Below are positions 1-63,572 of a stretch of DNA of 63,572 nucleotides, piece by piece. This DNA is from Flavobacterium sp. UBA5153. GTDB lineage: Bacteria; Bacteroidota; Bacteroidia; Flavobacteriales; Flavobacteriaceae. Numbering within the stretch: position 1 is the first letter of the stretch; the number at the start of each line of letters is the position of its first letter. Location: the NCBI GenBank assembly GCA_002413745.1, contig DHXP01000049.1:1-63572 (forward strand), read 5' to 3'. Under the pieces are notes generated by a model. It did no database searches. It saw only the letters and a program-made list of their open reading frames with translations, and had not been told where the DNA came from. Made by a program: the position numbers and the translations under genes.

Positions 1-413
1 CTCGTTGCCACAAGTACTATGACCTCGGCTGACTTCTTCACTTAACCACACGTGGTTGTGAAGACCTCCCCTGGTAAAAGCTTTTTCCTTTGTCCAATCC
101 CTGCGGCATCTACTGAAATACGATTTTGGTAATCTTCGGACGTTGCAATGGTGTGCTTGCTTATCCTCGTATATCAGCCTCTTATGCCGTTTCTGTTCGT
201 CAGTACCGGACTTTGTCGTTTCGCTTCCTTCAGTTCCCACCTCACGATTGACAACCTTGCGACGTACTAATGATTCGGGTTTTCAATCCGCTCATAAGGG
301 ACTTGCACCCTCTGGAAAAATAACACTCCATAAGTTGGATTCTTAATCCGAAATTTGTATTTTCGAATTTTTCTTCGAGCTTACAGAGTGTGTCCTGCTT
401 ATGCAGGGCACAC
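1..413 (-). mobile_element. Group IIC intron, 5' part (domains I-III), truncated by the window edge
   Basis: Read on the minus strand, the intron begins GTGTGCCCTGCAT at 413. It then carries the blocks GGTGCAAGTCCC, GGGAACTGAAGGAAGC, GACGAACAGAAAC, ACCAGGGGAGGTCT and GAAGTCAGCCGAGGTCATAG in the order of the Oceanobacillus-type group IIC intron as I remember it. The last block lies where domain III ends and domain IV begins, so the reverse transcriptase/maturase gene should lie left of base 1. Its 5' exon is the attC-like repeat at 414-541. An intact copy of that repeat at 3549 shows insertion between GT and T of the core GTTAGCC. The exact first base could be 413 or 415. The intron runs opposite to the cassette genes, as known for group IIC-attC introns. 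Subclass is inferred; the 3' end is not visible. Confidence 0.82.
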
Positions 414-541
414 ACCGTCGTTTGGCAATATGGCGGGATTAGGCTTAATTTAAAGATGGTTTTGTACTTGGAAAATTAGTCATTAACCGAAAGTTAAGGC
501 TTCCTTAATCCGCCACATCGCCAAGCGGCCAAACGTTGTGC
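414..541 (+). repeat. attC-like repeat copy 1, split by the group IIC intron
   Basis: This copy is about 97% identical to copy 3 over some 120 bases. Its arms are imperfect inverted repeats: CGTTTGGC and TGGCGG on the left, CCGCCA and GCCAAACG on the right. It ends in GTTGTGC (535-541), close to the attC core consensus GTTRRRY. The outer left core box is missing because the intron occupies that point. The overall plan (outer core boxes, asymmetric stem, variable middle of about 80 bases) resembles integron attC sites. Function in recombination is inferred. Confidence 0.65.
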
Positions 542-578
542 GACACCCTAAAAACCTAACCAATTAAAAAACAACAAT

Positions 579-650
579 ATGAATAAAATAATTAAAGTGT
601 TAATTTTAATGCTCCCGTGTTTAATTTTTGCTCAAAGTGATTTAGAATAA
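579..650 (+). pseudogene. Signal-peptide remnant (23 aa)
   Basis: An ATG at 579 opens a 23-residue reading frame, too short to be picked up by usual gene length cut-offs. It encodes MNKIIKVLILMLPCLIFAQS followed by three residues and a stop: a complete Sec-type signal peptide (basic start, hydrophobic core, Ala-Gln cleavage motif usual in flavobacteria) with no mature protein. The degenerate attC-like repeat starts two bases after the stop. It may be a secreted-protein cassette truncated by recombination at the repeat, or a very small cassette. It lies in the 392-base gap before the next gene, which otherwise holds only the repeat. Confidence 0.4.
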
Positions 651-651
651 T

Positions 652-775
652 AACTAACTTCAACAGCAGTTTGGCATCAATGGCGTGGTTTGGGCTTATT
701 TCAAAGTTGTTTTTGTAATTGCAAAGCACAATTTAGGATTCTTAATGCAACCTACTTTAATAAATCACGTTTAGC
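652..775 (+). repeat. attC-like repeat copy 2 (degenerate)
   Basis: The left half (TTTGGCATCAATGGCGTGG, then GGGCTTATTTCAAAG and TTTTTGTAATTG) aligns with the left half of copies 1 and 3. The right half has diverged. Outer boxes are AACTAAC at 652-658 and GTTTAGC at 769-775, each one mismatch from the attC core consensus. The length of 124 bases matches the other copies. Base pairing between arms is weak, so the site may be inactive. Confidence 0.42.
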
Positions 776-933
776 ACAACTCAAAATATATAGCAACCAA
801 TAATATAAAATCAAACTGAAATATGAAAACATCTTATATTAAGACAAAATCATATTAATAAATTTGAACAAGAAAAATAAAATTTTTATTATCTAACCCT
901 CACTTAATTTTAAGTGAATTAAATTACAACGTT

Positions 934-1410
934 ATGATTACTTTTACAATTATTGCAATAGTTGTTATCATTATTATTAAATTCTTAATGTATAGCTCCA
1001 AACCAGAAAATCAAATCGAAGCAAATGATATCAGAAAGAAATTTAAGCCTTTTATTGATACAATTATTAATAGTTACATGCAAAACAATGTATCGTGTTC
1101 AGTAGAAGATATTGATGATGATAAAAGATGTGTTGTAATTCAAACCGACAAATTATCTATTAACGATGATAAAATTACTCATTTTATTTATTTTATGAAT
1201 GATTCTTTTAAGATAGAAATAATATATAAGATTTTTTCATTAAAGTTTAATAAAATTTATACGTATAAAGTTTCGGAAATGGATGGACAACGACAAATAA
1301 ATGAAGCTAAAGATATTTTAAGAAACTTCACTCATTTGAAGTTGCAGTTTGAAAAAGATAATGAAGTAACAATAATTGAAGAAATTATTGATAAAAATTT
1401 ATATAATTGA
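934..1410 (+). CDS. Hypothetical membrane-anchored protein (158 aa)
   Basis: I do not recognise this protein. A single hydrophobic segment covers residues 1-20, so it is probably held in the inner membrane with about 135 hydrophilic residues on one side. The rest is rich in Lys, Asp and Ile with mixed helix and strand character and no obvious catalytic motif. It is the first of five plus-strand orphan genes between attC-like repeats 2 and 3, and its base composition is markedly more AT-rich than the chromosomal genes after 4113. No TAnnTTTG promoter is evident upstream. It is plausibly a cassette gene, but its function is unknown. Confidence 0.6.
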   Translation: MITFTIIAIVVIIIIKFLMYSSKPENQIEANDIRKKFKPFIDTIINSYMQNNVSCSVEDIDDDKRCVVIQTDKLSINDDKITHFIYFMNDSFKIEIIYKIFSLKFNKIYTYKVSEMDGQRQINEAKDILRNFTHLKLQFEKDNEVTIIEEIIDKNLYN

Positions 1411-1502
1411 TTTTTATTACGAATTATTATACTAATATGATCTCATTATTAGAGAATTTTAAAGAAACCATAAAATAAATAACATCGCATAATAGCTAAA
1501 AT

Positions 1503-1979
1503 ATGGAAAAAAATAATCAAAAAATTGCTCACACAACTTGGTGGATTTTCTCAATTATTGGTATTATTATTGGCTTAATTAATTCTGATAGTAGTTATAG
1601 AGATAGTCAACCAATAGCTTATGCGCTTATGGGATTAGTAAATGGTGCTTTAATTGGTTGGTTTTTTGGTTACGTCATTGATCAAATTAAAAATTCATCT
1701 ACAGTTCAACACATTTCAAAAAAAATTGAAGAAGATAAAGAAAATAAAACAATAATTGAAAATGCAAAATCATCATTAGCAAAATATAACGATGCAAAAC
1801 ATAGGTTTCAATATTTATCTAATGAAACATTAATTCATAAATATCAAACATCAGATATAGATAATTGCGACAATATGGAACAATTAGCTTTAGAAGAAGA
1901 ACTCGTAAAGAGAAATATATTAAATCATTCTCCAATGCATGAAAAAATGGAGAAAATAAATAATTATTTAAAATCATAA
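1503..1979 (+). CDS. Hypothetical two-helix membrane protein (158 aa)
   Basis: Not recognised. Two predicted membrane helices (about residues 11-28 and 38-62, the second Gly-rich) form a hairpin at the N-terminus, followed by a charged, helical, probably coiled-coil cytoplasmic tail rich in Lys, Glu and Asn. It ends four bases before the next start codon, so the two genes are probably translated from one message. AT-rich like its neighbours in the cassette-like region. No enzymatic motif is visible. Confidence 0.6.
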   Translation: MEKNNQKIAHTTWWIFSIIGIIIGLINSDSSYRDSQPIAYALMGLVNGALIGWFFGYVIDQIKNSSTVQHISKKIEEDKENKTIIENAKSSLAKYNDAKHRFQYLSNETLIHKYQTSDIDNCDNMEQLALEEELVKRNILNHSPMHEKMEKINNYLKS

Positions 1980-1982
1980 AAC

Positions 1983-2372
1983 ATGGGATTTACTATTATA
2001 CCAATATGTAAAAAATGTGGTTACAAAACAGAATCGATTTCTGTAGGAGGTGGCAGATTAAATCATTTAACACATTTTGGAGCACCTGCTTGGAATATTA
2101 TTACAAACAACGTAGAGCAAATTAATCTATATGCTGAAATCAAAAAAGTAAAAATAAAACAGCAATATCTTTTTTTCTTTCATCGCAATATAGAAATTGA
2201 AAAGATTAATGAAATATATGTTCCATATTATGAGTCTAAGATGTTCATTAAGGATGAGAATATCGGTACTCATAGTTGGAGCGGTAAATATTTTAAAAAA
2301 AGTAAAAACTTTTGTCCCAAATGCAAAACATTTAATTTAGATTTTTTAGATGGAGGAATTATGTTCGATTAA
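1983..2372 (+). CDS. Hypothetical zinc-ribbon protein (129 aa)
   Basis: Two Cys pairs, C9-x2-C12 and C111-x2-C114, lie near the two ends of the protein and would together make one split zinc ribbon, with about 100 residues inserted between the knuckles. A Gly-Gly-Gly turn follows the first pair. No DNA-binding or catalytic motif is evident in the insert. It starts four bases after the two-helix membrane protein, suggesting a joint message. The function is unknown; zinc binding is inferred from Cys spacing alone. Confidence 0.6.
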   Translation: MGFTIIPICKKCGYKTESISVGGGRLNHLTHFGAPAWNIITNNVEQINLYAEIKKVKIKQQYLFFFHRNIEIEKINEIYVPYYESKMFIKDENIGTHSWSGKYFKKSKNFCPKCKTFNLDFLDGGIMFD

Positions 2373-2507
2373 TTTTTTCTGATATATCACAATTTTATAA
2401 AATACAACTACACTTCTTAAGAAAATAAAACTTGATAATATTATGAGTCAAAAGGACATATATAGTATCATATTAATAAGAAAACACAATCCATAATTAT
2501 TTAAAAT

Positions 2508-3119
2508 ATGAATATAATTAAAGATATATTAAACGAGGATTTAATAATTGAAACAGAAAGATTAAAAATATATCCCTTCAAAATTAATCTTAAAACAGCG
2601 CAGGATTTATTCGAGATCTACAGTAAATCTACCAATGTTGAAAATTATTGTGATGTGTTTACTGATTTTCGAGAATTTTGCATACATCAGAGCAAAAGAA
2701 TAAAAACATTTCAAAATCTTGACAACGGTATCATAATGTTTATAATTGAGTTAAAAGAAAATTCAAAAGCTATAGGATTGAGAAATATAATATTAGATGG
2801 TGCTTATACAATGAATGGACAGGTAGAAATTAACAATGAAAATTTGATAACCGAAATATTAATAAGTGAAGATTATTGGAGGAATGGAATAGCATTCGAA
2901 GCATCAATAGCAATCTTTAAACTATTAAAAGTTAAAGGCGTTAAAAATGTATTGTCAGTTGTAGACTATAATAATACAAAAGCAAACTATTTAGACAGAA
3001 AACTTGGATTTCAAATTATAAATTATGATCAAGCTATAAATCAATTTTATTACCACAAAGATTTTGTTATTCATTCAACAAATATTAAACATAGTAATAT
3101 ATTATTGAAATCTCTATAA
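2508..3119 (+). CDS. GNAT-family N-acetyltransferase (203 aa)
   Basis: The protein opens like the RimJ/RimL branch of GNAT enzymes (IIETERLKIYPF). Around residues 105-170 it has the acetyl-CoA-binding core: strand ITEILIS, then YWRNGIAFEAS in place of the classical Q/RxxGxG/A loop, and the closing NTKANYLDRKLGF motif in which Asn and Leu-Gly-Phe are typical. It would transfer an acetyl group to an amine; the substrate cannot be read from the sequence. GNATs are among the commonest recognisable integron cassette genes, which suits its place between attC-like repeats. The final 30 residues are unassigned. An eight-base gap links it to the next gene. Confidence 0.8.
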   Translation: MNIIKDILNEDLIIETERLKIYPFKINLKTAQDLFEIYSKSTNVENYCDVFTDFREFCIHQSKRIKTFQNLDNGIIMFIIELKENSKAIGLRNIILDGAYTMNGQVEINNENLITEILISEDYWRNGIAFEASIAIFKLLKVKGVKNVLSVVDYNNTKANYLDRKLGFQIINYDQAINQFYYHKDFVIHSTNIKHSNILLKSL

Positions 3120-3126
3120 TTTTAAT

Positions 3127-3516
3127 ATGAAATTAATTAAGATAGAAAATTGTAAACCAGGTTATATTCTTAAAGGAATTACAAATCATAAAAACCGAGG
3201 ACACTATATGGTATTTATTAAAGAATACTATTTTCCTGATTTTATAGCAGTAATGATTTCGACTAAAAACGTTGAGAATAAAAATATTTTAATGTCTGAA
3301 AACCATTTTGAAAAAAAATTTGATGATAATGAAAATTGTAAAGTAATCTTCAAAAACTCTCATCTTGTTCCTGCTATACTTCATAAATATTTTGAAATGG
3401 GACCATTTGAGTTATGCGGAATTTTAACAGAAGATGGAATAAATTTTGTTTCTGAAAACATAGAAAATCTTGATATTGAAAGTTGGTCTGCATATCTTCA
3501 TAGAACGAATTATTAG
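3127..3516 (+). CDS. Hypothetical protein (129 aa), last gene before attC-like repeat 3
   Basis: Not recognised with confidence. The early part (GYILKGITNHKNRGHYMVFI, then strands ending in MISTKN) looks like a small beta-barrel and faintly recalls PemK/MazF-type proteins, but the usual conserved residues are not convincing. There are no membrane segments or signal peptide. It begins seven bases after the acetyltransferase stop and ends 33 bases before the repeat, the position expected for a cassette gene relative to its attC. AT-rich. No function is assigned. Confidence 0.55.
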   Translation: MKLIKIENCKPGYILKGITNHKNRGHYMVFIKEYYFPDFIAVMISTKNVENKNILMSENHFEKKFDDNENCKVIFKNSHLVPAILHKYFEMGPFELCGILTEDGINFVSENIENLDIESWSAYLHRTNY

Positions 3517-3548
3517 TAACACTCAACATTGAATAAAAAAAACCGAAC

Positions 3549-3682
3549 GGCTAACCGTCGTTTGGCAATATGGCGGGTTTTAGGCTTAATTTAAAGATGG
3601 TTTTGTGCTTGGAAAATTAGTCATTAACCGAAAGTTAAGGCTTCCTTAATCCGCCACATCGCCAAGCGGCCAAACGTTATCC
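3549..3682 (+). repeat. attC-like repeat copy 3 (intact)
   Basis: This is the complete 134-base copy. Outer boxes are GGCTAAC (3549-3555) and GTTATCC (3676-3682), which are nearly complementary and flank an asymmetric imperfect inverted repeat: GTTTGGC and TGGCGG pair across the site, with a 9-base excess on the right arm. Asymmetry of this type marks real attC sites, where unpaired bases choose the strand used. It follows the cassette-like genes and marks the right end of the accessory region. Confidence 0.65.
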
Positions 3683-4112
3683 CAAAAAAAGTATTTATGG
3701 CTACTCGCCATTTTTTTTGAATACTATTCTATTCAAAATCCCTACCAGAATAAACTTAATCCAGAAAAATAAATTCATTCACGAAAAAACAAAATAGTGA
3801 GGATTTGCAATCCATTCCTACAAACACGAATAAATAAGCCATTCTTAACGAGTGGTTTTTCATTTAAAACACATTCATCTTCAGCAGGAAATACAGTTAT
3901 TTATCAGGATTCTAGCCCTGATAGCAGCGGCATCCTTTTTTGTTCGCCATTTTCGGCGAACAAAAAAGATACAGCGGATAGCAGGAAATAGCTCCCAAAA
4001 AAAACACTTTCACACATAAAATGACTATAAATAAGGGATTTATTTTGAATTTTGAAGCACCTTCACTATCTTTCGCATTCGAAAAAAAATTGAACCCTTA
4101 CACATTGAAAAA
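3683..4112. other. Non-coding stretch right of the cassette-like region
   Basis: About 430 bases carry no convincing gene. A 64-codon frame at 3797-3991 crosses the hairpin repeat and has no family features. The stretch contains the 14-bp hairpin repeat described separately. It separates the accessory region from the first conserved chromosomal gene. Confidence 0.6.
3914..3996. repeat. Dispersed hairpin repeat, AGCCCYGATAGC family, copy 1
   Basis: A perfect 14-bp inverted repeat (CTTTTTTGTTCGCC at 3935-3948, complement at 3955-3968, 6-base loop) is nested in outer arms AGCCCTGATAGCAGCGG and CAGCGGATAGCAGGA that themselves pair imperfectly. The same frame AGCCCYGATAGCA...GAATAGCGGGA surrounds a different central hairpin at 57043. 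Conserved ends around a variable hairpin suggest a small dispersed element. Confidence 0.7.
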
Positions 4113-6344
4113 ATGTTAGAAGAAAAGACTGATAACCTGCTTGAAGCAGATGGAAATTTAGCAAACAATTCGCTTGAAATGATCCAAATCGAAACAGAAA
4201 TTTTAGAAGAAGCCGAAACAGTTGAACCTAGCGACAGCGAAATTTCCGTAGAAATGGCCGAAACTGTCGAGACGGTTTCTGATGAAGACTCAAGCGATAG
4301 CGAACAGGCGAAGCAATTGACAGAAACCGAAGCTACTATTGAACCCAAAAATCAAACCCCAGTAGATTCTGAAACTCCTGTTTTGGAAGAAATTGAAATA
4401 GTTGAATCAAGCAGTAGCGAAATAGCCGAGCTAGCAGAAGAGAATAATGCAACACTCACCGATGGAGACCCGAGCGATAGCGAACAGGCGAAGCAATTGG
4501 CAGAGGCCGATACTCTGGTTGAAACCAAAAATAAAACCGCAATAGACGCCATTGCCGACACCAATGCCGAGGAAAGCGAAGACGAAACCCTAAAAAATCG
4601 TCACGATATCCCGATGCTGGATTACGACACCTTGTCTTTGGAATCACTTGTGGACGAATTGAAAAATTTGGTCACCAATGAAAAAGTGATGTCGATAAAG
4701 GATCACGTAGAAGAAATTAAAAAGTCATTTTTGGCAAAATATTATCATCTTTTAGAAGAGAAAAAAGAAGAATTTATTGCCGAAAATCCAGACACAACCG
4801 AAGAATTTCAGTATCATTCTCCGTTAAAAACTAAGTTTGACCAATATTACTCCTTGTTCAGGGATAATAAAAATACACATTTCAAAAGTTTGCAAACCAA
4901 TCTGAAATCAAATTTGGAAAACAGATTGTCAATTGTCGAGGAATTGAAAGAGCTAATCAATCCGCAGGAAAACATCAAAGATACCTTAAAACATTTCAAT
5001 GATTTAAGGGAGCGATGGAAAAATGCGGGGCCAATTCCAAAAGACAAATACAATCACGTTTGGAACAATTATCATTTTCATGTAGAAAACTTCTATGATT
5101 ATTTACACTTGGACAGAGAGGCTCGAGACCTTGATTTTAAACACAATTTAGAGCAAAAACAAAAAATTGTGGCACGTGTCGAAGAATTAGTCAATGAAGC
5201 TGATATAAACAAAGCCTTTAGAGAATTACAAGATTTACATAAAATCTGGAAAGAGGATATCGGTCCTGTTTCAAGAGAACATCGTGACGAGATATGGAAT
5301 AAGTTTAGCGATTTGACTAAACAAATGCACGACAAACGCGAAGTTTTGTTTGAAAATTTAAGAGGAACCGAACTTGAAAATTTAGAAAAGAAAAGAGAAA
5401 TTGTCGCCAAAATTGAAGTCTTGGCAACCGAAAAAGTAAATGCCCATTCACAGTGGTTGGGTCAAATAGAAAAAGTGGAAGCTTTGCGAACTGCTTTTTT
5501 CTCTGCCGGAAAAGTCCCGTCAGAGGTTAATGAGGAAACTTGGACTGCTTTTAAAACTGCCGTAAGGAATTTTAATTCTTTTAAAAATTCATTTTATAAA
5601 GACATTAAAAAAGATCAAAACGACAATTTAAACAAAAAAAAGGCTCTCGTTGCCAAAGCAAAAGAATTGCAGGAAAGTCTAGATTTTGCGGCCACTACTC
5701 CCATAATGAAGAAAATTCAAGAGGAGTGGAAACAAATTGGCCACGTTCCAAGAAAATATTCGGATAAAATATGGGCAGAATTTAAGGAGGCTTGCAATCA
5801 TTATTTTGACAAATTAAAAGAGCAAAAAAGCGAGGAAAACGGTGAGGAAGTGGAAGCTTTCGATAAAAAGAAAGCCTATTTGGAAACCCTGAGAGAATTT
5901 CAGTTAACTGGCGACCATAAAACCGACTTGGATGCCATAAAATCACATATCGAAACCTGGAAAAACTTTGGAAGAGTCCCTTTTCCCAGAAGACATATCG
6001 AAGGCAAGTTTAATAAAGTTCTCGATGCCCTGTTCGAAAAATTAAGCTTGAGCAAAAAAGACAGTGAAATGATGCGTTTTTCCAACAGAATGGATAATTT
6101 ATCAGAAAATAATGATACCAGAAAACTGGAAAACGAAAAGATTTTCTTGATGCGCAAAATTGATGAAATCAAGAATGAAATTTTTCAATTGGAAAATAAT
6201 ATCCAGTTTTTTGCCAATACCAGAAATGCAAAAAAGGAAAATTCCATAGTCTTGGAAGTCCGCAAAAACATCGAAAAACACAAAGAGGAAATGGAGATTC
6301 TAAAAGACAAACTAAAACAAGTCAGAAGTTTGAATCAAGCATAA
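4113..6344 (+). CDS. DUF349 domain protein (743 aa)
   Basis: A cytoplasmic, almost wholly helical protein. Residues 1-165 are very acidic (Glu, Ser, Thr, Asp) and probably disordered. From about residue 235 onward come four or more DUF349 modules, recognised by the repeating W-K-x-x-G-x-x-P...W-x-x-F pattern (RERWKNAGPIP, KIWKEDIGPVS, EEWKQIGHVP, ETWKNFGRVP). The end (after residue 670) is a coiled coil. DUF349 proteins are widespread in Bacteroidota; the exact role is not established. The acidic region holds a roughly 60-residue tandem duplication, and each half carries the mini-element peptide D-P/S-SDSEQAKQ (residues 59-68 and 119-128). A terminator follows. Confidence 0.85.
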   Translation: MLEEKTDNLLEADGNLANNSLEMIQIETEILEEAETVEPSDSEISVEMAETVETVSDEDSSDSEQAKQLTETEATIEPKNQTPVDSETPVLEEIEIVESSSSEIAELAEENNATLTDGDPSDSEQAKQLAEADTLVETKNKTAIDAIADTNAEESEDETLKNRHDIPMLDYDTLSLESLVDELKNLVTNEKVMSIKDHVEEIKKSFLAKYYHLLEEKKEEFIAENPDTTEEFQYHSPLKTKFDQYYSLFRDNKNTHFKSLQTNLKSNLENRLSIVEELKELINPQENIKDTLKHFNDLRERWKNAGPIPKDKYNHVWNNYHFHVENFYDYLHLDREARDLDFKHNLEQKQKIVARVEELVNEADINKAFRELQDLHKIWKEDIGPVSREHRDEIWNKFSDLTKQMHDKREVLFENLRGTELENLEKKREIVAKIEVLATEKVNAHSQWLGQIEKVEALRTAFFSAGKVPSEVNEETWTAFKTAVRNFNSFKNSFYKDIKKDQNDNLNKKKALVAKAKELQESLDFAATTPIMKKIQEEWKQIGHVPRKYSDKIWAEFKEACNHYFDKLKEQKSEENGEEVEAFDKKKAYLETLREFQLTGDHKTDLDAIKSHIETWKNFGRVPFPRRHIEGKFNKVLDALFEKLSLSKKDSEMMRFSNRMDNLSENNDTRKLENEKIFLMRKIDEIKNEIFQLENNIQFFANTRNAKKENSIVLEVRKNIEKHKEEMEILKDKLKQVRSLNQA
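4287..4316 (+). repeat. In-frame mini-element copy E1, inside the DUF349 gene
   Basis: Thirty bases read in frame as DSSDSEQAKQ. The 3' half (GCGAACAGGCGAAGCAA) is identical to copies E2 and E3 and close to E4. It lies in the first half of a 180-base tandem duplication, so it and E2 may descend from one insertion. Confidence 0.65.
4467..4496 (+). repeat. In-frame mini-element copy E2, inside the DUF349 gene
   Basis: Thirty bases (GACCCGAG, short GCGATAGC hairpin, GAACAGGCGAAGCAA) read in frame as DPSDSEQAKQ, exactly 180 bases after E1. Shared ends with E3 and E4, which lie in unrelated surroundings, show that this is a dispersed element and not merely gene-internal repetition. Confidence 0.68.
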
Positions 6345-6372
6345 AAAAAAATAAAAAATATAGAATCCCAAG

Positions 6373-6415
6373 ACACAAAACCTCATTACAATCTTACGAA
6401 TGAGGTTTTTTTGTG
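6373..6415 (+). terminator. Rho-independent terminator after the DUF349 gene
   Basis: ACACAAAACCTCATT pairs with AATGAGGTTTTTTTGTGT around an 11-base loop, with a T-run within and after the right arm. Confidence 0.8.
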
Positions 6416-6429
6416 TATAAAAGGCGAAT

Positions 6430-6443
6430 ATGATAATTATCAT
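6430..6443. promoter_or_regulatory. Fnr-type operator upstream of hemN
   Basis: A perfect 14-bp palindrome, ATGATAATTATCAT. The same motif with one or two changes occurs at 14850 and 17390. Its centre is 29.5 bases before the first T of TATTTTTG (6466-6473), identical to the ccoS spacing. If transcription starts about 12 bases after that T, the box is centred near -41.5, the classical activator position for Fnr/Crp proteins. Confidence 0.8.
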
Positions 6444-6465
6444 TTTAATATTTAGAAAGGCTCAC

Positions 6466-6473
6466 TATTTTTG
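6466..6473 (+). promoter_or_regulatory. hemN core promoter (-7 box TATTTTTG)
   Basis: Matches the Bacteroidota TAnnTTTG motif and lies 21 bases before the hemN ATG. No clear -33 box is seen, as expected for an activator-dependent promoter. Confidence 0.7.
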
Positions 6474-6493
6474 AACATTATAAATGCCTTTTT

Positions 6494-7858
6494 ATGAAAA
6501 ATTCTATACTTCAAAAATACAATGTTCCCGGACCAAGATACACGAGTTATCCTACTGTTCCATATTGGGATGAGGCTGATTTTGATTATCAGGCATGGAT
6601 AGATACTTTAAAAAAGTCGTTTGCAGAAAGTAATTCCAAAGAAGGATTAAGTCTTTACATTCACCTCCCTTTTTGCGAAAGCATGTGTACTTTTTGCGGT
6701 TGCAATAAACGAATCACTAAAAATCACGATGTCGAAAACCCCTATATAGAGGCTGTCTTGAAAGAATGGGCCTTATACTGCAATATTCTTGAAGAAAAAC
6801 CCATTATAAAAGAAATTCATTTGGGTGGGGGAACACCTACTTTTTTCTCTACAAAAAATCTAGAAGATTTAATAAATGGTATTTTTTGCTATGCCGAGAA
6901 AGCCGAAGATCACGAATTCAGTTTCGAAGGCCATCCCAATAATACAACTCGAGCACATTTGCAAAAATTATACGATTTAGGATTCAGAAGAGTTAGTTTC
7001 GGTGTACAAGATTACTCTGAAAAAGTTCAAAAAGCCATTCATCGCGAACAACCTTTTCACAATGTGGCAAAAGTAACGTTTTGGGCAAAGGAAATTGGTT
7101 ATACTTCCATTGGCCACGATATTATTTTTGGCCTGCCTTTTCAGGAAATTGAAGATGTAATTGATACTATCGAAAAAACAAATTCTTTACAACCTGATAG
7201 ATTGGCGTTTTATAGTTATGCCCATGTGCCATGGATAAAAGGAAGTGGACAGCGAGGATTCAATGATGAGGATATTCCAAAAGACGAAGTAAAACGAATG
7301 TTGTATGAAGTTGGAAAAGATTTATTATTCGAAAATGAGTATTATGAAATAGGAATGGATCATTTTGCCCTGAAAACTGATAGTTTGTACAAATCTTTCG
7401 AGAATAAGATATTACATCGCAATTTTATGGGGTACAGTTCGTCAAAAACACAATTGATGATTGGTTTAGGCGTATCTTCCATAAGCGATAGTTGGTATAG
7501 TTTTGCCCAGAATGTGAAGACCTTGGAAGAGTATTATAAAATATTGGAGTCTGATAAATTACCCATTTTTAGAGGGCATTTATTAACTGAGGAAGACCTC
7601 ATTATCAGAAAGCATATTTTGAATTTAATGTGCCAATTTGAAACTTCCTGGAAAGATAAATCCAATTATTTTAAAGAAATTCCAGAAATTTTAATCCAAC
7701 TGAAAGAAATGGAGAATGATGGTTTAGTTATCATTGAAAACGACAGTATTCAGGTTACTGATGCCGGAAAGCCTTTTGTTCGCAACATTTGTATGGCATT
7801 TGACTTGCGTTTAAAAAGAAAAGCACCCGAAACGAAATTATTTTCGATGACCATTTAA
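6494..7858 (+). CDS. hemN: Oxygen-independent coproporphyrinogen III dehydrogenase
   Basis: A cytoplasmic radical-SAM enzyme that oxidatively decarboxylates coproporphyrinogen III to protoporphyrinogen IX without oxygen, in haem synthesis. The 454-residue length is normal for HemN. The iron-sulfur motif is C61-x3-C65-x2-C68-x-C70; the extra Cys at the fourth position is the HemN signature that separates it from HemW. GGGTP (about residues 117-121) contacts SAM. The N-terminal KYNVPGPRYTSYPTVPYW is the family trip-wire region. The gene has its own promoter with an Fnr-type box, consistent with induction under low oxygen together with the cbb3 oxidase, which itself needs haem. Convergent with the YdcH-like gene. 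Confidence 0.95.
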   Translation: MKNSILQKYNVPGPRYTSYPTVPYWDEADFDYQAWIDTLKKSFAESNSKEGLSLYIHLPFCESMCTFCGCNKRITKNHDVENPYIEAVLKEWALYCNILEEKPIIKEIHLGGGTPTFFSTKNLEDLINGIFCYAEKAEDHEFSFEGHPNNTTRAHLQKLYDLGFRRVSFGVQDYSEKVQKAIHREQPFHNVAKVTFWAKEIGYTSIGHDIIFGLPFQEIEDVIDTIEKTNSLQPDRLAFYSYAHVPWIKGSGQRGFNDEDIPKDEVKRMLYEVGKDLLFENEYYEIGMDHFALKTDSLYKSFENKILHRNFMGYSSSKTQLMIGLGVSSISDSWYSFAQNVKTLEEYYKILESDKLPIFRGHLLTEEDLIIRKHILNLMCQFETSWKDKSNYFKEIPEILIQLKEMENDGLVIIENDSIQVTDAGKPFVRNICMAFDLRLKRKAPETKLFSMTI

Positions 7859-7895
7859 AAAAATAAATTAAAATCACTATCCGTTACTAATCCCA

Positions 7896-8016
7896 AGACA
7901 CGAATTTCACAAATTAGCACGAATTTTATTCAAATAAAACATTCGAATCAATATTGAATTTGTGCAAATTCGTGACCCGAGACCAAAGGTCGAACAAACG
8001 AAGTAAATTCGTGTCT
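7896..8016. repeat. Inverted repeat between convergent genes, with a nested mini-element
   Basis: AGACACGAATTT (7896-7907) is the exact complement of AAATTCGTGTCT (8005-8016), and inner arms (CACAAATT and AATTTGTG) extend the pairing. Such palindromes between convergent genes could stop transcription from both sides, though there is no long T-run. The right arm has been split by mini-element E4. Confidence 0.65.
7974..8006 (+). repeat. Mini-element copy E4, intergenic
   Basis: GACCCGAG, then a GACC-AAA-GGTC hairpin, then GAACAAACGAAGTAA. Ends match E1-E3 while the hairpin differs. The 9-mer AAATTCGTG occurs immediately before and after, like a target duplication, within an older inverted repeat. 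The 33-base length, like the others, is a multiple of three. Confidence 0.68.
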
Positions 8017-8028
8017 GAAATAATAATA

Positions 8029-8043
8029 GTCCGCTTAGCGGAC
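8029..8043. repeat. Small perfect hairpin GTCCGC-TTA-GCGGAC
   Basis: A 6-bp stem with a 3-base loop lies just after the stop of the YdcH-like gene as read on the minus strand. No T-run follows. It may contribute to transcript ends between the convergent genes. Confidence 0.5.
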
Positions 8044-8054
8044 AGTCATATAAA

Positions 8055-8288
8055 TTAATTGTTCTCCAACATTGAGAATAACTCATCCTTAATATAAAGA
8101 AACTTTGCTTTCAAAGAATGTAGATATTCATCCGTAGTGATTTCTACATCGGTATTTATTCGGTAGATTTCATGTTCCAATTCATGATATTCATCAAATA
8201 ATTCTCTAAAATGAGGGTCGTCAATTTTCAACTGATGTATCTTTTCCTGATATTCAGGAAACTCGTGTACTAAATCGTGTCTTTCCAT
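8055..8288 (-). CDS. YdcH-like DUF465 protein (77 aa)
   Basis: A small acidic helical-hairpin protein typical of DUF465/YdcH in length. The start MERHDLVHEFPEYQEKIHQL and the conserved F-x-x-L-x-x-E-Y-x-x-L-x-x-E-I segment match the family. Its biochemical role is not established. It starts 19 bases after the safE stop, so it is probably the last gene of the minus-strand cco transcript, although such genes also occur alone. It converges on hemN. Confidence 0.85.
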   Translation of the reverse strand: MERHDLVHEFPEYQEKIHQLKIDDPHFRELFDEYHELEHEIYRINTDVEITTDEYLHSLKAKFLYIKDELFSMLENN

Positions 8289-8307
8289 AAAATTTTATTT
8301 AAAATTA

Positions 8308-9009
8308 TTAATGACAATTTGGCTGCTCCTGTACAAATAAACTCATATTAGCTGGTGAAACGTAAGGGATTCCCAAGCCTAAACCTCTCAAAATAAATAA
8401 TATTCCGATAATTACGGCTACGTAAGGAATCACTTTTTGAATTTTATTCCGAATAGATTTTGTCAAAAACGAATTGAGATACACCACGCTGCTCATCATT
8501 GGAACAGTGCCTAATCCGAACAAAATCATATACAAAACCCCAAGACCGGCACTTTGCATGGCAATAGCACCAAACAAAGCGACATAAACCATGCCGCAAG
8601 GCAAAAAGCCGTTAAGCAAACCAATTGTGAATAATGATTTATAACTCTTGTTTTTAAACTGGCTTCCCAAAGTGGTCTTGATTTTAGAAATCAAGACGAA
8701 AATGGGTTTTGAAAAATTGTATTTTGCAAAAACTTTTTCGGGAATTAAAATGATGGCGATCATCGCAACACCAATAAATATCGATAATTTTTGTTGCATT
8801 CCGGCAAGAAAAAATCCTTTTCCAACCAGTCCGAAAATTAATCCAATTGTAGCATAAGCCATCAATCTCCCCAAATGATAAGTGATAATTTGAGTGGTTT
8901 TCTTGGTTGGATTATTCCTGTCCACAGGCAACATCATAGCAATAGGACCACACATTCCAATGCAGTGAAAACTACTGATTAAACCGAAGAAAAAGGCCGT
9001 GTATAACAT
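8308..9009 (-). CDS. SafE/TauE-family membrane protein of the cco cluster
   Basis: A 233-residue polytopic inner-membrane protein with about six helices. The N-terminal motif HCIGMCGP (residues 15-22) is typical of the SafE/TauE-type proteins that follow ccoH in many Bacteroidota; the His and Cys pair may handle copper. A second motif, LNGFLPCGMVY, lies about halfway. The gene position directly after ccoGH suggests a part in assembling the copper centre of cbb3 oxidase, similar in place to CcoI, but this is inferred. The family name (sulfite exporter) should not be taken as its function here. Confidence 0.82.
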   Translation of the reverse strand: MLYTAFFFGLISSFHCIGMCGPIAMMLPVDRNNPTKKTTQIITYHLGRLMAYATIGLIFGLVGKGFFLAGMQQKLSIFIGVAMIAIILIPEKVFAKYNFSKPIFVLISKIKTTLGSQFKNKSYKSLFTIGLLNGFLPCGMVYVALFGAIAMQSAGLGVLYMILFGLGTVPMMSSVVYLNSFLTKSIRNKIQKVIPYVAVIIGILFILRGLGLGIPYVSPANMSLFVQEQPNCH

Positions 9010-9076
9010 AGCTAAAGTTTAAAAATTAAAAGTTACAAAAACTCTATTTTAGACTTTTTAACTTTCGACTTTATGA

Positions 9077-9526
9077 CTAATTAATATAAATAGTTTCTTT
9101 TGTAAGATAGGGCTTGCCGCCGTATTGCCACTCCATATTGATTTCCCAGCGACCGCCTACCAACCTTTTTTTAGGTATGAGCAAAGAGGAACCAGAAAGT
9201 GAAATTGGAACATCAAAATCTAGTTTTTCGTTAGACGACCTGTAAAAAGATACTTTTCCCTTGATATCTTTCGGAATAAATACTTCTGGAAATATAATTG
9301 CAACTCCCTCAGAAGCATTAGATATTACGGGCTTTTGAGCTAAATCCTGAGCATTTTGAACCCTTACCATTTCATCTCCAAAATGGGCATCGTGTTTATA
9401 ATATTCATCGACAACCAATTCATTGTTATATTTGGAATCTGATTGGACTTTGATAACAAAATATAAAATGAAAGTCATAAATAATGCAAAAGCAATTACA
9501 ACTCCTGTTCCCCAATTAATTTTCAT
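9077..9526 (-). CDS. ccoH: cbb3 oxidase assembly protein CcoH (FixH family)
   Basis: The family begins MKINWGTGVVIAFALFMTF, so the ATG at 9526 is preferred over one at 9610 that would add 28 residues without family character. The 149-residue protein has one membrane helix (about residues 8-27) followed by a periplasmic beta-sandwich domain (YRSSNEKLDF, GGRWEINMEWQYGGKPY) typical of FixH. CcoH is needed for assembly of the cbb3 terminal oxidase. It follows ccoG on the same strand after 110 bases and precedes safE. Confidence 0.88.
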   Translation of the reverse strand: MKINWGTGVVIAFALFMTFILYFVIKVQSDSKYNNELVVDEYYKHDAHFGDEMVRVQNAQDLAQKPVISNASEGVAIIFPEVFIPKDIKGKVSFYRSSNEKLDFDVPISLSGSSLLIPKKRLVGGRWEINMEWQYGGKPYLTKETIYIN

Positions 9527-9636
9527 GTGTTGATATTTATTGTTTTTATCTGTCGCATGTAATTCGCAATCATTATTGGTGTTTGCAACCAAACCTTTGA
9601 TTCTGCTCATTCATATATTTTTTAAAGCTTGAAAAA

Positions 9637-11055
9637 TTAATCAAAACTTTGTGGACTTAAAAAACTGGTTTGGCTGGTTTCAATTTTTTTATTCCCATCG
9701 TAAACTTCAATTTTTAGCTTCGTTTTGTCGCTTTCCAATAAATTCTGGTTGATTTCTATAAATATGGTTCCGCTTTTCATCCCCTGTTTTGGCACTTTTA
9801 AATCTTGCTGACCAACTACTTTTAGGGTTCCTTTTATCCCAACCAATTTGAAATGAATATCATCAAAATCATTATTGGTTTTATTAATAATTTTAAAAGT
9901 ATAGATGTTGCTGATATTATCGCCTTTATGTTGAAATAATTGCCCCGGCAATCTCAAAAAGGTGGCTTCTACTTCGGTACGTAAAAATAATAATCCAATC
10001 AATATTCCAACAAGAATAAACAATACGGCACTATAACCTTTCATTCTAGCCGTAAATTTGAATTTGGATTTTTTTTCAATTTCATCTTCAGATGCATATC
10101 GAATTAGTCCTTTAGGCAATCCAACGCCTTCCATTATGGCATCACATTCATCAATACAGGCGGTACAATTAATACATTCCAGCTGAGTTCCATTGCGGAT
10201 GTCAATTCCCGTTGGGCAAACGTTTACACATTGTTTACAATCGATACAATCGCCTTTTCCGGATGAGGCCCTATCTTCTTGTTTGTTGAATTTAGCCCTT
10301 CCCAATTCCTTTTCTCCCCGAACAAAATCATAGGCAACATTAATAGATTTATCGTCCAATAAAACCCCTTGCAATCTTCCGTAAGGACAAGCAATGATAC
10401 AAACTTGCTCTCTAAACCAAGCGAAAATAAAATAGAAAACTCCAGTAAAAATAGACAATGAAATCAAGGTGCTAACGTGATTTTCAGGTCCTTCTTCAAT
10501 CATTCTGATTAATTCGTCACTTCCAATAAGATAAGCCAGAAATATATTTGCAATAAAAAATGAAATCAATAAAAAAACAAGCCACTTTATTGCTTTCTTT
10601 CTGATTTTTTCGGCATTCCATTCTTGTTTTTCCAATCGAATTTGGGCTCCACGATCGCCTTCAATCCAATATTCAATTCTTCGGAAAACCATTTCAAGGA
10701 ATATGGTTTGTGGACAAATCCATCCGCAAAATATTCGACCGAAAATTACTGTAAAAAGGATAATGAAAACTACGCCAACAATCATAAAAAGAACGAAGAG
10801 GTAGAAATCTTGTGGCCAAAACGGAAATCCAAAAATATTAAATCGACGTTCCAAAACGTTGAACATCATAAACTGATTGCCATTAATCTTTATAAAGGGA
10901 TTTGCAATAAGAATAATCAACAAGAAATAACTTACCCACTTCCTGTAGTCATAAAACCTACCAGAAGGTTTTTTTGGGAAAATAAACTTCCTATTTCCTG
11001 CTTCATCAATTGTCCCTATGGTATCCCTAAAAGCTTCGTCTGGAATTTTTGACAT
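9637..11055 (-). CDS. ccoG: cbb3 oxidase accessory protein CcoG (FixG), iron-sulfur membrane protein
   Basis: A 472-residue inner-membrane protein with about five helices, a bacterial-ferredoxin pair of [4Fe-4S] motifs (CIDCKQCVNVCPTG near residue 268, CINCTACIDECD near residue 293), and a C-terminal Ig-like periplasmic domain (IYTFKIINKTNNDFDDIHF). The motifs GRIFCGWICPQT and ACPYGRLQG are the FixG/NapH signatures. CcoG is thought to reduce copper for delivery to cbb3 oxidase. It follows ccoP, from which it is separated by an 18-bp perfect hairpin. Confidence 0.95.
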   Translation of the reverse strand: MSKIPDEAFRDTIGTIDEAGNRKFIFPKKPSGRFYDYRKWVSYFLLIILIANPFIKINGNQFMMFNVLERRFNIFGFPFWPQDFYLFVLFMIVGVVFIILFTVIFGRIFCGWICPQTIFLEMVFRRIEYWIEGDRGAQIRLEKQEWNAEKIRKKAIKWLVFLLISFFIANIFLAYLIGSDELIRMIEEGPENHVSTLISLSIFTGVFYFIFAWFREQVCIIACPYGRLQGVLLDDKSINVAYDFVRGEKELGRAKFNKQEDRASSGKGDCIDCKQCVNVCPTGIDIRNGTQLECINCTACIDECDAIMEGVGLPKGLIRYASEDEIEKKSKFKFTARMKGYSAVLFILVGILIGLLFLRTEVEATFLRLPGQLFQHKGDNISNIYTFKIINKTNNDFDDIHFKLVGIKGTLKVVGQQDLKVPKQGMKSGTIFIEINQNLLESDKTKLKIEVYDGNKKIETSQTSFLSPQSFD

Positions 11056-11085
11056 TTCTTTTGATTGTTATATTTTTTTAATCAT

Positions 11086-11124
11086 ATAATCTTTGTCAAA
11101 GTTATAAACTTTGACAAAGATTAT
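11086..11124 (-). repeat. 18-bp perfect hairpin between ccoP and ccoG
   Basis: ATAATCTTTGTCAAAGTT and its exact complement flank a 3-base loop. In the direction of transcription no T-run follows, so it is unlikely to be a simple terminator. It could protect the ccoP end or separate ccoNOQP from ccoGH expression by RNA processing. Confidence 0.75.
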
Positions 11125-11160
11125 GAAAGTATATCCATTATTTATATAATAAAATATTCA

Positions 11161-12102
11161 CTATTTTTTTACTGTGATGCTATCTGATTTCGCGGTAGCA
11201 GCACCAACTTTTGTAGGCGCACTTGGATCAACCCAGATTTCTCCTTCTGGTGCTTTTGGGTTCACTGGATTGCTTCCCTTCAATGACAAAACATAACTCG
11301 CGACAAGTTGAATGTCTTTTGGCTTCATTCCACTTTTTGACCAAGCAATCATACCTTTACCATCGCGACCACCATTTGTAATGGTGTGGAAAACATTTTT
11401 AATGCCACCCCCTAAAATCCAATTATCATCCGTTAAATTTGGACCTATCAAACCACCGGCATCAGGTCTGTGACAAGGAATACAATTTTTCATAAAAATT
11501 GATTTCCCAGCACCTAAATCAGCAGGACTAGTCAATAAAGTAACGGTTTTTTCATCCATTAAATCCGGAGCTGTTTTTTTGTATTCGGCAATAGCAATTT
11601 GAGCTTGAGCCATTTCTTTTTTCAATTCCGTTTCTTGGTTATCTCCTCCCATAACTTCAAATCGAACAAGATAAACTACTGCAAAAATAATACAACCATA
11701 GAACAAATAAACCCACCATGGTGGCAAACTGTTGTCTAATTCCTTGATGTCGTCATAATCATGATCCAATAATAATTGGCCTTCATTTTCAATTGGCTCT
11801 GATTTTGTCAAAGCTTTCATCAGTTTTTTGAACCATTGGCTTTCTTTATAACTAACAGTGCTAACTTCCTTTAGTTTTGCTTTTTGTTCTTCCGTAAGCA
11901 ATTGATAGGTAATAGTATCTACCGCACTAATAGTGATTTCAATCGCTATTAAAAGGAAAAGAAACACGAATAAAAAGAGGGAAACCATCGGGAATTTTAT
12001 AAAAGCGGGTTGGCTTCCAGAGTCAATAAAATATTCCATTGCACCAAAAACGGCGAAGAAAACAACAAGAACTCTTATGTATGCCGGGATTAATTTTTTC
12101 AT
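11161..12102 (-). CDS. ccoP: cbb3 cytochrome c oxidase subunit III, CcoP (mono-haem)
   Basis: A 313-residue membrane-anchored c-type cytochrome. Helices lie near residues 9-26, 36-57 and 128-146. Only one haem c motif, CIPCH (about residue 206), is present, with a likely Met ligand in GMIAWSKSGM; proteobacterial CcoP usually has two haems. The protein passes electrons to the CcoNO core. The C-terminus is a flexible Pro/Ala/Lys tail. The extra N-terminal helices are usual in Bacteroidota. It follows ccoQ after a 142-base gap that contains a palindromic PLERVG-type element. Confidence 0.93.
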   Translation of the reverse strand: MKKLIPAYIRVLVVFFAVFGAMEYFIDSGSQPAFIKFPMVSLFLFVFLFLLIAIEITISAVDTITYQLLTEEQKAKLKEVSTVSYKESQWFKKLMKALTKSEPIENEGQLLLDHDYDDIKELDNSLPPWWVYLFYGCIIFAVVYLVRFEVMGGDNQETELKKEMAQAQIAIAEYKKTAPDLMDEKTVTLLTSPADLGAGKSIFMKNCIPCHRPDAGGLIGPNLTDDNWILGGGIKNVFHTITNGGRDGKGMIAWSKSGMKPKDIQLVASYVLSLKGSNPVNPKAPEGEIWVDPSAPTKVGAATAKSDSITVKK

Positions 12103-12123
12103 TTTTTTTAGTTTTATAGTTTC

Positions 12124-12163
12124 CTTACCCCGACCCTCTCCAAAGGAGAGGGAGTCGAAACTG
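12124..12163. repeat. PLERVG-type palindromic element P2, between ccoQ and ccoP
   Basis: Contains ACCCCGACCCTCTCCAAAGG and then AGAGGGAG, forming a CTCTCC-AAA-GGAGAG hairpin. The same core occurs at 15528, 34809 and, inverted, at 34924. It lies within the ccoQ-ccoP spacer of an operon and has no run of T after the stem. Confidence 0.8.
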
Positions 12164-12244
12164 GAAAAGATTATTATTTATTTTTATACAATGATTTAAA
12201 GTTATCAGAATTGAAAATCTTCAATTCAATAACTTATAATCTGA

Positions 12245-12412
12245 TTAATCGTTCAATGGAATTTGACTCAATTCATCAATTTTTTCCTTCTTGTATGAAA
12301 TAACCCAAATGCCAAGTCCTACAAAAAAAACAAAGAAAATCAATAAAGCCATTATAGGATAAGTCTCAATTCCTTCGATAGTTTCTAAATTGTGTTTTAT
12401 TTGTTCGAACAT
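12245..12412 (-). CDS. ccoQ: cbb3 oxidase small subunit CcoQ (55 aa)
   Basis: This short gene opens with MFEQIKHNLETIEGIETYP, followed by one membrane helix (about residues 20-39) and a basic-then-acidic tail KKEKIDELSQIPLND. CcoQ/FixQ subunits are about 50-60 residues with one helix and stabilise the oxidase. The start codon lies two bases after the ccoNO stop, so translation is probably coupled. The order ccoNO-ccoQ-ccoP is standard. Assignment rests mainly on position, size and topology since the family is weakly conserved. Confidence 0.88.
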   Translation of the reverse strand: MFEQIKHNLETIEGIETYPIMALLIFFVFFVGLGIWVISYKKEKIDELSQIPLND

Positions 12413-12414
12413 AA

Positions 12415-14607
12415 CTACTGTTTTTTGCTGTTATCTTTTACTTTAATATCAGTCCCCAATCGTTGAATATAAGCTATAAGCGCAACGACTTCTCTTTCAT
12501 TCATTGGAACAAATTTCTCTCCTCTTGCTTCGGCTTTTTTCTTGCTATTGTCATAACTTTTTACAAAGTCGGGATCATTTTTAAGACTTTCTTCGATTTT
12601 CATTGCTTGCGCTCTCAAATCTTTCGGTCCATTTGCAATCTGCTCATCCGTATAAGGAACACCAAGAGTCTGCATCGCTTTCATTTTCTTTTCTGTCAAT
12701 GAAATATCCATAGCTTCATTGGCAAACAACCATTTGTAAGCTGGCATAATCGAACCTGCTGAAATGCTTTGTGGACTCCAGAAGTGATTAAAATGCCAAT
12801 TATCATTATATTTTCCACCTTCTCTCTCCAAATCTGGACCAGTACGTTTAGAACCCCAAAGGAATGGGTGGTCATAAACAAATTCTCCCGCTTTAGCTTG
12901 TGGTCCGTAACGTTCTACTTCACTACGGAAAGGGCGAACGGATTGAGAGTGACAACCTACACATCCTTCACGAATGTACAAATCACGACCTTGCAATTCT
13001 AACGGAGAATATGGTTTTACACTGGCTATCGTTGGAATATTCGATTTTATCATAATGGTGGGTATAATTTCTATAACTCCTCCTATTAAGATTGCTACTG
13101 TAGCTAAAATTGTTAACTGAATAGGTTTTCTTTCTAACCAAGGATGGAATTTTTCGCCCTTTACTCTACCTGCGCTAATTTTTACTAAGGCTGGAGCTTC
13201 GGCTAATTCATCTTCAATTTTAGAACCTGCCCTTACGGTTTGAATAATATTATAAACTAGGGTCAACATTCCTGTAAGATAAAGTACTCCACCTATAGCT
13301 CTCATCCAATACATTGGCATAATTTGAGTCACGGTTTCAAGGAAATTTCCATAAGTTAATGTTCCATCGGGATTAAATTGTTTCCACATAGAAGCTTGGG
13401 TAAACCCTGCAACATACATTGGAATCGTATAAAGTATGATTCCCAATGTTCCAATCCAAAAGTGAAAGTTAGCTAATTTGGTAGAATATAATGTGCTTTT
13501 GGTCATTCTTGGAATCAACCAATAAATAATACCAAATGACATAAATCCGTTCCAGGCTAATGCACCAACGTGAACGTGGGCAATAATCCAGTCTGTATAA
13601 TGTGCAATAGCATTTACACTTTTTAGAGATAACATTGGCCCTTCAAAAGTTGCCATACCGTAACCGGTAATCGCCACAACGAAGAATTTTAAAACCGGAT
13701 CAACACGCACTTTATCCCAAACACCTCTTAAAGTTAAGAGTCCGTTTATCATTCCTCCCCAAGATGGAGCAATCAACATTATTGAAAAGGCAACTCCTAA
13801 ATTCTGTGTCCAAGTTGGTAAAGCAGAATATAATAAATGGTGCGGTCCAGCCCAGATGTAAATAAAAATCAATGACCAAAAGTGTACGATTGATAATCTA
13901 TAAGAATAGACTGGTCGATTAGCCGCTTTTGGAACGAAATAATACATCAATCCCAAAAATGGCGTGGTCAAGAAAAAAGCAACCGCATTATGACCGTACC
14001 ACCACTGTACTAGCGCATCCTGAACCCCTGCATAAACAGAATAGCTTTTCATTGCACTTACCGGCAACTCTAAACTATTAAAAATATGTAAAACAGCAAC
14101 AGTTATGAAAGTGGCAAGGTAAAACCAAATGGCAACATATAAATGACGTTCTCTTCTTTTAAGAATTGTACCAATCATATTGATACCAAAAACCACCCAG
14201 ATTAATGCAATGGCAATATCTATAGGCCATTCTAATTCGGCATATTCTTTTGAAGTACTGTAACCTAATGGCAATGAAATTGCCGCCGCAACAATAATTA
14301 ATTGCCAACCCCAAAAATTCAAATTGCTTAAAAAATCGCTGTACATTCTGGCCTTCAATAATCGTTGGAGCGAATAATAGATTCCGGCAAACATTGCATT
14401 TCCCACAAAGGCAAAAATTACCGCATTGGTATGTAAAGGTCTCAATCTACCATAACTCAACCACGAAATTCCGTCGGTCATATTTGGGAAAAGATAAAAG
14501 AAGGCTTCTAATAGCCCTACAGACATCCCCACAACCCCAAAAAGGATGGTTGCGTAAATGAATTTCTTTACAATTTTGTTGTCATAATAAAATTGTTGCA
14601 TTTCCAT
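12415..14607 (-). CDS. ccoNO: Fused cbb3 oxidase subunits I and II, CcoN-CcoO (730 aa)
   Basis: Residues 1 to about 480 are the 12-helix haem-copper catalytic subunit CcoN, with WWYGHNAVAFFLT and AHVHVGALAWNG carrying His ligands for the haems and copper B. After a linker and one more helix (around residues 493-515), the CcoO mono-haem cytochrome c domain follows with CVGCHSQSVRPF (about residue 548) and NHFWSPQSISAGSIMPAY supplying the Met ligand. The enzyme is a high-affinity terminal oxidase reducing oxygen to water and pumping protons. The fusion is usual in Bacteroidota, whereas proteobacteria have two genes. It starts two bases after ccoS ends. Confidence 0.96.
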   Translation of the reverse strand: MEMQQFYYDNKIVKKFIYATILFGVVGMSVGLLEAFFYLFPNMTDGISWLSYGRLRPLHTNAVIFAFVGNAMFAGIYYSLQRLLKARMYSDFLSNLNFWGWQLIIVAAAISLPLGYSTSKEYAELEWPIDIAIALIWVVFGINMIGTILKRRERHLYVAIWFYLATFITVAVLHIFNSLELPVSAMKSYSVYAGVQDALVQWWYGHNAVAFFLTTPFLGLMYYFVPKAANRPVYSYRLSIVHFWSLIFIYIWAGPHHLLYSALPTWTQNLGVAFSIMLIAPSWGGMINGLLTLRGVWDKVRVDPVLKFFVVAITGYGMATFEGPMLSLKSVNAIAHYTDWIIAHVHVGALAWNGFMSFGIIYWLIPRMTKSTLYSTKLANFHFWIGTLGIILYTIPMYVAGFTQASMWKQFNPDGTLTYGNFLETVTQIMPMYWMRAIGGVLYLTGMLTLVYNIIQTVRAGSKIEDELAEAPALVKISAGRVKGEKFHPWLERKPIQLTILATVAILIGGVIEIIPTIMIKSNIPTIASVKPYSPLELQGRDLYIREGCVGCHSQSVRPFRSEVERYGPQAKAGEFVYDHPFLWGSKRTGPDLEREGGKYNDNWHFNHFWSPQSISAGSIMPAYKWLFANEAMDISLTEKKMKAMQTLGVPYTDEQIANGPKDLRAQAMKIEESLKNDPDFVKSYDNSKKKAEARGEKFVPMNEREVVALIAYIQRLGTDIKVKDNSKKQ

Positions 14608-14609
14608 AA

Positions 14610-14801
14610 TTAAATTTGTTTTTCTTTGGTTATTTGTATTGATTTTGGATTCTCTGTTATAAGTTCATCGTCAAAAAGCATTCTGACGGAAGGAGTGTAA
14701 TCATCGTCGTATTGTCCCGTCTTTACCGCCCTTATAAAAGCAATAAAAAAGACAATAGCAACTAATATACTGATGGAAATTAGTAAATATATAACACTCA
14801 T
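14610..14801 (-). CDS. ccoS: cbb3 oxidase assembly protein CcoS (63 aa)
   Basis: A single N-terminal membrane helix (about residues 3-25) followed by the conserved Gln-Tyr-Asp-Asp segment (KTGQYDDDYTPSVRMLF). CcoS is required for maturation of cbb3 oxidase, probably for inserting cofactors. It is the first gene of the transcript ccoS-ccoNO-ccoQ-ccoP-ccoG-ccoH-safE and has its own promoter with an Fnr-type box. Confidence 0.93.
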   Translation of the reverse strand: MSVIYLLISISILVAIVFFIAFIRAVKTGQYDDDYTPSVRMLFDDELITENPKSIQITKEKQI

Positions 14802-14819
14802 ACCTTAAAGTTAAATTGA

Positions 14820-14827
14820 CAAAAATA
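14820..14827 (-). promoter_or_regulatory. ccoS core promoter (-7 box TATTTTTG)
   Basis: On the minus strand TATTTTTG runs 14827 to 14820, 18 bases before the ccoS ATG. Its first T is 29.5 bases from the centre of the palindrome at 14850, the same spacing and the same octamer as at hemN. Confidence 0.72.
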
Positions 14828-14849
14828 CCTTACTATTTTTTTTAAAAAT

Positions 14850-14863
14850 ATGACAATTATCAT
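14850..14863. promoter_or_regulatory. Fnr-type operator upstream of ccoS
   Basis: ATGACAATTATCAT, one change from the hemN palindrome. It lies in the 126-base gap between ccoI and ccoS and would drive the whole ccoS-NOQPGH-safE transcript from near -41.5. Confidence 0.8.
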
Positions 14864-14927
14864 ATTTTGTTTTTTTGTTAAAAATATGAAAATTTATTTT
14901 GTGTTTGCCAATTTTATCTGTTTTTAT

Positions 14928-17336
14928 CTATTTTAATCTCCTGGCATAAAAATTACTCATCACTGTTACAAAACTGACAATTGTGATTGTACTTAAAGGC
15001 ATTATGATTGCGGCCACCAATGGCAATAAGTTTCCGGTTATGGCAAATGATAATCCCACAACATTATACACTAACGACAGCGTAAAACTCATTTTGATTG
15101 TTGTGATTGCTTTCTTGGAGAGTTTTAAAAAGTAATCCAGCCTCTTGAACTCGCTAGCATCAAGAATTGCATCGCAAGCTGGCGAAAAAACATTGACATT
15201 TTCCGAAATCGAAATCCCAATGTTACTTTGCGCCAAAGCACCGGCATCGTTGAGACCATCGCCTACCATCATCACATTTTTTCCTTCTTGTTGCAGCTTT
15301 TTAATGAATTCTAGTTTTTGCTCCGGCTTTTGATTGAAGACCAATTCGGTTCCTTTGGGCAATATGTTTTCCAAAGTGGCACGTTCGCCTTCATTATCAC
15401 CAGACAAAACCTTGATTTGATAATTTATACTTAATTTATCGAAAAGTTGCTCCAATCCCTCCCTGTATTGATTATTGAAAATGTATTTTCCGTAATAAAT
15501 TTCGTTAATCTTGACATGAACCGAAGTCCTCACCCCGACCCTTTCCAAAGGGGAGGAAGCCAAAACTGGTATAGGGGAGTTTTGGGCTACAAATTCATCA
15601 GAACCTATTTTAATTTCTATAGTACCAATTTGAGCTTGAATGCCTTTACCTGTAATTTCTTCAAAATGATTTATTTTTAATCGTTTACCTTCTGGCAAAA
15701 AATCATACAACATCCTGCTTAACGGATGATTCGAAGCCCGAAGCACATTTTTTATCAGTACAATATTTTCATCCGAAAGAACTTTTCCTTCATAGGAAAT
15801 ATTCGATTTTTTATTAGTCGTAATCGTTCCCGTTTTATCGAAAACTATAGTATCGACTTTGGCCAGTTGCTCTATGACCAATGCGTTTTTGAGGTAAAAT
15901 TTATTTTTGCCTAAAATTCGCAGTATGTTTCCCATGGTAAACGGTGCCGTCAATGCCAATGCACAAGGACAAGCCACAATTAACACTGCCGTAAAAACAT
16001 TGAAAGCGGTGTTGACATCAATAAAAATCCAATAACCAAATGATGCAAAAGCAATCAATAAAAGTATCGGCGTAAAATAACGGCTGATTGTATCCGTAAT
16101 GGATTTATATTTTTGTGTCACATTTTTCTGAAATACGTCGTTACTCCACAATTGGGTCAGATAACTTTGTGAAACCGAATATAAAACCTCCATTTCGATT
16201 ACTTTGCCAATTTGTTTGCCCCCGGCAAACACTTTATCCCCCGATTTTTTTGTAATTGGAACGGCTTCTCCGGTAACAAAACTATAATCAATTTCGGCTT
16301 TTTCACTAATCAAAATTCCATCAACAGGAATCAGTTCTTGGTTTCTGATCAACAACCTATCGCCTTTTTGGATGTCATAAATTGGAACACTTTCCTCGGA
16401 AGTATTGCTGTTAATTCTCGTGATTGCAATTGGAAAATAGGATTTGAAATCCCTTTCGAAACTCAAAAAACTATAGGTTTTGGTTTGGAACATTTTGCCC
16501 AAGAGCATAAAGAAAATCAAACCCGTCAGGCTGTCAAAAAAACCGGAACCATAATTCATTAGAATATCAAATGTACTTCGCACAAACATTACTATTAGTC
16601 CTAAAGCAATTGGAATATCAATATTCAGCATTTTGGATTTTATGCTTTTGTATGCAGAAACATAGTATCCGCTTGCCGAATAAAGGAAAGACGGCAATGA
16701 CAATGCAAAAATCAGCCAACGGAAAAAAGGCCTGTAACTATCTAACCAATATTCTTTGACCTCAAAATATTCGGGAAAAGAAAGCAACATAATATTGCCG
16801 AAACAAAAGAAAGCCAATCCCAGTTTATAAGTCAAACTTCTATCGATATTGTTCTTGCCTGTTTCGTAATTTTCTAAACTGATATATGGTTCATAACCGA
16901 TGGAACTCAATAAATGAACAATGGTTTTAAGTGAAACTACTTCGGGATTATATGTAATTCTGATTTTCTTTTCGGGAAAATTGACCTGCGAAGTGCTTAT
17001 TCCTTTTTGAAGACGTTGCAGATTTTCGAGAATCCAAATACATGAACTACAGTGAATATGAGGAATATTAAGCGATATAATAGCCGTTGTATCTTCTTGA
17101 AATTCCAAAAGTTTTAAGACTATGCTTTCATTATCCAAAAAGTCATATTTACCGCTAATATCAAGCGGAGTCGCTCCGGGAGCTTTTTCGAAATCATAAT
17201 AGCAAGTCAAATCATTGAGACTAAAAATTTCGTACACGGTTTTGCAACCATTGCAACAAAATTGTTTTTCATCAAAAATAATTTCTTCTTCTTTTACAAT
17301 ATCCAATCCGCAGTGAAAACAGTTGTATGCGTCCAT
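14928..17336 (-). CDS. ccoI: Copper-transporting P-type ATPase CcoI (FixI) with an in-frame palindromic insert
   Basis: An inner-membrane P1B-type ATPase that moves copper for cbb3 oxidase assembly. In order: N-terminal Cys-rich zinc-ribbon-like part (NCFHCGLDI, CCNGCKTVY), HMA domain with HCSSC, helices, CPC copper channel motif (VACPCALA), DKTGT phosphorylation site, GDGLND hinge. The ATG at 17336 (802 aa) is chosen because a TTG nine codons earlier is a weak start and overlaps the promoter. Around residues 590-605 the nucleotide-binding domain carries SPIPVLASSPLERVGVRTS, the translation of a palindromic element, and so has an insert that relatives should lack. Confidence 0.94.
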   Translation of the reverse strand: MDAYNCFHCGLDIVKEEEIIFDEKQFCCNGCKTVYEIFSLNDLTCYYDFEKAPGATPLDISGKYDFLDNESIVLKLLEFQEDTTAIISLNIPHIHCSSCIWILENLQRLQKGISTSQVNFPEKKIRITYNPEVVSLKTIVHLLSSIGYEPYISLENYETGKNNIDRSLTYKLGLAFFCFGNIMLLSFPEYFEVKEYWLDSYRPFFRWLIFALSLPSFLYSASGYYVSAYKSIKSKMLNIDIPIALGLIVMFVRSTFDILMNYGSGFFDSLTGLIFFMLLGKMFQTKTYSFLSFERDFKSYFPIAITRINSNTSEESVPIYDIQKGDRLLIRNQELIPVDGILISEKAEIDYSFVTGEAVPITKKSGDKVFAGGKQIGKVIEMEVLYSVSQSYLTQLWSNDVFQKNVTQKYKSITDTISRYFTPILLLIAFASFGYWIFIDVNTAFNVFTAVLIVACPCALALTAPFTMGNILRILGKNKFYLKNALVIEQLAKVDTIVFDKTGTITTNKKSNISYEGKVLSDENIVLIKNVLRASNHPLSRMLYDFLPEGKRLKINHFEEITGKGIQAQIGTIEIKIGSDEFVAQNSPIPVLASSPLERVGVRTSVHVKINEIYYGKYIFNNQYREGLEQLFDKLSINYQIKVLSGDNEGERATLENILPKGTELVFNQKPEQKLEFIKKLQQEGKNVMMVGDGLNDAGALAQSNIGISISENVNVFSPACDAILDASEFKRLDYFLKLSKKAITTIKMSFTLSLVYNVVGLSFAITGNLLPLVAAIIMPLSTITIVSFVTVMSNFYARRLK
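15528..15569. repeat. PLERVG-type palindromic element P1, in frame inside ccoI
   Basis: CCTCACCCCGACCCTTTCC, AAA, then GGGGAGGAAGCCAAAACTGG on the plus strand. Read in the ccoI frame it gives SSPLERVGVRTS. It is the same element as in intergenic copies P2-P4, so this copy has entered a coding sequence without breaking the frame. Confidence 0.82.
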
Positions 17337-17360
17337 AAATTTGCTTTTCTTGACCTTTTG

Positions 17361-17368
17361 CAAATGTA
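17361..17368 (-). promoter_or_regulatory. ccoI core promoter (-7 box TACATTTG)
   Basis: TACATTTG runs 17368 to 17361 on the minus strand, 24 bases before the ATG at 17336 and 28.5 bases from the centre of the operator at 17390. This supports the later ccoI start. Confidence 0.62.
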
Positions 17369-17389
17369 CTAACCAGAAAAATTAAATAT

Positions 17390-17403
17390 ATGATAATTGT
17401 CAT
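17390..17403. promoter_or_regulatory. Fnr-type operator shared by ccoI and the Fnr-like regulator
   Basis: ATGATAATTGTCAT, a 14-bp palindrome with one imperfect pair, lies between divergent genes. On the ccoI side it is 28.5 bases from the -7 box (activator-like). On the regulator side its centre is only 16.5 bases before TATTTTTG (17413-17420), a place that would block polymerase and suggests negative autoregulation. Confidence 0.78.
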
Positions 17404-17412
17404 TTAAATTTG

Positions 17413-17420
17413 TATTTTTG
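17413..17420 (+). promoter_or_regulatory. Core promoter of the Crp/Fnr regulator (TATTTTTG)
   Basis: The same octamer as at hemN and ccoS, 20 bases before the ATG at 17441. The Fnr-type box lies immediately upstream. Confidence 0.68.
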
Positions 17421-17440
17421 CAAACCAATAAATATTTTAT

Positions 17441-18121
17441 ATGAGTAAGTGCGAACAATGTATTGTTAGAGAATTTAGCTCTTTAAAGGCGCTCAATAAA
17501 GAAGAACTAGTAAAACTTGCCGAATGCAAAACTTCCTATATTATCAAAAAAGGCGAACCCATTTTTGAAGAAGGAGAAAGTGTAAATGGTATTTATTGTG
17601 TAAAAGGTGGCGTATGTAAGCTGTCTAAATTAAGTGCAAACGGAAAAGACCAGATTGTAAAGTTAGTTAAGCCCGGAGAATTGCTGGGTCAGCGTTCGAT
17701 GATCAGTGATGAACCGGCTAATTTGAGTGCCGTGGCACTTGAGGATATGGAAATCTGCTTTATTCCAAAAAGTGAAGTCCTGAATATGTTCGACAAAAAT
17801 AACCAGTTTTCGATGAACCTGATGAAAGTTATTTGTGGCGATTTGAAAGACGCAAGTGACCATGTGGTTTCTATTTCTCAAAAAACGGTTAAAGAAAGGT
17901 TAGCAGAAACGCTAATCTACCTTGAAGATAGTTTTGGTAAAAACGAGGATGGTTCGTTACGCATTCAGCTTTCACGAGAAGAACTTGCAGGGATGATAGG
18001 TACGGCAACTGAAAGCTGTATCCGCTTGCTATCCGATTTCAATAAATTAGGATTGATTGAATTGCTTGGTAAAAAAATCGTCATCAAAGATATTGTCAAA
18101 CTCAAAAGAATTGCTGAATAA
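17441..18121 (+). CDS. fnr: Crp/Fnr-family transcription regulator (226 aa), likely oxygen sensor
   Basis: An N-terminal cyclic-nucleotide-binding-type beta-roll (about residues 30-120), a long dimer helix, and a winged helix (about 150-215) with recognition helix TESCIRLL. Comparing with E. coli FNR (VETISRLL), the DNA-reading Glu and Arg are kept, and these read the TGA half-site found in the three local palindromes. Cysteines at 4, 7, 29, 53 and 59 (motif CEQC) could hold an iron-sulfur cluster, but their spacing differs from E. coli FNR, so cluster ligands cannot be assigned. Adjacent to the cco genes, it probably activates ccoI, ccoS and hemN when oxygen is scarce. Confidence 0.88.
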   Translation: MSKCEQCIVREFSSLKALNKEELVKLAECKTSYIIKKGEPIFEEGESVNGIYCVKGGVCKLSKLSANGKDQIVKLVKPGELLGQRSMISDEPANLSAVALEDMEICFIPKSEVLNMFDKNNQFSMNLMKVICGDLKDASDHVVSISQKTVKERLAETLIYLEDSFGKNEDGSLRIQLSREELAGMIGTATESCIRLLSDFNKLGLIELLGKKIVIKDIVKLKRIAE

Positions 18122-18169
18122 TTTCTTTGGGAGATAATCCGTAAATTACAGTTTCTTTGCTTCATTCCA

Positions 18170-18305
18170 AAATTTGGTATTTGAAAATCAAAGATTTTCC
18201 AATTCCTATTTATTAGGAAGACGCTTTGCCTCTTCCCAAATTTGGTATTTGAAAATCAAAGATTTTCCAATTCCTATTTATTAGGAAGACGCTTTGCCTC
18301 TTCCC
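18170..18305. repeat. 68-bp tandem duplication covering the 3' end of mazG
   Basis: Two abutting copies (18170-18237 and 18238-18305) of a 68-base unit containing TTTGGTATTTG, a GAAAATC-AAA-GATTTTC hairpin, and the last codons of mazG (EEAKRLPNK plus stop on the minus strand). The outer copy lies past the stop and so is non-coding. The near-perfect identity points to a recent event. Confidence 0.88.
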
Positions 18306-19056
18306 AAAAAATATCCATTTCAGCCAGAGTCATATCCATCAAAGGTTTTCCTAATTCTCCAGCTTTGCTTTCCAAGTATTGAAATCTTTTGATAAATTTT
18401 TTATTGGTGCGCTCCAAAGCGTCTTCTGGATTGATGTTTAAAAACCGTGCATAATTGATCATCGAGAACAACACGTCACCAAACTCAACTTCCATTTTTT
18501 CTTGATCGCCAGCTTCGACCTCAACTTGAAATTCTTGTAATTCTTCCTGAACTTTATCCCAAACTTGATGTGGTTCTTCCCAATCGAAACCCACTCCTTT
18601 TACCTTGTCCTGAATTCTACTGGCTTTTACCAATGCCGGCAAACTTCGTGGAACACCTTCTAAAACCGACTTTTTTCCTTCCTTTAGTTTTAATTTTTCC
18701 CAGTTTTGTTTGACTTCTTCTTCATCTTTTACCACAACATCGCCATAAATATGGGGATGACGATGTATGAGTTTATCGCAAATTTCGTTGCAAACATCGG
18801 CTATGTCAAAATCGTTGGTTTCGCTTCCTATTTTGGCATAAAAAACAATATGTAAAAGCAAATCGCCCAACTCTTTCTTGACTTCATTCAAGTCGTTATC
18901 TAATATGGCATCGCCCAATTCATACGTTTCTTCGATGGTCAAATGGCGTAAACTTTGCAAGGTTTGCTTTTTGTCCCAAGGACATTTTTCGCGCAAATCA
19001 TCCATAATGTTCAATAATCGCTCGAAAGCTTGGAGTTGTGTCTGTCTGGAGTTCAT
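18274..19056 (-). CDS. mazG: Nucleoside triphosphate pyrophosphohydrolase MazG
   Basis: A 260-residue cytoplasmic enzyme with two MazG helical domains. The first has CPWDKKQTLQSL followed by EETYEL and the KKELGDLLLHIVFYA metal-binding helix; the second has the related EEPHQVWDKVQEELQEF and VEFGDVLFSMINYARFL. It hydrolyses NTPs and dNTPs to monophosphates and pyrophosphate, cleaning the nucleotide pool. Its ATG shares one base with the mazF stop (TAATG), so translation is coupled to the toxin-antitoxin pair upstream. The last codons lie in a 68-base tandem duplication. Confidence 0.95.
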   Translation of the reverse strand: MNSRQTQLQAFERLLNIMDDLREKCPWDKKQTLQSLRHLTIEETYELGDAILDNDLNEVKKELGDLLLHIVFYAKIGSETNDFDIADVCNEICDKLIHRHPHIYGDVVVKDEEEVKQNWEKLKLKEGKKSVLEGVPRSLPALVKASRIQDKVKGVGFDWEEPHQVWDKVQEELQEFQVEVEAGDQEKMEVEFGDVLFSMINYARFLNINPEDALERTNKKFIKRFQYLESKAGELGKPLMDMTLAEMDIFWEEAKRLPNK

Positions 19057-19376
19057 TAGTTAACTAAATATTCTTTTAATACATTTTTTACCTTTTCAAC
19101 GTCATTTTTTGCGAGTGCAGCAATTTTAGTTTTCAATCTAATTTTATCAATACATCTAATTTGGTCAAAACAAATTTGTCCGATTTTATTTTCTAAAACA
19201 ACTCCCACTCTCATTGGGAAATTTCTAATTTTTGAAGTAATTGGAGCTATTAAAACGGTGTTCAAAAATTGATTTGACTCGTTTGGAGAAATTACTAAAC
19301 AAGGTCTTACTTTATTGATTTCACTTCCTAATGTTGGATCAAGAGCAACCCAATAAATTTCATATTGCTTTACCAT
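19056..19376 (-). CDS. mazF: MazF/PemK-family mRNA interferase toxin (106 aa)
   Basis: The motifs YEIYWVALDPTLGSEINKVR, RPCLVISPNE and TVLIAPITSK are those of the PemK/MazF barrel, with the conserved Arg and Thr-Ser expected for an RNA endonuclease. ATG at 19376 is chosen over a TTG two codons earlier. The start overlaps the antitoxin stop by seven bases. Length is normal. The toxin would cut cellular mRNA unless held by the antitoxin. The downstream gene mazG overlaps its stop codon. Confidence 0.92.
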   Translation of the reverse strand: MVKQYEIYWVALDPTLGSEINKVRPCLVISPNESNQFLNTVLIAPITSKIRNFPMRVGVVLENKIGQICFDQIRCIDKIRLKTKIAALAKNDVEKVKNVLKEYLVN

Positions 19377-19621
19377 TGCCAATCATTTTCTTGTTCATCA
19401 TCAAAAAAATCAGGAATCAACAAATTAGGTAGTCCATTTTTATCAATTTCCATTTTTATCAATTCGCCCCAACCTTCACGAACTTTTTTTGACGGACTAA
19501 TAACTAATTTACCTTCATTAATTTCTAAATTTACGACACTTTTGAAGCCCGCAATTTTTAGCAGTTTAGAAGGAATAATAATCCCCTTAGAATTTCCGAT
19601 TGTAATTATATTTGTTTCCAT
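19370..19621 (-). CDS. mazE: MazE-type antitoxin (AbrB/SpoVT fold, 83 aa)
   Basis: The N-terminal segment METNIITIGNSKGIIIPSKL is a swapped-hairpin DNA-binding domain of the MazE/AbrB type. The tail is acidic and ends DDEQENDWQW, the part that would bind and inhibit the toxin. As usual for such pairs the antitoxin comes first and overlaps the toxin, and would repress its own operon. Confidence 0.9.
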   Translation of the reverse strand: METNIITIGNSKGIIIPSKLLKIAGFKSVVNLEINEGKLVISPSKKVREGWGELIKMEIDKNGLPNLLIPDFFDDEQENDWQW

Positions 19622-19686
19622 AATTTAAAAAATAAGAGCAAAGTTACAACATTATTATAACATTTTATATTTATAGATAAAAAAAA

Positions 19687-19710
19687 CCTGCCTCAAAAAA
19701 TCAAGGCAGG
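19687..19710 (-). terminator. Terminator after the def-DUF5606 transcript
   Basis: CCTGCCT and AGGCAGG pair around a 10-base loop; on the minus strand the stem is followed by a run of T. It separates the upstream def-DUF5606 genes from mazEFG. Confidence 0.85.
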
Positions 19711-19737
19711 ATTAAAATATATTTCAGAAAGCAATAA

Positions 19738-20253
19738 TTACTCTTTCTTGGCTTTGGCCTTTTTAGCCGGAGCTTTTACTGCTGGAGCTTTTACTTCTTC
19801 AATTTTTTCTTCGATAACTTCTTCCGCTTTTTCTTCAATTACTTCTGCGGTTCCTTCGACAACCGGAGCTTCTTTTGAAACTAATCCTTTTGCTTGAAGC
19901 AAATTATACCAATTCATAACTTTCTTGATATCCGAAGGATACACTCTTTCTGAATCATAATCCGGTAGAATTTCCTTGAAATAGGCTACTAGCTTTTCAT
20001 TGTCTTCCTTGTGGGAAATAGCCGGTCCATTATCTTCTTTGATGGCAATATTTCGCATTACTTCAGCCAACGGTTTTTCTTCGTTAGTGGTGTAAATTGA
20101 AATTTCCGATAATAAACTTACATTAACCTTCAACCCAACGGTACTTTTTTTTCCGTCAAGTAATGATTCTGCTACAAATCCAGTACGGGTTTGAACTTTT
20201 AATGCATACAAACCTGGTTTGCCAGAAATGGATAATATTTTTTCTAAATTCAT
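19738..20253 (-). CDS. DUF5606 family protein (171 aa)
   Basis: The start MNLEKILSISGKPGLYALKV is characteristic of a protein family conserved in Bacteroidota and called DUF5606. Residues 1-70 look like a small SH3-like barrel and 85-125 a helical domain with YPSDIKKVMNWYNLL. The tail is low-complexity, alternating Glu, Ala, Val and Lys and ending KKAKAKKE, which suggests nucleic-acid or ribosome contact but is not proof. It follows def by 53 bases on the same strand. The function is not known. Confidence 0.83.
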   Translation of the reverse strand: MNLEKILSISGKPGLYALKVQTRTGFVAESLLDGKKSTVGLKVNVSLLSEISIYTTNEEKPLAEVMRNIAIKEDNGPAISHKEDNEKLVAYFKEILPDYDSERVYPSDIKKVMNWYNLLQAKGLVSKEAPVVEGTAEVIEEKAEEVIEEKIEEVKAPAVKAPAKKAKAKKE

Positions 20254-20306
20254 TTTTAAATTTTATTTTTTAAATTGATATTGTCATTGATATTGTCATT
20301 GAGCGT

Positions 20307-20894
20307 TTATCTTCCTTTTTTGTTGCAAAATTTCATTCGGTAATCAGGTCTGGTTTTGCCATCCATGATGTTTTGTAATTTCTTCTTGATTAGTTTTTTC
20401 TTTAATGACGAAATCAAATCGGTAAACAAAATACCTTCAATATGGTCGTATTCGTGCTGAATAACTCTCGCTACCAAACCATCAAACACTTCGGTTTTTA
20501 CGTTAAAATCTTCATCGCAGTACTCAATCGTGATTTTTTCGTTTCTATAAACGTCTTCACGCACATCAGGAATACTGAGGCAACCTTCATTAAAACCCCA
20601 AATTTCCCCTTCTTCCTTCAACATTTTGGCATTGATAAAAGTTCGTTTGAAACCTTTTAATTGTTCTTGTTCTTCTATTGGCAAATCTTCATCCTCGCTA
20701 AAAGGCGTCGTGTCAATTACGAATAAGCGAATACTCATTCCTACTTGTGGTGCCGCAAGACCCACGCCATAAGCATTGTACATCGTCTCGTACATATTGG
20801 CAATGATTTCCTTCAAATCCGGATGTTCTGAAGTAATCTCCTCACCCATTTTTCTTAAAACCGGATCGCCATATCCTACAATTGGTAAAATCAT
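20307..20894 (-). CDS. def: Peptide deformylase
   Basis: Removes the formyl group from the N-terminal Met of new proteins. All three family motifs are present: GVGLAAPQVG (about residues 43-52), EGCLSIPDV with the metal-binding Cys, and QHEYDHIEG with the metal-binding His pair and catalytic Glu. At 195 residues, it is a normal length for the Bacteroidota type, with an insert around EDLPIEEQEQLKGF. A TATTTTTG promoter lies at 20966-20959. Followed by DUF5606. Confidence 0.96.
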   Translation of the reverse strand: MILPIVGYGDPVLRKMGEEITSEHPDLKEIIANMYETMYNAYGVGLAAPQVGMSIRLFVIDTTPFSEDEDLPIEEQEQLKGFKRTFINAKMLKEEGEIWGFNEGCLSIPDVREDVYRNEKITIEYCDEDFNVKTEVFDGLVARVIQHEYDHIEGILFTDLISSLKKKLIKKKLQNIMDGKTRPDYRMKFCNKKGR

Positions 20895-21059
20895 TATTCT
20901 TATATTAAGTATTGTCTACTATAAATTCAAAATTTCTTTCTCATTGAATTTCAGTTGGCAAAAATAGTAAAAAAATAGACATTCAATTATCCTCGATTGA
21001 TAATTAAATTCAGCTTTGAAATCAAATTCAATTATTGTAGCTATAAATGGTACAATTCT

Positions 21060-21067
21060 TACCTTTG
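21060..21067 (+). promoter_or_regulatory. Core promoter (TACCTTTG) of the FUSC-family gene
   Basis: A TAnnTTTG match 16 bases before the ATG at 21084, supporting that start. Confidence 0.6.
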
Positions 21068-21083
21068 TAATTAATGCAAATGT

Positions 21084-23297
21084 ATGATTAATCAAATACA
21101 AAAATTTACCGATACTACTTATTTTATTAACGCGCTGAAAATAACAATTGCAGCTGTTATACCTGTTTTATTGTTTACTTATTTCGGTAATTTTCAAACA
21201 GGATTTACCATTGCCCTTGGCGCTTTTTTCACCTATCCAAGTGATATTCCCAGTAGTTTAAAAGACAAAATAAAAGGAGTTACTATCACTGCTCTCCTTA
21301 TTTCTAGTGCAAATTTATTGGTTAATATTGTATATCCTTATCCTTGGGTTTTTTATCCTTTTTTGGTGCTATCTGTTTTTTTCTTGTCTATGCTTTCCGT
21401 ATTTGGAAAACGGGCAACAATGGTTTCATTCTCGGCTTTACTATCCGTTTCATTGGCATTTTCTCATATCAATTCGGGTTGGGAAATGGTTCTACACGCT
21501 GCGCTTTTACTTGGCGGAGGTATATTTTACCTATTGATTTCGCTTCTATTTAATTATGTCAGACCGTATCGCTATCTCGAAATTCAAATTGCAGAATGTA
21601 TCAAATTAACTGCCAAATATTTGAAACTAAGAGGTGATCTTTGGGTTCCAACCATCGACAGAAAGGCGATTATCGAAAAACAATTACATCTTCAGATAGA
21701 ATTAAATGACATTCACGAAAACATTCGAGAAGTGCTAATTAGTAATTATTCCGGTTCTTCTAACCAAAACCGAAGACTTCTTATCGTTTTTATTTCATTG
21801 GTAGAAATTTTGGAACTTGCACTATCAACTTCATTTGACCATAACAGATTACACAAAAAATTTGAAGAACATCCAAAAGTATTACTCACTTATCAAACCC
21901 TGGCTTATAATCTCGCTGCAAGTTTAAAAAGACTTTCAAAAAGTGTAAAAAACAAAAACAAGTTTATTCCAAAAAACACTTTGATCAAAGATTTGAGCAA
22001 TTTGGAGCTTGCTATTGCCGATTATAATAATGTCTTAAGTAAAATCGATGCTTCAGAAGGTGTTTTTATGCTAACCACAATGTTGCAATATGCCGAAAAA
22101 CAGGTAGAAAAAATCAAAATTGTACAACGAGCATTTTCCTCTGCAATCAGCACCTATGATTTTAAAGGAAGAGACAAAGATTTAGAAAAATTTCTAACTC
22201 CTCAATATTATCTTTGGAGTACATTAATTGAAAATTTAAGCTTCTCCTCTACTCTTTTCAGACATTCATTGAGATTAACCGCAACTATTTTATTTGGTTT
22301 TATAATCAGTAAAGTATTTTCCTTTCATAACGAATATTGGGTTTTACTCACCATAGTCGTGATTATGCGTCCCGGTTATGGATTAACAAAAACAAGGTCT
22401 TTTGATAGGATCTTCGGAACTATTATAGGCGGAGCGATTGCTTTCGGAATTCTTTTTTTAGTTCACGATGGGATTATAATTAGTTCATTAGTGATTCTTT
22501 CAATGCTCTTGGGTTTTTCATTTACAAATATTAACTACAAGATTAGTGCAACATTCGTTACAATGTATATCGTTTTTATTTATGGTATATTAACTCCGAA
22601 TGTTGGAGAAGTTATTCAATATCGAATTATAGATACTCTAGTCGGAAGTAGTTTAGCTTTTCTCGCCAATCACTTCTTGTGGCCTTCTTGGGAATTTTTA
22701 AACATTCCTATTTATTTAAAAGAATCAATCAAAGCAAATAAAAATTACCTGAAGGAAATTTCCATTTTTTATAACAAAAAAGGAGATATTTCTACATCCT
22801 ATCGATTAGCAAGAAAAAATGCTTTTATCGAAATAGGAAATCTTATGGCTTCTTTTCTGAGAATGGCACAAGAACCAAAATCAAAACAAAAGCAACTGCC
22901 GCAAGTTTATAAACTCGCCGTGCTCAATCACACTTTACTTTCATCATCAGCTTCGTTAGGAACCTATATACAATCGCACAAAACTACAACAGCATCAAAA
23001 GCATTTAATGTTGTTGTGGATGCTGTAATAAAAAATTTAGACAATGCTATTTTACTTTTGAAAGAAGAGACTATTGATACAACCGAAAAAACGAATAAAG
23101 ACGATTTAGCACTCCGATTTACCGAATTAAAAAACATTCGTGAAAGAGAATTAAAAGAAGGGAATCCTATTGATGAAAAAGCATTTCAATTAAAAATGCA
23201 AGAAGCACAATTGGTTATAGAACAACTTATTTGGCTTGTCAATGTATCGGAAAACATTGTAAAAACGACAAAAGTATTGATGAAATCACAATCGTAA
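21084..23297 (+). CDS. FUSC/YccS-family inner-membrane protein (737 aa)
   Basis: Two membrane halves, each with about five to six helices (residues about 17-155 and 390-545), and cytoplasmic domains after each, matching the FUSC family (YccS, aromatic-acid exporter-like). The hallmark second-half segment EYWVLLTIVVIMRPGYGLT and RIFGTIIGGAI is present. Relatives are proposed to export aromatic acids or similar small molecules, but the substrate here is unknown. It stands alone, divergent from def and convergent with ruvX. Confidence 0.85.
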   Translation: MINQIQKFTDTTYFINALKITIAAVIPVLLFTYFGNFQTGFTIALGAFFTYPSDIPSSLKDKIKGVTITALLISSANLLVNIVYPYPWVFYPFLVLSVFFLSMLSVFGKRATMVSFSALLSVSLAFSHINSGWEMVLHAALLLGGGIFYLLISLLFNYVRPYRYLEIQIAECIKLTAKYLKLRGDLWVPTIDRKAIIEKQLHLQIELNDIHENIREVLISNYSGSSNQNRRLLIVFISLVEILELALSTSFDHNRLHKKFEEHPKVLLTYQTLAYNLAASLKRLSKSVKNKNKFIPKNTLIKDLSNLELAIADYNNVLSKIDASEGVFMLTTMLQYAEKQVEKIKIVQRAFSSAISTYDFKGRDKDLEKFLTPQYYLWSTLIENLSFSSTLFRHSLRLTATILFGFIISKVFSFHNEYWVLLTIVVIMRPGYGLTKTRSFDRIFGTIIGGAIAFGILFLVHDGIIISSLVILSMLLGFSFTNINYKISATFVTMYIVFIYGILTPNVGEVIQYRIIDTLVGSSLAFLANHFLWPSWEFLNIPIYLKESIKANKNYLKEISIFYNKKGDISTSYRLARKNAFIEIGNLMASFLRMAQEPKSKQKQLPQVYKLAVLNHTLLSSSASLGTYIQSHKTTTASKAFNVVVDAVIKNLDNAILLLKEETIDTTEKTNKDDLALRFTELKNIRERELKEGNPIDEKAFQLKMQEAQLVIEQLIWLVNVSENIVKTTKVLMKSQS

Positions 23298-23313
23298 AAC
23301 GAGAATAACATCC

Positions 23314-23730
23314 CTAAAACATTTTTCGAGACAAATAATCCTGCAACATAATCGTTGCGGATATTTCGTCAATCAGTGCTTTGTTTTGACGTTGTTTCTT
23401 TTTTAATCCGCTGTCAATCATCGTTTGAAAAGCCATTTTTGAAGTAAAACGTTCATCTACCCGAATGACTTTCATCTCCGGAAAGTGATTGGTGAAATGA
23501 GTAACAAATCCTTTTATAATCGAAGCACTTTCCGATGGTTGACCGTTCATTTGTTTGGGTTCGCCAATGAGGACTGCCTCTACTTTTTCTTTGGAAAAAT
23601 AATCTTTCAAAAAAGCGATTGCTGTTGCGGATGGAATGGTCGTCAAACCCGAGGCAATAATCTGCAGTTCGTCCGTAACGGCTATCCCCGTTCGTTTTTG
23701 TCCGTAATCTATGGCGAGAATTCTTGGCAT
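23314..23730 (-). CDS. ruvX: Holliday junction resolvase-like RuvX (YqgF)
   Basis: The RNase H-like fold begins with RILAIDYGQKRTGIAVTD, where the first Asp is catalytic; a Glu (IGEPKQMNG) and the late VDERFTS/ALIDEISATIML segment complete the active site. The 138-residue length is typical. YqgF proteins are implicated in 16S rRNA end maturation and in Holliday junction cleavage. The ATG directly follows the toxin stop codon (TAAATG, no gap), so it is probably translated in coupling with the RelE-like gene. Confidence 0.93.
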   Translation of the reverse strand: MPRILAIDYGQKRTGIAVTDELQIIASGLTTIPSATAIAFLKDYFSKEKVEAVLIGEPKQMNGQPSESASIIKGFVTHFTNHFPEMKVIRVDERFTSKMAFQTMIDSGLKKKQRQNKALIDEISATIMLQDYLSRKMF

Positions 23731-24012
23731 TTATAAGGATTCTTTATGTTTTATAAAACCGAAAACAGTAATAGCATCTTGCTCTAAATCAATTTTATAA
23801 ACGCAAGTATAACCTTTAAAAACACAATCACGAATGTTTTCATCGTTATAATAAATAGATTTTTTGGAATGAAAGGGTTGCTTCAAGTCTTTTCTTAATT
23901 TTTTAATTAAATCACTTTTGAATTTTCTTGCAGTTTGAGGTTTGTCTTTTGAAATATAACGAACTTGATTATTCAATTTTTCGATAAATTTTGCTTCAAA
24001 ACTAACTTTCAT
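23731..24012 (-). CDS. RelE/ParE-family toxin (93 aa)
   Basis: From the ATG at 24012 the protein reads MKVSFEAKFIEKLNNQVRYI, then a basic helical section and the strands DCVFKGYTCVYKID and ITVFGFIKHKESL that form the RelE/ParE sheet. An ATG at 24042 would add ten residues but lie inside the antitoxin without family support. The preferred start overlaps the antitoxin stop by 11 bases. Whether it is a ribosome-dependent mRNase or a gyrase inhibitor cannot be told. Confidence 0.82.
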   Translation of the reverse strand: MKVSFEAKFIEKLNNQVRYISKDKPQTARKFKSDLIKKLRKDLKQPFHSKKSIYYNDENIRDCVFKGYTCVYKIDLEQDAITVFGFIKHKESL

Positions 24013-24235
24013 ATTCTGAAATAGTTTTTTCAAGAATTGCATCTAACTCCTCAAAAGAGTAAAGTTTTGCTGTTCCGCTTTTAATTTTTCCCAAAGAAGC
24101 ATCTAATTCTCTTTTATTTCTAATAAACTCCTCGTCTTCCCAAACGATTTTCAATTCATCGGATGAAAATGTACTCAATAATTCCAAGATTTTGGCTTTT
24201 ATTTCTGGCTGAAATTCTAATCTAATTGCTTCCAT
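24002..24235 (-). CDS. Antitoxin of the RelE/ParE-like pair (77 aa)
   Basis: A small, acidic helical protein. The first part (MEAIRLEFQPEIKAKILELL) resembles the strand-helix start of Phd/RelB-like antitoxins and the rest (SFEELDAILEKTISEYES) is a likely toxin-binding helix. The ATG at 24235 is preferred over a TTG two codons upstream. Assigned mainly from its place directly before, and overlapping, the toxin gene. Confidence 0.78.
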   Translation of the reverse strand: MEAIRLEFQPEIKAKILELLSTFSSDELKIVWEDEEFIRNKRELDASLGKIKSGTAKLYSFEELDAILEKTISEYES

Positions 24236-24309
24236 AATCAATACAATTTAAAGTACAAATATATAACATTTTCAATTCAATTTGACTTTTTGCTTTTGGT
24301 TAAAAATCC

Positions 24310-24317
24310 TATCTTTG
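24310..24317 (+). promoter_or_regulatory. dapD core promoter (TATCTTTG)
   Basis: A TAnnTTTG match 18 bases before the ATG at 24335. It decides the dapD start, because the upstream extension of the frame would precede the transcript. Confidence 0.68.
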
Positions 24318-24334
24318 TCCAAAATCTAACGAAT

Positions 24335-25150
24335 ATGAACGAATTACAATCCATCATAGAACAAGCTTGGGAAAACCGCGCTTTGTTACAGGAAACCGCT
24401 ACAACAACTGCCATTAGAGAAGTTATAAAATTATTGGACGCAGGAAAACTGCGTGTTGCCGAACCAAAAGGGGACGGCTGGCAGGTAAATGAATGGGTAA
24501 AGAAAGCCGTTGTTATGTATTTCCCAATTCAAAAAATGGAAACCCTAGAGTCTGGAATTTTTGAATACAACGACAAAATGCTTCTTAAAAGAGATTATGC
24601 CGAAAAAGGAGTTCGTGTAGTTCCAGGAGCATCTGCCCGTTATGGTGCTTATATTTCGAGCGGCGTTATTTTGATGCCAAGTTATGTAAACATTGGTGCT
24701 TATGTAGATGAAGGAACAATGGTAGATACATGGGCAACCGTTGGAAGTTGTGCACAAATTGGAAAAAACGTACATTTAAGTGGCGGTGTAGGAATTGGTG
24801 GCGTTCTTGAACCATTGCAAGCGGCTCCGGTAATTATTGAAGACGGAGCGTTTATAGGTTCACGTTGTATTATTGTCGAGGGTGTTCACGTAGGAAAAGA
24901 AGCTGTTCTTGGAGCGAATGTTTGTTTGACTGCTTCAACAAAAATAATTGACGTGACTGGAGAAACTCCAGTAGAAAGAAAGGGTTTTGTTCCTGCACGT
25001 TCTGTCGTGATTCCGGGAAGTTATACCAAAAAATTTGCAGCCGGAGATTTTCAGGTCCCTTGCGCCTTGATCATTGGCACACGCAAACCATCAACCGATT
25101 TGAAAACGTCTTTGAATAATGCGTTGAGAGAATATGATGTTGCCGTATAA
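24335..25150 (+). CDS. dapD: Tetrahydrodipicolinate N-succinyltransferase
   Basis: Catalyses succinylation of tetrahydrodipicolinate in lysine and diaminopimelate synthesis. The ATG at 24335 gives 271 residues, the usual length, starting MNELQSIIEQAWENR; an N-terminal extension beginning at a TTG is discounted because the promoter lies within it. The middle is a left-handed beta-helix of hexapeptide repeats (VNIGAYVDEGTMVDTWATVG, HLSGGVGIGGVLEPLQA) with the characteristic succinyl-CoA-binding stretch. Stands alone on the plus strand, 18 bases before a glycosyltransferase. Confidence 0.95.
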   Translation: MNELQSIIEQAWENRALLQETATTTAIREVIKLLDAGKLRVAEPKGDGWQVNEWVKKAVVMYFPIQKMETLESGIFEYNDKMLLKRDYAEKGVRVVPGASARYGAYISSGVILMPSYVNIGAYVDEGTMVDTWATVGSCAQIGKNVHLSGGVGIGGVLEPLQAAPVIIEDGAFIGSRCIIVEGVHVGKEAVLGANVCLTASTKIIDVTGETPVERKGFVPARSVVIPGSYTKKFAAGDFQVPCALIIGTRKPSTDLKTSLNNALREYDVAV

Positions 25151-25168
25151 ACTTACACTACACTTTTA

Positions 25169-26146
25169 ATGATTGATGTTTCTGTCGTTATTGTAAATTA
25201 CAAAAGTTGGGATGCATTAAGAGAATGTCTTGAAGCCCTAACAACTATCCACAGCAATAGATTTTCTTTTGAAACTATTGTTGTGGATAACCATTCTAAT
25301 GACGGAAAATTAGAAGCATTCGAAACTCTATTTCCCTCCATTAATTTCATTAAAAATTCAGGAAATAATGGCTTTGCCAATGGTTGTAATACTGGAGCCA
25401 ATTTAGCAAAAGGGGATTATTTACTCTTTCTAAATCCTGATACAGTTGCTGGCGAAAATGCCATTTATGAACTTTGGAATAGCGCAAAAAAAAACCCTGA
25501 TTTTGGCATAGTTACCTGCACCCAACTTAACGAAAAAGGGAAAACATATAAAGAAGTTCGGTTTTTTCCAAGTTTAAAAACCTTGTTTGGTTCCTTCCGA
25601 GCTATCAATAAACTTTTTACTAGAAGCAAAATCATTCGAGATTTCAATCCAGATAAAACAATAATTTTTCCAGATTGGGCGACTGGTGCCGTAATTTTTA
25701 TGAGTGTAACTTGGTATGAAAAGATTAAAGGTTGGAATGAAAAATATTGGCTTTATTTTGAAGATGTAGATATTTGTAAACGTGTCGCTAACCAAGGTGG
25801 AAAAGTAGCTTTGTTAAGACAGACATCAATTTTACACAAACATGGCGGTGCTTCAAGGATTAATATCAAAACCAAAGCACTAACAAAAACCGAAGTATTA
25901 ATTTCACAACATGTTTATTTTAATGAGCATTCAAGAGGTTTTGAGCGCCTATTAATTCAATTTTTAATAGTATCGTCTTTACTTTTTGAAAAAACGGTAA
26001 TGGCAATCTTGGGAATTATATTCTTTTTCGTTCCAAAACTAAAAGTGAATTTTTATATCTTTAAAAATCTTTTAACCTACTATATTTCCGCCATTTATAA
26101 TCGAACATGGACAAGTTCTCGATCAATGCTTTACAAACAACATTAA
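25169..26146 (+). CDS. Glycosyltransferase family 2, rhamnosyltransferase-like (325 aa)
   Basis: The GT-A fold starts DVSVVIVNYKSWDALRECLE, with the nucleotide-sugar Asp in VVDNHSND and the DxD-equivalent NPDTV. An aromatic acceptor region YWLYFEDVDICKRV follows, typical of WbbL-type rhamnosyltransferases. A hydrophobic stretch near residues 270-290 could anchor it to the inner membrane. It probably adds a sugar to a lipopolysaccharide or other surface glycan. The start is 18 bases after dapD, so the two may be cotranscribed. Confidence 0.85.
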   Translation: MIDVSVVIVNYKSWDALRECLEALTTIHSNRFSFETIVVDNHSNDGKLEAFETLFPSINFIKNSGNNGFANGCNTGANLAKGDYLLFLNPDTVAGENAIYELWNSAKKNPDFGIVTCTQLNEKGKTYKEVRFFPSLKTLFGSFRAINKLFTRSKIIRDFNPDKTIIFPDWATGAVIFMSVTWYEKIKGWNEKYWLYFEDVDICKRVANQGGKVALLRQTSILHKHGGASRINIKTKALTKTEVLISQHVYFNEHSRGFERLLIQFLIVSSLLFEKTVMAILGIIFFFVPKLKVNFYIFKNLLTYYISAIYNRTWTSSRSMLYKQH

Positions 26147-26269
26147 GATAAAGAATCTTAATAAAAAATAGAATCAATACTTTTAATTGTTATTATTGAT
26201 AAGTACAAAACTTATGCAAACAGAACTGACAATTACGGTAAAAAGAATTCAATCTTTAAAAAAAAACTG

Positions 26270-27031
26270 ATGCCTACTAATAATACAAAACTGTCTATAT
26301 TAATTTTAACCTATAATGAAGAGCGTTATATTGGTGAATTATTAGAAAAAATAGGATTTGCAGATGAAATAATCGTTGTAGATTCTTTCAGCACAGATAA
26401 AACAATTGAAATAGTAAAATCATTTCCGCATGTAAAATTGATTCAAAATAAATTTAAAAACTATGCCGATCAAAGAAATTTTGCAATTGATAATTCAAAA
26501 AATGATTGGATTCTTTTTTTAGATGCAGATGAAAGACTTACGCCCAAATTGAAAGTCGAAATAGTGGATTTACTAAAAACTACTCCAGATGCAGATGCTT
26601 ATTCAATGCCAAGAGTTTTTATGTTTAAAGATAAAGCCATGCGTTTTACAGGCACACAATCTGATATGGTTTTACGGCTTTTTGATAAAAATAAATGCCA
26701 GTATCAAACTAATAAATTGGTACATGAAAAGCTAGAAATAAAGGGAAAAGAAGCCCAATTAAAAAATAAAATGATTCATTATACCTATTATGATTATTTT
26801 GTTTTTAAGAAAAAAGTAGCCTCTTATGGCAGATTGAAAGCTGAAGAAAAAAATTTAAAAGGCAAGAAATATAACATTATTATGCATTTCTTCCATCCTA
26901 TTTTTACTTTCATAAGCTATTATATTCTAAAATTTGGATTTCTCGATGGTTATCGAGGAATTGTATTGTCGTATTTATTTGCTTATAGCGTTTATGTTCG
27001 CTATGAAGAGCTTAAAAAATTACAACAATAG
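26270..27031 (+). CDS. Glycosyltransferase family 2, WaaE/KdtX-like (253 aa)
   Basis: Starts LSILILTYNEERYIGELLEK, then DEIIVVDSFSTDKTIEI and LFLDADERLTP, the hallmark of the WaaE/KdtX lipopolysaccharide-core branch of family 2. A conserved HYTYYDYFVFKKKVASYG segment and a C-terminal hydrophobic stretch complete the family pattern. It probably adds a sugar to the lipid A core. It sits between two other glycan genes; the 123-base gap upstream contains no clear promoter box. Confidence 0.86.
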   Translation: MPTNNTKLSILILTYNEERYIGELLEKIGFADEIIVVDSFSTDKTIEIVKSFPHVKLIQNKFKNYADQRNFAIDNSKNDWILFLDADERLTPKLKVEIVDLLKTTPDADAYSMPRVFMFKDKAMRFTGTQSDMVLRLFDKNKCQYQTNKLVHEKLEIKGKEAQLKNKMIHYTYYDYFVFKKKVASYGRLKAEEKNLKGKKYNIIMHFFHPIFTFISYYILKFGFLDGYRGIVLSYLFAYSVYVRYEELKKLQQ

Positions 27032-27041
27032 ACTTTAAAAT

Positions 27042-28007
27042 TTAACCATCTATAAAAACTTTTTTAAACTTTTCCATTACTTTACTAGGCGAATAATCCT
27101 TTGAATAAGCATCGTAATCCTTTAAAGGATTTGGAGTAAAATTTTCGATAATAGTGGTTAATTTTTCTTTATTTTCATAAAGTATTGCTTTATCTCCTAA
27201 TATATCAATATGCGATTTTTCTTTTGAATTTTCCCAAGTAATAATAGGCTTATTTGAAATTGAAAATTCACCAACAGCTATACCAAAACTTTCTCCTTGT
27301 TTTCGCGCATGTAAATAAGCATCACAAGTATTTATAAACTTAGCTTTGTAAATTTCGTCCACAGTTGACGGCAAAAATATAACATTATTATAAGGCCTAA
27401 ATATGGTTTTAAAAACAAACGAATCTGTTCCTAAAAATAAAAAATAAATATCTTTTCTTTTTCTAGATATATGCTTAACTACAGATTTTACGAAAGAAAT
27501 ATCGAATGTTTTATTACCTCCATGACGCCCAAAAACTATGGCATCCTCTGGAATATTTAATTCTTTTCGCAAATTAAATTCACTTTTTTCAACATGTATC
27601 ATATGAGGCACAAAAGGTGAAACACCATTTGTCATTTCTTGCGAAAGCCACTCCGAAACATAGGCATAAACATCACCATGTGGTTCATGATTTTTAAAAA
27701 CAGAATGAATTACTGTCTTACAACATGAAACCTCAACACCATCTTTTTTTCCTGATTTTATAGCATAAAAAATATCTGATTTTTCATTTTCTACAATTTT
27801 TTCCAATTCAGATATTTCACTATAATCAACTACTTTGAATTTTTTATTAAATCTTTCTACTGCAGAATCATAGTTGTGTTTATTAGTTTTATTATATAAA
27901 ATTACCGATTCATTATTCAATATTTCTTCATTGAAAAGAGCATAATTATATACTGCGTTAGAAGTTCCTCTATAGGATAATTGATTTTCATGAAATATAA
28001 TTTTCAT
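27042..28007 (-). CDS. GT-B type glycosyltransferase (321 aa)
   Basis: Two Rossmann-like halves: an N-terminal part starting MKIIFHENQLSYRGTSNAVY, and a C-terminal part with VFGRHGGNKTFDISFV and the donor-binding E-x7-E-like segment KQGESFGIAVGEFSISNKP. This is the pattern of retaining family-4 type enzymes. The sugar and acceptor are unknown. It is convergent with the WaaE-like gene (11 bases apart) and follows the LpxL-like acyltransferase on the same strand, which suggests a role in surface glycolipid. Confidence 0.78.
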   Translation of the reverse strand: MKIIFHENQLSYRGTSNAVYNYALFNEEILNNESVILYNKTNKHNYDSAVERFNKKFKVVDYSEISELEKIVENEKSDIFYAIKSGKKDGVEVSCCKTVIHSVFKNHEPHGDVYAYVSEWLSQEMTNGVSPFVPHMIHVEKSEFNLRKELNIPEDAIVFGRHGGNKTFDISFVKSVVKHISRKRKDIYFLFLGTDSFVFKTIFRPYNNVIFLPSTVDEIYKAKFINTCDAYLHARKQGESFGIAVGEFSISNKPIITWENSKEKSHIDILGDKAILYENKEKLTTIIENFTPNPLKDYDAYSKDYSPSKVMEKFKKVFIDG

Positions 28008-28056
28008 ATTTATTTATTTTAATTATTTTTTATATAAAACCATCTAATCCTCTATT

Positions 28057-28944
28057 TTAAAAAAATTTCGGATTCTTGTCTTTATGCTTCCAACGATTAT
28101 GTGTCCAAAAATAATATTCTGGAGCTTCAATTATTTGTTTTTCTACTTTTCTCAAAAATAAATCTGTAATTTCAAAATTTGGAACTTCTTTTGCATTTTT
28201 AGACATTACCTCAAATTCAGCCTCGTAAAACCCTCTTTTTATTTTTTTAACTTTCAAAAAGATTACATTCATATCAAATTTTTTAGAAAGCATTTCTGCT
28301 CCTACATATACCGGGACCTCAATATTCATGAAATTTGCCCAATAACTGTTTTTTCTTACAATTGGCGATTGATCACTTGCAAAACCGTATAATGACTTAA
28401 TATTTTTGTCAAAATTATTTTCAATCAAAGAAATAGATTTATCAATAGGAATTAAATGAGCCTTAAATTTTGATCTTATTTTCCGAACTAAAATATCAAA
28501 ATATTTGTTTTGAATAGGCTTATAAATAGCGTACCCTTCATACGCTATTTTACTATTCATAGACACAACCCATTCATAACTAGCATAATGAGAACACATC
28601 AAAGCAATGCTTTTTCCTTCTTTTTCAAGAGAATTATAAACTTCTAAATTTTTAAAAACAAACCTTTTATTTATTTCTTCATTAGAAATTCCCATCGTTT
28701 TTATCATTTCCAAGAACATATCACACAAATGCTTGTATGATTTTTTTTCGATATCTAATTGTTCCTTTTCTGATAAATGAGGTAAAGCTAAAGTTAAGTT
28801 TTTCCTAACCACTTTTTTTCTGTATCCAAAAATATAATATACGAAAAAATAAACGATATCAGATAAAATATACAGAAGTCTAAAAGGCAAAACCGATATT
28901 AATAGTAAAATCGGGTAGGCTATCAAGTAAATTAAAAGTTGCAT
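28057..28944 (-). CDS. LpxL/HtrB-family acyltransferase (295 aa)
   Basis: An inner-membrane enzyme with one N-terminal helix (about residues 5-40) and the lysophospholipid acyltransferase-type HtrB domain. CSHYASYEW contains the catalytic His-x4-Glu pattern, and SDQSPIVRKNSYWANF and the WTHNRWKHKD end are family hallmarks. It probably adds a secondary acyl chain to lipid A. The divergent TATATTTG promoter lies at 28972-28965. It leads the minus-strand pair with the GT-B gene. Confidence 0.9.
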   Translation of the reverse strand: MQLLIYLIAYPILLLISVLPFRLLYILSDIVYFFVYYIFGYRKKVVRKNLTLALPHLSEKEQLDIEKKSYKHLCDMFLEMIKTMGISNEEINKRFVFKNLEVYNSLEKEGKSIALMCSHYASYEWVVSMNSKIAYEGYAIYKPIQNKYFDILVRKIRSKFKAHLIPIDKSISLIENNFDKNIKSLYGFASDQSPIVRKNSYWANFMNIEVPVYVGAEMLSKKFDMNVIFLKVKKIKRGFYEAEFEVMSKNAKEVPNFEITDLFLRKVEKQIIEAPEYYFWTHNRWKHKDKNPKFF

Positions 28945-28964
28945 TTTTTTATTATTATTTTTTG

Positions 28965-28972
28965 CAAATATA
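28965..28972 (-). promoter_or_regulatory. Core promoter (TATATTTG) of the LpxL-like gene
   Basis: A TAnnTTTG match 20 bases before the ATG at 28944, divergent from the tsaC promoter only 28 bases away. Confidence 0.6.
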
Positions 28973-29000
28973 ACTAAAAGTATATACTTTAACTTTGTAT

Positions 29001-29008
29001 TATCTTTG
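29001..29008 (+). promoter_or_regulatory. Core promoter (TATCTTTG) of the TsaC/Sua5 gene
   Basis: A TAnnTTTG match 18 bases before the ATG at 29027. Confidence 0.62.
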
Positions 29009-29026
29009 CCAAAATAATTTTATAAA

Positions 29027-29632
29027 ATGAACATCAACGAAGAAGTACTCAAAGCATTTGAAATAATACAACAAGGCGGAATAATTCTTTACCCCACTGA
29101 CACCGTTTGGGGAATTGGCTGCGATGCAACTAACCCAGAGGCTGTTGCCAAAATCTATAAACTCAAGCAACGCGCCGAAACGCAAAGCATGATTGTTTTG
29201 ATGAATGGAGAAAAAATGATGTACAACGTATTCAAGGATATTCCTGAAGTGGCATGGCAAATTATGGATTTATCCGACCCGAGTCCCGCTAGTTTGCGGG
29301 ACGAACAGGCGAAGCAAAAACCAATTACCCTAATTCTTGACAAACCGCGAAATGTAGCGCCAAATTTGATTGCTCCCGATAACACTTTGGGAATTAGAAT
29401 CGTAAAAGAACCTTTCTGTTTCAAATTAATGGAAAAGATGAAAAAACCATTGGTCTCCACCTCGGCAAATATTTCAGGGCAACCCACTCCGAAAAGTTTC
29501 AAAGAAATTAGTCCCGAGATTATAAAAGGTGTGGACTATGTTGTAAATTTGCAGCGCGAAAAAATTGCCGGAAAACCATCTACAATCATCAAATTAACGA
29601 ATGATTCGCAGGTAAAAGTGATTCGAAAATAG
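29027..29632 (+). CDS. tsaC: L-threonylcarbamoyladenylate synthase (TsaC/Sua5/YrdC) with a 14-residue insert
   Basis: Makes threonylcarbamoyl-AMP from Thr, bicarbonate and ATP, for the t6A modification of tRNAs that read ANN codons. The YrdC fold shows GGIILYPTDTVWGIGCDA (nucleotide site), KQRAETQSMIVLM and the late PLVSTSANISGQPTP motif. The length of 201 is near normal. Residues 84-97 (DPSPASLRDEQAKQ) are the translation of mini-element E3, inserted in a loop between MDLS and KPITLILD without breaking frame; relatives should lack it. Same strand as the GxxExxY gene, 42 bases apart. Confidence 0.93.
   Translation: MNINEEVLKAFEIIQQGGIILYPTDTVWGIGCDATNPEAVAKIYKLKQRAETQSMIVLMNGEKMMYNVFKDIPEVAWQIMDLSDPSPASLRDEQAKQKPITLILDKPRNVAPNLIAPDNTLGIRIVKEPFCFKLMEKMKKPLVSTSANISGQPTPKSFKEISPEIIKGVDYVVNLQREKIAGKPSTIIKLTNDSQVKVIRK
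29276..29317 (+). repeat. In-frame mini-element copy E3, inside tsaC
   Basis: GACCCGA, then a perfect hairpin GTCCCGC-TAGTTT-GCGGGAC, then GAACAGGCGAAGCAA: 42 bases, 14 codons. The flanks match E1, E2 and E4; the hairpin is the longest of the four. Confidence 0.75.
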
Positions 29633-29638
29633 ATTTTA

Positions 29639-30077
29639 TTTACCGCAGATTCGCAGATTTTAAATAAAAATAATATGTCTGAATATTTATACGAAGAAGA
29701 AAGTTATCAGATTATCGGATTATTATTTGAAGTGCATAAAAATCTGGGTAAAGGATTTTCTGAAATTGTTTATAAAGATGCTTTAGAATTTGAATTTCAA
29801 AATCTTAACGTCCCGTATGAAAGAGAAAAAGAATACTCTGTAATTTATAAAAACACGGTCTTAAACCACAAATTTTATGCAGATTTTATAGTTTTCGATA
29901 AAATTATTCTTGAAATAAAAACCATAGATTGTTTCAACAACAGTCATTATAATCAATGTTTAAACTACTTAAAGGTTTCTAAAAACAAATTAGCAATACT
30001 TGTAAATTTCAACTTAGTATCTTTAGAATACAAACGCATCATAAGTTCAAAAAATTAATTTGCGAATTTGCGGTAAA
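29639..30077. mobile_element. Inverted-repeat-bounded unit containing a single GxxExxY gene
   Basis: TTTACCGCAGATTCGCAG followed by ATT (29639-29659) and its near-complement at 30057-30077 agree at 19 of 21 positions and enclose only the GxxExxY gene. The right repeat overlaps the gene's stop codon. The tight fit of repeats around one gene suggests a small transposable or recombining unit between tsaC and the CCA-enzyme gene. Movement is inferred; no target duplication is evident. Confidence 0.68.
29675..30058 (+). CDS. GxxExxY family protein (127 aa), PD-(D/E)xK nuclease-like
   Basis: Contains the family signature G-K-G-F-S-E-I-V-Y near residue 27-35. Later [21 protein letters not shown] shows the Asp and Glu-x-Lys pattern of a PD-(D/E)xK nuclease core. 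Length is the family norm. These proteins are numerous in Bacteroidota and Verrucomicrobiota and their role is not established. Here the gene alone lies between 21-bp inverted repeats, which makes it the likely cargo, or motor, of a small mobile unit. Confidence 0.86.
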
Positions 30078-30081
30078 AATT

Positions 30082-31497
30082 ATGAATTACACAAAAGCCT
30101 TAAACAATAAAATATTCGAAGTCATTTCTCAAGCATCCCAAGAACTTAATATCGAAAGTTACGTAATTGGTGGCTTTGTGAGAGATTTAATCCTTAGAAG
30201 AGATTTCAAAAAAGATATCGATATTGTTGCCGTTGGCAGCGGAATTGAACTAGCGTTAAAAGTTTCGGAATTACTTCCCAAAAAGCCAAAAGTCCAAGTT
30301 TTCAAAAATTACGGAACAGCTATGCTACGTTTTGGAGAAATTGACGTTGAATTTGTGGGTGCTCGAAAAGAATCTTATCATTTTGAAAGCCGAAATCCGG
30401 TTGTCGAGAACGGTACGCTCGAAGACGACCAAAACCGTCGTGATTTTACCATAAATGCTCTTGCGTTGTCTTTAAACAAAGCTAATTTTGGAGAACTTTC
30501 AGATCCTTTTAACGGATTGAAAGACATGGGAAACAAAATTATCAAAACACCACTCGATCCAGACATTACTTTTTCTGATGATCCGTTGAGGATGCTTAGA
30601 GCGATTCGTTTTGCGAATCAATTAGGTTTTGAAATCGACGCAAAATCATTGGAATCAATCGAGAAGAACAAGGATAGAATCAAGATTATTTCGGGCGAAC
30701 GAATTGTTGACGAATTGAATAAAATCCTTGAAACTGATAAACCTTCGATTGGATTTTTATTATTGTACAAAACTGGGCTTTTGGATATAATTCTTCCAGA
30801 ATTGACGGCCCTAAATCAAGTCGAAGAAATTGAAGGTCAAACCCACAAAAATAATTTTTATCACACGCTGGAAGTCGTCGATAATATTTGCCCAAATACG
30901 GACGATGTTTGGTTACGCTGGTCGGCACTGTTGCACGACATAGGAAAAGCACCAACCAAACGCTTCAATAAAAAACAAGGCTGGACCTTTCACGGACACG
31001 AGTTTCTTGGCGGAAAAATGGCCAAAAAAATATTTGAACGTTTACACATGCCGTTGAACCACAAAATGAAATTTGTGCAAAAAATGGTTATGATGAGTTC
31101 ACGTCCCATTATTTTATCGCAAGATGTTGTTACCGATAGTGCGGTGCGCCGTTTGGTTTTTGATGCCGGTGAAGATGTCGAAAATTTAATGACCTTGTGC
31201 GAAGCTGATATCACCACCAAAAACCCGAATAAATTCAAAAAATACCATCAGAATTTTGAAATCGTTCGCAAGAAAATTGTAGAAGTCGAAGAACGCGATC
31301 ACGTTCGAAATTTTCAGCCACCTATTTCTGGGGAAGAAATAATGGAAATATTTAATTTGAAACCGTCACGCGAAATTGGAGTTTTAAAAGAGGCCGTGAA
31401 AGAAGCAATTCTTGAAGGCGAAATCCCAAATGAATATCAAGCGGCGTATGATTTTGTTATTAAAAGAGGAGAAAAATTAGGATTGAAGAAAGTTTAA
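30082..31497 (+). CDS. CCA tRNA nucleotidyltransferase / poly(A) polymerase family, with HD domain (471 aa)
   Basis: The N-terminal class II nucleotidyltransferase domain has [20 protein letters not shown] with the DIDIV acidic pair, [11 protein letters not shown] and [17 protein letters not shown]. It is followed by a helical body and an HD domain ([20 protein letters not shown]). It would add or repair the 3' CCA of tRNA; a poly(A) polymerase cannot be fully excluded by sequence, but in this phylum the CCA role is usual. Preceded within 24 bases by the GxxExxY unit. Confidence 0.9.
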
Positions 31498-31553
31498 CCA
31501 CTGTTTAGGATAATTTTTAAAGATTTTATTTAATTTTACTAAAAATTGAGACT

Positions 31554-31844
31554 ATGAGTACTTCTGAATTAAAATTAGATTTGATAGCCCAAATTATTGC
31601 AACTAATGATAGTGTTCTTTTGGATAGAATTAGAGAAATCATAAACTCTTATGAATCAAATTTGTTAGTTAATGAACCAACTTCAACGTATGAGAAAGTA
31701 GATTCTGAAAAAGTTTATGTTTTTAATGAATGGCAACAAAAAAGAATTGATATTGCTTTAAAACAAATTGAAAATGGCGAATATATTTCTGATGAAGAAG
31801 CTCAAATTGAAATAGAAAAATGGTTCGAAGAACAAGAAAAATAG
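31554..31844 (+). CDS. Antitoxin of a ParE/RelE-type pair (96 aa)
   Basis: An acidic helical protein. It starts STSELKLDLIAQIIATNDSV, then LLDRIREIINSYES, and ends with a strongly acidic helix SDEEAQIEIEKWFEEQEK suited to binding a basic toxin. No clear DNA-binding domain is seen. Called an antitoxin because it directly precedes, and overlaps by 25 bases, a ParE-like toxin gene. Confidence 0.75.
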   Translation: MSTSELKLDLIAQIIATNDSVLLDRIREIINSYESNLLVNEPTSTYEKVDSEKVYVFNEWQQKRIDIALKQIENGEYISDEEAQIEIEKWFEEQEK

Positions 31845-32137
31845 TTTGGACAAGCTTTGCAAGGGAATCAAGAACTGCAATTTTTTTGTATTGGAACAAG
31901 AGAAATAAATCTAACAATTATAGCAAAAAATTAAACCTATTATTTCAAGAATCATTGCAACAACTTATCGTTTTTCCTGAAAGTTCCATAAAATCAAATA
32001 ATCAAAATATTAGACTCAAAATCGCAAGTCATTTCGAAATTATTTACTCAGTATCAGATACTCAAATTTTCGTTATAGACATCTGGGACACTCGCCAAAA
32101 TCCACAAAATTTTCCAATTCAAATAAATGAAAAATAA
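31820..32137 (+). CDS. ParE/RelE-like toxin (105 aa)
   Basis: A basic protein. IVWTSFARESRTAIFLYWNK resembles the first helix of ParE (usually with a conserved Ala-x2-Leu-x-Ile-x2-Tyr-type spacing), and the later FPESSIKSNNQNIRLKIASH, FEIIYSV and IFVIDIWDTRQNP match the closing beta-sheet of the family. The gene overlaps the antitoxin by 25 bases and the next gene, ctaA, by 11 bases. The cellular target is unknown. Confidence 0.83.
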   Translation: MVRRTRKIVWTSFARESRTAIFLYWNKRNKSNNYSKKLNLLFQESLQQLIVFPESSIKSNNQNIRLKIASHFEIIYSVSDTQIFVIDIWDTRQNPQNFPIQINEK

Positions 32138-33149
32138 AAATAAATCAATAATAATCTGGCTACTTTCAGGTTGTTTTTTAGTGTTTGTAATGGTTGTCGT
32201 GGGCGGAATTACACGCTTGACAAATTCTGGACTTTCAATGACCGATTGGCATTTGGTAACGGATACTTTTCCACCGTTGACAGAAGCGAAATGGCAGGAA
32301 ACCTTTGAACAATACAAACAATTTCCAGAATATCAAAAAATCAATATTCACAACGATTTTACTCTTTCCGATTATAAATACATCTATTTCTGGGAATGGT
32401 TTCATCGGTTAATTGGACGTGTTCTTGGATTTGTTTTCATCATTCCATTTGTTTATTTTTTGATTAAGAAAAAAATTGACAAAGCTACATTGAACAAATG
32501 TTACATTCTGTTAGGAATGGGTGCTTTGCAAGGATTTTTAGGTTGGTTTATGGTGCGAAGCGGTTTGATTGACAATCCAGATGTCAGCCATTTTAGATTA
32601 TCATTGCACTTGACTTTTGCTTTTATCACCTTTGCTTATACACTTTGGGTGGCTTTGGATTTGATTTACCCCAACCGAAATGAAGTCATTCTTCCGCTCA
32701 GAAAAATTGCCCGTTTTGCTTTGGCTTTCTTATTACTTCAAATTATTTACGGTGGATTTGTTGCTGGACTGAATGCTGGATTAATTCACAATCATTGGCC
32801 AATGATGAGCGACGGACAATTTCTCCATGAAAGTGTTATTTTAGAAAAAGACACTTGGTTTAAAAGACTTACCGAAGGCAAAAGTGGTGTTCAATTTGTT
32901 CACCGAACTTTGGCCTATGTGGTAGTTGGATTGATCTTGTTTTTATTCTATAAAAGTTCCAACTATTCACTTTCACAACAACAAAAAAACGGTTTAAATT
33001 CTTTGGTAGTAATTGTGTTTTTACAATTTACACTGGGAGTTTTTACTTTGCTTTATAGTGTTCCTTTGTGGTTGGGATTAACACATCAAGTGGTTGCTTT
33101 CTTTTTGTTGACGGCAATGACTTATACTTTGCATCGATTATCAAAGTAG
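32127..33149 (+). CDS. ctaA: Haem A synthase (COX15/CtaA family, 340 aa)
   Basis: A polytopic membrane protein with eight predicted helices and conserved His residues in FWEWFHRLIGRVLG, GVQFVHRTLAYVV, HLTFAF and GLTHQVVAFF that bind haem; GGITRLTNSGLSMTDW is a family hallmark. It oxidises haem O to haem A for aa3-type oxidases (not required by the cbb3 enzyme in this window). Its start codon is inside the toxin gene (ATGAAAAATAA), so translation is probably coupled to the toxin-antitoxin pair upstream. Confidence 0.93.
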   Translation: MKNKNKSIIIWLLSGCFLVFVMVVVGGITRLTNSGLSMTDWHLVTDTFPPLTEAKWQETFEQYKQFPEYQKINIHNDFTLSDYKYIYFWEWFHRLIGRVLGFVFIIPFVYFLIKKKIDKATLNKCYILLGMGALQGFLGWFMVRSGLIDNPDVSHFRLSLHLTFAFITFAYTLWVALDLIYPNRNEVILPLRKIARFALAFLLLQIIYGGFVAGLNAGLIHNHWPMMSDGQFLHESVILEKDTWFKRLTEGKSGVQFVHRTLAYVVVGLILFLFYKSSNYSLSQQQKNGLNSLVVIVFLQFTLGVFTLLYSVPLWLGLTHQVVAFFLLTAMTYTLHRLSK

Positions 33150-33614
33150 TGAATTTTTCAATGGTAATTATCAAAAAATCATCATAGAAATAATCTATAC
33201 CCATTGTCTAAAATATTATTTATGAACTAGTTATATAAAATCATATAATCTATTAATTTAAGAATAATTTCACCCGATTCAGTTTTAAATTTCGAGTGTT
33301 TTCCTCTACTCCCCATAACTTCACCCTATCCAAAAGAAGGTAAAACCAGTTTGAAATGGAAGTTATACCGCTAGTTATTTCAAATTAGTCCAATAAAAAT
33401 TGAACTAAATGAAATATACAGCGGCATTATACTAGAACGATTGGACTAAAACATACTAACCAATGGTATTACTGTACAACACAATATTTTATTTTGCTGA
33501 GGCAAATATATTTAGCCAAAAAAAAATCAAGAAATATTAGCTGACTCAATTATATGATTTTTAGGATAAATTGCATTCATTTTCTTTTATATTTACGATA
33601 AACAATTGCCTTTT
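33150..33614. other. Non-coding stretch after ctaA
   Basis: About 465 AT-rich bases with no gene. It contains one degenerate PLERVG-type element at 33301-33355 (CTCCCC, CACCCTATCCAAAAGAAGG, then AAACCAGTTTG). Otherwise I see no clear hairpin or RNA gene. Confidence 0.5.
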
Positions 33615-34172
33615 ATGAAAACAGAAAAAGAAAAAATGATTGCCGGAGAACTCTATCTTTCCGGAGGGAATGATCTCAAAAAAGAACGTCGCAAAGCCAA
33701 AAATTTGCTCCATCAGCTGAATATAACCGAATACCGAATGACCAAAAAAGCACGGTTGATACTTGCTGAATTGATACCAAATGCTGGCAACAATTTGTAT
33801 ATTGAGCCTCCTTTTTTTTGTGATTATGGGTATAATATTGTTTGCGGAGACAATGTCTATTTCAATGTTAACTGTGTTGTTTTAGATTGTGCCAAAGTTA
33901 CCATTGGTTCTAATGTATTGTTTGCACCCGGCGTTCAACTATACACCGCATCGCATCCATTAGAATCTGAAACTCGCCGCACACACGAACTTTCGAAACC
34001 CATAACCATTGGTAACGATTGCTGGATTGGAGGAAATGTAATTATATGTCCCGGAATAACCATTGGAAATGGTTGTGTAATTGGTGCAGGTTCGGTGGTT
34101 ACAAAAGACATTCCTGATAATTCGATGGCGGTGGGAAATCCGGCAAAAGTGATTAAAAAATTAAATCTTTAA
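33615..34172 (+). CDS. Maltose/galactoside-type O-acetyltransferase (hexapeptide, 185 aa)
   Basis: The N-terminal maltose acetyltransferase region (MKTEKEKMIAGELYLSGG) and left-handed beta-helix with hexapeptide repeats (YNIVCGDNVYFNVNCVVLDC, GVQLYTASHPLE with the catalytic His, IGGNVIICPGITIGNGCVIG) match the LacA/Maa/NodL group. It transfers acetyl from acetyl-CoA to a sugar hydroxyl. The ATG at 33615 is preferred over a TTG three codons earlier. Stands alone; substrate not determinable. Confidence 0.9.
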   Translation: MKTEKEKMIAGELYLSGGNDLKKERRKAKNLLHQLNITEYRMTKKARLILAELIPNAGNNLYIEPPFFCDYGYNIVCGDNVYFNVNCVVLDCAKVTIGSNVLFAPGVQLYTASHPLESETRRTHELSKPITIGNDCWIGGNVIICPGITIGNGCVIGAGSVVTKDIPDNSMAVGNPAKVIKKLNL

Positions 34173-34202
34173 ATTCTATAACTAAAAATCTTTTCAACAA
34201 AT

Positions 34203-34230
34203 CGTAATTCGTAATTCGTAATTCGTAATT
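34203..34230 (+). repeat. Short tandem repeat (CGTAATT)x4
   Basis: Four perfect 7-base units in the gap between the acetyltransferase and the pRiA4b ORF-3-like gene, ending eight bases before that gene's promoter. A replication-slippage prone microsatellite. Confidence 0.9.
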
Positions 34231-34237
34231 TATATTT

Positions 34238-34245
34238 TACCTTTG
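34238..34245 (+). promoter_or_regulatory. Core promoter (TACCTTTG) of the pRiA4b ORF-3-like gene
   Basis: A TAnnTTTG match 24 bases before the ATG at 34269, directly after the (CGTAATT)x4 repeat, so changes in repeat number would alter its upstream spacing. Confidence 0.58.
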
Positions 34246-34268
34246 CTTTTTCAATAAAAACACCCATT

Positions 34269-34808
34269 ATGGTTTATAAATTTAGAGTAATTCTCGATGC
34301 CGAAGAAGATATATTTAGAGATATTGCGATACTTGCCGATGATACTTTAGAAGATTTTCACAACGCCATTTTCAATTCCTTTGGCTTTGACGGGATGGAA
34401 GTGGCCTCTTTCTATACTTGTGATGCTACTTGGAATCAAGAAGATGAAATTCCAATGTTTGATGCCGGAGATATTCCAGGTGAACAAAAAACGATGAGTG
34501 ATTATTTGCTTTCGGATATTTTGGATAAGGAAAATACCAAAATTATCTATGTCTATGATTTTATCAATATGTGGACTTTTCTAGTAGAATTAGCTGCTGT
34601 CGAAGAAATTGTTGCAGGAAACACCTATCCAGAAACCATTTTTTCTCACGGAGAAATGCCTGACGAGGCGATGGAAAAACATTTTATTGCCGATGATGAT
34701 GAGGAAAATTACAATGAATTTGAAGACGACCTTGACGAAGATGACCTTGACATGTTTAGCGGGGACGATAGTTTTGAGGACTACGGGTCTGAGGAAAATT
34801 GGAATTAA
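34269..34808 (+). CDS. Plasmid pRiA4b ORF-3-like protein (179 aa)
   Basis: Matches the pRiA4b ORF-3 / IS1096 passenger TnpR-like family: strand YKFRVILDAEE, helix DDTLEDFHNAIFNSFGF, and IIYVYDFINMWTFLVEL (the usual Y-x-Y-D-F-G-D-x-W segment, here with INM in place of GD). The last 40 residues are extremely acidic (Asp, Glu). Despite the family name no recombinase function is known. There is no neighbouring transposon. Confidence 0.8.
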   Translation: MVYKFRVILDAEEDIFRDIAILADDTLEDFHNAIFNSFGFDGMEVASFYTCDATWNQEDEIPMFDAGDIPGEQKTMSDYLLSDILDKENTKIIYVYDFINMWTFLVELAAVEEIVAGNTYPETIFSHGEMPDEAMEKHFIADDDEENYNEFEDDLDEDDLDMFSGDDSFEDYGSEENWN

Positions 34809-34851
34809 TCCTCTCCCCGACCCTCTCCAAAGGAGAGGGAGGTAAAACTAG
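34809..34851. repeat. PLERVG-type palindromic element P3
   Basis: CTCTCCCCGACCCTCTCC, AAA, GGAGAGGGAGGTAAAACT directly after the stop of the pRiA4b ORF-3-like gene. It faces copy P4 at 34924 in the opposite orientation, about 70 bases apart. Confidence 0.82.
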
Positions 34852-34923
34852 ATAAAAAAGACACTTCTCATTTCGGAGTAAAAAACAACAAAAAATACAA
34901 ACTAAAAACACTCACCTCTCGTC

Positions 34924-34954
34924 TTCCCTCTCCTTTGGAGAGGATTGGGTAAGG
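34924..34954. repeat. PLERVG-type palindromic element P4 (inverted)
   Basis: TTCCCTCTCC, TTT, GGAGAGGATTGGGTAAGG, the reverse complement of the P1-P3 core, ending 16 bases before the next ATG. Together with P3 it forms a large inverted pair. Confidence 0.8.
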
Positions 34955-34969
34955 AAAACTTCTTCAAAA

Positions 34970-36028
34970 ATGATCAACTTATTTAATACACATATTGAAA
35001 CTTTATCAATCCACAGAGTTGGAAACAAAAGTCGCAACGAAGCACTATTCTTATCGGAACAATCCTTTAATTTGAACGATGAAGTTGTGCCTTTGATGAA
35101 AGAATATTTCTTTAGACCTTTCAGGGAAAAAGAAGAAAACTATTTTCAATTTGCCCACGAAGTTGATTTGGAATACAATGATATGTTCAAATTGGCAACT
35201 CAAATATTCGAAGATCCAAGTAGTTTGCATGAAGTATCCAAAAAAATAACCACGCATTTATTTGAGCAATCAAATCATCCACACATTAAAAACGGAGAGG
35301 TTTATGTTACTTATTTAACCAATGTAAATATCGACAATAATGTTGTGGATGCCATTGGGATTTTCAAAAGCGAATTACAATCCGATTTTTTACAGTTTGA
35401 AGAAAAAGAAACGAATCTCGAAATGATTTTGCAACACGGCATAAACCTCAGCAAACTCGACAAAGGCTGTTTGATTTTTAATTATAAAAAAGAAGAAGGA
35501 TACAAAATCCTGACTGTCGACAGCAACCGCTATGATGCACGTTACTGGTTGGAACATTTTCTTTCGGTTGACGCATTTGAAGATGAAAATTTCATCACCA
35601 AAAAATACTTGAAATTCTGCCAAGGTTTTGCAAAAGATGTTGTTTTTCCTGCCGAAGACAAAAAAGAAGAAGTTATGTTCATGAATCGCAGCGTGAATTA
35701 TTTTGCAAAAAATGACCAGTTTGAAGAAAGTAATTTCTTGAATGAAGTTTTGGACAATCCTGATTTGCTTCCTGAATTTAAAAACTACAAAGTAGATAAA
35801 GGCGAGAAATACAGTATCGAAGACGTGACTTCGTTTCCTATTGCCAATGCCGCAGTCTCTGATGCCAGAAAATCCATCAAAAACGTAATCAGTCTCGACA
35901 CCCATATTCAAATAAAAATGGATTTCATCAATCCGGAAAGTGCCGAAAAATATGTGGAAAAAGGTTGGGACGAAGAAAAACAAATGTATTATTACTTAGT
36001 TTATTTTAATAAAGAAGTGAAGAACTAG
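34970..36028 (+). CDS. NdpA/YejK-like nucleoid-associated protein (352 aa)
   Basis: The protein follows the pattern of the 37-kDa nucleoid-associated family: VGNKSRNEALFLSEQSFNL at the start, then LHEVSKKITTHLFEQS, YVTYLTNVNIDNNVVDAIGIFKSE and a C-terminal DNA-binding-type half (HIQIKMDFINPESAEKYVEK). In enterobacteria YejK is a minor nucleoid protein; a like role here is inferred. It follows the inverted pair P3/P4. A terminator follows it at 36059. Confidence 0.8.
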   Translation: MINLFNTHIETLSIHRVGNKSRNEALFLSEQSFNLNDEVVPLMKEYFFRPFREKEENYFQFAHEVDLEYNDMFKLATQIFEDPSSLHEVSKKITTHLFEQSNHPHIKNGEVYVTYLTNVNIDNNVVDAIGIFKSELQSDFLQFEEKETNLEMILQHGINLSKLDKGCLIFNYKKEEGYKILTVDSNRYDARYWLEHFLSVDAFEDENFITKKYLKFCQGFAKDVVFPAEDKKEEVMFMNRSVNYFAKNDQFEESNFLNEVLDNPDLLPEFKNYKVDKGEKYSIEDVTSFPIANAAVSDARKSIKNVISLDTHIQIKMDFINPESAEKYVEKGWDEEKQMYYYLVYFNKEVKN

Positions 36029-36058
36029 CATTTAGTTCTCAAAGTAATAAATAATTCG

Positions 36059-36093
36059 ATCCTCAATTAGTAAAATAATTGGGGATTTTTTAT
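36059..36093 (+). terminator. Rho-independent terminator after the nucleoid-associated protein gene
   Basis: ATCCTCAATTA and TAATTGGGGAT pair (one G-T) around a six-base loop, followed by a T-run. Confidence 0.8.
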
Positions 36094-36259
36094 TTTTTTT
36101 CTCTATTCAACGTCAAATTATTGCACTGAAACAATCAAATAAATTATTATTTGTAAGTATTTATATATACAAATTATTTAATTATGTATTTAATCGATTT
36201 TATTTGACTTTTAACCGATTGTTTTTTAAGTTTACTATCCCAAATCTAAATGACTGAAT

Positions 36260-36502
36260 GTGAACACTAATACAATAAAGAAAAGAATTTTATCAATAAA
36301 AATTTTGTGTTCGTTATTCGGACATAAGATTATCATAACCAGAAACGTGACAGGCCACTTTAAGGAGTATAAATGCTCAGTCTGTGGTTTAGAATTGACA
36401 AACGACCTTAAAGGCCATAAAACATTTCTCACCCCCGAGCTCAAAGACATTAATGAAGCATTAATTAGTCTTTATAAAAAAAACCATTTCTCAATCCAAT
36501 AA
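36260..36502 (+). CDS. Small zinc-ribbon-like conserved protein (80 aa)
   Basis: Probable GTG start; no in-frame ATG lies near. After a basic N-terminus, FGHKIIITRNVTGHFKEY leads to a single C-x2-C knuckle (CSVCG), then TPELKDINEALISLY. Very similar small proteins are common in flavobacteria as far as I recall, with no assigned function. There is only one CxxC pair; a nearby His could complete a metal site. No partner gene is adjacent. Confidence 0.6.
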   Translation: MNTNTIKKRILSIKILCSLFGHKIIITRNVTGHFKEYKCSVCGLELTNDLKGHKTFLTPELKDINEALISLYKKNHFSIQ

Positions 36503-36651
36503 TTTCATCCTAAAGCCCCAAAAAGATGCTATTACTAATTTTAATAAAAAGCCTACACCTATTGAGACAGAAAATAAATAGGGATCGAATTACACGAATG
36601 GCCCAGATATAACTTTAATTTACCTGCACAAAGTCTATTTTAATTGGGTTG

Positions 36652-37719
36652 TTACTCGACGTTAGGATTAAAGACATCAACGTTTTTATAATTCCTTGTG
36701 ATAAAATCAAAAGTTGCGTTCAGTACATTTCCCATAGATTTTGCTCTTTTAAAATTCAAATCACGGGTATAACGGAACAATTCTAATTTTAGTTGCTCTA
36801 CATTTTCTTCCGGAGCAATAATATCGTTGCTCATAATTTGCAATAATTTCCTGATGCGGTTTTCAGCCGAATTAATTCTTTTGGCCAGTATCGCCCGTTC
36901 TTCATTTTTATACTGCTCAATTGAACTTCCCTGAAGTTTATCTTTGACCAATTTTACCATGGGATAATTTTCCTTAAAAAACTGTGGCCTATATACTTTT
37001 AAATTTCCTTCATAACATTGCTGGTCAAAATCAATGGGACGAATTCTATAAACCACTTGATCAAAATCGTGAATGGGAACAATTACATAATTATAAGCCC
37101 TCATATCTCCAAGAAGCCGAATCATGCAGCGCTCATTGAACTTTACAAACTCTTTTGCAATTTGTGATTTCTCTACATCCGTACATTTCGTCAGAAGCGT
37201 TTCCATAAATACATCCCCTGGAATACCCATAATATGTTCCTCTATCAAGGTGTCTTTATAAACCAAAAATTGTATTTTATCCGGAGAAAGAATATGCTCT
37301 AATTCTAGTCCATAAACGCGGGAAGCATCGGCCTTTTTGACGTAAAAATAAACATAATTATCATTCAAAATATTCCTGACTTTAATTCGAAAAGGTCTGG
37401 AATTTCCAAAAGTACAGTAGTCAATTGCATCAATATTCAAAATTTTTATTGTTTCGGGATTACCATCTGAATACAAATAAGAATACACTTTCTTTAAATT
37501 CAAATCGATTTCATTTCTTTCAAATTCGCTATAATACACCCGAATCCACAATGTGTCTTGATCGTTTTTATCAAATACATTTATGGAACCTGAAAAGCGC
37601 AACAAATCATCATAAAAAATAGAGACTTTAGAAATTCGGTCAAATCGTTCCAAATAATCTAAAAGCAAATTATTTAAAGGATAAGTTGGTTTTTTGAAAA
37701 CCATTAATGGCTGACTCAT
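36652..37719 (-). CDS. Conserved protein of unknown function with kinase-like motifs (355 aa)
   Basis: No family name can be given. Residues 205-245 read RLLGDMRAYNYVIVP and, after a short stretch, RIRPIDFDQQ. The spacing of G-D-x4-N and I-D-F-D is that of the catalytic loop and metal-binding motif in protein-kinase-like/aminoglycoside phosphotransferase folds (Asp, Asn, then Asp). The N-terminal half has strands (WIRVYYSEF, FRIKVRN, YVYFYVKK) suited to a kinase N-lobe, but no clear P-loop is seen. The C-terminus is helical. Cytoplasmic. A kinase-like fold is inferred from motifs only. Confidence 0.65.
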   Translation of the reverse strand: MSQPLMVFKKPTYPLNNLLLDYLERFDRISKVSIFYDDLLRFSGSINVFDKNDQDTLWIRVYYSEFERNEIDLNLKKVYSYLYSDGNPETIKILNIDAIDYCTFGNSRPFRIKVRNILNDNYVYFYVKKADASRVYGLELEHILSPDKIQFLVYKDTLIEEHIMGIPGDVFMETLLTKCTDVEKSQIAKEFVKFNERCMIRLLGDMRAYNYVIVPIHDFDQVVYRIRPIDFDQQCYEGNLKVYRPQFFKENYPMVKLVKDKLQGSSIEQYKNEERAILAKRINSAENRIRKLLQIMSNDIIAPEENVEQLKLELFRYTRDLNFKRAKSMGNVLNATFDFITRNYKNVDVFNPNVE

Positions 37720-37956
37720 TTAGGATACATTTTATGCAAATTTACATTAAATTATAGTTCAGTAGTAATGAAACCCCAACTACTTCATCCTTCATAAAAT
37801 CTGAATCACAATTATTCTGAAAACCAAGGTGTAAAAAAAAGCCACATACGTTTCAATTTTTGAAAACCACATAAAACGTGACCAAACAAAACAAATGCAA
37901 TCAAATAAAATGGGTTGAAAAAGGTTGAAAATAAAGAAGAACCAATCCGTTTTTCC

Positions 37957-37970
37957 TTGGTATATACCAA
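37957..37970. promoter_or_regulatory. Perfect palindrome TTGGTATATACCAA, possible operator
   Basis: A 14-bp perfect palindrome in the gap before the PAS kinase gene, about 240 bases before its promoter. Its distance makes direct control uncertain. Confidence 0.35.
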
Positions 37971-38207
37971 TAAAAAAAGCTAGACATACAATATTCAGTG
38001 GCAGCTGCAGTTCTGATATTGTAAAAAATGAAGCAATCTAAAAACCAATCCTCTAGTACAAAAGTAGTTGGGTGTTTTTTATATCAATTCTTAAAATTAA
38101 AACACGAAAATTACCTTTTTCAAAATCGTCAAATTGTAAGTGTTTTAATGTTTTTAAAAAAATATTGTATTTAATCGCATTAATTTGCCGTTTGTCGAAT
38201 TATTTAA

Positions 38208-38215
38208 TATATTTG
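38208..38215 (+). promoter_or_regulatory. Core promoter (TATATTTG) of the first PAS kinase gene
   Basis: A TAnnTTTG match 42 bases before the ATG at 38258. It rules out the upstream start at 38072. Confidence 0.6.
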
Positions 38216-38257
38216 GCCATCCACGGGACATTTAAATCATTAAATTTAAAACCTACT

Positions 38258-40084
38258 ATGAAAAAGTATGAACTCTATTTCAAGGCTGCTCAATCAGTTA
38301 AAATTGGGATTTGGAAAGTAAACTTAGAAACCAATCAGGTTTCTTGGGATGATGTCACAAGAGACATTCATGAGGTTGCTGATGACTTCATACCAAATAT
38401 TGAAAATGCAATTAATTTTTATACTGAAGGGGAGGATAGAAATAAAATCAAATCAGTTGTTGAAAGAGCCATTGCTGAAGGAGTTCCTTTTAATGAAAAA
38501 TTTCAAATCATCACCGCTGAAAAAAACATCAAATATATAGAAAGCATTGGTCAGATTGTATACAAAAATGAAAAACCCAGCCAATTATTAGGCACTTTTC
38601 AAGACATTACAAAGGAACAGAATTTGATGAATGAGCTTCAGTTGAGTGTTGAGAAATTCTTTTCTATTTTTTCGAGTGCCAATGATGCCATTTTTATTAT
38701 TGATTCTTCAAATGGAGTCATAACAGATTGTAATACAAGATCTATGGAGCTTACCGGATACAACAATTCAGAATTAATAGGTTTGCACAATTCTGAATTA
38801 TTTCCGGTTAAGCAACGAAAAGGAATCAAAATTTTCCTTGCCAAACATTTAACAAAAGACGATTATATTGTTAATGAAACTTACATTAAAACTAAATCCG
38901 GAGTCATAATTCCTGTAGAAGTGGCTTCCGGCAAAAAATTTAAGGTAGATCGACAAACTTATTTGGTTTGCTTTTTCAGAGACATTACTGAGCGAAAAAT
39001 TGTTGAAGAAAAAATGAACATGCTGTCACTTTCGGCCTCCGAAACCACAGACACTATAATAATCACAAATCCAAAAGGAAAAGCAGTCTGGGCAAATAAT
39101 GCTTATTTAAATCTGACAGGCTTCAGTATGGAAGAAATATTAGGTGAAAAGCCAGGACATTTGGCAATAGGCCCCGAAACAGATTTGCTCACATTAAATA
39201 AAATGCGAAAAGCCATTCTGGATAAAAAAAGTGCAAAAGTCATTATTATTAACTACAATAAACTAAAAGAAAAATACTGGTTCGAATTGAATATCACCCC
39301 TGTATTTGATAGCCAAGGGAATTGTATCAATTTTGTGGGAGTAGGTCGAGATGTCACTTCCCGAAAAGAAAAAGAATTAGAACTCAAACGACTACTGGAA
39401 GTCACAAATAATCAAAACAATAAGCTTTTTAACTTTGCCCATATCGTTTCGCATAATATCCGCTCCCATACCAGCAATTTATCCATGATTGTAGATGTTA
39501 TGGAAAACACGGAGGATATAGACGAAAAATTATCCTACATTGATTTATTGAAAGAAGGAACTGAAAAACTATCTGAAACGATAGAATATTTGAACGAGAT
39601 CATCACTATTCAGGAAAACGACACAATTGAAAAAAAGAAAATTCTTTTGAAAGATGAAATCGAAAAAACAAAAAGAGCATTGAGTTTCTCCATTAAAGAA
39701 AGTCAAATAACGATAACCCATACCATTCCGGAAGATTTAATCGTGAACGTCATTCCCGCTTATTTGGACAGTATTTTACTGAATTTATTTACAAACGCCA
39801 TAAAATACAAATCCACAGAATGCAAAGCCCTTTTAGAAATTGGTTTTGAAATCAACGAATATTATACAATAATAACCTTTAAGGATAATGGTTTAGGATT
39901 AGATTTAGCCAAAAACGGGCATAAAATTTTTGGTATGTATAAAACCTTTCATGGTAATGAAGATGCAAAAGGAATTGGATTGTTTCTTATCAAAAATCAA
40001 CTTGAGGCTATGGGAGGAAAAATCGAAGTGGAAAGTGAAGTAGGCCAAGGCTCCCTTTTTAAAATTTATTTAAATGAAAAATAA
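38258..40084 (+). CDS. PAS-domain sensor histidine kinase (608 aa)
   Basis: A soluble (no membrane helix from the chosen start) hybrid of three PAS/PAC domains (about residues 12-125, 130-250, 255-375), a dimerisation domain with the phospho-acceptor His399 in VSHNIRSHTSN, and a HATPase domain with NAIKYKS (N box), KDNGLGLD (G1) and KGIGLFLIKNQLEAMGG (G2). The His motif lacks the usual Pro. It senses an unknown, probably internal, signal. The next gene, a response regulator, overlaps it by 11 bases. A similar pair lies at 50177-52320. Confidence 0.92.
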   Translation: MKKYELYFKAAQSVKIGIWKVNLETNQVSWDDVTRDIHEVADDFIPNIENAINFYTEGEDRNKIKSVVERAIAEGVPFNEKFQIITAEKNIKYIESIGQIVYKNEKPSQLLGTFQDITKEQNLMNELQLSVEKFFSIFSSANDAIFIIDSSNGVITDCNTRSMELTGYNNSELIGLHNSELFPVKQRKGIKIFLAKHLTKDDYIVNETYIKTKSGVIIPVEVASGKKFKVDRQTYLVCFFRDITERKIVEEKMNMLSLSASETTDTIIITNPKGKAVWANNAYLNLTGFSMEEILGEKPGHLAIGPETDLLTLNKMRKAILDKKSAKVIIINYNKLKEKYWFELNITPVFDSQGNCINFVGVGRDVTSRKEKELELKRLLEVTNNQNNKLFNFAHIVSHNIRSHTSNLSMIVDVMENTEDIDEKLSYIDLLKEGTEKLSETIEYLNEIITIQENDTIEKKKILLKDEIEKTKRALSFSIKESQITITHTIPEDLIVNVIPAYLDSILLNLFTNAIKYKSTECKALLEIGFEINEYYTIITFKDNGLGLDLAKNGHKIFGMYKTFHGNEDAKGIGLFLIKNQLEAMGGKIEVESEVGQGSLFKIYLNEK

Positions 40085-40475
40085 AAAAACCTACATTATT
40101 GATGACGATAAAATATCGTTAAAATTAATGAGCTTGCTTATTTCCAGAAATAAGTTTAGCGAGGAAATCAATTCGTTTTCTAATGCTCAATCTGCGTTAG
40201 ACGAATTAAAAAAAAATTGTTCCGATATAGAAAATTTACCCGATATAATTTTGCTGGATTTGAATATGCCTGTCATGGACGGTTGGCAATTTCTGGATGA
40301 ATTCATCTGTTTACCAATAGCGAAAGACATTTCTGTTTTTATAGTCACTTCTTCAATTAATCCCGTTGATATTGAAATGTCAAAAAAATATAATATGTTA
40401 AAGGGCTACATCATGAAGCCAATCACGGCAGAAAAATTGAAATCTATGACAAATTTAATTGGTGTAATATCCTAA
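40074..40475 (+). CDS. Single-domain response regulator (133 aa)
   Basis: A receiver domain with acidic pocket IIDDDKIS, phospho-acceptor Asp62 in LLDLNMPVMDGW, Thr/Ser switch (VTSSI) and Lys in GYIMKPI. It has no output domain, so it works through protein contacts or phosphotransfer. Its ATG overlaps the kinase gene by 11 bases, so the two are almost certainly a cognate pair. Confidence 0.93.
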   Translation: MKNKKTYIIDDDKISLKLMSLLISRNKFSEEINSFSNAQSALDELKKNCSDIENLPDIILLDLNMPVMDGWQFLDEFICLPIAKDISVFIVTSSINPVDIEMSKKYNMLKGYIMKPITAEKLKSMTNLIGVIS

Positions 40476-40666
40476 TTCCAATTTAACCGCAACAAATTCT
40501 TGTCTTGCTCATCCCCTATAAAGTCTAAAAAAACAAACTCCCTTAAAAACAATACTCACTATTCATAGCCTCAATAAACGTTTTGGCAGTATCAAATACG
40601 CTGATTTGATGACACAATGCAAATGCATCAAACTTTAAGCGATTATTAAAAAACAGAGATTTGTAG

Positions 40667-40674
40667 TATCTTTG
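40667..40674 (+). promoter_or_regulatory. Core promoter (TATCTTTG) of the first type IX secreted protein gene
   Basis: A TAnnTTTG match eight bases before the ATG at 40682, implying a very short leader. Confidence 0.58.
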
Positions 40675-40681
40675 TGAAGCT

Positions 40682-43009
40682 ATGAGATCCGTAAAATCGA
40701 TTTTATTTTTCACCTTTATTTGTTGCTTTACAACTATTGTATTTGCACAAAATATTACCGTAGATGACGCTAAAACAGCCCCAGAACTGGTCGAAAATGT
40801 GTTGGTAAACAGTTCTTGTGCCAATGTTTTAAATATCATGGTATCAGGAAATACCACAACGGGACAAAATAGTTATGGGTATTTTAATAATCAAGGCGGC
40901 AGTTTTCCTTTTAAGGAAGGCGTACTTTTGAGCACTTGGAGTAGTCAAAATTCTATAGGACCTTTTCGCAGTGATATTGGAGGAACGTCATCTTGGGCAG
41001 GGGATTCCGATTTAGAAAAGGCATTAGGTCTGGTTTTAAACTCAACTGAGAATGCAACGGCTTTAGAATTTGATTTCATACCTTTAACGAACTTTGTAAG
41101 TTTCGATTATTTATTTGCCTCCAATGAATATGTAGAAGATTTCCCATGTAACCATTCGGATGGATTTGCATTTCTAATAAAAGAAGGAAGTGCTGCTATT
41201 TATGAAAATTTAGCCTTAATTCCAGAAACAACGACAGCTGTTTCATCATATAATATTCATCCTGCAATATCTAGCTTTAAAGATTCCTATGGAAACCAAA
41301 TTGATGGCTGTTCAGCAAAAAATGAAACCTATTTTGGGTCATTAAATACCGCTATAACAAATACTAGTCCTATAAATTATAGTGGGCAAACTATAAAAAT
41401 GAAAGCTCAAAAGGCCGTTACGGCAGGAAAAACCTATCATGTAAAATTAGTTGTTGCTGATAGTGACAGCAAATACTGGAATTCAGCCGTTTTTCTGGAA
41501 GCAGGAAGTTTTATTGAAGAAATAAAATTAGTAACCGATAACCCGAATCCAATTTGTTTTGGAAACACAACAATAATTAAAACAGAACTTACAGATCCTA
41601 CTAATGTTTATAAGTGGTATAAGGAAGGGAACTTGATTCCTTGTTCCGACTCAAGCTGTGAAGTTTCTGATGCCGGTATTTACAAAGTTGAAGTGACTTT
41701 TGGTTCATCAACCTGCTCAATTAAAGGCGAAATAAAAATAGAATACACTCCAGAAATCGTACTATCAAACACAATACTAATACAATGTGATGATAATGGA
41801 GACGGAATAACCATTTTTGATTTGACCAAAGTAGACAACATCATAAAAAATAATGATTCGAGTTTAAGTCTAGCTGTGTACTATGAATCTTTAGTTGATG
41901 CTCAAAATAAAAAGAATCCCATTACGAATCCTGCAAATTATCAAAACACAACAACAAACCAGATGATTTTTGCAAGAGTTGAGAATACTTTTGGTTGTGC
42001 AAACTATGCGAAAGTTACACTTCAAATTTCAAAGAATAGCATAGCTCCACAAAATCCCGTTTCAACTTGTGACGGTGATGTTAACCAAGATGGCCTGTAC
42101 CATTTTGATTTAAATACACAAGTTACACCTCAGGTTTTGACTGGGTTAACTGCTGGATTAATTGTAGAATATTATTTAAATCCTAGCGATGCCGTTTCTC
42201 AAAAAAATCCTTTGCCAAACATTTTTAATAATACTACCGCAAATCGACAAATTATCTATGCTCGAATCGTAAACGGTCCAGATTGTTATGGAATTGTTCC
42301 CATTACACTTGTTGTAAATACATTTGACCCACCCAATTTTCAAGATGAAACGGCTGTTTTGTGTGATGGCTCTTCAACAAATTTAAGCGTTGCTTCCGGT
42401 TTTTCGAGTTATTTGTGGGATACTGGTGCTAATTCAAATACGATTGCAGTTACAACTCCAGGAAATCATTCAGTAACCGTTACTGATACAAATGGATGCA
42501 CAAAAACAAAAAAACTCGCTGTTACTGTTTCCGAAATTGCAACCATAACTGGGGCAACCATTAATGATTTTGCAGGAAACGAAAATTCAGTTTTAATACA
42601 ATATACCGGGGTGGGAAATTACGAATTTTCGCTTGACGGATCCTATTTTCAGGATAATCCTTTCTTTGATAGAATTGCGCCCGGAACCTATACCATTTAT
42701 GCACGAGATAAAAATGGTTGCGGATTGTCGATTCCGTATGTGATTTATGTTTTGGATTATCCCCGTTATTTTACTCCAAACGGTGATGGATATAATGATG
42801 TTTGGAGAATTAAAAATCTTGACTTATTCCCCAAAGCCACGATAACCCTTTTTGACCGCTACGGCAAATTACTGAAACAAATCAGCTCATCCGGTTCTGG
42901 CTGGAACGGAACATTCAACGGATATGAATTGCCAGCGGACGATTACTGGTTTAATTTAAACTTTGGTGACGGGAAAGTAATAAAAGACCATTTTTCATTA
43001 AAAAGATAG
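40682..43009 (+). CDS. Type IX secreted surface protein with choice-of-anchor L and type B sorting domain (775 aa)
   Basis: The Sec signal peptide (SILFFTFICCFTTIVFAQN) leads to a choice-of-anchor L-like domain (residues about 30-280; the NSYGYFNNQGGSFPFKEGVL region), Ig-like and repeated regions with CDDNGDG and CDGDVNQDG segments, and the C-terminal gliding-motility CHU_C type domain: YFTPNGDGYNDVWRI, TLFDRYGKLLKQI, GWNGTFNGYELPADDYWF, ending HFSLKR. Such domains direct export by the type IX system and attachment of the protein to the cell surface. Probably an adhesin. The next gene has the same ending and is 23 bases away. Confidence 0.92.
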   Translation: MRSVKSILFFTFICCFTTIVFAQNITVDDAKTAPELVENVLVNSSCANVLNIMVSGNTTTGQNSYGYFNNQGGSFPFKEGVLLSTWSSQNSIGPFRSDIGGTSSWAGDSDLEKALGLVLNSTENATALEFDFIPLTNFVSFDYLFASNEYVEDFPCNHSDGFAFLIKEGSAAIYENLALIPETTTAVSSYNIHPAISSFKDSYGNQIDGCSAKNETYFGSLNTAITNTSPINYSGQTIKMKAQKAVTAGKTYHVKLVVADSDSKYWNSAVFLEAGSFIEEIKLVTDNPNPICFGNTTIIKTELTDPTNVYKWYKEGNLIPCSDSSCEVSDAGIYKVEVTFGSSTCSIKGEIKIEYTPEIVLSNTILIQCDDNGDGITIFDLTKVDNIIKNNDSSLSLAVYYESLVDAQNKKNPITNPANYQNTTTNQMIFARVENTFGCANYAKVTLQISKNSIAPQNPVSTCDGDVNQDGLYHFDLNTQVTPQVLTGLTAGLIVEYYLNPSDAVSQKNPLPNIFNNTTANRQIIYARIVNGPDCYGIVPITLVVNTFDPPNFQDETAVLCDGSSTNLSVASGFSSYLWDTGANSNTIAVTTPGNHSVTVTDTNGCTKTKKLAVTVSEIATITGATINDFAGNENSVLIQYTGVGNYEFSLDGSYFQDNPFFDRIAPGTYTIYARDKNGCGLSIPYVIYVLDYPRYFTPNGDGYNDVWRIKNLDLFPKATITLFDRYGKLLKQISSSGSGWNGTFNGYELPADDYWFNLNFGDGKVIKDHFSLKR

Positions 43010-43032
43010 ACATATTTTATTATTTTTATCCA

Positions 43033-46000
43033 ATGAAAAAAGCGGCATTCCTTTTCTTTATTTTCGTATCCATAAGTTGTTTTGCCCAATTTAGCAAAAC
43101 ACATTATATACCGCCGTTAACATGTGCCACCAATTTAGCCGGTGATCATTATTTATACATCTCAACTCCGAGTATCAAAGACGTTAATTTCAAAATTATT
43201 GAAATTGGCGGAAGCATTATAAACAAAGTGGTTAACAACAGCAACCCAGTTGTGTATCCTATTGATCAAGGAGACAATACACAATTATTTACCCCTAAAA
43301 CAAATATTGGAAAAGTAAGTAATAAAGGATATGTAATAGAGGCCGACGATTTAGTTTATGTAAGTGTAAGAGTAAATTCAGGTTATAACTCGCAAAACAA
43401 CACTTACGTTCATGCCGGAGGACTTGTTTCAAAAGGAAATAGTGCCCTTGGTACAGCATTCAGATTAGGCGCCATGCTAAATCCGCTTTATGATACCTCG
43501 CTATTAAATTTCGCTTCCATTTTATCAACAGAGAACGGCACGAAAGTTACTATTTCTAATATTCCAAACGGCACAATACTTTCAAACGGCACAATTGTTA
43601 ATGGGACAATAATTGTTACTTTAAACAAGAATGAAAGCTATGTTTTGGCTTTTGTAAACTATACTAATTCTGTTTCTAACAGTTCCAAGATGATTGGTGC
43701 TTTGGTCGAATCGGACAAACCAGTAGTAGTGAATTCAGGTTCATTTGGAGGAAGCAATAGTTCAACTGTTAATACTCAGGGTAATCCAAATGGAAGGGAT
43801 GTTGGTTTTGATCAAATAGTTCCTTTTGAAAAAACAGGAAAGGAATACATTTTTGTAAAAGGAAAGGGAACAGATGAGTTGGAACGCGTTTTATTGATTG
43901 CCCATAAAGCCAATACTATCATTTATTTAAATGGTAGTTCAAGCCCCTTTACTACTCTGATTAATGCAGGAGATTATGTCCCTATTGATGGAAGTCAATT
44001 TAACAATGGTAATTTATATGTTACTACCTCCGAAAATGTATTTGCTTATCAAAGTATAGGTGGTATCGCGTCACCTGCCAATCAAAATTTGTTTTTTGTT
44101 CCCCCATTAAATTGTGCCACGCCAAATACTGTTGATAATATTCCATATATAGATAAAATAGGTGGTGTATCCTATAGTGGAACTCTAAACATAGTCACCG
44201 AAACAGGAGCTACAGTTCTAATAAACGGCAGTCCTATCGGAATTTCGCCAGTTACCATAACAGTTCCAAATACATCAACCACAACTTACGAAAGATATAC
44301 CGTAACTGGTCTATCAGGCAATGTTTCAGTAAAATCTACCAAACAAGTTTATGTTTCTTACTTTGGAACAAATAATGCTGCAACTTATGGCGGTTATTAT
44401 TCCGGTTTTGACACAAAACCCGAAATTACATCCGAAATAAACATTGGTGCTTCTTCCTCTTGTATTCCTAATGTGGTTTTGAAAGTAAATTCAATAACTG
44501 CTTATGATACCTTTGAATGGTTTTTTAACGATGTTAAAGCTCCCGGCATTTCAAACCAAAACACTTACGCCCCGACTCAACCAGGTTTCTACCAAGTAAA
44601 AGGAAGTATAACTGGTTGTAGTTCGATGCTTTCAGATAAAATTCCGGTTAGTAGTTGCTCAACCGATATAGATAATGATTCAGTAAATGATAATATTGAT
44701 TTAGACAACGACAATGATGGAATTACCAATTGTACCGAATCGTATGGCAACCAAAATATCGATGTTTCAAATGCTGCCGTAGGAACTATAGCTATAGGTG
44801 GTTATTCCAATTCCTTTACGGGAGTAATTACAGCTACTGGAGGAACATTTACAGGAAGTACCGATGGCAGTTTTATTACGGAAGTTCCAGCCGGAAAAGG
44901 AAATAGTGTAACTTACAAAATGGATTTTGACAAACCCATAAGTTTAGGACTTGAATATATCACCACAGCAAACACAACCGATCTATTAAATGCCGATGCC
45001 GAATATGTCGTCAATTCTGATATTGATAAAACCATAACTGTACTTAATCCTGACAATCAACTTTTGATTGACACCAATTATGATGGCGTTTATGAAAGTG
45101 GCGTTACCCAATTTTCTTCCTTTGAAATACGGTTTAGATTAAATAGCACTACTCCTTTGGCAGCCGGAACAGGAACCTTCAAGTTTTTAACGTACTTGAC
45201 GAATTCGATAAGTTTCACCCATAAAAATCTATCCGACAGTGCTCCAAATAAATCGACATTAAAGTTCTTTGCTGTTTGCGTCCCAAAAGATTCTGATGGC
45301 GACGGTGTTGCTGACCAATTGGATTTAGATAGCGACAATGACGGAATTCCCGATAATGTAGAAGCCCAAGGTAAAAAATTTATTCCATTTTCGAATAAAG
45401 ACCTAAATAAAGATGGATTAGACGATGCTTATGGAACAGGAATTAATCCGGTTGATTCTGATACGGATGGCGTTCTGGATTATTTGGATTTGGATAGCGA
45501 TAATGACGGAATTTACGATTTGGTAGAATCTGGAAGTAGCGCAACAGATGCTAACAATAATGGTATTATTGATGGAAATGCTTTTGGAACAAACGGTCTT
45601 TCTGATTCTCTTGAAACACCAACAGATTCCGGGGTTCTTAAATATTCTGTTTCAGATACTGATGGCGATGGTATTAAAAATTATATAGATCTTGACAGTG
45701 ATAATGATGGCTGTAACGACGTCGTTGAAGCCGGTTTTACGGATTCCAATGGCGATGGTTTGTTAGGAAACATTGCCCCTCCAACTGTCAATGGATTGGG
45801 AATTGTAACAAGCGGAAATGTTTATAAAGCGCTTCCAAATAATAATTATATAATTGCTGCCCCAATTAGTATAACCAGCCAACCCGTGGTTTCACCAACC
45901 TGCGAATTGCAAAATGCCACAATTACATTAGTAGATAATGGAGGAAACACTTATCAATGGCAAATTTTTGCTGCTGGAAGTTGGAATGATCTTGCTAATG

Positions 46001-48105
46001 ATGATGCAACTTATGCCGGAACCAAAACAAATACTTTGTCAATAACAAGTGTGAAAAATGCCATGAATGGTTACAAATACCGTGTTCAATTGAACAAAAC
46101 GGGGAATTCTTGCGGTTTGCCTTCAGCCGAAACCGCATTAACCGTTTATGCTTTACCAGTAGTCAACAACGTGACCATTATTCAATGCGATGATGATGCC
46201 GATGGAATTACTCAAATAAATTTAAAAAACCAAAATAGTAACATTTCATTAAATTATAAATTAGAAACTTTTAAATATTATACTTCAAAAATTGGAGCCA
46301 CAAAAGATAGTGTAGCTGATTTTATTCAAAATGATTCAACCTATGTAACCGCAAGCAAAAGTATTTGGTCAAGAATCATTAATAAAAATGGTTGTTATAG
46401 TATTGCAGAAGTTAAAATTATGATTTCTGCTCCAAAAGTATCACCCAAATTACAAGTATTTCCACCCGTATGTGATGATAATTTGGATATAAATGGTATT
46501 AATAATGCCAATAACAATAAAAGAGATGGTATTGCAACATTCGATTTTAGTGGAGCAACAGCCAATTTAGGGTTACCTTTTGGGTATTCTGTAACTTATT
46601 ATCGGAAAAAAGAAGATGCAGAATCCGAATTAAATCCTATTTTAGATCCGAGCCATTACAGAAACATTGGTTATCCAAGTTCGCAAGATATTTGGGGAAG
46701 AGTTAATAGTCCGATAGATAATTCTTGTTTTGGACTCGGACATTATGTTACAGTAAACGTTGAAAAATTACCTTTTGCTAATCCCGTTACAATTCCTAGA
46801 CAATGCGATGACAATCAAGATGGGATTTTTACTTTCAACACGTCAAATTTAGAAACAACTTTATTAGGAACTAATCAAACATTTCCAGTTACTGTGACCT
46901 ATTTTGATGCTGCAAATAGTCCTTTGAAAGATGCTAATGGAATTTTGATTACAAGTCCTTTTCCTGCAACATTTACAACGAAATCCCAAACCATAAAAGC
47001 TGTCGTGACTAATAATTCGGCATTAAAGTGTTTTGATGAAACACTTATTGTATTTACAGTCGATGATTTGCCGGAAGCATTTCCAATTCCAGTAAATTTA
47101 ACAACAGTTTGCGATGATGAAATAAATCCTTTAAACCAAGATGGCAAATTCGCTTTTGACACCTCTACATTCGAAGCAACAATTTTAGGAGGACAAACAG
47201 GAATGACGGTTAAATACTTTGACAATAATGGAAATCCATTATCAAGTCCGTTACCAAATCCATTTATTACAGGGACACAAAATATCACAGTTATTGTAGA
47301 AAATCCAATAAACACAAGCTGTTCTGCAAAAGTAATTTTACCATTCACGGTAAATCCATTACCAAATATCAACTTGAATACAAATGGAAGCGAAAATGAA
47401 TTAGTCTGTTCCAATCTTCCTGCCTTTTTTGTAAAACTCGATTCAGGAATTCAAGACGGCTCTCCTGCAAATAATTACACTTATGTTTGGTCAAAAGATG
47501 GAACTGTTTTACCTGGCGAAAAGGCGCCAACATTAGATGTAAACGCTGAAGGAATTTATACTGTTGAAGTAATTACTCTTTCCGGTTGCAGCAGAATTCG
47601 AACCATAAAAGTTACCGCCTCGGATGTGGCACATATTGAAAACATTGTTATTGTTGATTTAACCGATGTAAATTCGGTAACCGTAAATGTTAGCGGCCAA
47701 GGTAAATATGAATATAGTTTAGACGAACCTTACGGTTCTTTTCAGTTATCCAATTTCTTTGATAATGTGCCAGCTGGAATTCACGAAGTATTTATTAATG
47801 ATATAAATGGATGTGGCACAGTAAGTAAAACCATTTCAATAATTGGTGTTCCAAAATATTTTACCCCGAATGGTGACGGATATAATGATTATTGGAATGT
47901 AAAAGGAGTGAATGCCAGTTTCAATTCAAATTCGACTATTTACATTTTTGACCGATACGGAAAACTACTTAAACAAATAGTTCCTTCAAGTCAAGGTTGG
48001 GACGGCACCTTCAACGGCACACCTTTACCATCTGATGATTATTGGTACACGGTAAAATTAGAGGATGGAAGAGAAGTCAAGGGGCATTTTAGTTTGAAAC
48101 GATAA
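43033..48105 (+). CDS. Giant type IX secreted protein with IgGFc-binding-like and thrombospondin-3-type repeats (1690 aa)
   Basis: Signal peptide KKAAFLFFIFVSISCFAQFS. Residues about 130-440 resemble the IgGFc-binding N-terminal region (SDKPVVVNSGSFGG, VFAYQSIGGIASP). Around residues 545-570 and 750-920 come calcium-binding type 3 thrombospondin repeats (DSDGDGVADQLDLDSDNDGI and similar). Several CDD-type segments (VCDDNLDINGI, QCDDNQDGIF, VCDDEINPL) recur from 1050 to 1400. The C-terminus is the CHU_C type B sorting domain (YFTPNGDGYNDYWNV, IFDRYGKLLKQI, HFSLKR). A cell-surface adhesin is likely. A bidirectional terminator follows. Confidence 0.92.
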   Translation: MKKAAFLFFIFVSISCFAQFSKTHYIPPLTCATNLAGDHYLYISTPSIKDVNFKIIEIGGSIINKVVNNSNPVVYPIDQGDNTQLFTPKTNIGKVSNKGYVIEADDLVYVSVRVNSGYNSQNNTYVHAGGLVSKGNSALGTAFRLGAMLNPLYDTSLLNFASILSTENGTKVTISNIPNGTILSNGTIVNGTIIVTLNKNESYVLAFVNYTNSVSNSSKMIGALVESDKPVVVNSGSFGGSNSSTVNTQGNPNGRDVGFDQIVPFEKTGKEYIFVKGKGTDELERVLLIAHKANTIIYLNGSSSPFTTLINAGDYVPIDGSQFNNGNLYVTTSENVFAYQSIGGIASPANQNLFFVPPLNCATPNTVDNIPYIDKIGGVSYSGTLNIVTETGATVLINGSPIGISPVTITVPNTSTTTYERYTVTGLSGNVSVKSTKQVYVSYFGTNNAATYGGYYSGFDTKPEITSEINIGASSSCIPNVVLKVNSITAYDTFEWFFNDVKAPGISNQNTYAPTQPGFYQVKGSITGCSSMLSDKIPVSSCSTDIDNDSVNDNIDLDNDNDGITNCTESYGNQNIDVSNAAVGTIAIGGYSNSFTGVITATGGTFTGSTDGSFITEVPAGKGNSVTYKMDFDKPISLGLEYITTANTTDLLNADAEYVVNSDIDKTITVLNPDNQLLIDTNYDGVYESGVTQFSSFEIRFRLNSTTPLAAGTGTFKFLTYLTNSISFTHKNLSDSAPNKSTLKFFAVCVPKDSDGDGVADQLDLDSDNDGIPDNVEAQGKKFIPFSNKDLNKDGLDDAYGTGINPVDSDTDGVLDYLDLDSDNDGIYDLVESGSSATDANNNGIIDGNAFGTNGLSDSLETPTDSGVLKYSVSDTDGDGIKNYIDLDSDNDGCNDVVEAGFTDSNGDGLLGNIAPPTVNGLGIVTSGNVYKALPNNNYIIAAPISITSQPVVSPTCELQNATITLVDNGGNTYQWQIFAAGSWNDLANDDATYAGTKTNTLSITSVKNAMNGYKYRVQLNKTGNSCGLPSAETALTVYALPVVNNVTIIQCDDDADGITQINLKNQNSNISLNYKLETFKYYTSKIGATKDSVADFIQNDSTYVTASKSIWSRIINKNGCYSIAEVKIMISAPKVSPKLQVFPPVCDDNLDINGINNANNNKRDGIATFDFSGATANLGLPFGYSVTYYRKKEDAESELNPILDPSHYRNIGYPSSQDIWGRVNSPIDNSCFGLGHYVTVNVEKLPFANPVTIPRQCDDNQDGIFTFNTSNLETTLLGTNQTFPVTVTYFDAANSPLKDANGILITSPFPATFTTKSQTIKAVVTNNSALKCFDETLIVFTVDDLPEAFPIPVNLTTVCDDEINPLNQDGKFAFDTSTFEATILGGQTGMTVKYFDNNGNPLSSPLPNPFITGTQNITVIVENPINTSCSAKVILPFTVNPLPNINLNTNGSENELVCSNLPAFFVKLDSGIQDGSPANNYTYVWSKDGTVLPGEKAPTLDVNAEGIYTVEVITLSGCSRIRTIKVTASDVAHIENIVIVDLTDVNSVTVNVSGQGKYEYSLDEPYGSFQLSNFFDNVPAGIHEVFINDINGCGTVSKTISIIGVPKYFTPNGDGYNDYWNVKGVNASFNSNSTIYIFDRYGKLLKQIVPSSQGWDGTFNGTPLPSDDYWYTVKLEDGREVKGHFSLKR

Positions 48106-48175
48106 ATTAGAATCTAATTATAAATGAAAGAAAAAAATTTCGAATCTTATTTGATAAAAAAAGTAAAACGCATAA

Positions 48176-48208
48176 AAAAAGCCATTCGAAAGAATGGCTT
48201 TTTATTTT
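48176..48208. terminator. Bidirectional terminator between convergent genes
   Basis: AAAAAGCCATTC and GAATGGCTTTTT pair around GAAA, with A/T runs on both sides, between the giant secreted protein gene and typA. Confidence 0.9.
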
Positions 48209-48219
48209 AAGATATAAAA

Positions 48220-50016
48220 TTAGATTTTAAATCTTTTTCTATCAGTTTCTGTCAAATATATTTTTCTCAAACGAATAGATTTTGGAGTTACCTCAACATA
48301 TTCATCTTTTTGAATGTACTCCAAAGCTTCTTCTAGTGAGAAAATAATAGGAGGGATAATCCTTGCTTTTTCATCATTCCCAGAGGAACGAACATTAGAT
48401 TGTTTTTTCATTTTAGTCACATTCACGCACATATCATCGCTACGGGAATTTTCTCCAATTACTTGACCTTCGTAAATTTCATCATTAGGACTAACGAAGA
48501 ATTTACCACGATCTTGTAATTTATCGATAGAATAAGGAATCGCTTTTCCGTTTTCCATAGAGATTAACGAACCGTTGTTACGTCCAGGAATTTCTCCTTT
48601 GAAAGGCTCATATCCTATGAAACGGTGTGACATAATAGCCTCGCCAGCTGTAGCAGTAAGCAATTGATTACGCAATCCGATAATTCCACGAGATGGAATA
48701 TTGAATTTTATAATCATACGCTCTCCTTTACCTTCCATACTCAACATTTCACCTTTACGAATAGAAACAAATTCTACTGCTCTACCAGAAAGTGTTTCTG
48801 GTAAATCGATTGTCAATTCCTCAATCGGTTCACATTTTTTACCGTCAATTTCTTTGATGATAACTTGTGGTTGACCAATCTGTAACTCATACCCTTCTCT
48901 TCTCATTGTTTCAATAAGAACAGACAAGTGAAGTACTCCACGACCAAAAACCATAAACTTATCTGCTGAATCAGTTTCACCCAACTTCATTGCTAAGTTT
49001 TTTTCCAATTCTTTATTCAATCTATCTCTAATATGACGAGAAGTTACAAATTTACCCTCTTTACCAAAGAAAGGAGAGTCATTAATAGTAAACAACATAC
49101 TCATTGTTGGCTCATCAATTGCAATAGTTTTTAATGCCTCAGGATTATCAAAACAAGCGATGGTATCACCAATTTCAAAACCTTCAACTCCAATTATTGC
49201 ACAAATATCTCCAGCAATTACTTCTTGTACTTTTTTACGACCAAGACCTTCAAAAGTATGTAATTCCTTAATTCTTGATTTCATTATTTTTCCGTCTCTT
49301 TTTACCAAAGAAATCGGCATTCCTTCTTTCAAAACACCTCTTTCAAGACGACCAATGGCGATACGACCTGTAAATGCAGAGAAATCTAATGATGTAATCA
49401 ACATTTGTGGTGTTCCTTCAGAAACTTTTGGAGCTGGAACGTGAGCTAATACCATATCTAATAATGGCTCGATATTTTCGGTGATGACGTTAAAATCATC
49501 GGACATCCAGTTATTTTTGGCAGAACCATAAACAGTTGGAAAATCCAATTGCCATTCTTCAGCACCTAATTCGTACATTAAATCGAAAACTTTTTCGTGT
49601 ACTTCTTCAGGAGTACAGTTTTCTTTATCAACTTTATTAATAACCACACAAGGTTTTAATCCTAAGTCGATGGCTTTTTGCAACACAAAACGAGTTTGTG
49701 GCATTGGCCCTTCAAAAGCATCCACAAGAAGACAAACGCCGTCTGCCATATTTAGAACACGTTCTACTTCACCACCAAAATCAGCGTGACCAGGAGTGTC
49801 GATTATGTTTATCTTTGTTCCTTTATATACTACAGAAACATTTTTAGAAGTAATGGTAATACCCCTTTCGCGCTCCAAGTCATTGTTATCAAGAATTAAA
49901 TCTCCAGCATTCTGGTTGTCACGAAATAAATGACAATGATACATAATTTTATCAACCAAAGTAGTTTTACCGTGATCGACGTGGGCAATAATTGCAATGT
50001 TTCTAATAGCTTCCAT
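48220..50016 (-). CDS. typA: Ribosome-associated translational GTPase TypA/BipA (598 aa)
   Basis: An EF-G-like GTPase that acts in ribosome assembly and adaptation to stress or cold. G1 is AHVDHGKTTLVDK, G3 is DTPGHADFGGEVERVL and G4 NKVDKENC, all intact. The characteristic TypA C-terminal domain is present (GEAIMSHRFIGYEPFKG, ISMENGKAIPYSIDKLQDRG). The ATG at 50016 is chosen since the promoter TACCTTTG lies at 50043-50036, so an upstream ATG at 50046 would lie outside the message. Length normal. Confidence 0.96.
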   Translation of the reverse strand: MEAIRNIAIIAHVDHGKTTLVDKIMYHCHLFRDNQNAGDLILDNNDLERERGITITSKNVSVVYKGTKINIIDTPGHADFGGEVERVLNMADGVCLLVDAFEGPMPQTRFVLQKAIDLGLKPCVVINKVDKENCTPEEVHEKVFDLMYELGAEEWQLDFPTVYGSAKNNWMSDDFNVITENIEPLLDMVLAHVPAPKVSEGTPQMLITSLDFSAFTGRIAIGRLERGVLKEGMPISLVKRDGKIMKSRIKELHTFEGLGRKKVQEVIAGDICAIIGVEGFEIGDTIACFDNPEALKTIAIDEPTMSMLFTINDSPFFGKEGKFVTSRHIRDRLNKELEKNLAMKLGETDSADKFMVFGRGVLHLSVLIETMRREGYELQIGQPQVIIKEIDGKKCEPIEELTIDLPETLSGRAVEFVSIRKGEMLSMEGKGERMIIKFNIPSRGIIGLRNQLLTATAGEAIMSHRFIGYEPFKGEIPGRNNGSLISMENGKAIPYSIDKLQDRGKFFVSPNDEIYEGQVIGENSRSDDMCVNVTKMKKQSNVRSSGNDEKARIIPPIIFSLEEALEYIQKDEYVEVTPKSIRLRKIYLTETDRKRFKI

Positions 50017-50035
50017 CTGTATTTTTTTGAGGTTG

Positions 50036-50043
50036 CAAAGGTA
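50036..50043 (-). promoter_or_regulatory. typA core promoter (TACCTTTG)
   Basis: A TAnnTTTG match on the minus strand, 20 bases before the ATG at 50016. Confidence 0.65.
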
Positions 50044-50164
50044 CACTTTATTTTCATATAAAAAATCTTTCTATAATAGTTTACATTTTGTTAACTATTA
50101 TTGTTAAAAAATAAACATCATAAAATAAGTTTTTAACGATGTTTAATAATTAAGTATAATTATT

Positions 50165-50172
50165 TATATTTG
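50165..50172 (+). promoter_or_regulatory. Core promoter (TATATTTG) of the second PAS kinase gene
   Basis: A TAnnTTTG match ending five bases before the ATG at 50177, implying a leaderless or nearly leaderless message. Confidence 0.55.
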
Positions 50173-50176
50173 AATA

Positions 50177-51895
50177 ATGAAAAACAAAACCAATCAAATA
50201 ACCGTAATATATATACTTATATCCATGTTTTTGGCTATTGTCTGTAATAAATTATTCCTAGAATATATTTCTCCAATAAAATACCTTTCCTATAGTTTCA
50301 TAAAAGACGCACTATTTATATTGATTTCCGGAATAATTCTTAAGTATGTCTTATCAAAAAACGACATTAAAAACTCCGCAGTTTTTAAAAAATTAAAGAA
50401 TACAAATGATGAAATTAAAGAATCTAATGAAAGGTATGATATTGTGGCAAAAGCAACAAGTGACACCATTTGGGATTGGAAAATACAGGAAGACAGCCTC
50501 TTATGGAACAAAGGAATTGAAGTTGTTTTTGGGTATAAACAAGACGAAGTAGGTAAAAGCTCGAAATGGTGGTTTGATAATATCCATCCGGAAGACAGCA
50601 TTAAAATGTCTATAAAACTATACTCATTTATAGAACAGAAAACCGAAAAATGGCAAGATCAATACCGATTTAAATGTGCTGATGGCTCCTATAAATACGT
50701 TTTGGACAGAGGATTCCTTTTAAAGGATGAAAATGGCAAAGCCGTAAGAATGATTGGAGCAATACAGGATATAACCAAGCAAAAAGAAGAAGAGCAACGA
50801 CTAAAATTATTGGAAACCGTAATTACCCAAACAAAAGACTCCATAATCATCACCGAAGCCGATTTAAATGATGGTAAAATTCCAAAAATAGTATATGTAA
50901 ATCCAGCATTTTCCATTATGTCCGGGTACCAGTCCAATGAGATTATTGGGAAATCCCCAAATATTTTAATGGGTCCAAATTCTGATAATAAAGAATATGA
51001 AAAACTAATCACTGCCATAAAAAACAGAGAAGAATGCCAGGTAGAAACCATCAGTTATACAAAAAACAAAGATGAATATTGGGTAAGTTTCTCCATGTTG
51101 CCTGTTTATAATTCAGATGGGGAACTTTCGCATTGGGTTTCGATACAAAGAGACATTTCAGAGGAGAAAAAACAAGAAGTAGAAAAAGAACAACTTATTC
51201 GGGAGTTAACACGAAACAATAAAGACCTACAGCAATTTTCCTACATTACTTCTCACAATCTTAGAGCCCCATTATCAAACTTAACCGGCCTGTTGAATTT
51301 AATCGAAGATATTCCCATCGAAAATCAAGAATTAAAGGAAATATTGGACGGTTTTAAAAAATCGACTCATTTATTAAATGAAACCATCAATGATTTAGTA
51401 AAAGTAATTGTCATAAAAGATAATCCATCCATTCAAAAAGAAGATATTGAATTAAAAGAGGCCTTTGAAAATGTCTTTAGCCAACTGGATTTTCTTATTG
51501 ATTTACACAAACCCATTATAAAAATTGATTTTGAAAAAGCATCTTTTTTAAATACAAACAAGGCCTATCTAGAAAGTATATTATTAAATCTATTGACCAA
51601 TTCCATAAAATACAAATCCGAAAATCAAAAATTAAAAATAACCATTACTACTAATCCCAATAAAGATGACGATACTATTACCATGGTTTTTAAGGATAAT
51701 GGAATAGGAATCGATTTAGAAAGGAATAGAAATAAGATTTTCGGTCTTTATCAAAGATTCCATGATTACCCTGACAGCAAAGGATTGGGGTTATATCTCG
51801 TGAAATCGCAAGTAGAAACTATGGGAGGAACCATCGGTATTGAAAGTGAAGTTGATAAAGGAACCGAATTTACATTAACGTTTAAAAACAAATAA
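50177..51895 (+). CDS. Membrane-bound PAS sensor histidine kinase (572 aa)
   Basis: Two N-terminal membrane helices (about residues 8-28 and 45-63) with a short loop are followed by two PAS/PAC domains (about 86-207 and 212-335), the His domain with His360 in TSHNLRAPLSN, and HATPase motifs NSIKYKSE, KDNGIGIDLERN and KGLGLYLVKSQVETMGG. The domain order, the catalytic half and the companion regulator match the pair at 38258-40475, suggesting duplication and change of the input side. Followed after five bases by a response regulator. Confidence 0.92.
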   Translation: MKNKTNQITVIYILISMFLAIVCNKLFLEYISPIKYLSYSFIKDALFILISGIILKYVLSKNDIKNSAVFKKLKNTNDEIKESNERYDIVAKATSDTIWDWKIQEDSLLWNKGIEVVFGYKQDEVGKSSKWWFDNIHPEDSIKMSIKLYSFIEQKTEKWQDQYRFKCADGSYKYVLDRGFLLKDENGKAVRMIGAIQDITKQKEEEQRLKLLETVITQTKDSIIITEADLNDGKIPKIVYVNPAFSIMSGYQSNEIIGKSPNILMGPNSDNKEYEKLITAIKNREECQVETISYTKNKDEYWVSFSMLPVYNSDGELSHWVSIQRDISEEKKQEVEKEQLIRELTRNNKDLQQFSYITSHNLRAPLSNLTGLLNLIEDIPIENQELKEILDGFKKSTHLLNETINDLVKVIVIKDNPSIQKEDIELKEAFENVFSQLDFLIDLHKPIIKIDFEKASFLNTNKAYLESILLNLLTNSIKYKSENQKLKITITTNPNKDDDTITMVFKDNGIGIDLERNRNKIFGLYQRFHDYPDSKGLGLYLVKSQVETMGGTIGIESEVDKGTEFTLTFKNK

Positions 51896-51900
51896 AAAAT

Positions 51901-52320
51901 ATGTTGGACACCATTTTATGTATTGATGACGATCCCATTACCATAATGTTATGCAAAATGGTAATTACAAAAGCCTCCTTTTCAAACAAAGTAATCACGG
52001 CATCTAACGGTGAAGAAGCCTTGCGCTATTTTAACACGCTCAAATCCCTGACTGATGACAATAAATCAACAACATACCCCCAATTAATTTTTTTGGATCT
52101 AAACATGCCTGTAATGGGTGGTTGGGAATTTTTGGATTGCTTTAATACCGAAGACTATTCTGATTTTAATGCCTCAAAAGTTATTATACTTTCTTCAACA
52201 ATTGACCCGGAAGATTTAGAGAAGTCAAAAAAATACCCTATGGTAATTGATTTTTTATCAAAACCAGTTTCTAAAGAGATGCTTGAATATATAAAAACAA
52301 AATTTAATATTACTTCATAA
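51901..52320 (+). CDS. Single-domain response regulator (139 aa)
   Basis: A receiver domain with CIDDDPITIML, phospho-acceptor Asp66 in FLDLNMPVMGGW, SST switch (VIILSSTIDPED) and Lys in DFLSKPVSKE. No output domain. Five bases after the kinase stop; a cognate pair is likely. It resembles the regulator at 40074 along its whole length. A terminator follows directly. Confidence 0.93.
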   Translation: MLDTILCIDDDPITIMLCKMVITKASFSNKVITASNGEEALRYFNTLKSLTDDNKSTTYPQLIFLDLNMPVMGGWEFLDCFNTEDYSDFNASKVIILSSTIDPEDLEKSKKYPMVIDFLSKPVSKEMLEYIKTKFNITS

Positions 52321-52352
52321 AAAAAGCTCTCAAAAATGAGAGCTTTTTTTTA
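52321..52352 (+). terminator. Rho-independent terminator after the second kinase/regulator pair
   Basis: AGCTCTCA and TGAGAGCT pair around AAAA, followed by a long T-run. With the A-run on its left it may also serve the rpsT transcript from the other side. Confidence 0.88.
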
Positions 52353-52371
52353 TATCCATAAATTGTAATAG

Positions 52372-52623
52372 TTACAATTTAGAAACGTGTTTCGTTAATT
52401 TAGATTTCAAATTAGACGCTTTGTTATCATGAATGATATTCTTTTTAGCTAATTTATCAATCATAGAAATTACGCTCGACAATTTAGAAGCAGCATCTAC
52501 TTTATCAGTAGCTATTCTTAATGCTTTGATTGCATTACGAGTAGTCTTATGTTGATATCTGTTTAGAACTCTTCTTTTTTCGTTGCTTCTAATTCTCTTT
52601 AAAGCTGACTTATGATTTGCCAT
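52372..52623 (-). CDS. rpsT: Small ribosomal subunit protein bS20
   Basis: The ATG at 52623 gives the standard 83-residue S20 protein: MANHKSALKRIRSNEKRRVL, then NAIKALRIATDK and HDNKASNLKSKLTKHVSKL. It binds 16S rRNA as a three-helix bundle in the small subunit. An ATG further upstream would extend into the tRNA gene and is rejected. It lies 37 bases after tRNA-Glu on the same strand, so both probably share one transcript from 52759. Confidence 0.97.
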   Translation of the reverse strand: MANHKSALKRIRSNEKRRVLNRYQHKTTRNAIKALRIATDKVDAASKLSSVISMIDKLAKKNIIHDNKASNLKSKLTKHVSKL

Positions 52624-52659
52624 TTTCTTGAATAATTTTTTCTTTATTAATTTTTTTTG

Positions 52660-52731
52660 TAGCCCGTAGCGGAATCGAACCGCTCTTACATGGATGAAAA
52701 CCATGCGTCCTAACCGATAGACGAACGGGCC
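52660..52731 (-). tRNA. tRNA-Glu (anticodon TTC)
   Basis: A full cloverleaf on the minus strand: acceptor GGCCCGT with ACGGGCT (first pair G-U), D arm with TCTATCGGTTAGGA, anticodon stem CATGG/CCATG around loop TTTTCAT, T arm GCGGTTCGATTCCGC. CCA is not encoded. Anticodon TTC reads GAA and GAG. Confidence 0.97.
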
Positions 52732-52751
52732 ATACTTCTCTAATGCGGATG

Positions 52752-52759
52752 CAAAAATA
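52752..52759 (-). promoter_or_regulatory. Core promoter (TATTTTTG) of tRNA-Glu and rpsT
   Basis: A TAnnTTTG match on the minus strand, 20 bases before the tRNA 5' end. Confidence 0.62.
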
Positions 52760-52809
52760 CAACTATTTTTTAGACGTGCAATAGTAGAAGCAAAAAAAAT
52801 ATTTTTTTT

Positions 52810-54288
52810 TTAATATGCCTTCGCAAACAAGACTCTTCCAACAGAAGGATTCCCAGTGAGAATACAGCTTCCAGCCTGCTCTACTCTATCTAAAGGTATG
52901 CATCTAATAGTCGCTTTTGTCAAATTCTTAATTTTCTCTTCGGTCTCCGCAGTTCCATCCCAATGGGCGGATACAAAGCCTCCTTTACCTTCTAATGCCT
53001 CCTTAAACTCCTCAAAACTATTCACTTCGGTAATATGCGTATCACGATATTCTAAGGCTTTATTGAATAAATCAATCTGAATTTGTTCCAAAAGTTTTTG
53101 GATATAAATTGCAATTTCATCCTTACTTATCGTCTCTTTCGACAAATTATCTCGTCTTGTTATCTCGAAAGTTCCATTTTCTAAATCTTTTGGACCAACA
53201 GCAATTCGAACAGGAACTCCTTTTAATTCCCATTCCGCAAATTTAAATCCTGGTTTTTGGGTAGTTCTGTCGTCATATTTTACCACAATTTTTAATTCTT
53301 TCAATTGTGAAACCAATATATTGACCGCAGCAGTAATTTCATCTAATTGTTCATCTGTTTTATAAATAGGAACAATAACCACTTGGATAGGCGCCAAATT
53401 TGGAGGTAAAACCAATCCTTTATCATCTGAATGCGTCATTACCAAAGCACCCATCAATCGGGTAGAAACCCCCCAAGAAGTTCCCCAAACGTATTCCTGT
53501 TTCCCTTCGGCATTAGCAAATTTCACATCAAAAGCCTTGGCAAAATTCTGTCCCAAGAAGTGTGAAGTTCCTGCTTGTAAAGCTTTCCCATCCTGCATTA
53601 ATGCTTCGATACAATAAGTTTCTTCGGCTCCGGCAAAACGTTCGGTTTCTGTTTTGATTCCTTTTATAACTGGAATTGCCATGAAATTCTCGGCAAACTC
53701 GGCATATACATTCATCATCTTTTCGGATTCCTCAATAGCTTCACTTCTTGTAGCGTGTGCAGTATGGCCTTCCTGCCATAAAAATTCGGCGGTTCTCAAG
53801 AATAATCGTGTTCTCATTTCCCATCGCACCACATTTGCCCATTGGTTAATCAACAAAGGTAAATCTCTATAGGATTGAACCCATCCTTTAAAGGTGGACC
53901 AAATTATCGCTTCGCTTGTGGGACGAACAATAAGTTCTTCTTCGAGTTTTGCATTGGGATCAACCATTAACTTCCCAGGATTATCAGGGTCGTTTTTTAA
54001 TCTATAGTGAGTCACGATAGCACATTCTTTAGCGAAACCTTCGGCATTTTTTTCTTCGGCTTCAAACATGCTTTTCGGAACAAACAAAGGAAAGTAGGCG
54101 TTTTGATGTCCTGTTTCTTTGAATTTTCTGTCTAATTCTGCTTGCATTTTTTCCCAAATTGCATAACCGTAAGGTTTGATAACCATACAGCCTCTAACTC
54201 CTGAATTTTCGGCTAAATCGGCTTTTACAACCAGCTCATTATACCATTTTGAATAATCGTCTGCTCGTGTGGTAAGGTTCTTGCTCAT
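52810..54288 (-). CDS. proS: Prolyl-tRNA synthetase
   Basis: A class II aminoacyl-tRNA synthetase of the short (archaeal/eukaryotic-like) type, 492 residues, without the editing insert. The motifs are present: [17 protein letters not shown], motif 2 ([20 protein letters not shown]), and motif 3 ([20 protein letters not shown]); the C-terminal anticodon domain has [14 protein letters not shown]. It charges tRNA-Pro. The promoter TAGTTTTG at 54349-54342 diverges from the next gene. Length and termini are complete. Confidence 0.96.
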
Positions 54289-54341
54289 ATTGAATAGTTT
54301 GGCACAAATTTTGTTTTATTTTTTTTAACTAAATAGTTCAG

Positions 54342-54359
54342 CAAAACTAACTATTTTTG
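54342..54359. promoter_or_regulatory. Divergent core promoters of proS and the Tyr/Gly-rich lipoprotein gene
   Basis: TAGTTTTG on the minus strand (54349-54342) and TATTTTTG on the plus strand (54352-54359) are two bases apart, so both genes start from a shared region. Confidence 0.6.
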
Positions 54360-54389
54360 TAGTGTGCAACAATAAAAAAACCCACAGAT

Positions 54390-55364
54390 ATGAAAACTAA
54401 TATTTTTTCCTCCCGAAATGCCTCACTTTATTCACTAATTGGATTTTTGAGTATTCTGGTAACCTCTTGTGGCTCTTATCAAAATAGCTCCTATTATGAT
54501 ACTGATGGTATTTACGGAAATACTGAAAACAGAAATACTGAAAAAGTGGTTCAGGACAATAAAAATAATCACTACAAAGGTTATTTTAATTCCTTGCAGA
54601 ACAATAATCAACCCACAGAAATTTTTACTGATGTAAATAATTATGGCAATTACAACACTTCAAACGATACTATCCAGAATTCAAACCAAGATTATGCCGA
54701 TTGGGGAAACAATTCCGGAACAACTTCCATAAATGTTTACACTAATCCTTGGAATATGTCAATGGGATTTGGGTTTGGCTATCCTTATTATGGTTATGGA
54801 TTCGGTTATCCTTATTACGGGTACGGTTGGGGCTATCCAAGTTATGGTTGGAATTATCCTTATTACGGATGGGGTTATTCCGGTTATGGTTACGGATATT
54901 CTGGTTATGGCTATAACAATTCTAATTATTCTTATAATCCAAGTCGAAGAGGTTCATCCTATTCCAATACAATAAGCGGCAGTAGGTATTCTCAAACAAA
55001 AACTAGCTCGGTAGCAAATACTGGTAATTACAGAACTTCCGCTCCTACTTCTAACGTATCCAGAAGCAGTTCGACTAATTATAGAAGTAGCCCAACAACT
55101 AATTACAGAAGTAATTATATTATTAATAATACCACTAGAAACAGTACTTTACTTAATAGAAGAAGTTCGCAAACTCAAAATAATTCGTCCAATTATCCTA
55201 CAAGATCTAGATCAACATACACAAATACACAACAAAGTTCCAGCAATTCAACAAGAAACCAGAGTTATACTCCTTCAAGTTCAAATGACGGAGGGGGAAG
55301 GTCTTCTGGCGGTGGATCATATGGCGGCGGTGGTGGAAGATCTTCAGGTGGCGGAAGAAGATAA
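54390..55364 (+). CDS. Tyr/Gly/Ser/Asn-rich lipoprotein (324 aa)
   Basis: The signal peptide ends in lipobox LVTSC (Cys at about residue 27), so the protein is likely a lipoprotein. Residues 110-185 are short repeats of Tyr, Gly, Trp and Pro (GFGYPYYGYGWGYP type); 185-290 are rich in Ser, Asn, Arg and Thr; the end (GGGRSSGGGSYGGGGG) is Gly-rich. The composition is like extracellular or low-complexity surface proteins; no function is known. The 3' end runs into the next gene's leader. Confidence 0.82.
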   Translation: MKTNIFSSRNASLYSLIGFLSILVTSCGSYQNSSYYDTDGIYGNTENRNTEKVVQDNKNNHYKGYFNSLQNNNQPTEIFTDVNNYGNYNTSNDTIQNSNQDYADWGNNSGTTSINVYTNPWNMSMGFGFGYPYYGYGFGYPYYGYGWGYPSYGWNYPYYGWGYSGYGYGYSGYGYNNSNYSYNPSRRGSSYSNTISGSRYSQTKTSSVANTGNYRTSAPTSNVSRSSSTNYRSSPTTNYRSNYIINNTTRNSTLLNRRSSQTQNNSSNYPTRSRSTYTNTQQSSSNSTRNQSYTPSSSNDGGGRSSGGGSYGGGGGRSSGGGRR

Positions 55365-55413
55365 TTATTTATTCCATTTCATAAAACAAAAACAAACCCT
55401 TACTCTACATAAA

Positions 55414-56919
55414 ATGAAAAAGTACATATTCCTACTATTTGCCGGCTTCACTTTAAGCGTTGCCCAGGCACAAGAAATAACAGATGCTGTGCGATACGCA
55501 CAAGACAACTTAAATGGAACGGCACGTTTTAGAGCTATGAGTGGTGCTTTTGGGGCTCTCGGCGGTGATTTGTCTTCCATAAACATAAACCCCGCAGGTT
55601 CAGCAGTTTTTTCAAATAATCAAATTGCGATAACCCTAAGCAATTACAACACAAAAAATAATTCCGATTATTTTGGAACCAAAACAACCCAAAAGGACAA
55701 CTCATTTGACCCAAATCAAGCCGGTGGTGTTTTCGTGTTTAAAAACCAGAATTCAAATGGCAATTGGAAAAAGATTTCGTTGGCTATAAACTATGAAAAC
55801 ACGAATAATTTTAACAATTCATTGTTTTCTGCAGGAACTAATCCGACAAATTCAGCGGCTAATTATTTTTTATATTATGCCAATGGAGTACCATTAAATA
55901 CTTTGGAGAACTCAACCTATGGGGAATTAGACCACGGTGCACAACAAGCTTTTTTGGGTTACCAAGGTTATGTTATAGATCCTGTTGACAGTAATAATCC
56001 AAATAACACCTCCTATACTTCAAATGTTCGTCCTGGCGGAAATTACTATCAAGAGAACAACATCTATACTAAAGGTTATAATGGAAAATTATCCTTTAAT
56101 GCTGCAACATCCTATAAGGATAAATTATATTTAGGGATAAACTTAAATTCGCATTTTACAGATTATACCCAATCTTCCAGTTTTTATGAAGACAATAACA
56201 ACACTTTGGATAGCAATGACAGGGTAAATAGATTGCAGTTTGACAATGAATTATATACTCACGGCACAGGATTTTCATTTCAAATAGGAGCCATTGCGAA
56301 AATAACCAATGAAATCCGTTTAGGATTGGCATACGAATCACCTACCTGGTATCATTTGAGTGATGAGTTATCACAAAAACTAGTGGCAGTGAGCAGTAAT
56401 ACGAGTGGCGAATTACCCCCAGATGTTGTAGATCCAAAAATCACCAATTATTATGCCCCTTACAAATTACAAACGCCAAGCAAGTTTACAGGAAGTTTTG
56501 CTTATGTTTTCGGGAAATCCGGATTAATAAGTATTGATTACGCCATAAAAGATTATAGCAACACTAAATTTCAGCCCGAAAACGACTCTTATTATAGAGA
56601 CGTAAATAGCTATATGAGTGCTACCCTTAAAAGCACGAATGAATTGCGACTAGGTGCCGAATATAAAATTAAGGAATGGAGTCTGCGTGGCGGTTACCGT
56701 TATGAACAAAGTCCTTATAAAAATGCGACAACTATTGGTGATTTGAATGGTTATTCCGCAGGATTGGGATATGATTTTGGTTCAACCAAATTGGATTTGG
56801 CTTATTCATCAGCACAAAGAGATTCACAACAAGGATTTTTTAGTAATGGTTTTACTGATGGCGCCAAAATAAATTCGACAAATAATAACATTTCCTTGAC
56901 TTTGTTGTTTGAATTGTAA
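55414..56919 (+). CDS. OmpP1/FadL-like outer membrane protein (501 aa)
   Basis: The ATG at 55414 gives signal peptide KKYIFLLFAGFTLSVAQAQE; a longer frame from 55285 is rejected since it overlaps the lipoprotein gene. NGTARFRAMSGAFGALGGDL with NPAGSAVF is the FadL hatch motif; the rest is alternating amphipathic strands ending in Leu-Phe-Glu-Leu. This is a 14-strand-barrel transporter of hydrophobic compounds in the FadL family; the substrate is unknown. Followed by a terminator. Confidence 0.88.
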   Translation: MKKYIFLLFAGFTLSVAQAQEITDAVRYAQDNLNGTARFRAMSGAFGALGGDLSSININPAGSAVFSNNQIAITLSNYNTKNNSDYFGTKTTQKDNSFDPNQAGGVFVFKNQNSNGNWKKISLAINYENTNNFNNSLFSAGTNPTNSAANYFLYYANGVPLNTLENSTYGELDHGAQQAFLGYQGYVIDPVDSNNPNNTSYTSNVRPGGNYYQENNIYTKGYNGKLSFNAATSYKDKLYLGINLNSHFTDYTQSSSFYEDNNNTLDSNDRVNRLQFDNELYTHGTGFSFQIGAIAKITNEIRLGLAYESPTWYHLSDELSQKLVAVSSNTSGELPPDVVDPKITNYYAPYKLQTPSKFTGSFAYVFGKSGLISIDYAIKDYSNTKFQPENDSYYRDVNSYMSATLKSTNELRLGAEYKIKEWSLRGGYRYEQSPYKNATTIGDLNGYSAGLGYDFGSTKLDLAYSSAQRDSQQGFFSNGFTDGAKINSTNNNISLTLLFEL

Positions 56920-56973
56920 AGCACCCTAAGCATGAAGGAGGGAACTTGTGATACTTAAAAAAAACAGATTTAA

Positions 56974-57008
56974 ACCACTTTTGATTTTATACCAGAAGTG
57001 GTTTTTTT
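56974..57008 (+). terminator. Terminator after the OmpP1/FadL-like gene
   Basis: AACCACTTTTG and CAGAAGTGGTT pair (one G-T) around a ten-base loop, followed by a T-run. Confidence 0.78.
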
Positions 57009-57042
57009 CGAAAGGTTGTTAAAACCCAAAAGTTTATAAAAT

Positions 57043-57101
57043 AGCCCCGATAGCAATGAAAATCCCACGCTTTTGGACGTGGATTGCAATGAATAGCGGG
57101 A
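57043..57101. repeat. Dispersed hairpin repeat, AGCCCYGATAGC family, copy 2
   Basis: AGCCCCGATAGCAATGAAAA, a CCACG-CTTTTGGA-CGTGG hairpin, and GATTGCAATGAATAGCGGGA. The outer frame matches copy 1 at 3914; only the centre differs. Confidence 0.7.
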
Positions 57102-57151
57102 CTAAAGGTTCATAAATAAACAAAGGTTGATGCTCCTAAAAATAAAAATCG

Positions 57152-57159
57152 TAATTTTG
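57152..57159 (+). promoter_or_regulatory. rimO core promoter (TAATTTTG)
   Basis: A TAnnTTTG match 32 bases before the ATG at 57192. Confidence 0.55.
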
Positions 57160-57191
57160 CCGACTTCCCAAATTATCGGGAGTATAAATCT

Positions 57192-58493
57192 ATGAGAACC
57201 AAGTCTTTAAAAAAGAACAAAATCAACGTAATTACCCTTGGGTGTTCGAAAAATGTGTATGATAGCGAAGTGCTTATGGGACAGCTAAAAGCTAGCGGAA
57301 AAGATGTCGTACACGAAGAAGAAGGAAACATCGTTGTCATCAATACCTGTGGATTTATTGATAATGCCAAGGCAGAATCAATAAATATGATTCTGGAATA
57401 TGCCGACAAAAAAGAACGGGGTTTAGTTGATAAAGTTTTTGTTACTGGATGCCTATCAGAACGATACCGCCCTGATTTAGAAAAAGAAATCCCCAATGTG
57501 GACCAGTTTTTTGGCACAACAGAATTGCCTGCTTTGCTAAAAGCTTTGGGTGCCGATTATAAACACGAATTGCTTGGCGAACGCTTGACGACAACTCCAA
57601 AAAATTATGCCTATTTGAAAATTGCCGAAGGCTGTGACAGACCGTGCAGTTTTTGTGCCATTCCAATTATGCGTGGCAAACACGTTTCGCAAACCATAGA
57701 AAAACTGGTGAAAGAAGCTGAAGGTTTGGCTAAAAATGGCGTGAAAGAACTGATTTTGATTGCGCAGGATTTGACTTATTACGGCTTGGATATTTACAAA
57801 AAACGTAATCTTGGCGAATTATTGGAGGCCTTGATAAAAGTAGAAGGTATCGAATGGATTCGTTTGCACTACGCCTTCCCTACCGGTTTCCCGATGGATG
57901 TTTTGGAAATTATGAAGCGCGAACCCAAGATTTGTAATTATATTGATATTCCGTTACAGCACATTTCGGATTCCATTTTGAAATCAATGCGTCGCGGAAC
58001 CACAAAAGAAAAAACGACAAAATTAATACAAGAATTTCGCACGGCAGTTCCCGGAATGACAATCAGAACGACTTTGATTGTGGGTTATCCCGGAGAAACC
58101 CAGGAAGATTTTGAAATCATGAGAGACTGGGTTCAGGAAATGAAGTTTGAACGTTTGGGTTGTTTTACCTATTCACATGAAGAAAACACACATGCCTACT
58201 TACTTGAAGATGATGTTCCCGAAGAAGTGAAACAAAATCGAGCCAACGAAATAATGGAAATTCAATCGCAAATTTCATGGGATTTAAACCAAGAGAAAAT
58301 TGGCAAAACATTCCGTTGTATCATCGACAGAAAAGAAGGCACGCATTTCGTGGGAAGAACCGAATTTGATAGTCCTGACGTGGATAATGAAGTACTGATT
58401 GACGCTTCGAAACATTACGTAAAAACCGGCGAATTTGTAATGGTAAAAATTACCGATGCAACCGAATTTGATTTATATGCAGAACCTGTTTAA
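57192..58493 (+). CDS. rimO: Ribosomal protein uS12 methylthiotransferase RimO
   Basis: A radical-SAM enzyme that adds a methylthio group to an Asp of ribosomal protein S12. The N-terminal UPF0004 domain has INVITLGCSKNVYDSEVLMG and NTCGFIDNAK with its Cys residues for the first cluster, the radical-SAM domain has CDRPCSFCAIPIMRGKH, and the C-terminal TRAM domain ends with VMVKITDATEFDLYAEPV. The 433-residue length is the family norm. The message continues to a Gly-rich secreted protein 48 bases later. Confidence 0.95.
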   Translation: MRTKSLKKNKINVITLGCSKNVYDSEVLMGQLKASGKDVVHEEEGNIVVINTCGFIDNAKAESINMILEYADKKERGLVDKVFVTGCLSERYRPDLEKEIPNVDQFFGTTELPALLKALGADYKHELLGERLTTTPKNYAYLKIAEGCDRPCSFCAIPIMRGKHVSQTIEKLVKEAEGLAKNGVKELILIAQDLTYYGLDIYKKRNLGELLEALIKVEGIEWIRLHYAFPTGFPMDVLEIMKREPKICNYIDIPLQHISDSILKSMRRGTTKEKTTKLIQEFRTAVPGMTIRTTLIVGYPGETQEDFEIMRDWVQEMKFERLGCFTYSHEENTHAYLLEDDVPEEVKQNRANEIMEIQSQISWDLNQEKIGKTFRCIIDRKEGTHFVGRTEFDSPDVDNEVLIDASKHYVKTGEFVMVKITDATEFDLYAEPV

Positions 58494-58541
58494 ATTTACG
58501 ATATTTTTTTTTTGATAAACAACAATTTAAAAACACCAAAC

Positions 58542-59045
58542 ATGAAAACATTACAAATAATACTGGTAAGCACATTTTTGCTATTATCTATTAATACTAT
58601 TTCTGCCCAATATGGTGGTTATGGCGGTGGTGGTTATGGTGGTGGTTATGGTGGTGGTGGTTATGGTGGCGGAATGAATCGAGGCATGAATCGAGACATG
58701 AATCAAGAAAGTCATCAGGAAAAACCAAAAGAAATTCCAGTGGAAGTAACAGTTGCCAAGATAATTGATGAAATGAAAACCGAAATCAATCTTGATGAAC
58801 TTCAGACAATTGCAATTTCAAATGTTCTGACAGAAAGTATAAGAACTCAAGGTATATTACTGAAACAAGTTGCTAGCCAAGAGGATCAAATAAAAGATTT
58901 TAAAGCGCTTTCAGAAACTACTGACAGAAAGATAATGGAATTTCTGAACGAAGATCAAAAACCAAAATACCTTGCTTTTAAAGAAGACCGAAAAAACCAA
59001 AAGAAATCTCGTTCCGGAAGAAAACATAAAGACGAAACCAAATAG
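58542..59045 (+). CDS. Gly-rich secreted protein with C-terminal helical domain (167 aa)
   Basis: ATG at 58542, giving signal peptide KTLQIILVSTFLLLSINTIS-AQ. Residues 23-45 are Gly/Tyr (YGGYGGGGYGG) repeats, followed by Met-Asn-Arg repeats and a helical domain (VAKIIDEMKTEINLDELQTI, IMEFLNEDQKPKYLAFKEDR), which resembles the Spy/CpxP-like LTxxQ-type chaperones of the periplasm (with EDQKPKYL as the motif); this is inferred. The tail is basic. The stop is separated by one base from the next ATG. Confidence 0.75.
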   Translation: MKTLQIILVSTFLLLSINTISAQYGGYGGGGYGGGYGGGGYGGGMNRGMNRDMNQESHQEKPKEIPVEVTVAKIIDEMKTEINLDELQTIAISNVLTESIRTQGILLKQVASQEDQIKDFKALSETTDRKIMEFLNEDQKPKYLAFKEDRKNQKKSRSGRKHKDETK

Positions 59046-59046
59046 G

Positions 59047-59961
59047 ATGAAACATTCAATAAGAAACCATTTTTATTACCTCATATTGGCAGTCATAATA
59101 ACTTCTTGTTCCACAAATCCTTATAAAAAAAGTGAGAAAATATATAACGACAAATTAAATTCTTTAAAACAAACGATTTCAAAAAAAGAGGCAGTGCCTT
59201 TACAAAATGTCGTTGTTCCAGAAAAAAGTATTGATACGCTATATTTAAAACAATTGCTTACTTTTAAAGACACCATTTCAAAAATGGAAGCGATGCCTTT
59301 GCTAAATGGCATCAGCACAGAATGGATTGGGACAGTTAATTTCAATTTAAGGAAACCCAACTTTATCATCATTCATCATACCGCCCAAGATTCCTTGAAA
59401 CAAACCTTGAAAACATTCACATTGACACAAACTCAGGTAAGTGCTCATTACGTGATTGCACAGGACGGCAGAGTTGTTCATATGCTGAACGATTATCTTC
59501 GGGCTTGGCATGCAGGAAATGCTTCTTGGGGAAAGAATACCGACATCAATTCGGCATCAATAGGAATTGAATTGGACAATAATGGAACGCAAGCTTTTTC
59601 GGAATTACAAATAAACAGTTTACTGGCTCTTTTGACCAAATTAAAAAAAGACTACAACATCCCTACGGAAAACATCATTGGACATTCGGACATAGCACCT
59701 GCCAGAAAACAAGATCCAAGCGCATTTTTCCCATGGAAAACATTGGCCGGAATGGGATTTGGTATTTGGCCAGATGAATTGTTAGAAACTGCTCCTTGCG
59801 ATTTTAATATAGAACAAGCCTTACGGATTATTGGCTATAACACAAAAAATCTTCCGGCTGCTATTTCAGCATTTAAACTTCATTATATCCAAACAGAAGT
59901 CGATTCTGTCTTAGATGAAAAAACCATAAATACCATATACGATATTTACAAGAAACAATAA
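59047..59961 (+). CDS. N-acetylmuramoyl-L-alanine amidase lipoprotein (AmpD type, 304 aa)
   Basis: ATG at 59047 (one base after the previous stop). Signal peptide with lipobox VIITSC. The amidase_2 domain (about residues 100-260) has NFIIIHHTAQDS with the first zinc His, VSAHYVIAQDGRVVHML, AWHAGNASWG with the second His, and GHSDIAPARKQDPSAFFPW with His-x-Asp and Lys. It cleaves the amide bond between N-acetylmuramic acid and L-Ala, in peptidoglycan recycling or remodelling. A longer frame from 58972 is rejected, because it overlaps the Gly-rich gene and lacks the signal. Confidence 0.88.
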   Translation: MKHSIRNHFYYLILAVIITSCSTNPYKKSEKIYNDKLNSLKQTISKKEAVPLQNVVVPEKSIDTLYLKQLLTFKDTISKMEAMPLLNGISTEWIGTVNFNLRKPNFIIIHHTAQDSLKQTLKTFTLTQTQVSAHYVIAQDGRVVHMLNDYLRAWHAGNASWGKNTDINSASIGIELDNNGTQAFSELQINSLLALLTKLKKDYNIPTENIIGHSDIAPARKQDPSAFFPWKTLAGMGFGIWPDELLETAPCDFNIEQALRIIGYNTKNLPAAISAFKLHYIQTEVDSVLDEKTINTIYDIYKKQ

Positions 59962-59990
59962 TTGAAATTGGTTTAAACCAAAATAATAAA

Positions 59991-60025
59991 AACGGCTTTT
60001 TGATTCCTCAAAGAGCCGTTTTTCG
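59991..60025. terminator. Terminator after the amidase gene
   Basis: AAAACGGCT and AGCCGTTTT pair around a loop of about 17 bases, with A and T runs at either end, so it may act both ways. Confidence 0.78.
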
Positions 60026-60033
60026 TTAAAAAA

Positions 60034-60076
60034 AGCTGCCAAGACACTAAACAGCCTCTTGGCAGCAAAAAAAAAT
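60034..60076 (-). terminator. Terminator of the TorF-like gene
   Basis: GCTGCCAAGA and TCTTGGCAGC pair around a 12-base loop. On the minus strand the stem is followed by a T-run. Confidence 0.85.
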
Positions 60077-60081
60077 TAAAT

Positions 60082-60888
60082 CTATTTGATGGTAAAAGTC
60101 ATCCCTCCAGAAATGAAGTTGCGTTTCAGATGACCACTTGTGTTAAAATTCCCATTGTCATTATAAGTGTATCTTAAAAAGACTGGCAGGCTAAAACTTT
60201 CAGAAAACTTAATAGATTTAGCTGCATTTAAACCAACATTGGTAAATTTAAATCCATCGGTAACGTAATAAATGCTTGATTTCACTACTGCTCCAGCAAA
60301 TGCTCTTAGATCAATGCCTGCGCTTGCTATGGATTGAGTATATCCCATTTCAGCATAAGAGGAATAATTTCGACTCCCACTATTGTTAAAATCATTTCCT
60401 GCTATCAAAGTATTCCATTGAAAATCCAAAGGAACCCCTTTGCTGGCAAAATTAAGCAAAAGCGAAAGGTCAATTGCCTGCGTAGAAGTATTATCATAAT
60501 TGAAATACTTGCCTCTGGCTCCTGCAAAATCAAAATAATAATCACTCACCAATATTTTTGCAATTGAACATGTTTGATACGATGCATACCAATCGAATTC
60601 GTTATATGATTTATTAAATTCTTTTGCATCATTAGACAAATTGGTTGTGCCCCAAACTCCAAATGTAAATTTATCTGAAATAGTCAAAGATGCATAGGGT
60701 TGAAAAGCTACTTTACCAGTAGAATTTAGCGCAATCCCTCTCCATAAATAGGGCAAAACAACATCTACTGCGGCTGCAAATTTTACCGCTGATGAGGGTG
60801 GAACTGGAGCAACTTCCAGCGGTGCGTCTTGTGCAAATGTCAACGTACTTGTTAGCACTAAGGCTAAAATAATTACTGCTTTTTTCAT
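60082..60888 (-). CDS. TorF-like putative porin (268 aa)
   Basis: Signal peptide KKAVIILALVLTSTLTFAQD. After a short Pro-rich linker, FAAAVDVVLPYLWRGIALN is the strand pattern of the TorF (Gcw_chp) outer membrane family; alternating strands follow and the last residue is Lys after FISGGMTFTI, near the usual C-terminal aromatic/beta-signal. The substrate is unknown. It stands alone on the minus strand, with a large AT-rich upstream region. Confidence 0.72.
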   Translation of the reverse strand: MKKAVIILALVLTSTLTFAQDAPLEVAPVPPSSAVKFAAAVDVVLPYLWRGIALNSTGKVAFQPYASLTISDKFTFGVWGTTNLSNDAKEFNKSYNEFDWYASYQTCSIAKILVSDYYFDFAGARGKYFNYDNTSTQAIDLSLLLNFASKGVPLDFQWNTLIAGNDFNNSGSRNYSSYAEMGYTQSIASAGIDLRAFAGAVVKSSIYYVTDGFKFTNVGLNAAKSIKFSESFSLPVFLRYTYNDNGNFNTSGHLKRNFISGGMTFTIK

Positions 60889-61367
60889 GTTTAAATTGGT
60901 TTTGATTATTAATTTGATTTAATTTAATTCCTATCATTAATTTCATCTAGTTTTTTTTACTGAATAAACGAGATTATTAATGAATGTTTTGTCAAGAAAT
61001 TTTCTTTTCTTGAGGCGAATTTATCATCTTTTTTTATACACAAAAGAAAAAAAATCCATTTTTTAAACCGAATTATCAAATCAAAAAAATCATTTCAAAA
61101 AAATACAATATCTGTATTTTAAACCAACTATTTTACAATATCAATAATACACTTATTTAAAACACCCCCATTTTTTTTCATAGCAAATACGTTTTAATTT
61201 TAATTTTAGGGTCTTTTAAACGCTAATTATAATAAAATTAAAATATAACTATTAAAAAAATAGGGGTAAATAAATTTATACAAAAATATTCGTTTTTTAA
61301 AACTATGTCAAAAAACATGTTTATAACTCCCTATACCCAAAAATAAATGAATGATTTTAATCAAAAA
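60889..61367. other. AT-rich non-coding gap upstream of the TorF-like gene
   Basis: About 480 bases, very AT-rich, with long A and T tracts and short C-runs (ACACCCCC, CCCTATACCC). No gene, clear hairpin or TAnnTTTG box is convincing. It lies between the starting end of the TorF-like gene and the end of the aldehyde dehydrogenase gene. Confidence 0.5.
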
Positions 61368-62720
61368 CTATTCAATAATAATCGATTTCATATTCATAAA
61401 TTCTCTGATGCCTATTGCTGATAATTCCCTTCCATAACCTGATTTTTTTATTCCTCCAAAAGGGATTCGAGAATCGGAACGCACCAATGAGTTTACAAAA
61501 ACATTTCCTGCTTCAATTTTTCTGGCCAACCTATAGGCATTTTCTCTATCCTCAGTCCAAATTGCCGAAGCCAATCCATATCTGTGGTTATTGGCAATTA
61601 CGATTGCATCACTTTCATCTTTGGCTCTTATAATTGTTGCCAATGGCCCAAAAGTTTCCTCTTGAAAAGCAATATTATTCGAGTTAACAAAATCAATTAA
61701 TGTGGGTTGGAAATTACAGTTATCGCGTTCTCCTCCAACCAAAATCTTCGCGCCTTGTGTCAAAGATTTTTTCAACTGTAAACTTAATTTTTCAGCTAAA
61801 TCCATACGTGCCAATGGCCCCATATTGATTCCATTCTGCAACGGATTTCCTTGGTTCAATGCATTGACCTTTTGGGCAAAAAGAGCCGAAAATTCATCGG
61901 CAACTTTTTCGGTAACGATAAAACGTTTGGCACAAATACAAGCCTGCCCAGCGTTGAGCATCCTGGATTGCGTGGCAACCGTTGCCGCTTTTTCTAAATT
62001 GGCATCGTTCAAAACTATAAAAGCGTCTGACCCCCCTAATTCCAAAACCGATTTTTTGATGTGCTTTCCAGCCAATGCCGCAACAGACGAACCTGCCATT
62101 TCGCTTCCCGTCAAGGTGATTCCGCACACAATATCCGAAGCTACCACACTTTCTACCTGTGGAATATCAATAGTTATTTGTTGGAAAACTCCTTCCGGAA
62201 AACCTGCTTCCAAAAAAGCATTTTCAATCGCCTTGGCACAACCAATAACATTTGGCGCGTGTTTCAAAAGTGTAACATTTCCCGCCATAATTGCAGGAGC
62301 AGCATAGCGCAATACCTGCCAAAAAGGATAATTCCAAGGCATAATGGCAAAAACTGCGCCCATCGGATCATAAACTGACATACTTTTGAAAGGCGTGTCG
62401 TAATGTTCATCCTTCAGCATTTTCTCCGCATTTTCGGCATAGAATTCACAGTTTCCTGCTGATTTTTCTACTTCTCCAATTCCTTCGGATAAAATTTTAC
62501 CCATTTCATTGGTAATGAGTAATCCCAATTCCTCTTTTTTCGTCCTAAAAATATTGGCTAACTTTCGCATTTTATCGGCCCTTTCCTGAAAAGAGGTGGT
62601 GCGCCAGTTCTTGAAAGCACTTTCGGCTAATTCCAGTTTTTGATTCAATTGCGTATTGGTCAACACTTCGTGTTCTGCTATTACCGTCTGTGTGAATGGA
62701 TTTATTGATTTGAATATCAT
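61368..62720 (-). CDS. NAD(P)-dependent aldehyde dehydrogenase, succinate-semialdehyde type (450 aa)
   Basis: Begins SINPFTQTVIAEHEVLTN. Family motifs: MPWNYPFWQVLRYAAPA, catalytic-Glu motif LELGGSDAFIV, catalytic Cys in GQACICAKRFIV, and IPFGGIKKSGYGRELSAIGI near the C-terminus. The 450-455-residue form and sequence style are those of the YneI/Sad-type succinate-semialdehyde dehydrogenases, which turn succinate semialdehyde into succinate. Substrate is inferred from this similarity. It is followed by nothing close on its strand; the GNAT gene is 67 bases upstream. Confidence 0.88.
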   Translation of the reverse strand: MIFKSINPFTQTVIAEHEVLTNTQLNQKLELAESAFKNWRTTSFQERADKMRKLANIFRTKKEELGLLITNEMGKILSEGIGEVEKSAGNCEFYAENAEKMLKDEHYDTPFKSMSVYDPMGAVFAIMPWNYPFWQVLRYAAPAIMAGNVTLLKHAPNVIGCAKAIENAFLEAGFPEGVFQQITIDIPQVESVVASDIVCGITLTGSEMAGSSVAALAGKHIKKSVLELGGSDAFIVLNDANLEKAATVATQSRMLNAGQACICAKRFIVTEKVADEFSALFAQKVNALNQGNPLQNGINMGPLARMDLAEKLSLQLKKSLTQGAKILVGGERDNCNFQPTLIDFVNSNNIAFQEETFGPLATIIRAKDESDAIVIANNHRYGLASAIWTEDRENAYRLARKIEAGNVFVNSLVRSDSRIPFGGIKKSGYGRELSAIGIREFMNMKSIIIE

Positions 62721-62787
62721 TATTTTTGGTTTAAAATTTTTGAGTTTAGTACTAAACTGCGACTGAATACTGCGAACTGGTTACTAT

Positions 62788-63438
62788 TTAATGATTCTCA
62801 CTTAATTTCGTGCTCGGATCCAAAGGCCAATACATTAACACCGAACAATTTCCGCTTCGTGGATCGTCTAAATAATCAAATAATGGTTCAACCAAAATAA
62901 AGCCACATTTGGTTTGAGCCGTAACGGTTGGATCAATGATTTTACCTTTTATCAATTTATCACAATATTCTGCGATGGTCATTTGGTCCTTTACTTTGTC
63001 AAATCCAATGGGCATTCCGGCAGTCATTTGACCTTTAGTCCCCAATGTTATCGCTACTTCTTGACGCGCATTATAAATTTGCCTACCAATTCCTTTTCCC
63101 TGATAATCAGGATGAACCGAAACATCCAATCCATAAAGCCAATCCGCTTTTGGATCATGGGTTCCCAACCATAAATTATCCGAAATTCCCAAAAAAGTGT
63201 GGTGTCCTTTGTGATAATTTTGAAGCAAAGTAGTCGTTGAAGCAATGACTGTATCTCCATCTAAAACCAGCATTTGGCCTTCCTGAAAAATCTCTATATG
63301 TCTTTTGTATTGCTCTTCCGTCATCAATTCCTCTTCCGATAAAGTAGGAAAAACAATTTTTTGAAGTTCTGCCTGTTGCTTTGCGTATTCTGGCGTGGCA
63401 GTTTGTAAAGTGTATTTGCCTAAAATTTCTTTTTTCAT
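62788..63438 (-). CDS. GNAT-family N-acetyltransferase (216 aa)
   Basis: The core strand and acetyl-CoA loop are clear: WLYGLDVSVHPDYQGKGIGRQIYNARQEVA contains V-x-P-x-Y-Q-G-K-G-I-G, a textbook motif A. The substrate-binding end (FILVEPLFDYLDDPRSGNC) is specific to a subgroup seen next to nitrilase-like genes in other species, but no such neighbour is visible here. The amine substrate is unknown. Start MKKEILGKYTLQTATPEYA is well placed, length complete. Confidence 0.87.
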   Translation of the reverse strand: MKKEILGKYTLQTATPEYAKQQAELQKIVFPTLSEEELMTEEQYKRHIEIFQEGQMLVLDGDTVIASTTTLLQNYHKGHHTFLGISDNLWLGTHDPKADWLYGLDVSVHPDYQGKGIGRQIYNARQEVAITLGTKGQMTAGMPIGFDKVKDQMTIAEYCDKLIKGKIIDPTVTAQTKCGFILVEPLFDYLDDPRSGNCSVLMYWPLDPSTKLSENH

Positions 63439-63521
63439 ACTATTTTAAGAAATATATAACATTTTTATAACCTTTTTATATATTTACCCGTTGGGTGTAA
63501 TTAGTTTTTGAGGATAATTTT

Positions 63522-63564
63522 CGTCAGTTCGAGTGATTTTCGATAGAAAATCGTATCGAGAACT
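63522..63564. repeat. Palindromic dispersed-type repeat at the right edge
   Basis: GATTTTC-GATA-GAAAATC forms the inner stem; the outer GTTCGAG and CTCGATAC/CGAGAAC segments pair further. I recall similar sequences scattered in flavobacterial genomes; only one is seen in this window. It lies 83 bases upstream of the GNAT start. Confidence 0.65.
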
Positions 63565-63572
63565 AGAAAATT

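Follow-up and report, generated by a model that had tools for sequence, protein, structure and literature searches.

The window, by which we mean the whole 63,572-nt stretch of DNA analyzed, opens at the first base of its contig with part of a group IIC intron, followed by attC-type sites and short genes that share one orientation:

1..413, minus strand: group IIC intron, 5' part, truncated by the contig start, with GTGTGCCC at 413 (RF02001 and junction reading)
414..541, plus strand: attC-type site 1, R'' core interrupted by the intron, R' = GTTGTGC at 535-541
579..650, plus strand: 23-codon ORF, short unit between sites 1 and 2 (sequence reading)
657..775, plus strand: attC-type site 2, decayed (R1 21.5 bits, E = 0.05), without an attC-like fold
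934..1410, plus strand: orphan ORF, 158 aa, without a Pfam match
1503..1979, plus strand: orphan ORF, 158 aa, Pfam matches all below cut-off
1983..2372, plus strand: orphan ORF, 129 aa, with CxxC pairs (ORF list, Pfam scan)
2508..3119, plus strand: GNAT acetyltransferase, 203 aa (PF13302, 28 bits, cut-off 25.4)
3127..3516, plus strand: orphan ORF, 129 aa, without a Pfam match
3549..3682, plus strand: attC-type site 3, R'' GGCTAAC, R' GTTATCC (R2 124.5 bits, E = 7.7e-30), beyond which this side of the array shows no further site

Five ORFs, 129-203 aa long, separate the repeats, and all are plus-strand; apart from one GNAT, none has a Pfam match above the family cut-off. A preliminary description of this DNA, made from the sequence alone, had likewise seen plus-strand orphan genes here, including a GNAT. 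By eye, an ORF similar to that at 1983..2372 occurs in an array on another contig of the same genome (C3, L043:10829-11209).

The preliminary description took three related repeats for attC-like sites; two of them hold up well, and the middle one is only a decayed relic. In the repeat finder's two ungapped stretches, sites 1 and 3 agree at 96% and 99%, and further copies occur elsewhere in the genome. The covariance model R2, built from relatives' loci (L149-L228, named genomes), recovers both, site 3 with the score listed above and site 1, as 408-541, at 110.9 bits (E = 2.9e-26); site 1 is included in alignment A2. Ten copies from this genome, both good window sites among them, covary when scored on a hand-written structure: 80.8% of cells are paired versus 33-48% when slid. 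Of the five measures, one (further pair types) was equalled in 100 of 500 shuffles and the other four in none of the 500. The middle repeat reaches 19.1 bits with R2 and has a fold z of +0.86, and its core is more likely CTTCAAC at 658 than AACTAAC at 652, as first proposed. Rfam gave no attC match in the first 8 kb of the window.

For the two good sites in the window, bottom-strand folding gave z values of -2.4 and -1.8, but 3549-3682 folds equally well on its top strand (z = -2.3), and the remaining folded sites range from +0.2 to -3.6. A bottom strand that does not fold like attC had been named in advance as evidence against the array; its predicted fold is attC-like on contigs C54, C29, C4, C61 and C51 but less clear in other sites. 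Folding energy is modest evidence for attC identity and does not separate the sites alone. Neither of the two units inside the window (w414-w652 and w652-w3549) has a matching cassette start: 6 and 7 of 10 bases agree, which 191 and 190 of 200 shuffles equalled. Because neither unit keeps matching ends, this end of the array looks decayed.

The intron was identified by RF02001 (125 bits at 251-78 of the window). Its 5' end at 413 on the minus strand directly abuts site 1, so that a group IIC ribozyme sits in the R'' core of the site's bottom strand, antiparallel to the genes, as originally noted. All six introns with a visible 5' end start at an attC R''. This is the placement of the known group IIC-attC introns, which, in the accessible text of PMC7923331, occupy the R'' core on the bottom strand of attC and run counter to the cassettes; the introns here differ in that the exon ends GGT or TGT ahead of the intron.

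Since the contig starts at window base 1, any left part of the array must lie on another contig. The main part had been proposed to lie to the left, and there is a good candidate: contig C3 breaks off within the 3' end of an intron of this type and has a broken copy of a recombinase gene, an attI and two cassettes whose ends match at 10 of 10 bases, with all nine visible bases matching in a third. C3 is probably the left part of the window's array, but the join is unproven because contig C31 likewise ends in an intron half; among the loci examined for this join, none had both AroE and DUF349. An intact recombinase copy lies on C64, where cassette ends match as they do on C3.

Single copies of the repeat are also scattered over the genome, as they would be in a REP- or MITE-like family of palindromes or terminators that spreads without cassette recombination, and several of them (C31a, C34, C61:15895, C38, C28) have no matching unit start. 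This recurrence had been named in advance as evidence against an array, but eight of the scattered copies belong to cassette units starting at an attI-type site. Seven scattered copies end units whose start at such a place matches at 9 or 10 of 10 bases, a level that 0-15 of 200 shuffles reached; the weak site C64:53887 (21.1 bits) was excluded. A dispersed repeat family gives no reason for the complementary ends of 219 cassettes described below; it is refuted for the arrays and has practically no chance as an overall explanation.

Across the genus Flavobacterium, such sites form long one-strand arrays, with R1 sites in 86 of the 101 sampled genomes (this one included). In 219 cassettes, on average 6.19 of 7 bases at the cassette's own start are complementary to R'', compared with 3.07 for the site in its present position and 2.82 by chance; 6 or 7 bases are complementary in 191 of them, and 0 of 2000 shuffles equalled the result. 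One search behind this set gave 164 matches, 150 of which entered its alignment, leaving 14 weak ones outside the count. Complementary own ends are the signature of circular integron cassettes. The longest ORF of a unit lies on the array strand in 194 units and on the opposite strand in 22, and 14 units have none. Whole cassettes are duplicated within G045 and within F. saccharophilum, with edges close to the cassette ends; of 45 rows we used nine G045 pairs and one F. saccharophilum pair, most rows being adjacent windows of one array or G030 cassettes with common sites.

These sites have RYYYAAC / GTTRRRY cores and an asymmetric central spacer. Among 332 sites, the core triplets are AAC in 318 and GTT in 313, and the spacer offset is 4 nt in 290 of 305 (27 having been dropped for want of a core or stem), an offset also seen in 28 of 40 canonical sites. 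They depart from canonical sites in the extrahelical bases: 71 of 89 flavobacterial sites have no bulge, compared with 1 of 40 canonical sites. The 18 with a bulge include 13 at position 2 beside the spacer that resemble single mismatches and were retained, and in 56 of 107 sites a T.G position in the stem takes the place of an extrahelical base. For canonical sites the strand was set opposite to IntI; the cassette-end rule reads alike on both strands.

Which enzyme recombines these cassettes? The arrays start at an attI-type site just 3' of a tyrosine recombinase gene that is read in the cassette direction. Around 125 such loci (at least 3 duplicate pairs included), R1 sites number 203 downstream on the same strand and 0 on the opposite strand, and 1 and 2, respectively, upstream; 58 of the 72 loci with 1500 nt of room carry an R1 site and 14 carry none. 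Residues R204, H294, R297, H320 and Y329, which we take to be the catalytic residues of tyrosine recombinases, are invariant across 34 recombinase sequences. The insertion of roughly 42 residues that defines IntI, and through which IntI contacts the extrahelical base, is absent in 26 of 26 array recombinases and present in 12 of 12 IntI, and the alignment to 2A3V skips from chain residue 181 to 246. A tree splits IntI from the array recombinases at 100/100, with two Xer rows as long branches. Any placement of the enzyme in a family, or relative to Xer, is tentative, since XerA-like (230.8 bits), IntI (210.6) and XerD (193.6) score in that order; archaeal XerA, which acts on dif and not on cassettes, provides the closest solved structures by sequence and fold (5hxy, 4a8e).

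Downstream of the gene, the 59 loci tested (2 without a start, 3 duplicates) yield 54 unique first cassette starts, 43 of which fall 92-115 nt past the last aligned codon; L241, L174 and L192 were dropped as misplaced. The resulting attI-type site, beside the integrase gene and with cassettes starting there, is often palindromic. In the 31 of 51 usable stretches aligned for pairing, selected for typical build so that the figure leans upward, the palindrome covaries: 72.8% of cells are paired versus 35-42% slid, with 127 double-change cells versus 53 shuffled, and two of five measures are unremarkable (double-change pairs 41 of 500, further types 204 of 500). Some of the 20 excluded stretches lack a clear long stem. 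An attI match on C34 (28.1 bits) was rejected, having the wrong junction beside a site without a matching start.

An alternative is that XerCD or another enzyme recombines the sites in trans and the adjacent recombinase is a mere passenger. Some genomes (e.g. G010 and G036) have arrays but no recombinase at E 1e-60, and there are attI places without a recombinase gene. Against a passenger role stands the constant order and direction of gene, attI and sites in loci of Flavobacterium, Pelobium and one Saprospiraceae MAG, and chromosomal Xer sites (dif) are not arranged as arrays. We consider this alternative very unlikely.

The window itself, with attC sites and orphan genes and no IntI, resembles a CALIN, that is, an attC cluster left after loss of the IntI gene. 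This genome has no IntI above cut-off, and IIC-attC introns do enter CALINs according to the accessible text of PMC7923331. The search for canonical IntI came up empty in all 101 genomes of the genus, although R1 sites abound there; its positive control comes from the phylum, where the same family model passes cut-off in 105 of 395 genomes. The sites mostly lack the bulge, and a dedicated non-IntI recombinase heads the arrays. A textbook array after IntI loss thus has very little chance, and the initial statement that the cluster lacks an integrase is correct for canonical IntI but not for the system.

What is seen in relatives supports the original suggestion that this is a cassette array of an integron and that its attC sites form a family of their own. 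We propose, with a probability of about 0.9, that the first bases of the window lie within the distal end of such an array, in a Bacteroidota lineage of integrons whose integrase is not IntI. The sequences themselves show the complementary ends of the cassettes, the fold of the sites, where attI lies, the order of the genes, the type of recombinase and the targeting by introns. A cassette consists of one or a few genes and then an attC-type site; the array recombinase would carry out recombination, and the bottom strand of the site would be its substrate. Because the recombinase is without the IntI insertion and the sites are mostly without the extrahelical base, we infer that strand choice depends on the asymmetric central spacer. 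Against the proposal weigh the window's two units without matching ends, the 13 of 19 genomes of the order that have R2 sites although the recombinase is missing at E 1e-80, and the 14 of 72 recombinase loci with room but no R1 site, as do the family scores of the recombinase, the attI stretches excluded from the pairing count and the unproven join to C3. The chances are about even for a more far-reaching proposal: a second Bacteroidota lineage of integrons without IntI insertion or extrahelical bases, in which the spacer alone sets the strand, the often palindromic attI may likewise work in folded form and, within one genome, one intact recombinase serves several scattered attI platforms in trans.

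It is instructive to compare this system with known ones. Like IntI integrons (the Vibrio superintegron, class 1), it has an attI, tandem attC cassettes with the same cores and spacer offset, complementary ends and a mostly uniform gene direction. Unlike them, it lacks the IntI insertion and mostly the extrahelical base, its recombinase gene reads toward attI and encodes about 70 extra N-terminal residues, and its attI is often palindromic; the attI model R3 found no match at 20 canonical loci (best E 0.58). Treponema integrases are of the IntI type, whereas the flavobacterial recombinase is missing the insertion. The two agree in direction: the accessible text of PMC3607928 describes integrases of Treponema reverse integrons as transcribed toward attI, along the cassettes. 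The part of PMC8138268 available on an 'integron-like' tyrosine recombinase subgroup describes no insertion-less cassette array.

The accessible text of PMC9668308 describes the insertion as a feature of IntI alone, without which integrons do not recombine, and IntegronFinder requires it; an integron lineage without the insertion can therefore be overlooked. A 2022 survey, as far as its accessible text goes, names one complete integron in Bacteroidetes proper (PMC9024848), compared with sites in 86 of 101 sampled genomes of this genus. Our literature search, with subscription journals mostly outside its scope and hence no proof of novelty, returned nothing published about arrays of this kind in Flavobacterium or Bacteroidetes. 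How a recombinase discriminates between the two strands of a folded site that has no extrahelical bases becomes testable, and a pool of cassette genes becomes accessible that, in a function scan of 100 of 193 cassette ORFs, includes restriction enzymes, abortive-infection proteins and drug-modifying enzyme folds.

The integron case is carried by the relatives of this genome, which we assign to Flavobacterium; the window, a complete contig (C68), by itself holds two good attC-type sites, one relic and an intron, arranged as follows.

1-413, minus strand: 5' part of a group IIC intron
414-541: attC-type site of 128 bases, directly adjoining the intron
between 414-541 and 657-775: 23-codon ORF
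657-775: decayed attC-type site
between 657-775 and 3549-3682, plus strand: five ORFs
3549-3682: attC-type site, almost the same sequence as 414-541
past the array end: DUF349 protein gene
past the array end: radical-SAM HemN-like protein gene

The preliminary description had named three attC-like repeats here; two of them (414-541 and 3549-3682) are good sites, but 657-775 is only a relic. A Flavo-1 RNA (RF01705, 79 bits) lies just past the array end, at 3910-3992, and the DUF349 gene contains an 86-base direct repeat, 81% alike, at 4281-4546.

We aligned ten site copies from the own genome, two of them window sites, with the structure written by hand. Pairing holds in 80.8% of cells, compared with 33-48% when the partner is slid, and both partners have changed in 13 of 23 pairs, a value reached by 0/500 shuffles; one of five covariation measures on these ten copies was not distinct from shuffles. 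The model built from them (R1) gives 23 matches at E ≤ 0.1 within the own genome, the ten seeds included, and at E ≤ 0.001 it detects sites in 86/101 genomes of the genus, the own genome counted. The preliminary description had also proposed a covariance-model search, and a second model (R2), built from 107 R1 matches in loci of named relatives, indeed recovers both good window sites, with 124.5 bits (3549-3682) and 110.9 bits (408-541). Across the phylum, R2 has matches in 173/395 genomes.

A complete genome of the genus, G045, carries 34 R1 sites in four fetched stretches, on one strand only, over ∼46 kb with other inserts interspersed, and the same one-strand pattern is found in other genomes. 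The mark of an integron cassette is that its circular form joins its two ends into one site, so that the bases left of AAC in the outer core R'' should complement those right of the starting GTT. In 219 cassettes this complementarity averages 6.19 of 7 bases (0/2000 shuffles as high), compared with 3.07 for both sides of a site in place and 2.82 for random pairs. Inside the window neither unit shows it, and the array end there therefore looks old. Three cassette families in G045 include nine duplicated pairs of 95.7-99.9% identity. The identity begins 2-9 bases before the cassette start in 7/9 pairs (89 and 139 in the other two) and stops 2-26 bases past the cassette end in 9/9; F. saccharophilum has one such pair, of 99.6% identity, with edges 4 and 3 bases outside. 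The longest ORF lies on the array strand in 194 of 230 units and on the opposite strand in 22, with no ORF of 60 aa in 14, and the ORF stop falls a median of 11 bases upstream of the site. Among the 100 of 193 cassette ORFs scanned (alignment A9), the cargo includes a Cass2 protein, from a family named for integrons, XhoI-like and type IIG restriction enzymes, AbiU and GajA-like matches, and APH and other drug-modifying folds.

Two like gene pairs in the G045 array region (L099:5779-7652 and 9741-11614) run opposite to the cassettes, each with a tyrosine recombinase (PF00589) and a 371-aa ORF, which we take to be IS91-like; their likeness was compared over the first 60 residues.

The G045 array is headed by a tyrosine recombinase of 347 residues, encoded in the same direction as the cassettes. 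Its best profile is NF040815 (XerA / 'integron integrase', 230.8 bits), followed by the IntI profile TIGR02249 (210.6 bits, under the cut-off of 265) and then XerD and XerC; two relatives narrowly miss the NF040815 cut-off (219.6 and 219.8 vs 220). The predicted structure (mean pLDDT 81.4, pTM 0.51) has XerA and IntI as nearest solved folds (TM-scores 0.40-0.53), and the tree sets IntI apart from the flavobacterial-type recombinases (100/100), the Xer rows being long branches. Relatives at E ≤ 1e-60 occur in 52/101 genomes of the genus, and the best 80 matches of a named-genome scan include Flavobacterium, Frigoriflavimonas, Pelobium, Hufsiella, Algoriphagus and Bacteroidota MAGs. Around 125 recombinase loci, at least three duplicate pairs among them, R1 detects 203 sites downstream on the recombinase's strand, 0 on the other strand downstream, and 3 upstream. 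Downstream, 53 of these loci reach a contig end within 1500 bases, upstream 3, and frequent downstream ends are expected if repeats follow the recombinase. A Chryseobacterium sp. SNU WT5 plasmid (NZ_CP041688.1, L270) carries a recombinase, an attI match and an array with five R2 sites and a group II intron; the platform can thus be plasmid-borne.

First cassettes start 92-115 bases past the last aligned recombinase codon in 43 of 54 unique cases, and many of these starts directly follow a palindrome. In the 31 of 51 attI palindromes selected for typical build, pairing is maintained by double changes; TATA.AC.AGTT is nearly invariant. The attI model (R3) matches in 42/53 recombinase loci, many of the matches being its own seeds; non-seed matches occur in Pelobium, a Saprospiraceae MAG and the Chryseobacterium plasmid. 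At 20 canonical IntI loci R3 found nothing convincing (a single match, E = 0.58).

The own genome retains such platforms. Contig C64 has an intact recombinase, attI and a single cassette, whose ends agree at all 10 bases, plus its site. Contig C3 has a recombinase, attI and three cassettes, two with full agreement of their ends (10 of 10) and the third with agreement at the nine bases visible; the contig terminates within the 3' end of an intron like the window's. C3 is likely the left part of the window's array, with contig C31 as the competing partner. By eye, CxxC proteins at window 1983-2372 and in a C3 cassette (L043:10829-11209) are alike. A short palindromic insert disrupts the later part of the C3 recombinase gene: frame is lost at L043:7460, downstream of the HWLRHS motif, at a palindrome containing GCCTGCCGGCAGGC, and this 14-mer is absent from the window and from the eight other own-genome stretches checked.

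R3 further marks eight attI-type places without a recombinase gene, on C4, C61, C59, C54, C19, C29 and C51 (two):

L037, L039, L059, L035, L060, L036, L041, L061: gene-less attI-type places, each then followed by a cassette

The cassette start matches 9 or 10 of 10 bases at 7/8 of them, and at the eighth (C51:166774) the nine visible bases match; shuffled ends equal these matches in 0-15 of 200. The last 8-16 recombinase codons persist at 5/8, and the C59 stretch resembles, by eye, a longer decayed remnant. Several of the scattered own-genome sites are not lone repeats: an attI-type place precedes them. Two readings fit the gene-less places: relics of former platforms, or docking sites used in trans. 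The scattered sites C31a, C31b, C34, C61:15895, C38, C27 and C28 yielded no matching unit start. Because the R3 scan covered only site-bearing loci, the platform count is a lower bound. Similar gene-less places also occur in the sampled genomes G010, G036 and G015.

The system differs from canonical integrons in both enzyme and site. A catalytic-region stretch present in 12/12 canonical IntI is absent from 26/26 array recombinases; aligned to the IntI structure from V. cholerae, the recombinase has 22 residues where IntI has 64. PMC9668308 lists the additional domain among defining features, and PMC8138268 describes the insertion as incompletely conserved in an integron-like recombinase subgroup. 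Residues K209, Y210, W219, P232, H240 and H241 of the IntI stretch touch the two extrahelical bases of attC (PMC3053210), and we therefore compared sites of both types for bulges, using sites found by the cassette-end rule alone, without a model (40 canonical sites from 12 of 20 same-phylum loci, 89 flavobacterial-type sites from 37 of 136 loci). Within the first 12 pairs, a one-base bulge was present in 39/40 canonical sites, on the 5' arm in 38, but in only 18/89 flavobacterial-type sites (Fisher p = 6e-18); a spacer offset of 4 was found in 28/40 and 70/89, respectively. The flavobacterial-type stem is nevertheless not smooth, since 56/107 sites have a T.G position (A.C on the bottom strand) about five pairs into the stem. 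Orientation also differs: at canonical loci 17/17 R2 matches (7 loci) lie on the strand opposite IntI, whereas flavobacterial-type recombinase genes run in the direction of their arrays. Integrase genes that read toward attI are described in Treponema (PMC3607928).

Canonical IntI exceeds the cut-off in 105/395 phylum genomes and in 0/49 of the host's order; in those 49, R2 sites occur in 43 and the recombinase (E ≤ 1e-80) in 30, and 30/30 of the latter have sites. According to the available part of a 2022 survey, only In0 had been found in Bacteroidetes before it, and it added one complete integron, in Salinibacter (PMC9024848); Bacteroidota is not among the taxon-specific attC models in the accessible text of PMC8352920. 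Within the limited coverage of our literature search, we found no earlier description of a flavobacterial-type integron system.

The intron offers a view of these sites from outside the system. With own-genome introns as queries against the fetched loci, six introns with a visible 5' end were found (three in the own genome, two in G036 and one on the Chryseobacterium plasmid), and 6/6 have that end on the bottom strand of an attC-type site, at its R'' core. This is the same place used by known IIC-attC introns, which insert in TTGT/T of the attC bottom strand, opposite to the cassettes (PMC7923331). Thus an independent element, the group IIC intron, treats flavobacterial-type sites as attC.
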